Below, one piece after another: positions 1 to 32,001 of a stretch of 32,001 nt of DNA. Position 1 is the stretch's first letter. Every line of letters starts with the position of its first letter. The stretch is from Chryseobacterium gleum (GTDB lineage: Bacteria; Bacteroidota; Bacteroidia; Flavobacteriales_D; Sanyastnellaceae), in NCBI GenBank assembly GCA_945874695.1, contig CAMCHP010000034.1:1-32001 (forward strand), read 5' to 3'. The position numbers were made by a program, and so were the translations under genes. A model generated the notes under the pieces. That model was not told the origin of the DNA. It did not search any database and was given only the letters and a program-made list of their open reading frames with translations.

Positions 1-3000
1 GAAGAAGAACTTGCGACAGACACCAATACCGACAATTGGGACTCAGATGGTGAAGAAGAAAACTCGTTCTGGGACTACTTCGACAGCTGGTACTATTCAG
101 GCTGGTATGACGGCGACGAATACTATTACGACTACGATTACAACTACGAAGACCGCGAAAATCCGTGCAAGAACCTGTATTACCGTCAAAATCGTTTTGC
201 CGCACGCAACATTTTTGCAACCGACATCGCCCTCATCGCGAAACGTGGCGAAAATGGAACCTGGAACGCTTGGGCGAGCAATATCATGACCACTGCCCCG
301 ATGAGCGGCGTAACCCTGCAATGGGTGAATTACCAAGGACAGGTGATGCACTCAGCTGTTACCGATGGCAACGGATTCGCCGCCTTCAATGAAAGCCAAT
401 CGGTGCCCTTTGTCCTTACTGCCTCATGGGGCAAGCAAAAGAGCTTCTTGAAATTGAATTCGGGTGAAAACCTCTCTCTTTCTGCATTTGATGTATCGGG
501 CAGTGCGACTACCCAAGGCATGAAAGGCTTTATTTATGGCGAACGGGGCGTATGGCGTCCGGGCGACACCCTCTTTTTATCGTTCATGCTTGAAGAAGGC
601 GACAAACCACTTCCTGGAGGTCACCCGGTTACCCTTGAAATCGTTGATTCGAGAGGTAAAGTAGTGTTCAAAAACAAAAAGAATCTTCCGCAAAGTAAAG
701 TTTTGACTTGGGAAGTAACAACCTTGGATGATGCCCCGACAGGTTCTTGGCAAGCCCGTGTTCGGGTTGGTGGAGCCGTCTTTAACCAGTGGTTGCGCAT
801 TGAAACCATCAAACCAAATCGCTTGAAGGTTGCGCTCGACTTTGGTGCTGAGGTCATCCGCCCATCCGCCCGACAGGGCGAAAACCCAACCCTCAACGGC
901 AGCATTACCTCGCAGTGGTTGCACGGCGCCCCTGCGAAGAACTTGCGTGCCCAAGTTGACCTTGCCCTCAAGCCAAAGAAAACGACTTTCGCGAAATACG
1001 CTGATTTCACCTTTGATGATCCGACCCGAAGCGTTGATATGGAAGGTCAAACGGTATTTGACGACAATTTAAACAGCGAAGGATTCGCTAAAATCGCCCT
1101 CGATTTACGCGACTTAAGTGACGCGCCCGGTATGCTCAACGCGGTATTTAATACCCGCGTTTACGAACCCGGCGGTGACTTTAGTGTGGATGTGCTTACG
1201 CAAACCCTCTCTCCTTTTAATGCCTATGTGGGCTTACGTTTACCCAAAGGCGACAAAGCGCGGGGCATGTTACTCACAGATACCACCCATACCGTTGAGG
1301 TGCGCTCTGTTGATGCCGACGGAAAATCACTCCCGAATCGGGCGTTGAATTACAGCGTTTACAAAATTGAGTGGCGCTGGTGGTGGCAGTCAGGTGCTGA
1401 TGATTTGAGCAGCTACAGCGGACGAACCAGCATGAACCTGATCAGCTCAGGTGCATGCCAAACCGACGCCAAAGGAAACGGGAAATTTAATTTCCGCATC
1501 AATTATCCCGATTGGGGGCGCTACCTCGTGCACATTGAAGACCTTGAAAGTGGCCACGCCGCCGGACAAACCATGTACGTTGACTGGCCCGGCTGGGCCG
1601 GCCGTGCACAACGCGAGAATCCGGAAGGTGAAACGATGGTCATGATGACATCCGACAAGGATGTTTACCAACCGGGGCAATCGGCAACAATTTCATTCCC
1701 CGGGGCCGACAAAGCCCGTGCTTTGATCACGGTTGAAAACGCCAGCAGCATTTTGCGCTCGTGGTGGATTACAACCAAGGCTGGAAGCAACAGTTTTAAT
1801 CTCGACATCGAAGAACAGTACGCGCCAAACGTATACGTAAGCGTGACTTTGGTGCAGCCGCATGCGCAAACAGAGAACGATAAACCCATTCGGATGTACG
1901 GCACACTGCGTGTGAAAGTTGAAGACCCCAAATCGCGTTTGGAACCTGTAATTGCAATGGCCGAAACGCTCGAACCCGAAAGCAAGTACAGTGTGAAAGT
2001 AAGTGAGGCGAAAGGACAAAAAATGACTTACACCCTAGCGGTGGTTGATGAAGGTTTATTGGGCCTAACCCGATTCAAAACACCTGATCCACACGCATAT
2101 TTCTATGCGCAAGAAGCGTTGGGTGTTCGCACGTGGGATTTGTATGACCAAGTTATTGGCGCCTACGGCGATGCCATGCGCAAGGCCTTAACTACCGGTG
2201 GTGACGCCGAAATTGACAGCGAAGGAAAGAAAAAAGTGAACCGTTTCAAGCCCGTTGTGAGCTTCTTGGGGCCGTTCACCGTGGAGGCCGGCAAGTCGCT
2301 CACCCACAACCTGCTCATGCCTAACTACGTTGGCGCCGTGCGTGTGATGGTCGTCGCCCGCCACGGCGACGCCTATGGAAAAGCTGAGAAAGCCGTACAA
2401 GTGAAAAAACCGTTGATGGTATTAGCTACCCTCCCCCGTGTGCTTGCGCCCGGCGAGGAAGTTGCCCTACCTGTGAACGTTTTTGCCATGGAAAACACGG
2501 TGAAAGATGTTGAGATTGAAGTGAAACACAATGGCAAATTCACGCTTGATGGCCCCGCGAAGCAGCGCATCAAGTTTACTACGCTCGGCGATGAAGTGGT
2601 GAACTTCAACCTCAAAGTGGGTGATGAAGAAGGCGCAGCGCGCGTTGAAGTCATTGCACGAAGTGGATCATTGGTGGCCCGCTACACGGTCGATCTCGAA
2701 GTGCGCAACCCGAATCCACCGGTGACCGTGCGCTATACTGGAACCCTTGAAGCGGGCGGCTCTTGGAGCCAAGCCTTTGATTTGCCTGGAACCAAAGGAA
2801 GCAATAGCTTAAAGGTTGAGGTTTCTTCGTTTAAGCCCTTGAACTTGGGCGATCGACTGAACTACCTAATCGGCTATCCACACGGTTGCTTGGAACAAAC
2901 CACCAGTCGTGCGTTCCCACAACTCTACCTTGAAGACGCGGTTGAAATGACTGAAGAAGAGAAAACACGGGTTCGCCAGCATATTACTGCTGCAGTGCAG

Positions 3001-4248
3001 AAACTGCAAGGATTCCAATTGGCCAATGGTGGATTCAGCTACTGGCCCGGTCAAACGAACTACAACGATTGGAGCAGCACCTATGCCGGACATTTCTTGG
3101 TTGAAGCGAAGCAAAAAGGCTATGCCGTTCCTGATGGGGTGTTAAGCCGTTGGGCCAAACATCAAGACGAAATCGCGCGCAACTGGCGCTTTCCATCGTC
3201 TGCTGATGTCCAAAGTGATTACGGCATTTACCAAGCGTACCGTTTGTATGCCTTGGCCTTGTATGGCCAAGCAAACCTAGGTGCGATGAATCGCTTGCGC
3301 GAAGTTAAAAACTTGAGTTCGGCTGCAAAAGCTCAGCTTGCGGCTGCTTATGTTCTGGCAGGTCGCCAAGATGTTGCAAACCAAATTTTGGCTGCAAAAC
3401 TCGATGATCCGGGCAGTTTGACCTCAGACTATGGGTCACCGCTGCGTGACCGTGCCGTGATTGCTTCGGCGCTTATTTCAGCCAACCAACGCAAATTGGC
3501 CGCACCGATTGTAAGCAAATTGGTTGACGAAATGAACCGCAAGGTTTGGTTGAGTACCCAAGAATCTGCCTTTGCACTGATTGCCATCGGCCGCTTCTTG
3601 AGCAGTGAGTCAAAAGAAACAGCCCGCTTCAGCTACACCTACAACGGTGCGGCCGCTGGCGACCAGCAACTGTCGAAACCGTCGTGGTTGAAGCAATTAA
3701 AGATCAATAAATTAACCGGGAATCAGCTCGCTTTCAAAAACCTGAGCAAGCGCACCTTGTATGTTGAAGTAACCGCCCAAGGCCAACCCAAAGAAGACAA
3801 GATGGGCGCTGCGAACAATGGCCTGGTACTCGAAGTGCGTTACCTCGACAACGAAGGAAAGCCGATGCGCGTTGATCGACTCGAACAGGGCACCGATTTC
3901 ATCGCCGCCGTGAGTGTGAAAACAACGACTAAACGCTACTTGCGCGACATCGCCTTGACGCAGGTTTTTCCGAGTGGATGGGAGATTCTCAATGAACGCA
4001 TGCTCGAGGCATCGGGCCAGTCGTTTACCAATTCTACCTCAGACTACCGCGACTTGCGCGACGATCGCATCATGACCTACTTCAACTTGAACAGCGGCTC
4101 AACCTCAACGTATTATGTGCGTTTGAATGCCGCTTACCTCGGACGTTTCTATTTGCCTGCAAGCGCCGTGGAAATGATGTACGAGGGTTCAATGAACGCG
4201 CGCACCCAAGGGATGTGGGTTGAAGTGGTACAAACCGGCGGTGTTTAG
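1..4248 (+). CDS. Alpha-2-macroglobulin family protein, 5'-truncated by window edge
   Basis: The frame is open from base 1 to the TAG at 4246, giving 1415 visible residues; the N-terminus with its signal or lipoprotein peptide is outside the window. The first 60 or so visible residues are rich in Asp, Glu, Tyr and Trp and lead into the motif RENPC. MG/A2M domains follow (GERGVWRPGDTL; WLHGAPAKNL; VVDEGLLGLTRFKTPDP). The thioester motif GCLEQTTS (Cys-Leu-Glu-Gln codons at 2887-2898) is intact, so a thioester-bearing protease trap is expected, as in E. coli YfhM, in the periplasm or on the surface. This is family knowledge, not shown here. pepD follows after 26 bp on the same strand. The sequence near residues 285-295 carries one copy of a dispersed hairpin repeat. 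The internal ATG at 286 is not a credible start because the homology continues upstream. Confidence 0.93.
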   Translation, partial: EEELATDTNTDNWDSDGEEENSFWDYFDSWYYSGWYDGDEYYYDYDYNYEDRENPCKNLYYRQNRFAARNIFATDIALIAKRGENGTWNAWASNIMTTAPMSGVTLQWVNYQGQVMHSAVTDGNGFAAFNESQSVPFVLTASWGKQKSFLKLNSGENLSLSAFDVSGSATTQGMKGFIYGERGVWRPGDTLFLSFMLEEGDKPLPGGHPVTLEIVDSRGKVVFKNKKNLPQSKVLTWEVTTLDDAPTGSWQARVRVGGAVFNQWLRIETIKPNRLKVALDFGAEVIRPSARQGENPTLNGSITSQWLHGAPAKNLRAQVDLALKPKKTTFAKYADFTFDDPTRSVDMEGQTVFDDNLNSEGFAKIALDLRDLSDAPGMLNAVFNTRVYEPGGDFSVDVLTQTLSPFNAYVGLRLPKGDKARGMLLTDTTHTVEVRSVDADGKSLPNRALNYSVYKIEWRWWWQSGADDLSSYSGRTSMNLISSGACQTDAKGNGKFNFRINYPDWGRYLVHIEDLESGHAAGQTMYVDWPGWAGRAQRENPEGETMVMMTSDKDVYQPGQSATISFPGADKARALITVENASSILRSWWITTKAGSNSFNLDIEEQYAPNVYVSVTLVQPHAQTENDKPIRMYGTLRVKVEDPKSRLEPVIAMAETLEPESKYSVKVSEAKGQKMTYTLAVVDEGLLGLTRFKTPDPHAYFYAQEALGVRTWDLYDQVIGAYGDAMRKALTTGGDAEIDSEGKKKVNRFKPVVSFLGPFTVEAGKSLTHNLLMPNYVGAVRVMVVARHGDAYGKAEKAVQVKKPLMVLATLPRVLAPGEEVALPVNVFAMENTVKDVEIEVKHNGKFTLDGPAKQRIKFTTLGDEVVNFNLKVGDEEGAARVEVIARSGSLVARYTVDLEVRNPNPPVTVRYTGTLEAGGSWSQAFDLPGTKGSNSLKVEVSSFKPLNLGDRLNYLIGYPHGCLEQTTSRAFPQLYLEDAVEMTEEEKTRVRQHITAAVQKLQGFQLANGGFSYWPGQTNYNDWSSTYAGHFLVEAKQKGYAVPDGVLSRWAKHQDEIARNWRFPSSADVQSDYGIYQAYRLYALALYGQANLGAMNRLREVKNLSSAAKAQLAAAYVLAGRQDVANQILAAKLDDPGSLTSDYGSPLRDRAVIASALISANQRKLAAPIVSKLVDEMNRKVWLSTQESAFALIAIGRFLSSESKETARFSYTYNGAAAGDQQLSKPSWLKQLKINKLTGNQLAFKNLSKRTLYVEVTAQGQPKEDKMGAANNGLVLEVRYLDNEGKPMRVDRLEQGTDFIAAVSVKTTTKRYLRDIALTQVFPSGWEILNERMLEASGQSFTNSTSDYRDLRDDRIMTYFNLNSGSTSTYYVRLNAAYLGRFYLPASAVEMMYEGSMNARTQGMWVEVVQTGGV
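863..885 (+). repeat. Dispersed hairpin repeat, copy 1 (inside A2M gene)
   Basis: CATCCGCCCG, two variable bases, then AGGGCGAAAAC. The arms CGCCC/GGGCG can form a 5-bp stem. It matches copy 2 (16777-16799) at 21 of 23 positions. It is translated in frame within RPSARQGENPT, between the conserved blocks LDFGAEV and WLHGAPAKNL. It is preceded by a partial direct repeat of CATCCGCC at 856-863. Confidence 0.6.
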
Positions 4249-4274
4249 TAACTTGCCCTCCTCAAACGAAGAAC

Positions 4275-5738
4275 ATGAGCGACGCAGTAAGAAATCTTGA
4301 ACCTCGGGCATTGTGGAATCACTTTGCCAACTTGAACGCCGTACCTCGGCCATCAAAGAAAGAAGAACGTGTGATCCAATTCATGGTTGAATTTGGTCGT
4401 TCGCTGCACCTTCCGACCGAAATTGACGCGGTAGGCAATGTCGTGATTCGCAAACCCGCTTCGGCAGGCATGGAGAACCGCACACCGGTTATTTTGCAGA
4501 GCCACCTCGACATGGTGCATCAAAAGAACAACGATACCGTGTTCGATTTTGAGCAAGAAGGCATTCGTATGCGCGTAAATGGTGATTGGGTTGATGCAGA
4601 AGGTACAACGCTCGGTGCTGACAACGGCATCGGTGTGGCAACCATCATGGCGCTCTTATCGGCAAATGATATCGCACATCCGCCGCTCGAAGCATTGTTT
4701 ACCATTGATGAAGAAACCGGCATGACCGGTGCACTCGAACTTCAAAAAGATTGGCTCAACGGCAAAATCCTCCTCAACCTCGATACCGAAGAAGACAACG
4801 AGCTCACGATTGGTTGTGCAGGCGGCATCGACGTGACCGCCAGCGGCACCTACCCTGAAGAGCAAATGCCCGCAGGCCATGTAGCCTTTCGCTTAACGGT
4901 GAAAGGCTTGTCGGGCGGTCATTCAGGCATGGACATTCATAAAGGCCTCGCCAATGCCAACAAGCTTATCGTGCGATTGCTATACCGCAGCCACGAACGG
5001 TACGGCTTGCGCCTTGCGCAATTAGACGGTGGAAGTCTGCGCAATGCCATTCCACGTGAGGCGTGGGCATGGGTGTGTTTACCTGCGCAACAGGCTGAAG
5101 CCTTCGCCCAGCACGTCAGAGCGATGGAACAGTTATTCAAATCTGAGTTTCAAACCACCGATCCAAACCTCAATTTGGTTTGGGAAGCTGCCGATGCCCC
5201 AGCTGTAGTGATGCAAGAAGAGTTTCAAGATCGCTGGTTAGCGGCAATCTACACCTGTCCGAATGGCATTTACCGCATGAGTCCAGACATCGCCGGTCTG
5301 GTTCAAACATCGAACAACATTGCCCGTTTGATCGCCAAATCAGGTGAAGTCACCGTGATGTGCCTCACCCGGAGCTCACTCGATTCAGAAAAAGATGACT
5401 TGGCGCAAGCCATTGAGGCCTGCTTCAGCTTGGCTGATTTGACCGTGACAACGGCTGGCAGCTATCCAGGGTGGCAACCCCGCCCAGGTTCGGCCATTGT
5501 TGAATTGATGCACAAACTCTACCGTGAGATGTTTGCCGATGAACCTAAAGTGATGGCCTGTCATGCAGGTTTGGAGTGCGGAATCATTGGAGGCAGCTAT
5601 CCAGAGCTGGATATGGTTTCGTTCGGACCCAACATTCGCGGCGCACATTCGCCCGATGAACGTGTTCAAATTAGCTCCGTTCAAAAGTACTGGTCTTATG
5701 TGCTCGAAACCTTGGCGCGCATCCCTGTGAACGCCTAA
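4275..5738 (+). CDS. pepD: Cytosol non-specific dipeptidase (aminoacyl-histidine dipeptidase, M20C)
   Basis: A 487-residue cytoplasmic dizinc dipeptidase, the usual length for PepD. It hydrolyses a broad range of dipeptides including Xaa-His. The metal and catalytic ligands can be placed: H77 and D79 in SHLDMVHQ, D116 in LGADNGIG, E146/E147 in DEETGM, D170 in LDTEE and H458 in GAHSPDE. All sit at a constant offset of 3 from the E. coli PepD numbering I recall. The lid/dimerisation domain starts near residue 200 (GLSGGHSGMDIHKG). The ATG at 4275 directly precedes the normal N-terminus, 26 bp after the A2M stop with no obvious promoter between, so co-transcription is plausible. The 3' end is only 2 bp from the stop of the convergent gene at 5741. 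Confidence 0.95.
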   Translation: MSDAVRNLEPRALWNHFANLNAVPRPSKKEERVIQFMVEFGRSLHLPTEIDAVGNVVIRKPASAGMENRTPVILQSHLDMVHQKNNDTVFDFEQEGIRMRVNGDWVDAEGTTLGADNGIGVATIMALLSANDIAHPPLEALFTIDEETGMTGALELQKDWLNGKILLNLDTEEDNELTIGCAGGIDVTASGTYPEEQMPAGHVAFRLTVKGLSGGHSGMDIHKGLANANKLIVRLLYRSHERYGLRLAQLDGGSLRNAIPREAWAWVCLPAQQAEAFAQHVRAMEQLFKSEFQTTDPNLNLVWEAADAPAVVMQEEFQDRWLAAIYTCPNGIYRMSPDIAGLVQTSNNIARLIAKSGEVTVMCLTRSSLDSEKDDLAQAIEACFSLADLTVTTAGSYPGWQPRPGSAIVELMHKLYREMFADEPKVMACHAGLECGIIGGSYPELDMVSFGPNIRGAHSPDERVQISSVQKYWSYVLETLARIPVNA

Positions 5739-5740
5739 TT

Positions 5741-6388
5741 TCAAGGATCAATAACGACCAAGCGCCGAACGAATGACAAACCGTTGGCCGTGGACGTGAC
5801 GTGAACGAGGTAGCATCCGGCCGGTAGGCCGAGATCATCAAAAGTAAAGGCATTGCCCACAAAATCGGTGGATGAAATCAATGCTCCGCTGAGGGCTGTA
5901 ATGCGCACCGTAAACGGGGTGCCGGGTAACGCATCGAGGCGAAGCTGGAGGCGCTGTGCCGTAGGATTTGGGAACAGGAGCAATTGATCAAAGATTGCGG
6001 TGAAAAATACGTCTACTTCACGGGTCGCTCCTTCCCCGCCGAGAAATAATCGGTACGTGTTGGTTCGGCCTTGCTCTGGAGCTAAATCGACCAAGGTGTA
6101 GAATTCAGTAAAATCGGTACCTCCGCAAACCTCGCGGATGGCCGCCACGACCTCATACTCACCACTGGATTGATTCAACCGTTGCAACTCAGCACCTAAG
6201 CACGACGCACCGCCGATGATGCCGAAATCAGCTCGAATGGTATTGCCGATTTGTTGCGCAGTAAAGCCCGCCAAAATGGCATCTCCAGCTTGCGCAAGCA
6301 CGCGGTCGGGAAGCATCGCCCCAACAAGCCCGAGGCAAACGACCCAAACTTTTACGCGCGTGAAAAAATGCTCGACCTCATACCTCAT
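5741..6388 (-). CDS. Small secreted protein with FN3-like region and T9SS sorting domain
   Basis: A 215-residue protein from the ATG at 6388. A signal peptide spans about residues 1-33 (hydrophobic VWVVCLGLVGAML, then LAQA). The mature part has the pattern common in T9SS cargo: GASCLGAEL, a core CGGTDF segment, and TNTYRLFLGG. The last 75 or so residues are a type A T9SS C-terminal domain: LLFPNPTAQRLQL near its start, GLPAGCYLVHV, and RRLVVIDP at the end. It is therefore predicted to cross the outer membrane and be anchored or released. An upstream ATG at 6412 would add 8 residues, but a TAnnTTTG box lies between the two starts (6393-6400), favouring 6388. Specific function unknown. Convergent with pepD and divergent from surE. 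Confidence 0.8.
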   Translation of the reverse strand: MRYEVEHFFTRVKVWVVCLGLVGAMLPDRVLAQAGDAILAGFTAQQIGNTIRADFGIIGGASCLGAELQRLNQSSGEYEVVAAIREVCGGTDFTEFYTLVDLAPEQGRTNTYRLFLGGEGATREVDVFFTAIFDQLLLFPNPTAQRLQLRLDALPGTPFTVRITALSGALISSTDFVGNAFTFDDLGLPAGCYLVHVTSTANGLSFVRRLVVIDP

Positions 6389-6392
6389 GCAA

Positions 6393-6400
6393 CAAAAATA
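6393..6400 (-). promoter_or_regulatory. Candidate -7 box (TATTTTTG) of the T9SS cargo gene
   Basis: On the minus strand TATTTTTG fits the Bacteroidota -7 consensus TAnnTTTG and ends 4 nt before the ATG at 6388. The transcript would then start at or next to the ATG. No well-spaced -33 TTG is visible. Confidence 0.4.
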
Positions 6401-6449
6401 CGTTACCGACATAACAAAGGCATCACAAGTGTTTAAAATCGGATTTGAT

Positions 6450-6457
6450 TACCTTTG
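6450..6457 (+). promoter_or_regulatory. -7 box (TACCTTTG) upstream of surE
   Basis: A perfect TAnnTTTG box 18 nt before the ATG at 6476, giving a predicted leader of about 14 nt. The in-frame TTG at 6455 lies inside this box, which argues against it being the surE start. No convincing -33 element was seen. Confidence 0.5.
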
Positions 6458-6475
6458 AAGCGCATAAAAACCCAC

Positions 6476-7255
6476 ATGGAAGCTCAAAAACCGCTCATTC
6501 TCGTCACCAATGACGACGGGATTTTTGCCAAAGGCATTCGCACCCTCGTTGAGGAAATGACCGCCCTGGGCGAAGTTTGGATCATTGCACCCGACAGTCC
6601 GCAATCGGGCATGGGGCACGCCGTGACCATTCGTGACATCCTTCGGGTCGATGAAGTGGCTTACGATGTGCCAGGTGTGCGTGCGTTTGCATGCAGCGGA
6701 ACTCCCGTTGATTGCGTAAAGCTCGCCATTTATCGTGTGCTCGACCGCCGGCCCGACCTCTTGGTTTCAGGAATCAACCACGGGGCGAATTCATCCATTA
6801 ACGTGATTTACTCGGGTACCATGTCGGCTGCCGTTGAGGGCGCCATTGAAGGCATTCCAAGCATTGGTTACTCGTTGCTCGATTTTGCAGCGGATGCAAA
6901 CTTCGATCCCGGACGAAAATCGATCACGGCGATTGCGAAAAATGTCCTCGCGCATGGTTTGCCCAAAGGCACATGTTTGAACGTGAACATCCCTAAATTA
7001 CCTGAAAATGAGCTGAATGGCATCAAAATATGCCGTCAGGCGAATGGATATTGGGCCGATGCGTTTGACTTACGCGTTGACCCGAACGGCCACACCTACT
7101 ACTGGATGACCGGAAAATTTGAGAACCCAGACCGCGGCGAAGACACCGACGAATGGGCCTTGGCACATGGCTACGTGTCAGTTGTTCCTACGCAATGCGA
7201 CCTCACCAATCACCTCTTAATTGGCCCATTGAACCAATGGGAGTTTGAACTATGA
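6476..7255 (+). CDS. surE: 5'/3'-nucleotidase SurE
   Basis: A 259-residue survival protein E, a metal-dependent phosphatase acting on nucleoside monophosphates in the cytoplasm. The SurE signature is complete: metal ligands D13/D14 in LVTNDDG, S44 in SPQSGMGHA, and N101 in VSGINHGANSS. The motif CSGTPVDCVKLA is also present. I chose ATG 6476 rather than the in-frame TTG at 6455, because family members begin a few residues before the LVTNDDG strand and because the TTG overlaps a promoter box. The stop overlaps the next ATG by 4 bp (ATGA, 7252-7255), indicating translational coupling. It heads a cluster with a small membrane protein and lpxB. Confidence 0.95.
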   Translation: MEAQKPLILVTNDDGIFAKGIRTLVEEMTALGEVWIIAPDSPQSGMGHAVTIRDILRVDEVAYDVPGVRAFACSGTPVDCVKLAIYRVLDRRPDLLVSGINHGANSSINVIYSGTMSAAVEGAIEGIPSIGYSLLDFAADANFDPGRKSITAIAKNVLAHGLPKGTCLNVNIPKLPENELNGIKICRQANGYWADAFDLRVDPNGHTYYWMTGKFENPDRGEDTDEWALAHGYVSVVPTQCDLTNHLLIGPLNQWEFEL

Positions 7256-7554
7256 ATCGACGAAAGTACCTCGATACTACCTTAGCCGGGTTAGGGCTCG
7301 GCATATTGGGCATGGCAGTTGGATTCTTTCTACTGGCCATCGTTTGGGCTGTACTCAACAAAATGAGTGTGGGCTATTTCATTGAGAAAATCTTTTTATC
7401 GACTGATCTGTTTAAAGATAAAATACTGACTGTTAGTGTTTTATTCAACGTGTTCATCTTTTACCTTTCAAATCGCGCCGAGTACTATCGCACCAGTCGC
7501 GGCATTTTGCTCGCGGTTTTGCTTGTTGTACCCTTCATCATTTACTACAACTAA
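7252..7554 (+). CDS. Small three-helix membrane protein between surE and lpxB
   Basis: A 100-residue protein of unknown function. Hydrophobic segments lie at about residues 11-36 (Gly-rich, LAGLGLGILGMAVGFFLLA), 58-73 (ILTVSVLFNVFIFYLSN) and 83-98 (GILLAVLLVVPFIIYY), joined by charged loops such as RAEYYRTSRG. It starts in the ATGA overlap with surE, and its TAA abuts the GTG of lpxB with no spacer. It must therefore be co-translated with both genes. That arrangement suggests a role tied to the inner membrane or lipid A pathway, but this is inference from position only. I recognise no characterised family. Confidence 0.8.
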   Translation: MNRRKYLDTTLAGLGLGILGMAVGFFLLAIVWAVLNKMSVGYFIEKIFLSTDLFKDKILTVSVLFNVFIFYLSNRAEYYRTSRGILLAVLLVVPFIIYYN

Positions 7555-8685
7555 GTGAAGCTCTACATCATAGCTGGCGAAGCTTCAGGCGATTTACATG
7601 GGGCCAAGCTCATTGAAGCGCTGCGCAAAGAACGTCCTGAAATCGAAGTGCGCGCATGGGGAGGTGACCTCATGGCAGCCGCTGGATCGCAGATCGTAAA
7701 GCACTATAAAGAACTGGCTTTCATGGGATTTATCGAGGTTTTATTAAACCTTCGCACGATACTTAAAAACATCGCTTTTTGTAAAGAAGATATTTCGGCC
7801 TATCGGCCGGATGCAGTGATTTTGATCGACTATCCTGGATTCAACTTGCGCATTGCGGCGTACTGCAAAAAGATGAATATTCCTGTGCTCTATTACATCT
7901 CACCGCAGCTTTGGGCTTGGAAGGAAAATCGCATTCACGGCGTCAAACGCGACATCACGCGCATGTTTGTGATCTTGCCTTTTGAAAGAGATTTCTACGC
8001 TAAACACGGCATGGAAGTAGATTTTGTTGGGCATCCTTTGTTAGACGTGGTAGATGCACACCAAGAAGCTTTGAAGCTGCCGCTCCCCCTTGATGAACGT
8101 CTGATTGTAGCCTTATTGCCCGGTTCACGCAAGCAAGAAATCAAGACCATGCTCCCGATTATGCTTGAAACGGCGAAGCAATTCAGTACATACCGGTTCG
8201 TAATCGCAGGTGCCCCAGGACAAGATGCAGCATTCTACGAAGGCATTCCCGGGGCTGCTGAACACGAGATCGTTTTTGGTCAAACCTATGCCCTTTTGCA
8301 ACAGGCGCGTGCCGCCTTGGTCACCAGTGGAACAGCTACCCTTGAAGCGGCTTTGCACCGCACGCCCTTGGCCGTGTGCTATAAAGGTAGTGCAATCAGT
8401 TATGCCATTGCGCGTCGCTTGGTGAAGATCAAATACATTTCGCTTGTAAACCTCATCCTTGACCGCCCTGCAATTCGCGAAATCATTCAACATGAGCTCA
8501 CTGCAAAGGTGCTCACCCAAGAGCTTAATCGCCTCTTGCACGATGCAACCTACCGTGAAGCGCAACTGGCTGAATTCACCGCGCTGCGCCATGTTCTCGG
8601 CGGACCAGGCGCAGCTGAACGTACTGCCATCGGCATGTTGAAAACTCTCGACAACCAAGATTTAGAGGCGCGAAAAGGCAGGTAA
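7555..8685 (+). CDS. lpxB: Lipid-A-disaccharide synthase
   Basis: A 376-residue GT19 glycosyltransferase joining UDP-2,3-diacylglucosamine and lipid X to form the tetraacyl disaccharide of lipid A at the inner membrane. Family motifs in order: IIAGEASGDLHGAKL at the N-terminus, MGFIEVL, IDYPGFNLRIA, YYISPQLWAWKENRI, VDFVGHPLLDVV, ALLPGSRKQEI and VTSGTATLEAAL. Length is close to that of E. coli LpxB. The start is GTG at 7555, directly after the TAA of the preceding gene; it is the only start that includes the first beta strand KLYIIAGEASGD. The next gene begins 8 bp after its stop. It shows that the organism makes lipid A. Confidence 0.96.
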   Translation: MKLYIIAGEASGDLHGAKLIEALRKERPEIEVRAWGGDLMAAAGSQIVKHYKELAFMGFIEVLLNLRTILKNIAFCKEDISAYRPDAVILIDYPGFNLRIAAYCKKMNIPVLYYISPQLWAWKENRIHGVKRDITRMFVILPFERDFYAKHGMEVDFVGHPLLDVVDAHQEALKLPLPLDERLIVALLPGSRKQEIKTMLPIMLETAKQFSTYRFVIAGAPGQDAAFYEGIPGAAEHEIVFGQTYALLQQARAALVTSGTATLEAALHRTPLAVCYKGSAISYAIARRLVKIKYISLVNLILDRPAIREIIQHELTAKVLTQELNRLLHDATYREAQLAEFTALRHVLGGPGAAERTAIGMLKTLDNQDLEARKGR

Positions 8686-8693
8686 TTTTGAGT

Positions 8694-9875
8694 ATGCACA
8701 GCATCACGCCTCTTTTGAGCTTCCTATTCACCGTTGCGCTGGGTTTTTCCTTGTCGGCGCAGCAAGAAGACATTGTGCGTGTGGGCATTTTTGGCGGAAG
8801 AGGCATTGCAAAAGCCACCATTCAACACCACACAGGCAGCTACTCGGTAATCGGCGATGGTAAAGCCGTGGCTACACTTTCGTCAAAAACTGGTTTTACA
8901 CTGCAAGCACAAGGCGACCTCGTACAAGTGAGCTCAAAGACCGGTGCGGTTGGTAAATACCGCCGTGTGGTGGTTAAAGCAGCGCAATCTGAAAGCCACG
9001 TGGGGCTGAAAGCAGAGGCCGGCGGACGAACGGTGAAAAACAGTACCTACCCTGACAACCTCATCGTTCGCGCCTCCAAAGGCCAGTTGTTGATTGTGAA
9101 CGAAGCAGCGCTCGACCATTACATCGCGGGTGTCACCGAAGCTGAAGCTGGGCGCGGACATGAGATGGAGTTCTACAAAGTGCAGGCGATGATCGCCCGT
9201 ACATACGCTTTAGCCAACTTCAAACGGCATGCAACCAGTGGTTTCAATGTTTGTGATGAAGTGCATTGTCAGGCCTACCATGGTACTGCACGCTTCGAAC
9301 CCAAGATCACGGTAGCTACTGAACTCACGCAGAATCAAGTCCTCGTTGATGCGAACATCCGCCTCATAACCGCCGCGTTTCATTCCAATTGCGGCGGACA
9401 CACGCTAAACTCTGAACACGTTTGGAGTAAACCCTTGCCCTATTTGGTTGGTCGACCCGACAGTTTCTGCTTGGTGATGCCCCACAGCCATTGGGAAAAG
9501 AGTTTCAAAAAGCAAGATTGGGTTGCGTATTTGAACAAGAAAGCAGGCTTTCGAAAAGAAGCCTTGAACGACAGTACGCTTGCATTGGCGTATTTCCCCC
9601 GTGAACGGCAGCGCTTCTTTGCCGACAGTACAAGCAGCCTTCGCATGACGAAAGTTCGCAGCGATTGGGGATTGCGATCGGCCTTCTTCGTGATTGAAGA
9701 AGAAGTCGACAGCGTGCGCTTTACTGGAAGAGGTTTCGGGCACGGAGTCGGCTTATGCCAAGAAGGAGGTATGCGCATGGCCCAACTCGGCCACGATTGT
9801 AGCAGCATCGTGCATTTCTATTACAAAGACGTGCACATCATTGATCGCCGGAAAATAAGCTTCTTTGCAGACTAG
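8694..9875 (+). CDS. SpoIID/LytB domain protein, secreted
   Basis: A 393-residue protein from the ATG at 8694 (a TTG at 8688 is an alternative). A signal peptide ends near LGFSLSAQQ. The SpoIID domain is recognisable: YIAGVTEAEAG with E151 at the position of the SpoIID catalytic Glu, KVQAMIARTYAL, CDEVHCQAYHG, AAFHSNCGGHT, and near the C-terminus GRGFGHGVGLCQEGGMRMA. In B. subtilis, SpoIID cleaves glycan strands of peptidoglycan and LytB enhances an amidase. Bacteroidota do not sporulate, so a vegetative peptidoglycan role in the periplasm is inferred. It lies 8 bp after lpxB and probably ends that transcript; dps converges on it 22 bp downstream. Confidence 0.85.
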   Translation: MHSITPLLSFLFTVALGFSLSAQQEDIVRVGIFGGRGIAKATIQHHTGSYSVIGDGKAVATLSSKTGFTLQAQGDLVQVSSKTGAVGKYRRVVVKAAQSESHVGLKAEAGGRTVKNSTYPDNLIVRASKGQLLIVNEAALDHYIAGVTEAEAGRGHEMEFYKVQAMIARTYALANFKRHATSGFNVCDEVHCQAYHGTARFEPKITVATELTQNQVLVDANIRLITAAFHSNCGGHTLNSEHVWSKPLPYLVGRPDSFCLVMPHSHWEKSFKKQDWVAYLNKKAGFRKEALNDSTLALAYFPRERQRFFADSTSSLRMTKVRSDWGLRSAFFVIEEEVDSVRFTGRGFGHGVGLCQEGGMRMAQLGHDCSSIVHFYYKDVHIIDRRKISFFAD

Positions 9876-9897
9876 TTCTGGGCAAACCTAACTGTGC

Positions 9898-10398
9898 TTA
9901 TCGGCCGAGGTAAGCTTTGAGCATCCAGGCTTGCTTTTCTTGAACAGCAATGAGCGGCGTGAGCAAATCAGCCGTTCCTTCATCGCCTGCTTCGTTAGCT
10001 GCTACCACGATCTCACGTTCGAGCTGCAATAAAACTGCAATGTTCGACAACGTGGTGCGCACCGTTTCATCAGCGGTAAATACATCGCGTGACTCTTTGA
10101 TGTCAGCTGACTTGACGTAATCAGACATCGTATGCAAGGGGCGCCCTCCCAATGTTAAAATACGCTCGGCGAGCTCATCAATGGTAAGTTGCGCAGCCGT
10201 GTATAGGGTTTCAAAGTGACGGTGTAGTTCGAAAAAACCGGGTCCGCTGATGTTCCAGTGAAAACCGCGCAGATTTTGATAGTAGATCTGAAAGTCGGCG
10301 AGCAACTGGTTCAGCTGCTTGACCAAGGCCTGCGATGCCTGCTCTTCGATGCCTGTTATTGATTTCATGGGTTGTAAAGTAGATGTGGAATTATTCAT
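9898..10398 (-). CDS. dps: Dps-family ferritin-like DNA-protection protein
   Basis: A 166-residue ferritin-like protein that oxidises Fe(II) with hydrogen peroxide and stores iron in a dodecameric shell in the cytoplasm. The intersubunit ferroxidase ligands can be placed with the E. coli spacing: H47 in GFHWN, H59 and E63 in ELHRHFETLY, D74 and E78 in TIDELAER. LTLGGRPLHT also fits the family. The ATG at 10398 lies 4 nt after a near-consensus -7 box. If transcription starts there, the mRNA is leaderless, or translation begins at the second Met (10368, MKSITG), which would shorten the protein by 10 residues. Divergent from oxyR, the classical regulator of dps. Confidence 0.93.
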   Translation of the reverse strand: MNNSTSTLQPMKSITGIEEQASQALVKQLNQLLADFQIYYQNLRGFHWNISGPGFFELHRHFETLYTAAQLTIDELAERILTLGGRPLHTMSDYVKSADIKESRDVFTADETVRTTLSNIAVLLQLEREIVVAANEAGDEGTADLLTPLIAVQEKQAWMLKAYLGR

Positions 10399-10402
10399 AC
10401 CA

Positions 10403-10434
10403 CAAAGATCGTTATTTCAACTGTATAAGTCAAA
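10403..10434 (-). promoter_or_regulatory. Candidate dps promoter (-33 TTTG, N20, -7 GATCTTTG)
   Basis: On the minus strand TTTG (10431-10434) is followed by 20 bp and GATCTTTG (10403-10410), one mismatch from TAnnTTTG. Spacing fits the Bacteroidota promoter pattern. The palindrome at 10436-10447 lies immediately upstream of the -33 element. Confidence 0.5.
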
Positions 10435-10435
10435 T

Positions 10436-10447
10436 TGATAATTATCA
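10436..10447. promoter_or_regulatory. 12-bp perfect palindrome TGATAATTATCA, possible operator
   Basis: It lies in the 92-bp dps/oxyR intergenic region, next to the predicted dps -33 box and about 20 bp before the oxyR -7 box. That position fits a shared site for OxyR or for a Fur/PerR-type regulator. The assignment is inference; the palindrome itself is exact. Confidence 0.4.
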
Positions 10448-10466
10448 TGTACTTATAAATATTTGT

Positions 10467-10474
10467 TATATTTG
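10467..10474 (+). promoter_or_regulatory. -7 box (TATATTTG) of oxyR
   Basis: A perfect TAnnTTTG match, giving a predicted transcription start near 10479 and a leader of about 12 nt before the GTG at 10491. No clear -33 element; the palindrome occupies that region, suggesting autoregulation. Confidence 0.5.
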
Positions 10475-10490
10475 CTTAAAATAATGTAAG

Positions 10491-11414
10491 GTGACTTTAC
10501 AACAACTTCGCTATATCGCCGCACTCGATCGGCACCGACACTTTGGAAAAGCAGCTGACGAATGCTTAGTCACGCAGCCCACCCTCACGATGCAATTGCG
10601 GAAACTTGAGGAGGAAATGGGCGTGGTGTTGTTTGATCGCAGTAGACAACCGATTGTGCCAACGCCTGCGGGGACTATCATTTTAGCGAAATCGCGCGAG
10701 ATTTTACAGCATGCCGAGCAACTGTACCATTTCGTGCGCGGCGAGCATACAAGTGTTAAAGGAACCTTCACAGTTGGCGTCATACCTACCTTGGCGCCTT
10801 ACTTGCTTTCGCGGTTCATTCCGAAATTCTTGGTTGACTATCCGGAAACCCGGCTCGTGATTCGTGAAATCCAAACCGAGCGCATCATTGAGCAACTGAA
10901 AAATGGCACCATCGACATCGGCATTTTGGTTACGCCCTTGAATGAATCGACGATTCGGGAGGTACCGCTTTTCAATGAGCCTTTTGAAATCTACACGCGC
11001 GATACTTCAATTGGCAACGAACTTGCCATTGAGCAGTTGCCCACTGAAGGCCTCATGCTGTTGGAAGAAGGGCATTGTTTTAGATCGCAAGCCCTCGAGT
11101 TGTGCGGACGGCGCGAGCAATCGGGCATTCACAACCTCGATTACCGCAGTGGCTCTATCGAATCGTTGAAGGCCTTGGTGCGACGAGGCCTAGGTTACAC
11201 ATTGATTCCCGCATTATCGGCCACCGATGAAGACGCGCCGTATCGCCGTCAATTTCAAGCTCCTGCGCCCGTGCGCGAGGTGAGTTTGGTTGTTCACCAA
11301 TCGTTTGTGCGGGAACAGCTGTTGGAAGTATTGCGCGAGACCATCCGCGCAGCGGTACCCCAAGCCTACCTCGACGATTCAACGTATTACAAAGTGCGCT
11401 GGCGTCAGATTTAA
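10491..11414 (+). CDS. oxyR: Hydrogen-peroxide sensor OxyR, LysR family
   Basis: A 307-residue LysR-type regulator. Residues 1-60 form the winged helix-turn-helix (LQQLRYIAALDRHRHFGKAA, then TQPTLTMQLRKLEEEMG). Residues 90 onward form the periplasmic-binding-like effector domain (FTVGVIPTLAPYLL). What identifies OxyR rather than a generic LysR is EEGHCFRSQALELC: C196 and C205 are nine residues apart as in E. coli C199/C208, which form the peroxide-induced disulfide. The start is GTG at 10491, the only start that gives the canonical TLQQLRY N-terminus; an ATG-TAA pair sits just upstream at 10484. It is divergent from its likely target dps. Its stop overlaps that of the convergent LOG-family gene. 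Confidence 0.93.
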   Translation: MTLQQLRYIAALDRHRHFGKAADECLVTQPTLTMQLRKLEEEMGVVLFDRSRQPIVPTPAGTIILAKSREILQHAEQLYHFVRGEHTSVKGTFTVGVIPTLAPYLLSRFIPKFLVDYPETRLVIREIQTERIIEQLKNGTIDIGILVTPLNESTIREVPLFNEPFEIYTRDTSIGNELAIEQLPTEGLMLLEEGHCFRSQALELCGRREQSGIHNLDYRSGSIESLKALVRRGLGYTLIPALSATDEDAPYRRQFQAPAPVREVSLVVHQSFVREQLLEVLRETIRAAVPQAYLDDSTYYKVRWRQI

Positions 11415-11911
11415 GCCGCGAGCAAACGCAGCAGATGAGCACGCAGTTCTTCAAGGTTGTTAGCCTCCAAAACAGGCTCATCCCAGCGATGGTCGAGGCA
11501 TTTACCTGCCAGTTCAGCGGCCCAGCCTCCGCCGGTGGTTAATGCAATGATCGGACGGCGGTAACTCCATGCAAAGGCGATTTCGCTAAGTGTTCCTGCG
11601 GCGCCCCCTACTGCGATAACCACATCTGCGGCAAGCACATTCATTGAATTGCGCGCATAACCGATTCCGGTCGGTATTACAATGGTGTTGAAGCCATTTC
11701 CATCTTCGAAGTTCTCTGATGGTAAAATTCCGACTGAAGTCCCCCCTGCCTCAGCGCAGCCGCGCGCCACAGCTTCCATAAGCCCTGCTCTTCCACCGGT
11801 TACGGCGATCACATCGAGCTCAGCTAAGAGCTGACCAATAGCCATTCCGAGTGCGTACTGCTCTTCTGTCGCATCGTAGCGGCCGATAACGGTTACCTGT
11901 TTTCTGCGCAT
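11411..11911 (-). CDS. LOG/SLOG-family protein (TIGR00725-like)
   Basis: A 166-residue Rossmann-like protein of the lysine-decarboxylase-like/LOG superfamily. Nucleotide-binding features are VTGGRAGLMEAVARG (residues 38-51), GIGYARNSMN (82-91) and VGGAAGTLSEI (101-111); the last corresponds to the PGGxGTxxE signature of LOG phosphoribohydrolases but lacks its Pro. LOG enzymes hydrolyse cytokinin ribotides or related nucleotides; whether this smaller relative has that activity cannot be told. It starts 7 bp after the parC stop and probably rides on the topoisomerase IV transcript. Its TAA (11411-11413) overlaps the oxyR TAA (11412-11414) through a shared TTAA. Confidence 0.85.
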   Translation of the reverse strand: MRRKQVTVIGRYDATEEQYALGMAIGQLLAELDVIAVTGGRAGLMEAVARGCAEAGGTSVGILPSENFEDGNGFNTIVIPTGIGYARNSMNVLAADVVIAVGGAAGTLSEIAFAWSYRRPIIALTTGGGWAAELAGKCLDHRWDEPVLEANNLEELRAHLLRLLAA

Positions 11912-11918
11912 ACTTTAC

Positions 11919-14693
11919 TTAGAATAGCGTGGGCTGGATATCTGTATCGTCAAGACGCGGTTTAGGCTTCGGTTTGGGCAGTTCAAGCTCTATGGTTGGA
12001 CTAACAGCATCTCGCTCACCCGCTTCGAGGTCATCGTCGGCATCTTCATCGTTCGCGAAATCGTCATCCGCATCATCGGCCAATTCGTCGTCGAAGCGCG
12101 GAGCGTTTTGCGCTGCGCGGATGGCCGCAATTTCAAGCTGCAAGGCTTCTTCGGCTTTGATTTCGAGCTCCTCGATTGGATCTTCAAGAACAACATCGGT
12201 GATTGGCAAGGGGCTCACGCGATTGCCTTTTGCCTTCAATCCTTTCACCCCAATGAAGTCACGCAAATTGATCACTTGATCTTCTTTGTCGCGGGTGTGT
12301 TTAAACCGCTTGTTGAACACCAACCGGATGTGCGGGTAATGGATGGTTGTTGCAACGAGTAATTTACTTTCTGGACTTTCGCTGATGAATGACATCGCAC
12401 CGCGCGAGGGCTCTGCGAGAAAGCGTTTAGCGAAATGCACATCTTTTTCGGGGTCGTAGTACACCGCTGAAATGGGCTTTTCGGGAATCCACTTTTCGAG
12501 GTGAAACATGTTTTCATCAAAGTGCGTGGTCAGGTCGAAGCCTGTGAGTTTGTATTCCCCGGATGCCAATAAGACCAAGATCTTATCATCGGCATTAAAC
12601 TCACCAAGGAATCGTCCGCGTGAATCTGCATTCAAGCGCTGAACTGTTTCATCATACCATATTTTGCGTGCCCCCAGCGTTGATATGCCTTGCTCTTTAA
12701 GTTCAACCTTACGCACGGGATAACGGGTAACCGTGTTGCCGGCAGCAGCCCGTCCTTTAATCGCCAGCTCAGAAAAGTCAAGGTCGAACTTGAGTTTCTT
12801 TACCCGCTGCATCGCGCGCAGGTGAATGGTGACCACTTCGGCCTCACCGTTTGGATTGGCCGAGAAGTAAAGCACCTCTGATCCTGCTGTTCCTTTGGTC
12901 ACTGGGTATTCACGGTCGCGGGTGATGGATGTCACGTTGAATCGCTTCATGAATGTTTTCCCCAATTTGCCATCGCGGTAAATCACATTGTACACGCGGC
13001 GGCGATCATCTTTCTTCCACACCCAAGCGTGAATGATGTCTTTGCCCACAAAGGCCTTTTGCGTTACGCGGGTCACAATCATAGTTCCATCGCGACGGAA
13101 GACAATGATGTCATCGATGTCAGAGCAATCACATACGAATTCGCCCTCACCACGCTTCAAACCTGTGCCAATAAAGCCTTCTTCTGCGTTGAGGTAGAGT
13201 TTGGCGTTGGCTACAGCTACGGTGGTGCGATCAATGGTGTCGAAAGTTTTTATCTCAGTTCGGCGCTCGCGGCCTGCACCGAAGTCTTTCTTCAGCTCTT
13301 TGAAGTAGTCGATGGTGTATTCAACCAAATGCTCAAGGTGATACTTCACGGTTTCGATTTCTCCTTCGAGCGCTTGGATTTTCTCATCGGCTTTGAAGCT
13401 GTCAAAACGCGAAATGCGCTTGATTCGGATTTCGGTAAGGCGGGTTACGTCTTCATCGGTAACCGCGCGCAGCAAATGCTGAATATGGGGCTTTAACCCG
13501 GCATGAATAGCTGCCAAAATTTCTTCCCAGGTTTCACACTCTTCAATGTCGCGGTAAATGCGCTTTACAATGAAGATTTTCTCTAAGGAGGCGAAATGCC
13601 ATTGTTCTTCGAGCTCACCCTTTTTGATCTCAAGCTCAAGTTGCAAGAGGTCTTTGGTACGCGCCACACTCATGCGGAGCATTTCAGCTACCCCCATGAA
13701 GTGCGGACGATCATCGGCAATTACAGCGGCGTTGGGTGAAATCGATACTTCGCAATCGGTGAATGCGTAAAGGGCATCAATGGTTTTATCGGGAGAAACA
13801 CCGGTTGCGAGATGAATCACAATTTCAACTTGGTCAGCCGTATTGTCTTCGACCTTTTTCACTTTGATCTTTCCGCGATCGTTGGCTTTTAAGATCGAGT
13901 CAATGAGCGACACCGTGGTTGTTCCAAATGGCAGTTCGTGTACAACAAGGGTTTTGTTGTCTTCCTTCTTGATGCGGGCGCGAACTTTGATTTTTCCTCC
14001 ACGGAGGCCGTCATTGTAGTGCTCAACATCCATCATGCCCCCGGTGATGAAGTCGGGGTATAAGGTTGGCGTTTTTCCCCGCAAGGTGTCGATCGACGCA
14101 TCGATCAACTCAACAAAATTGTGTGGCAAGATTTTGCATGCCATCCCCACCGCAATACCTTCAACACCTTGCGCCAAAAGCAAAGGAAACTTCACAGGAA
14201 GGGTTTCAGGCTCTTTGTTTCGTCCGTCGTATGAAGCGAGCCACTTCGTGGTTTTCGGATTGAATACCACGCGATTTGCGAACTTACTGAGTTTAACCTC
14301 GATGTAACGGGGAGCAGCTGCGCTATCGCCTGTGAGGATGTTACCCCAGTTCCCCTGCATGTCGAGCAGGATATCTTTTTGACCAATTTGTACTAACGCA
14401 TCGCCGATGGAGGCATCCCCGTGCGGGTGATACTTCATGGTATTTCCGATGACGTTGGCAACCTTGTGAAAGCGTCCATCATCAAGTTCGCGCAAGGAGT
14501 GCAAAATGCGCCGTTGCACCGGTTTAAGGCCGTCGTACAAGTGCGGAACCGCGCGCTCCAAAATCACATAAGATGCATAGTCGAGAAAGTACTGATTGTA
14601 CATGCCTGAAACTTGAACCACGCGTTCAAGCTGTTTGTCACCGGCACCATTACCAAACTCTTCGTCGTGCTCTCTTTCTTCGTTCTCTGCCAT
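11919..14693 (-). CDS. parC: DNA topoisomerase IV subunit A
   Basis: A 924-residue type IIA topoisomerase breakage-reunion subunit, which decatenates daughter chromosomes together with ParE. The N-terminal winged-helix/tower region contains the active-site Tyr130 in AAAPRYIEVKLS and the helix HPHGDASIGDALV (A94 and D98 align with the quinolone-determining S80 and E84 of E. coli ParC). Coiled-coil arms follow (residues about 350-460), then a beta-pinwheel C-terminal domain. The last 60 or so residues are a strongly acidic linker (DDADDDFANDEDADDD) followed by a Lys-Pro-rich tail ending QPTLF. It lies 33 bp downstream of parE on the same strand, as in other Bacteroidota. GyrA is less likely because of the parE linkage. 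Confidence 0.94.
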   Translation of the reverse strand: MAENEEREHDEEFGNGAGDKQLERVVQVSGMYNQYFLDYASYVILERAVPHLYDGLKPVQRRILHSLRELDDGRFHKVANVIGNTMKYHPHGDASIGDALVQIGQKDILLDMQGNWGNILTGDSAAAPRYIEVKLSKFANRVVFNPKTTKWLASYDGRNKEPETLPVKFPLLLAQGVEGIAVGMACKILPHNFVELIDASIDTLRGKTPTLYPDFITGGMMDVEHYNDGLRGGKIKVRARIKKEDNKTLVVHELPFGTTTVSLIDSILKANDRGKIKVKKVEDNTADQVEIVIHLATGVSPDKTIDALYAFTDCEVSISPNAAVIADDRPHFMGVAEMLRMSVARTKDLLQLELEIKKGELEEQWHFASLEKIFIVKRIYRDIEECETWEEILAAIHAGLKPHIQHLLRAVTDEDVTRLTEIRIKRISRFDSFKADEKIQALEGEIETVKYHLEHLVEYTIDYFKELKKDFGAGRERRTEIKTFDTIDRTTVAVANAKLYLNAEEGFIGTGLKRGEGEFVCDCSDIDDIIVFRRDGTMIVTRVTQKAFVGKDIIHAWVWKKDDRRRVYNVIYRDGKLGKTFMKRFNVTSITRDREYPVTKGTAGSEVLYFSANPNGEAEVVTIHLRAMQRVKKLKFDLDFSELAIKGRAAAGNTVTRYPVRKVELKEQGISTLGARKIWYDETVQRLNADSRGRFLGEFNADDKILVLLASGEYKLTGFDLTTHFDENMFHLEKWIPEKPISAVYYDPEKDVHFAKRFLAEPSRGAMSFISESPESKLLVATTIHYPHIRLVFNKRFKHTRDKEDQVINLRDFIGVKGLKAKGNRVSPLPITDVVLEDPIEELEIKAEEALQLEIAAIRAAQNAPRFDDELADDADDDFANDEDADDDLEAGERDAVSPTIELELPKPKPKPRLDDTDIQPTLF

Positions 14694-14726
14694 AATATCG
14701 CTGCTTTCGCTCTCGTTCGCTTGTTT

Positions 14727-16583
14727 TTACTTGGCCTCTTCTTCGAGCACCATGTCTTTTTCTACGCGAAGGTTTTCAATGATAAATTCTTGACGGTCAG
14801 GCGTATTCTTCCCCATGAAGAAGCCGAGCATTTGCTCGATGCTGCTGTCTTTGCCAATTACAACGGGGTCAAGACGGATGCTATCGCCGATAAAGAATTT
14901 GAACTCGTCAGGCGAAATTTCACCTAACCCCTTGAATCGGGTAATTTCAGGATTCTTTCCGCATTTGATCATCGCGTCAATTTTCTCCTCATCGCTGTAG
15001 CAATAGAACGTGTCTTTCTTGTTCCTGACGCGGAACAGCGGCGTTTGCAATACATAGAGATGTCCGCGTTTCACCAATTCAGGGAAGAACTGAAGAAAGA
15101 AGGTAATGAGTAGCAAGCGAATGTGCATGCCATCGACATCGGCATCGGTAGCAACCACGACATTGTTGTATCGCAGGTTTTCCATGCCGTCTTCAATGTT
15201 CAGTGCCGCCTGCAAGAGGTTAAACTCTTCGTTCTCATAAACGATCTTCTTGGTTAAGCCATAGCTGTTTAGCGGCTTTCCTTTCAGAGAGAATACGGCT
15301 TGCGTATTGACATCGCGTGCCTTGGTAATTGACCCGGAAGCTGAATCACCCTCGGTGATGAACAGCGTTGATTGAGGTGCTCGATCGTGGTTATCGTTCA
15401 GGTGAACCCGGCAATCGCGCAATTTGCGGTTGTGCAGGCTGGCTTTCTTCGCGCGGTCGCGGGCAAGTTTTTTGATGCCAGCTAGTTCTTTGCGCTCCTT
15501 TTCACTCTGCATGATGCGCCGTTGGAGCGCCTCAGAAACTTCAGGGTTTTTATGTAAGAAGTTATCGAGTTCACGCTTGAGAAAGTCGAGAATAAAGCCA
15601 CGAATGGATGCCCCTTCTGGCTCTATTTCGGTTGACCCCAACTTGGTTTTGGTTTGTGACTCAAAAACTGGCTCAGTTACTTTGATGCTAATGGCACCTG
15701 TAACCCCGCTGCGGACATCCACCGCGTCGTAATCCTTTTGATAGTAATCGCGAATTACTTTAACCAAAGCTTCTCGGAAAGCGCCTTGGTGGGTTCCCCC
15801 TTGCGTGGTGTATTGTCCGTTTACAAACGAGTAATAATCTTCCCCGTAGGAGTTCGTATGAGTCAAGGCAACCTCAATATCATCGCCTTTGAGATGAATG
15901 ATGGGGTAATTTAGTTCGGTAGCGCCCAAATTAGCTTCGAGCAAATCTTTCAGACCGTTGTCTGAATGATACTTCTCACCGTTGAAGTAAATCGTTAACC
16001 CGGTATTCAAGTACGCATAGTTCCAAAGCAGCCTTTCAATGTGCTGCATCCGGAAGGTGTAGTTGAGAAAGATCTTCGAATCAGGAATGAAGGTTATTTT
16101 CGTGCCCCGACGTTTTACAGATTCAGCAATGGCTGCATCGTTGGTGAGCTCGCCTTGGTTGAACTCGGCTTGTTTGATTTGATTGTCGCGGATTGACTCT
16201 ACACAGAAATACTCAGATAGCGCATTAACTGCCTTGGTACCAACCCCGTTCAAACCAACCGACTTCTTGAACGCTTTGGTATCGTATTTACCCCCTGTAT
16301 TGATGCGGCTTACACAGTCGACAACTTTTCCTAAGGGAATGCCACGCCCGAAGTCGCGCACCTTAACCACGTTGTCGCGTATGCTTATTTCGATGGTTTT
16401 GCCATAACCCATCACATATTCATCGATGCAGTTGTCGATGACTTCTTTGAGCAAAACGTAAATGCCGTCATCAGCTGTTGATCCATCGCCAAGCTTACCG
16501 ATGTACATACCCGGGCGAAGCCGAATGTGTTCCTTCCAGTCGAGTGAACGTATATTGTCTTCGGTATATTGAACTTCTGCCAT
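14727..16583 (-). CDS. parE: DNA topoisomerase IV subunit B
   Basis: A 618-residue ATPase subunit of topoisomerase IV. The GHKL ATP site shows E47 and N51 in [19 protein letters not shown] and [14 protein letters not shown]. The transducer domain has [13 protein letters not shown]. The TOPRIM metal site is E411 in [10 protein letters not shown] and D480/D482/D484 in DADVDGMHI. The start is set at ATG 16583 ([19 protein letters not shown]), the usual N-terminus of Bacteroidota ParE. An upstream in-frame ATG at 16625 would add 14 residues (MAADFCMSC) with no family counterpart. It is followed by parC after 33 bp and then the LOG-family gene, forming one operon. Confidence 0.94.
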
Positions 16584-16933
16584 AGTCTTGTTTGAGGCGC
16601 AGGACATGCAGAAATCTGCAGCCACAGCGGGTGTTACGAATCGACTAAATTACCAATTCTCGAGGGGTGCTTTCCCGCCTACATCCCTCTATTTTTCAAC
16701 ATTCTCATCCAGTTTTCAAAACTTAATTCGATCACAACGCCGATGCAAAGAAATACCAGAAGTTTGAATGCTCGACCATCCGCCCGCTAGGGCGAAAACT
16801 CTTAGAATAAGAAGACGCGTGCACCCCATTAGCCGACTAAGTGCAGAATATTTCGACCGATCGTGAATGTTAATTCAGTTTAAACATGTAAATTGCTTTT
16901 TAATAAGGACCTTTCTAACCAGACCAATTTAAC
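16584..16933. other. 350-bp divergent intergenic region (parE / serine protease)
   Basis: No credible gene is seen. It holds a 6-bp-arm inverted repeat TGCAGA-AA-TCTGCA at 16607-16620, about 24 nt upstream of the parE start; a weak minus-strand -7-like sequence TAATTTAG at 16645-16652; and one copy of the dispersed hairpin repeat at 16777-16799. The last 70 bp before the protease gene are AT-rich, as expected of a promoter, but contain no perfect TAnnTTTG. Confidence 0.6.
16777..16799 (+). repeat. Dispersed hairpin repeat, copy 2 (intergenic)
   Basis: CATCCGCCCG, CT, AGGGCGAAAAC. It has the 5-bp stem CGCCC/GGGCG with loop GCTA and differs from copy 1 only in the two loop bases. There is no T tract after it, so it is not an intrinsic terminator. 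Confidence 0.65.
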
Positions 16934-19525
16934 ATGCTGTATTCAAAGCTGAGCCGTCTGCCTTTTTTGGCATTTCTTGCATTTTTCGTGCTTTTCAGCG
17001 CATCACTTCGTGCGCAAATCAACCAAGGCGGGATGCCCCTCACCTACCAGAATGACAAGATGGATTGGCAAATGCCAACCCTCACCATGCCTGGCTTTGA
17101 TGTGAATGCCATGTTAGCAGAAGACGAGGTGATTCATGCATCCAAAGACACGCCTTACCGATTTGGGAAGAACTTCACGGTCGGACGAAATTTGAACAAT
17201 TCAGGGCAATGGCACGATCTGCCGAGTGGTGACCGGGTTTGGTTACTCCATATTTCATCACCAGGAGCGTACTCATTGAACCTTACTTTCGACTTGTTCG
17301 AGCTGCCTGTTGGTGGAAGGTTGTACGTTTATTCACCCGATTACACCCATGTGCTCGGTGCATACACCCACGCGAACAACAACCCTGAAATGGGATTTGG
17401 TACCTACCCTATCCCAGGCGATCAAATCATTGTTGAGTATTACGAGCCCGCTTACGCAGCAGGCACAAGTACGCTGCAGTTGGAGAATGTGACCCATGCT
17501 TACCGTGACTTGGACGTGGTTGCTCGCGGGATTGGCGATTCGGGTGCTTGCAACAACAATGTCATTTGTGCGGAAGGTGACGATTGGCGCGCAGAAATTA
17601 ACTCTGTGGCCATGATTGTTGTGAATGGAAACGGCATTTGTACTGGCGCCTTGATCAACAACACTGCCAACGACGGCCACCCCTATTTCTTGACTGCCAA
17701 CCATTGCTTGGGCGGGAGTGTTGCGAATTGGGTGTATCGCTTTAACTGGCAATCGACCACTTGTGTAGGAAACAATGTAGGCACCTATCAAACCGTGAGC
17801 GGTTCTCAACTTTTGGCCTCTGGAGGTGCCGCAGATTACGCGCTTTTGCGCATTAACAATGGCGATCCGATTCCTACGTCTTACGATCCGTACTATGCAG
17901 GATGGGACGCGACCGGTGTTAACCCTTCTTCCCAAGTGGCCATTCACCACCCCAGCGGTGACCTTAAAAAGATCTCGTTTGATGTGAACCCTGCTGGTAC
18001 TGCAACATATGGCGGTGCAACCTGCTGGCGCATTTTCAACTGGGAAGATGGAACCACTGAGCCAGGTTCATCCGGATCCCCACTCTTCGACCAAAACAAG
18101 CGGGTGATTGGTCAATTGTACGGTGGCCAAGCTACTTGCTCAAATAACGTAAACGACTACTACGGCAAATTTGATGTGACTTACCCGAACATTTGCCAAT
18201 GGATTGCCCCAGGTTGCAATACACTCATCGTCGACGGGTATGATCCCAATGCCGCAACCGTTGCAAATGACGCTCAACTTCTCAACATCGTGGAGCCACA
18301 AGGCACGTATTGCGCGACTTCTGTGACGCCGCAAATCACCGTGCGCAATGCCGGAACCGCAAACCTTACGTCGTTCACAATCCAATATACCGTTAACGGT
18401 GGAGCTTCGAGCAGTCAGAACTGGACGGGCAATTTGGCCAGTGGAGCTACCGTGGTAGTGAGCCTTCCAGCCATTACCCCAGGTGCGGGCAACTCAACCT
18501 ATGCGGTGACGCTAGTGAATCCGAACGGCACAGCCGATGAAAATCCTGCAAACAATGCAGGAAGTAGCGCCTTTACGATGATTCCTGACGGTCAATCTGT
18601 AAGCTTCAGCATTTTAACCGATAATTACCCTGGAGAAACCACTTGGAACATTACTGACGATACGAATACCATTATTTTGAGCGATGGCCCATACAGTGGC
18701 TCTCAAACGACTTACAATTATTCTTTCTGCCTATCGGCAGGATGCTACACTTTGAACGTGTTTGATAGCTTTGGCGATGGACTTCAATACCAAGGTGTGG
18801 TAGGTAACTACACCTTAACTGGACCAGATGGCAGTGTATTAGCCCAAATGATCGCGGGAGGTAACTTCGGATCATCGGTGACCCACCCATTCTGCATTAC
18901 CGCTGCGGGAATTGACGGTTGCACCGATGCGGGTGCTTGCAACTACAACGCTGACGCAACGAACGATGATGGCAGTTGCGAGTTCGCATCATGCGCAGGT
19001 TGCACCAACGCGGTAGCATGCAATTACGACGTCACAGCTACAATTGACAATGGAAGCTGCGAATTCGCATCATGCGCAGGTTGTACGAACACCGCAGCAT
19101 GCAATTACGATGCAACCGCTACAATTGACAATGGAAGCTGTGTATTGCCGACCCTATTCTATGCCGACAATGACGGTGATGGATTCGGAGCAGGTGCCCA
19201 AGTGCTTTTGTGCGCTCCGCAAGCTGGGTTCAGCACAAACAACCTCGATTGTGATGACAGCAATGCGAATGTTTACCCCGGTGCTCCAGGTACAGGTGAA
19301 GACATCGATAACAACTGTGACGGCGTGGTTGAAGGTGATGAATTAGCAGTTTGTTTGGGCGACTTCAACGGCGATGGTCAACGCAACATCGGTGATATGC
19401 TCTTCATATTAGGCGATATGGGGTGCACCTTGGGATGCGACGCTGATCTTGATGGTGACAACGTAACCAATGTAGCCGACTTCTTAATATTTGCTACTGT
19501 TTTCGGTACTTCTTGCAACGAATAA
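16934..19525 (+). CDS. Secreted trypsin-like (lysyl-endopeptidase-type) serine protease, multidomain
   Basis: An 863-residue exported protease. The signal peptide is residues 1-28 (FLAFLAFFVLFSASLRAQ). A propeptide-like region runs to about 190. The S1-type domain spans about 195-430 with triad H257 (LTANHCLGG), D301 (AADYALLRI) and S380 (EPGSSGSPLF), resembling Achromobacter lysyl endopeptidase; Lys specificity is not proven. Then come a CARDB-like domain (about 450-550), a beta domain with ETTWNITDD and FDSFGDGLQY, three Cys-rich GCTD repeats, a MopE-type segment (DNDGDGFGAG, CDDSNANVYPG, DIDNNCDG), and a C-terminal dockerin-like pair of calcium loops (DFNGDGQRNIGD from residue 810; DLDGDNVTNVAD). 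No standard T9SS C-terminal domain is recognisable. The C-terminal half is paralogous to that of the next gene, 72 bp downstream. Confidence 0.85.
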   Translation: MLYSKLSRLPFLAFLAFFVLFSASLRAQINQGGMPLTYQNDKMDWQMPTLTMPGFDVNAMLAEDEVIHASKDTPYRFGKNFTVGRNLNNSGQWHDLPSGDRVWLLHISSPGAYSLNLTFDLFELPVGGRLYVYSPDYTHVLGAYTHANNNPEMGFGTYPIPGDQIIVEYYEPAYAAGTSTLQLENVTHAYRDLDVVARGIGDSGACNNNVICAEGDDWRAEINSVAMIVVNGNGICTGALINNTANDGHPYFLTANHCLGGSVANWVYRFNWQSTTCVGNNVGTYQTVSGSQLLASGGAADYALLRINNGDPIPTSYDPYYAGWDATGVNPSSQVAIHHPSGDLKKISFDVNPAGTATYGGATCWRIFNWEDGTTEPGSSGSPLFDQNKRVIGQLYGGQATCSNNVNDYYGKFDVTYPNICQWIAPGCNTLIVDGYDPNAATVANDAQLLNIVEPQGTYCATSVTPQITVRNAGTANLTSFTIQYTVNGGASSSQNWTGNLASGATVVVSLPAITPGAGNSTYAVTLVNPNGTADENPANNAGSSAFTMIPDGQSVSFSILTDNYPGETTWNITDDTNTIILSDGPYSGSQTTYNYSFCLSAGCYTLNVFDSFGDGLQYQGVVGNYTLTGPDGSVLAQMIAGGNFGSSVTHPFCITAAGIDGCTDAGACNYNADATNDDGSCEFASCAGCTNAVACNYDVTATIDNGSCEFASCAGCTNTAACNYDATATIDNGSCVLPTLFYADNDGDGFGAGAQVLLCAPQAGFSTNNLDCDDSNANVYPGAPGTGEDIDNNCDGVVEGDELAVCLGDFNGDGQRNIGDMLFILGDMGCTLGCDADLDGDNVTNVADFLIFATVFGTSCNE
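18917..19141 (+). repeat. Coding tandem repeats: three GCTD/GSC units, 81-bp period
   Basis: Three units of the pattern GCTDxxACNYxxxATxDxGSC within the serine protease. Units 1-2 and 2-3 are separated by EFASCA linkers, giving an exact 81-bp (27-codon) spacing with near-identical DNA such as TTCGCATCATGCGCAGGTTG. They are Cys-rich and probably disulfide-bonded or metal-binding extracellular modules (inference). Confidence 0.8.
19361..19525 (+). other. C-terminal dockerin-like domain of the serine protease
   Basis: The last 54 residues hold two EF-hand-like loops, DFNGDGQRNIGD and DLDGDNVTNVAD, each with acidic or Asn residues at positions 1, 3, 5, 9 and 12. Each is followed by a hydrophobic helix, and Cys residues flank them (MGCTLGC, FGTSCNE at the end). 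The same layout and terminal FGTSCN close the next protein. Confidence 0.7.
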
Positions 19526-19597
19526 CCAAATAGCAATTCACACGTAAACAAGCGCTGGTAAACTCAGGTTACTAAACACAGACTGTTAACCAAGATT

Positions 19598-22500
19598 ATG
19601 AAAAGATTTGTATTACTGACCCTCGGCATCTTTGCCCTTTCAACGCTGTTGAGCGCCCAATCGTATTGGATTGATGAGGACCATCCGCAACGCACCGATC
19701 AACAAATTAATCCTGCTCGATACCGCAGCTTACGCTTAGACGTCAATGCGGTGCGCGGATTGTTTGCTGAAGCTCCGCTTGAAGCGGAGATTGGCGTGCG
19801 CAATTCTGGCTCAATCATTAGTGTTCCGATGCCCGATGGAAGCATGCAGTCGTTCCGATTCGTCGAGAGCCCAGTTATGATGCCTGAACTCCAAGCACAA
19901 TTTCCTGAAATTCGATGCTATACCGGCCAAGGGATCACAGACCCCAGTGCAACGATTAAATTTGATCTTACACCGAGAGGCTTCCACGGCATGATTATTC
20001 GCCCGAATGGAACGGTATACATCGATCCAGTTTCGCCGAGCGATACCGAGTATTACATGTCTTATTACAAAAAAGACTTTTACGCAACCACGGGTAAGAC
20101 CATGTTTGAGTTGCCACCGGTAATGCCCCAGGTAGAAGCTGACCGATATGATCAAATCATTGAAGACAAAGCTCCAAAGCCAGCCAAAGGAAAAGGCAAA
20201 CCTGGAATTATGGGCTTGAGCATGAAGACGCCTTCAGGTGCGCAACTGCGTACTTACCGACTTGCACTCGCCTGTACAGGAGAGTACGCGCAGTTTCACG
20301 GGGGAACAGTTGTTCTGGTGCTGGCGGCAATGAACACCTCAATGAACCGTGTGAATGGGGTCTATGAAGTTGAGAGCGCTATTCGCATGGTGCTTGTGCC
20401 TAACAACAACTTATTGGTTTTCCTCAACGGCGCTACCGACCCCTACACGAACAACGACGGCGGGGCCATGCTCAACCAAAACCAAACCACATGTGACAAC
20501 ACCATTGGGCTGGCTAACTACGACATCGGTCACGTTTTCTCCACTGGAGGCGGCGGCATTGCCCAATTGAACGCACCATGTGGCAGCGGACGTGCACGGG
20601 GTGTTACAGGCCTTGGTGCTCCGATCGGCGACCCGTTTGACATTGACTACGTTTGCCATGAAATGGGACACCAGTTTGGCGGTAATCACACCCAAAACAA
20701 CTCTTGTAACCGGGCCACCTCTGCGGCTTACGAGCCTGGAAGTGCGTCTACAATCATGGGTTACGCGGGCATTTGTCCGCCAAATCTTCAAAACAACAGC
20801 GACGATTATTTCCATAATCACAGCTACAATGAGATTTACAACTTCTCTGTAAACGGTAATGGCAATACATGTGCTGCAATCTCGAATACTGGAAATAACC
20901 CACCTACTGTAAATGCGGGTGCTGGTGGCTGGAACATTCCGATTTCTACACCATTTGAGCTCACTGCAACGGGATCTGACACCGACGGAGACGCGATAAC
21001 TTTCAACTGGGAACAATACAACCTGGGCCCCGCTACAGCTGCAGGTGACAACACGCTGACAAACCCTTCCGGAACCGCACCTATTTTCCGCTCGTGGCCC
21101 GCTACAGAAAGTCCGACGCGTGTTTTCCCGCGCTTGTCTGATTTGGTAAACAACACTACTACCATTGGCGAACACCTACCTACCTACTCGCGAGGCATGA
21201 CCTTTCGTTGTACGGTACGCGATAACCGTGCCGGTGGTGGCGGTGTAAATGACGCTCAGGTTTCATTCAACGTAACCGATCAAGCAGGCCCCTTCGTGGT
21301 TACAGCCCCAAACACTGCTGTTACATACCCTGGCAATAGCTTTCAAACAGTGACTTGGAATGTCGCTAATACCACCGCAGCGCCGGTTAGTGCAGCAAAC
21401 GTCGACATTTTCTTGTCGCTTGATGGTGGCTTCACCTACCCTATTACTTTGGTGAGTGGCACGCCAAATGACGGTAGTGAGTCGGTTTTGATTCCTGCTG
21501 GGCAAACAACCACAGCCCGTATCAAAGTAAAGGCGTCGAACAACATTTTCTTCGACATCTCGAATACGAATTTCACGATTGGTCCTGCAATAGCCAATGT
21601 AGATATTGACGCAGCTATTTTCGGTGTGAACAGTCCAACGGGTGACAACTGCACCAACAACTTTGTGCCCGAAATCGTCTTAGGAAACCTTGGTCAATTG
21701 AACCTGACATCGGCTACCATTCTCTACAACGTGAACGGTGGAGCAAATAGTAGCTTCAACTGGACTGGTAACCTCGCTACAGGCGCTTCGATCGCTGTAA
21801 CGCTACCTGGCATCACTACACCGAATGGCAACAACGTTTTCAACGTATCGGTCACAGACCCAAATGGCACCACCGATGAAAACCTGACAAACAACGCAGG
21901 TAGCTCAATTTTCACAGCTATTTCAGGTGGAAATACTTTGAGCTTCACACTAACCACTGACAATTATCCTGAAGAAACCACTTGGCAAATTCTAGATGAC
22001 AATGGTGTCGTGCTCTTTAGCGATGGCCCCTACGCTCAAACGCAAACCACCTTCAATTATTCATTCTGTGTTGGTGAAGGATGCTACACCTTGAATGTAT
22101 TTGACAGTTTTGGCGATGGTATGCAATTTCAAGGCGTAGTTGGTAACTACACCTTGACCGACCAAAACGGTATCGTTTTAGCGCAGATGGTTGCCGGTGG
22201 CAATTTTGGTTTGCAGGCAACGCATGAGTTTTGTGTTATTGTGGATGGCGTGCCGGGCTGTACTGACTTAGCGGCCTGCAATTACAACCCCGCTGCTGAA
22301 TTCAACGACGGTTCATGTGACTATTCATGTTATGGTTGTACGAATGCTGCGGCATGCAACTTCAATCCTGCTGCAACGATTGACAATGGAACCTGTATCT
22401 TCCCGAATGGATGTACAGACCCTGCGGCTTGCAACTACAACCCGAATGCTACCTGTGATGACGGCTCGTGCGACTTCAATGCGGTGGTATGGTACATCGA

Positions 22501-23665
22501 TCTCGATGGAGACAACTATGGCACCAACAATGTAGTCACTGGCCCACTCTGTCAAAGTCCGTGCGACAACACGTGGGTCGTTAACATCAACGGAACCGGC
22601 TGGCTCGACGAAACATCTTGGACCTTGCGTGATGCAAGTAACGTGATAGTTTTAAGTGGCGGCGGCTACCCGAATACGCAAAACGGGGGGAACTTTACGG
22701 TTTCCGCTTCTTCTGCCAACGGTCCTTTCACTTTTGCCATTGAAACACAAGGCCAGTTCAACGACAACGTGGCCAACTGGTCGGTGAGCACAGGTTCAGG
22801 CTTAACCCTTGCTTCGGGAACAATTACCGGCGGAAATACTGCTTCACAGGCAGGCATTACTTGTTCGTTTGCTCCTCAGGGCGGCGATTGCAACGACAGT
22901 AATCCTGCGATTAATCCTGGGGTAGCTGAAAGTCCATGCAACGATATCGACGACAATTGTGTTGGCGGAATCGACGAGAATGGTATTGACGGATGTACGA
23001 ATCCTGCGGCATGCAACTACAACGCTAATGCAACTTGCGAAAACGGTTCCTGCATTCTTCCTGATGGATGCACCAATCCCGCGGCTTGTAACTTCAACCC
23101 TGCGGCCTTGTGTGACAATGGCTCATGCGTACTCCCCGATGGATGCACTGATGCAGGTGCTTGCAACTACAACCCGGCAGCAGTTTGCGACAACGGATCA
23201 TGCGAGTTTTTATCGTGCAGCGGTTGTACAGACAGCAATGCATGTAATTTCGACCCGAGCGCAACCATCGATAACGGCACGTGTGTAACACCAACGGTAT
23301 ATTATGCCGACAACGACGGCGACGGATTTGGCGCAGGCGCTCCCGTGCTGCTTTGCGCGCCACAGGCGGGCTTCGTGGCCAATTCAACCGATTGCGATGA
23401 CAACAACAACCTCGTGTACCCCGGCGCACCTGGAACTGGCGAAGGCATCGATAACAACTGCGATGGAAACATCACAGGAGATGAAATCGCTGGTTGTTTC
23501 GGCGACTTCAACAACGACGGACAAATCAATATCGCAGATATGCTCTTCTTACTCGGTGATTACGGTTGTACAAGCAACTGTGTCGCAGATTTGAATGGAG
23601 ATGGTGTGGTCAACACCAACGATTCAATCCTCTTCCTTTCTGTTTTCGGCACATCGTGTAATTAA
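19598..23665 (+). CDS. Secreted zinc metalloprotease (reprolysin-like), giant multidomain
   Basis: A 1355-residue exported protease. The signal peptide ends at LLSAQ (about residue 21) and a prodomain runs to about 200. The metzincin domain has the zinc motif HEMGHQFGGNH (H354, H358, H364) with E355 as general base and a Met-turn at M387 (STIMGYAG), consistent with reprolysin-like M12B relatives. Downstream are a PKD-like region (PPTVNAGAG), an Ig-like segment, a CARDB-like domain and a beta domain with ETTWQILDD and FDSFGDGMQF. Then follow GCTD repeats in blocks of three and four, two MopE-type modules and a C-terminal dockerin-like domain ending FGTSCN. The first MopE module is split by an inserted domain (22551-22861). 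No canonical T9SS sorting domain is evident. It follows the serine protease by 72 bp and is closed by a strong terminator. Confidence 0.85.
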   Translation: MKRFVLLTLGIFALSTLLSAQSYWIDEDHPQRTDQQINPARYRSLRLDVNAVRGLFAEAPLEAEIGVRNSGSIISVPMPDGSMQSFRFVESPVMMPELQAQFPEIRCYTGQGITDPSATIKFDLTPRGFHGMIIRPNGTVYIDPVSPSDTEYYMSYYKKDFYATTGKTMFELPPVMPQVEADRYDQIIEDKAPKPAKGKGKPGIMGLSMKTPSGAQLRTYRLALACTGEYAQFHGGTVVLVLAAMNTSMNRVNGVYEVESAIRMVLVPNNNLLVFLNGATDPYTNNDGGAMLNQNQTTCDNTIGLANYDIGHVFSTGGGGIAQLNAPCGSGRARGVTGLGAPIGDPFDIDYVCHEMGHQFGGNHTQNNSCNRATSAAYEPGSASTIMGYAGICPPNLQNNSDDYFHNHSYNEIYNFSVNGNGNTCAAISNTGNNPPTVNAGAGGWNIPISTPFELTATGSDTDGDAITFNWEQYNLGPATAAGDNTLTNPSGTAPIFRSWPATESPTRVFPRLSDLVNNTTTIGEHLPTYSRGMTFRCTVRDNRAGGGGVNDAQVSFNVTDQAGPFVVTAPNTAVTYPGNSFQTVTWNVANTTAAPVSAANVDIFLSLDGGFTYPITLVSGTPNDGSESVLIPAGQTTTARIKVKASNNIFFDISNTNFTIGPAIANVDIDAAIFGVNSPTGDNCTNNFVPEIVLGNLGQLNLTSATILYNVNGGANSSFNWTGNLATGASIAVTLPGITTPNGNNVFNVSVTDPNGTTDENLTNNAGSSIFTAISGGNTLSFTLTTDNYPEETTWQILDDNGVVLFSDGPYAQTQTTFNYSFCVGEGCYTLNVFDSFGDGMQFQGVVGNYTLTDQNGIVLAQMVAGGNFGLQATHEFCVIVDGVPGCTDLAACNYNPAAEFNDGSCDYSCYGCTNAAACNFNPAATIDNGTCIFPNGCTDPAACNYNPNATCDDGSCDFNAVVWYIDLDGDNYGTNNVVTGPLCQSPCDNTWVVNINGTGWLDETSWTLRDASNVIVLSGGGYPNTQNGGNFTVSASSANGPFTFAIETQGQFNDNVANWSVSTGSGLTLASGTITGGNTASQAGITCSFAPQGGDCNDSNPAINPGVAESPCNDIDDNCVGGIDENGIDGCTNPAACNYNANATCENGSCILPDGCTNPAACNFNPAALCDNGSCVLPDGCTDAGACNYNPAAVCDNGSCEFLSCSGCTDSNACNFDPSATIDNGTCVTPTVYYADNDGDGFGAGAPVLLCAPQAGFVANSTDCDDNNNLVYPGAPGTGEGIDNNCDGNITGDEIAGCFGDFNNDGQINIADMLFLLGDYGCTSNCVADLNGDGVVNTNDSILFLSVFGTSCN
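22256..22471 (+). repeat. Coding repeats: GCTD block 1 of the metalloprotease (3 units)
   Basis: Three units: GCTDLAACNYN, GCTNAAACNFN and GCTDPAACNYN, each closing with DGSC or NGTC. Spacing is 23-26 residues. Related to the units in the serine protease and to the single unit in the gene at 27831. Confidence 0.8.
22551..22861 (+). other. Domain inserted within a MopE-type module
   Basis: The module begins WYIDLDGDNYGTNN, upstream of 22551, and resumes at GGDCNDSNPAINPG and CNDIDDNC after 22862. In ordinary copies, including the one later in this same protein, these halves are about 20 residues apart. Here about 100 residues intervene, containing DETSWTLRDASNVIVLSGG, which resembles EETTWQILDDNGVVLFSDG of the beta domain elsewhere in both proteases. 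Confidence 0.6.
22991..23284 (+). repeat. Coding repeats: GCTD block 2 of the metalloprotease (4 units)
   Basis: Four units: GCTNPAACNYN, GCTNPAACNFN, GCTDAGACNYN and GCTDSNACNFD, each ending in NGSC or NGTC, with linkers such as ILPD or EFLSCS. They sit directly after the split MopE module and before a second, intact MopE module. Confidence 0.8.
23504..23665 (+). other. C-terminal dockerin-like domain of the metalloprotease
   Basis: Two calcium-loop motifs, DFNNDGQINIAD (from residue 1303) and DLNGDGVVNTND, with hydrophobic helices MLFLLGDYG and ILFLSVFG and a terminal FGTSCN. It is a close relative of the tail of the preceding protease. Confidence 0.7.
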
Positions 23666-23681
23666 ACAGACAAAGACTTCA

Positions 23682-23716
23682 AAAAAACCACTCCAGAATT
23701 GGGGTGGTTTTTTTTT
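23682..23716 (+). terminator. Intrinsic terminator after the metalloprotease gene
   Basis: AAACCACTCC pairs with GGGGTGGTTT (one G-T wobble) across the loop AGAATT, followed by an uninterrupted T run to 23716. It lies 17 bp after the TAA at 23663 and closes the two-protease unit. Confidence 0.9.
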
Positions 23717-23730
23717 GCATTGTATATTTC
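23699..23730 (+). promoter_or_regulatory. Candidate promoter of the beta-lactamase-like gene
   Basis: TTG at 23699-23701, 21 bp, then TATATTTC at 23723-23730, one mismatch from TAnnTTTG. The predicted leader is about 10 nt before ATG 23745. The -33 part overlaps the terminator stem of the upstream gene. Confidence 0.35.
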
Positions 23731-23744
23731 AAAAAAATATCGCC

Positions 23745-25247
23745 ATGCGTCGTATCGGAGTCATTGCTATATTCATTTGCAGTTTTCAACCTGCTTACAC
23801 CCAGGGCGCAATTGACGACCTCAACGCGGTCTTTGCCGATTTCAGCGTAATGGGCATGTCGGTCATCTCCTTGTGCGATGGCGAAATTGATGTAGAATAC
23901 CATGCCGGTTTGCGCGACTTCACCCGTCAACTTCCAGTGAACAGTGATACGCAGTACCGCATTGCATCGATCTCCAAGGCCATTACTGCAACGGGTTTGA
24001 TGCTGCTTGTTGATCAAGGCGCGGTTTCGCTCAACGCAGACATCAGCGATTACCTAGGTTTTGAGGCCCGAAATCCTCTCTTCCCCAACACCCCAATTAC
24101 CGTTGAAATGGTGCTTTCGCACCGTTCGGGGATCCAAGATGGAACCGGCTACAATGGCTTTCTCAATGCCACCAACAGTGCTGAAAACAACCTGCCGGCA
24201 TTGGCTGAGTTGTTGCTTTCTGATGGGGCCTACTTCACCTCAAACATTTGGCGTACTGAACCCCCTGGCACCTACTTCGCATACTCCAACCTTAATTATG
24301 GCGTGATTGCTACCATTATTGAAGCCGCGTCAAACCAGCGGTTCGATTTGTTTATGCAAAACAATGTGTTTGAGCCGCTCGGCTTAAATTGTTCTTACAA
24401 CACCTCCTTGCTCGATAACATTGATAACGTTGCGGTTATTTATCGTAACCAAGGAGGCTGGACACCCCAAGTCGACAATTTTCAAGGCAACACGCCAGAG
24501 CCTGCGAATATTCAAGACTATGTGCCCGGAGGCAACGGGTTGCGGTTTGCTCCCCAAGGCGGGTTACGCGCCAGTGCGCGTGATTTAGCGCGGCTCATGC
24601 AGCTGCATATCAACAATGGCTACGACAACCTTACGCAAACTCAGCTCATTTCATCGGAGTCGATTGAGCTCATGCACACGCCAGTTTGGACCTATAACGG
24701 CAGCAATGGTGATAATTACTTCAACCTCTTCAACAGCTGGGGCTTAGGGGTTCAAATAACCACCAACACCCCGATGGGTGACATCGTTTTCGACGGTTAC
24801 AACTTGATCGGTCATGCCGGTGAAGCCTACGGCTTGGTTAGTGATTGGTACTTTCATAAAGCTTCAGGCCGCGGCGTGATCTTCATGAATAATGGTGTTT
24901 TTTCTGGATACAGTTTTGGCACAAGCAGTGCTTTCTATACCATTGAAGAAGCTGTTTTTGATGCGCTTGAATCTGAATTCACAGCATGCACCACCGCGAT
25001 TAAAGCCTTTCGCGCAGCGAACGAACACAACATTTATCCGAACCCCGTTTGCAAAGGCGACACCTTAAGAACGACAATTGAACATGGTCAAACATCGATT
25101 TGGAATTTGCAGGGTACGTGCATTCAATCAAACGCTCCATTTGCACATGGCGAAATCGCACTTCCTGAACTTGATCCAGGTACCTACATCGTAAAACTCA
25201 TCAGTTCAGAAGGCGCACAAATTGAGCGTTTGGTAGTTTTGCAATGA
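23745..25247 (+). CDS. Serine hydrolase, class C beta-lactamase-like, with T9SS sorting domain
   Basis: A 500-residue exported protein from ATG 23745, with a signal peptide of about 20 residues ending AYTQ. An open frame continues upstream to 23595, but that part overlaps the metalloprotease gene and lies before the terminator. Motifs of the beta-lactamase/penicillin-binding-protein fold: S75-x-x-K78 in IASISKAIT, Y180-S-N182 in FAYSNLNYG, and H357-A-G in GHAGEAYG replacing KTG, as in esterases and D-aminopeptidases of this family. Residues about 425-500 form a type A T9SS domain (NIYPNPVCKGD; GTYIVKLISSEG; IERLVVLQ). It is an extracellular or surface peptidase or esterase more likely than a true beta-lactamase. 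The stop precedes the SDR start by 56 bp. Confidence 0.88.
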   Translation: MRRIGVIAIFICSFQPAYTQGAIDDLNAVFADFSVMGMSVISLCDGEIDVEYHAGLRDFTRQLPVNSDTQYRIASISKAITATGLMLLVDQGAVSLNADISDYLGFEARNPLFPNTPITVEMVLSHRSGIQDGTGYNGFLNATNSAENNLPALAELLLSDGAYFTSNIWRTEPPGTYFAYSNLNYGVIATIIEAASNQRFDLFMQNNVFEPLGLNCSYNTSLLDNIDNVAVIYRNQGGWTPQVDNFQGNTPEPANIQDYVPGGNGLRFAPQGGLRASARDLARLMQLHINNGYDNLTQTQLISSESIELMHTPVWTYNGSNGDNYFNLFNSWGLGVQITTNTPMGDIVFDGYNLIGHAGEAYGLVSDWYFHKASGRGVIFMNNGVFSGYSFGTSSAFYTIEEAVFDALESEFTACTTAIKAFRAANEHNIYPNPVCKGDTLRTTIEHGQTSIWNLQGTCIQSNAPFAHGEIALPELDPGTYIVKLISSEGAQIERLVVLQ

Positions 25248-25291
25248 TTTTTTTTCTGCCTAACGGCAGGATGGTTGTGAAATTCCCATGC

Positions 25292-25299
25292 TATCTTTG
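25292..25299 (+). promoter_or_regulatory. -7 box (TATCTTTG) directly before the SDR gene
   Basis: A perfect TAnnTTTG ending 4 nt before ATG 25304, predicting transcription from the A of the ATG (leaderless). The nearest TTG (25275-25277) is only 14 bp away, too close for a standard -33. Confidence 0.45.
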
Positions 25300-25303
25300 C
25301 AGC

Positions 25304-26017
25304 ATGAGTAAACGCATCCTAATAACTGGAGCCAGCAGTGGAATTGGCCTCGAAACTGCCAATCTACTTGCCGCGCAAGGTCACCGAATCATCGCATCCG
25401 CCCGCAGGGCGAAACCCCTAGAGCAACTCGTAATGAATCACCCCAACCACGTGATCGCGGTAGTGGGCGACGTTTGCAATATCGATGATGTGCAGCGCAT
25501 GGTTCAAGCCTCGGTTGACGCTTGGGGAGGTTTGGATGTGCTGATCAACAATGCCGGTCTCGGTGTTTTCGACCCTTTGATCGATGCTAAACTTGCCGAT
25601 TGGCACACCATGATTGATGTCAATATCAAGGGATTGTTGAATTGCGTGCACTTTGCGCTGCCTGAATTACGCAAGAATCAAGGGCAAATTGTGAACTTGG
25701 CTTCGGTTGCAGCTCACCACGTTTTCCCAAATTCAGGAATCTACTGCAGCACGAAACACGCTGTATTGGCCATTTCAGAATCACTTCGACTTGAATTGAG
25801 TAGCGAATTGCGCCTTACAACCATTAGTCCGGGTTCAGTGAACACACCCTTTATTGAGCAAACGCGCAATGAAGACCTTTTGCAGAACTACCGCGGGAGC
25901 TTCGCGGCTGGCTTGGATGCACGCAACATTGCCGAGCAAATCGCATATGCTGTGAATGCACCAGAAAATACCGTAATTAGCGAAATAATTATTCGTCCGA
26001 AAAGTCCAAAAAAATGA
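25304..26017 (+). CDS. Short-chain dehydrogenase/reductase (SDR)
   Basis: A 237-residue classical SDR, an NAD(P)-dependent oxidoreductase with unknown substrate. The cofactor site is TGASSGIG (residues 8-15), with ARR after beta strand 2 suggesting NADP preference; D56 follows strand 3; NNAG is at 82-85; the catalytic set is S134, Y147 and K151 (SGIYCSTK). Start ATG 25304 gives the canonical MSKRILITGAS; an in-frame ATG at 25244 would add 20 residues with no family counterpart. The stop overlaps the lipoprotein ATG as ATGA. Codons 31-39 coincide with a copy of the dispersed hairpin repeat. Confidence 0.93.
   Translation: MSKRILITGASSGIGLETANLLAAQGHRIIASARRAKPLEQLVMNHPNHVIAVVGDVCNIDDVQRMVQASVDAWGGLDVLINNAGLGVFDPLIDAKLADWHTMIDVNIKGLLNCVHFALPELRKNQGQIVNLASVAAHHVFPNSGIYCSTKHAVLAISESLRLELSSELRLTTISPGSVNTPFIEQTRNEDLLQNYRGSFAAGLDARNIAEQIAYAVNAPENTVISEIIIRPKSPKK
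25395..25415 (+). repeat. Dispersed hairpin repeat, copy 3 (inside SDR gene)
   Basis: CATCCGCCCG, C, AGGGCGAAAC: same arms CGCCC/GGGCG, with a loop one base shorter than in copies 1 and 2. It is translated as ASARRAKP, which fits a normal SDR sequence at this point, so it may have been accommodated rather than disruptive. Confidence 0.55.
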
Positions 26018-26658
26018 AAACAAATTCGTTGTTTCTCATTGCAGCCGTAGCTGTATTTGCCATGCTTCAGTCATGCACAAACACTGAAAACAAAGACGAT
26101 GCTGCACAAACAGCCGACACTGTTGCTGTGGTTGAACCGCGTATTGTAACCGACGGTGAAGTGGTTTACACCGCAGAGAATTTAGATAGCTTACGCTATA
26201 CCTACGCGTATGAATTTGACAACGGCCTATACTTCGTTGTGAAAAATTCGCAAAGCACAATGGGCGTGATGCCGGTTGAGCCTTGGGAAAAAGTATTCGT
26301 TCGAACTCCAGATTTCGCTAAAGACAGCCAAGCGGCCTATGCATGTGCTAAAGTGCACCGCACGCGAGCGATTAAAATTTTCACCGGGGGTCGTCCTTTA
26401 GAAGTGAGTGGCACCGGAAAAAATCAAACTGTTTTCATTCCCTTTGATGGAAATACAGCCAGTGCATTTACGGCCTTTCAAGCGAAATACCCTGATGCGG
26501 TAGTCGCGCTCATTGCAGGCGAACAAACGATCGAGTTCTTCACAAATTTCGTGGGAGTATCAGTTGCTGGAGTATCGCTGACCGGTTTGAACAAAGCGCA
26601 AGTTGAGTTCATTCAAAATGCCTTTAGCTTAACTAAAGTCGAAGCTGCGGATGCCTGA
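26014..26658 (+). CDS. Predicted lipoprotein of unknown function
   Basis: A 214-residue protein. A lipoprotein signal peptide ends in MLQSC, with C21 as the lipidation site. The next 30 residues are a polar linker rich in Thr, Ala and Asp. The rest is a compact alpha/beta-looking domain with VVYTAENLDSLRY, GVMPVEPWEKVFVRTP and VFIPFDGNTASAFTAF; I do not recognise the family. It is translationally coupled to the SDR upstream (ATGA overlap) and overlaps the glycosyltransferase downstream by 8 bp. All three are therefore one operon and presumably one process, possibly envelope glycoconjugate metabolism (inference from position). Confidence 0.8.
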   Translation: MKTNSLFLIAAVAVFAMLQSCTNTENKDDAAQTADTVAVVEPRIVTDGEVVYTAENLDSLRYTYAYEFDNGLYFVVKNSQSTMGVMPVEPWEKVFVRTPDFAKDSQAAYACAKVHRTRAIKIFTGGRPLEVSGTGKNQTVFIPFDGNTASAFTAFQAKYPDAVVALIAGEQTIEFFTNFVGVSVAGVSLTGLNKAQVEFIQNAFSLTKVEAADA

Positions 26659-27772
26659 CCCCATCCGCATTGCGTTCGTTTGCAGTTCAACCAGTTGGGG
26701 TGGATTGGAAATGAATGTTTTTCGCTTCTGTGCATGGCTTCATGACGCTCAACATCACACCTCACTGTGGTGTGTAGCGGGTTCACCGTTGGCTGAACAC
26801 GCTGCAAAATCAAACATCCAGCCGAATTTCATTAAACGCCACCGCAAGTATGCCGATCTTCGCGCTGCTTCGCAGTTGGCTCGTCGTTTAAGCGCTGCAC
26901 AGATCGATGTGGTATGGATTCGCGACACCCGAGACATGAGTTTGATGTACTGGGTGAAACGGTTCAGCGCACGCAAGATAAAAGTTGTTTATCAGCAGGC
27001 CATGCAATTGGGCGTGAGTAAGCGCGACTTCATTCATACCCGACGATTTAACACAATTGATTTGTGGATTTCGCCCCTTCAATTTCTACGCGACCAAGTA
27101 TTGACCCATACGCGGTTTCCAGCTGAACGCATTCGGGTAATTCCGCTTGCGATTGATTTACAGAAGTTTACAGGTTTACCCACGCACGAAGCCGCAAGAA
27201 AGCAACTCAACCTGCCTGGAGCAAAGGTTATGATTGGCACCATAGGACGCATCGACCCCTTGAAAGGCCAGCTTACACTCATACGAGCGTTTGCTAGAAT
27301 TCACGAAGAGCACAAAGATCTACAATTGCTGATTATGGGCGATCCTACCCGTGGCGAAGGTGATGCATATTTGCGACAATTGCATGCGGCATGTGATGCG
27401 CTGGGGGTTTCGGATCAGGTTCATTTTTTACCCCACCAGAACAATGTTGAGATTGCCTTTGGCGCGCTCGACATTTTCGTGATGGCGAGTGCTGGCGAAA
27501 CCTTTGGCATGGTTACCATTGAGGCCTTGGCGGCAGGATGCTGTGTCGTTGGAACTAACACTTCAGGCACCCCCGAATTGTTGGGAAATGGCGCGCACGG
27601 GATCCTTTTCCCTTCAAACGATGACACGGCCTTAGCGGAATGTTTTGATCATTTACTGAATTCACCATTGGTGCGAACCGAACTTTCTCAACTGGGACAA
27701 GCCTACGCTCAGCAAACCTTTTCAATTGATCGTGTTCGAGCCGCATTGCATCAAGCGCTTCATGAACTTTGA
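26651..27772 (+). CDS. Glycosyltransferase family 4-type
   Basis: A 373-residue GT-B glycosyltransferase. The N-terminal acceptor domain opens with IAFVCSSTSWGGLEMN, the Gly-Gly loop typical of GT4. The donor domain includes IGTIGRIDPLKGQLTLI, LLIMGDPTRGEGDAY and the EX7E motif E283-TFGMVTI-E291, which contacts the sugar nucleotide. It likely adds a hexose to a surface glycan or lipid at the cytoplasmic face of the inner membrane; donor and acceptor cannot be told. It overlaps the lipoprotein stop by 8 bp. A bidirectional terminator follows immediately. Confidence 0.9.
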   Translation: MPDPIRIAFVCSSTSWGGLEMNVFRFCAWLHDAQHHTSLWCVAGSPLAEHAAKSNIQPNFIKRHRKYADLRAASQLARRLSAAQIDVVWIRDTRDMSLMYWVKRFSARKIKVVYQQAMQLGVSKRDFIHTRRFNTIDLWISPLQFLRDQVLTHTRFPAERIRVIPLAIDLQKFTGLPTHEAARKQLNLPGAKVMIGTIGRIDPLKGQLTLIRAFARIHEEHKDLQLLIMGDPTRGEGDAYLRQLHAACDALGVSDQVHFLPHQNNVEIAFGALDIFVMASAGETFGMVTIEALAAGCCVVGTNTSGTPELLGNGAHGILFPSNDDTALAECFDHLLNSPLVRTELSQLGQAYAQQTFSIDRVRAALHQALHEL

Positions 27773-27777
27773 TCATT

Positions 27778-27821
27778 ACCCATAAAAAAAGGGGAGCAAA
27801 TGCTCCCCTTTTTTTATGGGT
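27778..27821. terminator. Bidirectional intrinsic terminator with 21-bp perfect arms
   Basis: The two arms 27778-27798 and 27801-27821 are exact reverse complements around the dinucleotide AA. The core GGGGAGC/GCTCCCC is flanked by A7 and T7, so each strand has a GC stem followed by a T run. It lies between the convergent glycosyltransferase (stop 27770) and the T9SS gene (stop 27831) and serves both. Confidence 0.95.
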
Positions 27822-27830
27822 TTAAAACGA

Positions 27831-28823
27831 TTAGCGGGTCACTACAATTTGTGAAGACGAGCTAAAGGTTGAAGTACGTGTGCTCACAGTGTAGGTTCCT
27901 GCCGCCAGAGCCTGCTTGATGACAATGCGGTTACCACCTACAATGGCTTCATTTCCGAACTCTGAACCGTAGACTTTCTTTCCTGCACCGTCGAAGATTT
28001 CTACGATGAGCATCTCGTTTACCAACTCGATGCGGTCAGCGAATTGCAAGTTGAATTGACCTTCCCAGATTGGGTTAGGGAAAATCAACACACCATCAAG
28101 TTTCCCTACAGTGGCAGAGCCATTGTTTGTTTGATTCGGTTGTGGTGTAACCGCAGGTGTTTCAGGTAGCATGCAGCTTCCGTCGTCGTATGTTGCGTCA
28201 ACGTTGAAGTTTGTTGCGCCTTGTTGCATGCACCCGAAGATGTGAGCTTCAGAGGTGGTGAAGGTCAAACCGCGTTCTTGCCATGGCATACCTTCTTGAT
28301 CCCAACCCTGAAAGTTGAGCGTACCTGTAGCCGTTCCTGTAGTTGTTAACTGCATCAACAATATTTTTGATGTTGCATCAGGCAATGTGCGCACATCTGT
28401 AGGTACGAGGAACCAAGCCCCATTGTCAGCTGAAATGCTTCCACCGTTTTCGAAATCACCGAATTCAATGCCAATGGTCCAAAGGTTGTTCGCCACTGCA
28501 TTTTCAGCACCAATGGTTACCCATGTATCAAAAGCGAGTGCTGGATCGAGGTTTACCACATTCGGATTGACATCAATCGAAGAATACCCCCCAAGCGGGT
28601 GCTGGTAGAAAGCTCCTGTTGACTCAACGGCAAGGAAATCACCCCCTTCACCAAAAATCGCATGGATAGAGTGTTGTGGCTGCGTAAGCACAGCGTATAC
28701 ACGGTAGGTATTGCCCGAAACAACGCCACCATTGTCGACTTTCTCGACAACCAATTCAACGTTGCTCGCAAATGAAAAAGACGCTCCAAGGAGAAGGAAC
28801 ATCGCTGTAAATATAGATTTCAT
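27831..28823 (-). CDS. Secreted T9SS cargo protein with a single GC/DDGSC repeat
   Basis: A 330-residue protein with a signal peptide at residues 1-20 (FTAMFLLLGASFSFAS). The N-terminal 190 or so residues form an unrecognised beta-rich domain (NTYRVYAVLTQPQ; DTWVTIGAEN; WDQEGMPWQERG). A single unit GCMQQGATNFNVDATYDDGSC follows, related to the repeats of the two proteases. A Pro/Asn/Thr linker then leads to a type A T9SS domain (VLIFPNPIWEGQFNLQF; AAGTYTVSTRT; SSQIVVTR). The start is ATG 28823; a TTG two codons upstream lies in the -7 box. The -7 box TAACTTTG ends only 3 nt before the ATG. It is probably displayed on the cell surface; function unknown. Confidence 0.85.
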   Translation of the reverse strand: MKSIFTAMFLLLGASFSFASNVELVVEKVDNGGVVSGNTYRVYAVLTQPQHSIHAIFGEGGDFLAVESTGAFYQHPLGGYSSIDVNPNVVNLDPALAFDTWVTIGAENAVANNLWTIGIEFGDFENGGSISADNGAWFLVPTDVRTLPDATSKILLMQLTTTGTATGTLNFQGWDQEGMPWQERGLTFTTSEAHIFGCMQQGATNFNVDATYDDGSCMLPETPAVTPQPNQTNNGSATVGKLDGVLIFPNPIWEGQFNLQFADRIELVNEMLIVEIFDGAGKKVYGSEFGNEAIVGGNRIVIKQALAAGTYTVSTRTSTFSSSSQIVVTR

Positions 28824-28826
28824 GAT

Positions 28827-28834
28827 CAAAGTTA
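28827..28834 (-). promoter_or_regulatory. -7 box (TAACTTTG) directly before the T9SS cargo gene
   Basis: A perfect TAnnTTTG on the minus strand with three bases (ATC) between it and ATG 28823. Predicts a leaderless transcript. No properly spaced -33 TTG was seen. Confidence 0.45.
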
Positions 28835-28985
28835 TTTTGTTATTCAGTAGTCAGTAAATTGGTCATTCAAATGAAGTGTGTGATCTTCAACGCTGCGTTA
28901 CCAATAAGGTTTCTGCAGCGAATGCAGTGAACTATTCCATTTCAATGACCAAAAGGTACGGAAATCTTTCAAAATTCTGATAAAA

Positions 28986-29768
28986 ATGATGTTAAAAATG
29001 TTAGGATTTGGCGTTAAGTTATTGCTCCTAGTCTGTTTCACCAATTGCACCACTATCGATTCTTATGAATCAGAGTTAACCACGCGCAAAGAACTAGACC
29101 CCAGCGACACCTTAAATATGCATGCTTTGGTAGCGCATCTTGCGGGTGAAGTTGATTCGGTTCGTTACCTTGCTTTGGGTGATTCATACACCATCGGCAC
29201 TGGGGTTTCATCAGCTGAACGGTGGCCGAATCAACTCGCTTCGCGCATCAACACAATGCAAACCAGTTTATATGTTGAGGCTCCTTTCTATGTTGCGCAA
29301 AATGGTTGGACTACCCAAGCCTTGTCGAACGGCATGATTGCTGCTGGAGTTGACACTGCCAATTTTGACCTCGTATCACTCTTGATTGGTGTGAACAACC
29401 AATACCAAGGATTATCGCTTGCACAGTATGCCGAGCAGTTTACCGATCTTCTTGAACGTGCAATCACCATCGCCAATGGAAATACCGATCGTGTTTTTGT
29501 AGTGTCTATTCCAGACTACGGCTATACACCATTCGGCGTTGCCGATCAAGCTGAGATTTCTGCTGAGCTTGCGCAATTCAATGCAAGCTGTGCGAGCATC
29601 ACAGCATCCTATGGAGTCGCACATTACAACATCACACCAATTTCTCAGCAATGGCCGAACATTGAGGGATTGATTGCAACCGATAACCTCCACCCTTCGG
29701 GCACACAATATAGCTTGTGGGTCGATAGTTTTGTTCAGGCGGTGACGCAACAAATTCAAACAAACTGA
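28986..29768 (+). CDS. SGNH/GDSL hydrolase lipoprotein
   Basis: A 260-residue predicted esterase or lipase. The N-terminus (LKLLLLVCFTNC region) has a lipobox-like end with C21, suggesting a lipoprotein, though Asn before the Cys is unusual. SGNH blocks: nucleophile S67 in ALGDSYTIGTG, N137 in LIGVNNQ (block III), and D233/H236 in DNLHPSG (block V). This family hydrolyses acyl or acetyl esters of lipids, glycans or peptidoglycan; the substrate here is unknown. Two ATGs in a row (28986, 28989) are possible starts. It is divergent from the T9SS gene and converges on the barrel gene at 29819. Confidence 0.88.
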   Translation: MMLKMLGFGVKLLLLVCFTNCTTIDSYESELTTRKELDPSDTLNMHALVAHLAGEVDSVRYLALGDSYTIGTGVSSAERWPNQLASRINTMQTSLYVEAPFYVAQNGWTTQALSNGMIAAGVDTANFDLVSLLIGVNNQYQGLSLAQYAEQFTDLLERAITIANGNTDRVFVVSIPDYGYTPFGVADQAEISAELAQFNASCASITASYGVAHYNITPISQQWPNIEGLIATDNLHPSGTQYSLWVDSFVQAVTQQIQTN

Positions 29769-29769
29769 C

Positions 29770-29799
29770 AAAAAAAAGCGCCACACGAAGTGACGCTTT
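29770..29799 (-). terminator. Intrinsic terminator of the outer-membrane barrel gene
   Basis: AAAGCGCCAC pairs with GTGACGCTTT (one C-A mismatch) around loop ACGAA. On the minus strand the stem is followed by eight T, 20 bp after the barrel gene's stop. Read on the plus strand the T run is only three, so it works poorly for the SGNH gene. Confidence 0.75.
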
Positions 29800-29818
29800 G
29801 ACTGAATCCACATTTTTT

Positions 29819-30352
29819 TTATTTCAGCGGGAAAGAAACTCCAATGCGTCCTGATGAGAAAACGGTGCCTCCGCCGAATTCGCCATTGAGAATGATGCCG
29901 TTGTCGAGTTTATAACGTCCCCCGACTTGAAGCCCAACACCAAAACCACCGCTTCCGCTGCCTTCATACACACCACTATAACCTGGTACGGTTTCACGTA
30001 ATTTCGTGTTCCAAAAATAGTAGCCGATGTTTGCACCGGCGTACACATCAAACTCATCACCCGGTTCAAGGAAGTGATAATTTGCATTCCCTGAGATGCC
30101 GATGATTGTATGTACCCAACGCAAGTCGTTATTCAGCCAACCTGTACGTTGGACCTTGCGTTGTGCACTAACCATAGCACCAGCCGTAATGTTCTTAGCT
30201 ACCGTGATGTCTGCCCCCGCATAAATGGGAATGCCCCAACCTGATGCGCCGACACCAACGTTAAAAAAATCATAAGCTCCACCTTGGGCGATTGCGCGCT
30301 GCGCGAAGAGTAGGGTGAAAACAACACTGAAAGAGAGAATCACATGTTTCAT
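29819..30352 (-). CDS. Outer-membrane beta-barrel protein
   Basis: A 177-residue protein. The signal peptide is residues 1-23 (ILSFSVVFTLLFAQRAIAQ). The mature part alternates polar and hydrophobic residues in Gly-rich strands separated by turns: WGIPIYAGADITV, NITAGAMVSAQRKV, ANYHFLEPGDEFDVYAGANIGYYF, GFGVGLQVGGRY and GIILNGEFGGGTVF. This is typical of small eight-stranded barrels (OmpW/OmpX-like). The last strand ends RIGVSFPLK, with Phe near the C-terminus. No function beyond an outer-membrane location can be given. Confidence 0.8.
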   Translation of the reverse strand: MKHVILSFSVVFTLLFAQRAIAQGGAYDFFNVGVGASGWGIPIYAGADITVAKNITAGAMVSAQRKVQRTGWLNNDLRWVHTIIGISGNANYHFLEPGDEFDVYAGANIGYYFWNTKLRETVPGYSGVYEGSGSGGFGVGLQVGGRYKLDNGIILNGEFGGGTVFSSGRIGVSFPLK

Positions 30353-30372
30353 TTTTCGCTATTTAGTTTCAG

Positions 30373-30404
30373 CAAAGGTGCATAAATTCCTATAATCTGC
30401 ACAA
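30373..30404 (-). promoter_or_regulatory. Candidate promoter of the barrel gene
   Basis: On the minus strand TTG (30402-30404), 21 bp, then CACCTTTG (30373-30380), one mismatch from TAnnTTTG. The leader would be about 16 nt before ATG 30352. Confidence 0.35.
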
Positions 30405-30472
30405 CCATCTTTTCTCGCCTACACTGAATATTCCTGTTCAAACATCGGTCGTTTAACACTTTTTTGTCTGCC

Positions 30473-30556
30473 ATGACTCAACTTATTTCCATCTCTGGCG
30501 TTACTTTTGATGTACCCCCGTTATTCGAACTCAACTTTCAAATTTACAGGACATGA
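30473..30556 (+). CDS. Possible 27-residue leader peptide upstream of htrA
   Basis: ATG at 30473 opens a 27-codon frame (MTQLISISGVTF... ending NFQIYRT) whose TGA (30554-30556) overlaps the htrA ATG (30553) as ATGA. The same overlap couples surE to its neighbour and the SDR to the lipoprotein. No homology is recognised and a TAnnTTTG box lies inside it, so it may equally be plain 5' untranslated DNA. Confidence 0.2.
   Translation: MTQLISISGVTFDVPPLFELNFQIYRT
30502..30509 (+). promoter_or_regulatory. -7 box (TACTTTTG) upstream of htrA
   Basis: A perfect TAnnTTTG about 43 nt before ATG 30553. No well-spaced -33 is visible. It falls inside the possible leader-peptide frame; if it is the real promoter, that peptide is not made from this transcript. 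Confidence 0.4.
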
Positions 30557-31998
30557 AAAAACTCATCGGAACCTTTTCCATTGCTTTTATTGGTGCTTTA
30601 GCTGGTGTGCTAGCAATGAAGTACGGTGGTTTTACCACTGAGCAACAAATTGTTGAACGCGTGATCCATGAATCTACACCGGTGCGTTATGCGATGGCAG
30701 CTGACGGATCGACACCTCTCGATTTTACCATGGCCGCTGAGCGCACGGTAAACATGGTTGTTCACGTCAAAACCGAATCAACTGTGCAAAACAGCCTCCA
30801 AAATCCGTGGTTAGATTTATTCGGTTATGATGCTTCGCCTCAGGTTCAAAGGGGCAGTGGCAGCGGCGTGATTATTTCTGGTGATGGATTCATTGTTACT
30901 AACAACCACGTCATTGAAGGCGCATCAAAAATCGTTGTTTCGCTCAACAACAATAAGTCATACGACGCAACGGTTATTGGAACAGACCCATCAACCGATA
31001 TAGCGGTTCTTAAAATAGAAGAGTCAAATCTGCCCTTCATCACCTTCGGCAACTCGGATGAAGTGCGCATTGGTGAGTGGGTATTGGCCGTCGGCAACCC
31101 CTTCGATTTAACCTCTACCGTGACAGCGGGTATCGTTTCGGCCAAAGCGCGCAACATCAATATTCTCGGGAGTGGCAGTCAGCGCGACATCTTCCCCATC
31201 GAATCGTTCATTCAAACTGACGCGGCGGTAAATCCCGGTAACAGCGGCGGTGCTTTGGTAAATACACGCGGTGAACTCATTGGAATCAACACGGCTATCG
31301 CTTCACGCACCGGATCATACAGTGGTTACTCTTTTGCCGTTCCTTCGAGCATTGTGAGTAAGGTTACTGCCGATATGATGGAGTTCGGAATCGTTCAACG
31401 CGCCTTTATTGGCGTGCGTATTTCTGAACTCACCCAAGAGCTGGCTACCGAGTCGGGGCTGAATGACTTACAGGGCGTCTATGTTTCAGAGTTGATTGAG
31501 GCTGGAGCGGCTGCCGAAGCCGGCATTGAGCAAGGCGATGTCATTTTGCGCGTTGGGCCCACCAAAGTGAAAACGGTTCCTGAACTGCAAGAACAGGTTT
31601 CTCGTTATCGACCTGGCGATTCTGTTGATATTACAGTTTGGCGCAAAGGCAAAGAGCTGGTTTTGCCACTCACCTTGCGGAACGCTCGGGGTAACACCGA
31701 TTTGGCCAAGGCTGATGTCGAATCTACCCGTTCACTGCTCGGAGCTGAGCTCACGAAAATTGAAGGCAGTGATTTGAAACTGCTTGGCATTCGCAGCGGT
31801 GTACAGGTGACAGCGTTGGACAATGGGAAGTTTGCCGAAGCAGGTATCCAGAAATCTTTCATCATTACCAAGGTAGATGGCAATCCTGTTTCAACGCCTG
31901 ATGAAGTGTACGCCATCCTCTCGAACAAAACAGGTGGAGTGCTCATCGAAGGCATTTACCCAAATGGCAAAAAAGCATACTACGGATTTGGTTTGTAA
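30553..31998 (+). CDS. HtrA/DegP-type periplasmic serine protease
   Basis: A 481-residue trypsin-fold protease and chaperone for misfolded envelope proteins. An N-terminal hydrophobic segment (residues 4-24, LIGTFSIAFIGALAGVLAMKY) serves as signal or anchor. The protease domain starts with RGSGSGVIISGDG and has the full triad: H119 (TNNHVIEG), D149 (STDIAVLK) and S231 (NPGNSGGAL). PDZ1 spans about 285-375 (FIGVRISEL; AGIEQGDVILRV) and a second, shorter PDZ about 395-478 (SGVQVTAL; FIITKVDGNPV). It is preceded by a 200-bp divergent region shared with the barrel gene, with a -7 box at 30502. The TAA at 31996 makes the gene complete. In this phylum it is usually annotated DegQ/Do-type; the exact paralogue name is not settled. 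Confidence 0.93.
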   Translation: MKKLIGTFSIAFIGALAGVLAMKYGGFTTEQQIVERVIHESTPVRYAMAADGSTPLDFTMAAERTVNMVVHVKTESTVQNSLQNPWLDLFGYDASPQVQRGSGSGVIISGDGFIVTNNHVIEGASKIVVSLNNNKSYDATVIGTDPSTDIAVLKIEESNLPFITFGNSDEVRIGEWVLAVGNPFDLTSTVTAGIVSAKARNINILGSGSQRDIFPIESFIQTDAAVNPGNSGGALVNTRGELIGINTAIASRTGSYSGYSFAVPSSIVSKVTADMMEFGIVQRAFIGVRISELTQELATESGLNDLQGVYVSELIEAGAAAEAGIEQGDVILRVGPTKVKTVPELQEQVSRYRPGDSVDITVWRKGKELVLPLTLRNARGNTDLAKADVESTRSLLGAELTKIEGSDLKLLGIRSGVQVTALDNGKFAEAGIQKSFIITKVDGNPVSTPDEVYAILSNKTGGVLIEGIYPNGKKAYYGFGL

Positions 31999-32001
31999 GT
32001 C

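Follow-up and report, generated by a model that had tools for sequence, protein, structure and literature searches.

T9SS signals are described as types A, B, and C in the available part of a 2023 review, which makes no mention of dockerins (PMC10202324). Dockerins are represented by the type I and II domains of cellulosomes (Pfam Dockerin_1; solved structure 2y3n_B), and the nearest idea in print found to the one developed here is the planctosome, in which, in the accessible part of the source, cohesin-dockerin contacts are proposed to keep M12B reprolysin-like and M14 peptidases in place at the outer membrane (PMC6461901). The domain family treated below already has an NCBIfam model, NF041540 (“GC-type dockerin domain-anchored protein”), and in that sense the tail is not new. 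Rhombosortase and myxosortase tags, which are processed by sortase-like proteases, offer a further comparison through the M36 proteases, where one protease body carries different C-terminal sorting tags by lineage.

Two neighbouring secreted proteases from the genome of an uncultured member of the Flavobacteriales can be set against each of these systems. Their C-terminal tail has the fold and loop pattern of cellulosomal dockerins; unlike these, it has a Cys pair in each repeat, is strictly C-terminal as a rule, and has one-loop forms, and its genome contains no recognisable cohesin. Model NF041540 spans the whole two-loop tail and its domain is C-terminal in Planctomycetota too, but the tail of one of the two proteases scores far under the model cut-off, one-loop tails predominate in the genome, and the printed description of the model is silent on exchange with T9SS domains. 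The T9SS type A domain (TIGR04183/PF18962) is like the tail in position, kind of cargo, and protein bodies, and unlike it in fold, with no sequence match between them. The planctosome, in the accessible part of the paper (PMC6461901), also has M12B reprolysin-like peptidases with dockerins outside cellulose degradation; cohesin partners are reported there, whereas none is recognisable here. The M36 tags are alike in placing different tags on one body, but the dockerin tail has no known processing enzyme.

Two adjacent proteases with a common C-terminal architecture

The window is a stretch of 32,001 nucleotides that makes up contig C34 in full; the genome has 128 contigs and totals 3.09 Mb. 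ORF1 (16934-19525) encodes a trypsin-like secreted protease of 863 aa (Trypsin_2, E 2.8e-11) and ORF2 (19598-23665) an M12B reprolysin-like secreted metalloprotease of 1355 aa (Reprolysin_4, E 2.3e-28); both, with all of their features, lie on the + strand. Each has a signal-peptide-like N-terminus, judged from the sequence and a home-made rule, with putative cleavage between SLRA and Q in ORF1 (16934-17014) and between LLSA and Q in ORF2 (19598-19657). Pfam assigns to ORF1 a Trypsin_2 domain (aa 236-393, 17639-18112), a CARDB domain (aa 451-542, 18284-18559), and a MopE-type motif (Cu-binding_MopE, aa 772-799, 19247-19330); His, Asp, and Ser are readable in its sequence. ORF2 matches four Reprolysin models, with the Reprolysin_4 domain (aa 218-420, 20249-20857) containing HEMGHQFGGNH, and has two MopE stretches, the better at aa 1097-1127 (22886-22978), and a Dockerin_1 match at E 0.05 only.

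The catalytic parts have no significant match to each other in a pairwise comparison. ORF1 aa 438-752 (18245-19189), which comprises the CARDB domain, a domain with FDSFGDG, and GCT repeats, is homologous to ORF2 aa 663-975 (21584-22522) with 57% identity (181/316); CARDB has a Pfam score in ORF1 only, although the homologous stretch is present in ORF2. The part that comprises the GCT repeats, MopE motifs, and tail is 48% identical (171/355, gaps included). A two-loop dockerin tail ends both proteins: in ORF1 it occupies 19352-19522 (profile match 19352-19519, then one residue before the stop), and in ORF2 it is the final 56 residues (23495-23662), identified by the tail profile, NF041540, and a predicted structure. 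Full-length ORF1 and ORF2 match no NCBIfam model at E≤1, T9SS models included. The open reading frames, Pfam domains, and alignments therefore bear out an earlier note that described two adjacent proteases with unrelated catalytic parts and a common C-terminal architecture, and the NCBIfam and Pfam scans agree with its statement that both end in a dockerin-like tail with no T9SS sorting domain. The three ordinary type A domains that it saw on other window proteins are also there as TIGR04183 matches, which provide a contrast, at 5753-5977 (- strand), at 25032-25238 (+ strand, the next gene downstream of ORF2), and at 27840-28085 (- strand, on a protein with a body related to tail protein C4:72011 elsewhere in the genome).

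Fold and family of the tail

A profile of 16 tails from the genome has dockerin 2y3n_B as its best match among solved structures (E 3.1e-13). An AlphaFold model of the tail, made from 10 sequences (pLDDT 95.1, pTM 0.77), fits 2y3n_B with Z 10.0 and rmsd 1.2 over 55 residues at 42% identity (Foldseek TM 0.87), and dockerins alone occur among the top matches listed in this structural comparison. According to the predicted structure, the tail is a dockerin fold with tandem F-hand loops, and the “dockerin-like” of the earlier description holds in a strong sense. A T9SS domain diverged beyond recognition is ruled out by this fold (pLDDT 95) together with the lack of a T9SS model match.

The last 100 residues of ORF2 score 31.6 bits with NF041540 and pass its cut-off of 29, while those of ORF1 fail it (11.7 bits, E 0.27); kinship of the ORF1 tail is nevertheless clear because it is 66% identical to that of ORF2. 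The gathering score of Pfam Dockerin_1 (22.9) is not reached by ORF2 (14.2 bits), and ORF1 has no match at E≤0.1. Judged by these scores, the tail of the two proteases belongs to, or borders on, the NF041540 family. Cys 1, 25, 29, and 55 are invariant in 10 aligned two-loop tails, an alignment that stands apart from two-loop tails C15:37030 and C8:46544, both without the last Cys. One disulphide per repeat is likely because every repeat opens and closes with Cys, and the bonds would pair Cys1 with Cys25 and Cys29 with Cys55.

The tail across the genome

Across the genome, 41 places match the tail profile at E≤0.001, and three weaker matches bring the total to 44; together with the invariant cysteines, this goes beyond chance. 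The module is terminal in 34 of these, 0-8 residues from the stop, internal in six, and cut by a contig end in one. The internal copies are in six complete paralogs with a Fib_succ_major domain, which was checked in one of the six. Among the 34 terminal tails, 12 have two loops and 22 have one, so that the one-loop form is the commoner; the last Cys is missing in two. NF041540 is matched by 25/34, counted by E-value (E≤0.1) rather than by its 29-bit cut-off.

The earlier note named two findings that would count against it, a match of the tail to a known T9SS C-terminal profile and its absence from other exported proteins. Neither was found. None of the 34 tails matches the T9SS C-terminal models TIGR04183, TIGR04131, or NF033708 (NCBIfam, last 100 residues, E≤0.1), and a home-made rule classes as signal-peptide-like 27 of the 28 tail proteins whose N-terminus is closed, as well as 85/98 type A proteins. 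The 34 proteins include both window proteases, an M36 fungalysin, a subtilase, an endonuclease I, and esterase-like, lectin-type, and adhesin-like proteins, and tails on unrelated bodies have an end motif FGTxC in common. The loop motif occurs in 27/34 tail proteins versus 0/98 type A proteins. A genome-wide profile search at E≤0.001 gives 100 type A (TIGR04183) and 44 type B (TIGR04131) matches; the type A proteins read for comparison are 98 of these 100, with two regions left out and type B proteins outside the comparison.

Exchange with T9SS type A domains

Tail and type A domain occur on homologous bodies within this genome. The clearest case is a tandem of same-strand genes, C11:22100 with a tail and C11:19199 with a type A domain, whose bodies are identical at 529/864 positions (61%); homology stops at residue 866 of the former, with the dockerin tail from 868, and at 873 of the latter, with the type A domain from 882. 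ORF1 itself is identical at 307/716 positions to C30:29251, which is likewise trypsin-like but carries a type A domain, and the adjacent pair C67:9444/C67:6564, tail versus type A, at 483/780. Further such pairs are C41:12358/C47:10218 and C1:7863/C2:80393. In all, 17/34 tail proteins have a body segment of at least 150 aa (E≤1e-10) in common with a type A protein when GCT repeats are masked and 98 type A proteins are read, although many of these matches cover one common domain only. No protein of the genome was found in both sets. On these alignments, the tail takes the place of the T9SS domain on homologous bodies.

With 887.9 bits, M36 protease C13:13948 passes the cut-off (885) of the NCBI equivalog model “T9SS-dependent M36 family metallopeptidase”. 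The match spans positions 3-776 of 869, and the remainder of the model is the C-terminal domain, which the tail replaces. Models for rhombosortase- and myxosortase-dependent M36 proteases exist at NCBI as well (NF038111, NF038112), so the M36 body is already known with whichever sorting tag is local to the lineage.

Exchange is also evident across genomes. With ORF2 as query, 78 reprolysin homolog loci were fetched, and of the 83 reprolysin-homolog C-termini that include a stop, 62 have a TIGR04183 match and 12 an NF041540 match (E≤0.01). A tree of the protease bodies, built by a quick method with several weak deep branches and with state labels set by hand, implies at least three switches between the two kinds of C-terminus, type A and dockerin: one in the Flavobacteriales group of the window and others in two groups labelled Planctomycetota. 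It omits four of the 83 ORFs, which could not be aligned to the protease body, and leaves 13 rows that run off contigs unlabelled; its 62 hand-labelled type A rows agree with the 62 TIGR04183 matches in number only.

Distribution in the family and beyond

At least 111 of 114 genomes of the family, in 21/21 genera, have a tail match at E≤1e-4. At least 20 copies are present in 79/114 genomes, and 0-2 copies in 16/114, all within two genera (g173, g175). TIGR04183 matches occur in 114/114 family genomes, which rules out genome-wide replacement of the T9SS by the tail, and SprA is found in 110/114, including all 50 with completeness of 90% or more and contamination of 5% or less. Because the T9SS is kept throughout the family, the tail is an addition to it rather than a replacement. 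In a sample across Bacteroidota, at least 15/395 genomes match at E≤1e-4; among the matches listed, strong ones occur only in the genome studied here and one other of the same family, and the other 13 genomes have at least one match each. Within this sample, the pattern disfavours lateral spread across Bacteroidota.

Four Planctomycetota genomes, those that hold the loci L115 (Phycisphaerae), L142 and L148 (Planctomycetota), and L151 (Phycisphaerales), have 120, 14, 54, and 56 NF041540 matches (E≤0.001), and SprA has no match in any of these four. As SprA-less Planctomycetota carry many tails, the tail can serve as a terminal tag where there is no T9SS. Of the eight loci read in three of the four genomes (G507, G509, and G510), all end in the tail and seven have the terminal Cys. 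The loops of the tails read in G507 are DLAAPAGTLDIAD, in which most calcium ligands are gone. The existing NCBI model, the commoner one-loop form, and the abundance of tails in SprA-less Planctomycetota are points that go beyond the earlier note.

A probable sorting or anchoring tag and its alternatives

The dockerin fold of the tail, its C-terminal position, its use across the genome, and its exchange with T9SS domains on homologous bodies are established. The earlier note had left three options: a calcium-dependent anchor, a partner for a cohesin-like surface protein, or an alternative sorting signal. Sorting or anchoring is favoured because of the natural swaps with T9SS domains; no recognisable cohesin partner was found in the genome. 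Since it is terminal, modular, carried by unrelated exported bodies, and exchanged with a sorting domain at the junction, the tail behaves like a C-terminal sorting tag. We consider it fairly probable that a cysteine-stapled GC-type dockerin acts as a C-terminal surface sorting or anchoring tag that replaces the T9SS domain on a large subset of exported proteins. After Sec export, the tail would fold in the periplasm with calcium in its loops and one disulphide closing each repeat, and would then dock on a common receptor, other than a recognisable cohesin, that retains the protein at the outer surface or positions it there. We guess by elimination that the proteins probably cross the outer membrane via the T9SS with the receptor as go-between; to our knowledge, large Sec proteins of Bacteroidota have no further way across this membrane. 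Some observations temper this explanation. The module is not always terminal, given the internal copies in six Fib_succ_major paralogs, which count against it; the tag is dispensable, as 16/114 family genomes have 0-2 copies; and calcium need not be central because the G507 loops keep few calcium ligands. A broader proposal, which we advance only tentatively, is that GC-type dockerins could be the visible end of a C-terminal sorting and anchoring pathway with its own receptor, common to Planctomycetota and one Flavobacteriales family, that would there have captured dozens of proteins once carried by the T9SS and for which a 28-residue half-dockerin with one disulphide would suffice as tag.

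The exact replacement of the type A domain on homologous bodies and the near-universal SprA of the family are also what would be seen if the T9SS itself read the tail as a further signal class beside A, B, and C, with the tail binding the shuttle directly and being cleaved or kept. We regard this as unlikely: type A is an Ig-like beta sandwich in the available part of the literature (PMC10202324) and the tail a two-helix dockerin, the four Planctomycetota genomes imply that the tail works in some organisms without the T9SS, and NF041540 has no match in the eight other genomes with fetched reprolysin homologs (G515-G522). Recurrent exchange with a sorting domain, precise at the junction, sits poorly with the thought that the tail is a passive cap which closes or stabilises the C-terminus of large repeat-rich proteins, does no sorting, and was exchanged with T9SS domains as a by-product; so do the near-strict terminal position (34/41 places) and the specific end motif on unrelated bodies. 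Such a cap would fit the internal copies, the very small one-loop form (22/34), and the frequent position of this form after Cys-rich GCT repeats, which occur in 31/42 tail-hit versus 12/98 type A proteins, and it seems to us distinctly improbable, if conceivable.

We find still less likely a classical cohesin-dockerin scaffold resembling the planctosome, in which tail enzymes would sit on cohesins of a protein tethered to the outer membrane. The nearest solved structures are indeed dockerins of cohesin complexes, and, in the accessible part of the source, a cohesin-dockerin complex with M12B reprolysin-like peptidases is hypothesised for freshwater Planctomycetes (PMC6461901). However, the best match to cohesin PF00963 in the genome has 12 bits and E 0.39 against a cut-off of 24.1, in a search that a diverged cohesin would escape. 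Among 39 genomes picked for tail content, five have a cohesin match at E≤0.1 (G408, G421, G436, G508, G513) and four a match above the cut-off, of which two (G436 and G513, with identical coordinates) are one genome; by the same search, with the same blindness to diverged cohesins, none was found in G507, G509, and G510, which have 120, 54, and 56 tails. One family genome (G436) does encode L267, an open frame of 668 residues whose clear cohesin domain scores 51.6 bits and whose own C-terminus is the tail. L267 recalls adaptor scaffoldins and is the sole such lead. As a general receptor it was rejected: no relative was found among the proteins read, and its eight phmmer matches above the inclusion line are tail proteins, of which the two with a printed alignment match through the tail.

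Implications

Literature searches, which covered papers outside subscription, found no paper on “GC-type dockerin”, on a dockerin tail in place of a T9SS domain, or joining dockerin, Flavobacteriales, and sorting. Within the reach of these searches, neither the one-loop form nor an exchange of tail and T9SS domain inside a single genome has been described. Predictions of the surface proteome in T9SS bacteria rely on C-terminal types A, B, and C; should the dockerin tag serve the same purpose, they would miss dozens of exported proteins in each family genome. The tandem C11 pair provides a clean natural experiment on what a C-terminal sorting tag must do, and the GC-type dockerins, a family named by NCBI, gain a testable role.

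Exchanged C-termini on homologous bodies

C-terminal domains are exchanged on homologous protein bodies within this genome. Tandem FG-GAP/UnbV_ASPIC paralogs on contig C11 (approximately 19196–24868; loci L168 and L039) have bodies that are 61% identical, and one ends in a type A T9SS sorting domain while the other ends in the dockerin tail. A further pair with exchanged ends consists of the type A T9SS protein at 27831–28829 (− strand) in the window and the tail protein at C4:72011, which share 36% identity over 155 aa.

Exchange extends to the reprolysin-like protease family in other genomes. Two homologs titled Saprospiraceae (L112 and L126) have neither a T9SS domain nor a dockerin, and L112 ends in NF045639 (GCX_COOH, “3-coathanger stack domain”). 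A scan of 83 reprolysin-homolog ends gave two members with NF045639-type ends, which represent another C-terminal exchange within the same protease family. A homolog titled Chitinophagales (L114) ends in a different dockerin-like loop pair that does not match NF041540.

Repeats, internal half-dockerins and a cohesin protein

In this genome, Cys-rich GCT repeats (GCTDxxACNYxPxAxxDDGSC), for which the analysis turned up no Pfam name, occur in 31 of 42 tail-hit proteins compared to 12 of 98 type A proteins. Half-dockerins flanked by GCT repeats also occur internally in six paralogs (three places on C50, and on C22, C80 and C120), with a Fib_succ_major domain confirmed in one of the six.

A secreted protein from another genome of the window organism's family (L267; G436, contig C45, about 55,000–57,000) has a clear cohesin domain, additional cohesin-like repeats recognized by eye, and the same C-terminal dockerin tail. 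It could possibly be an adaptor.
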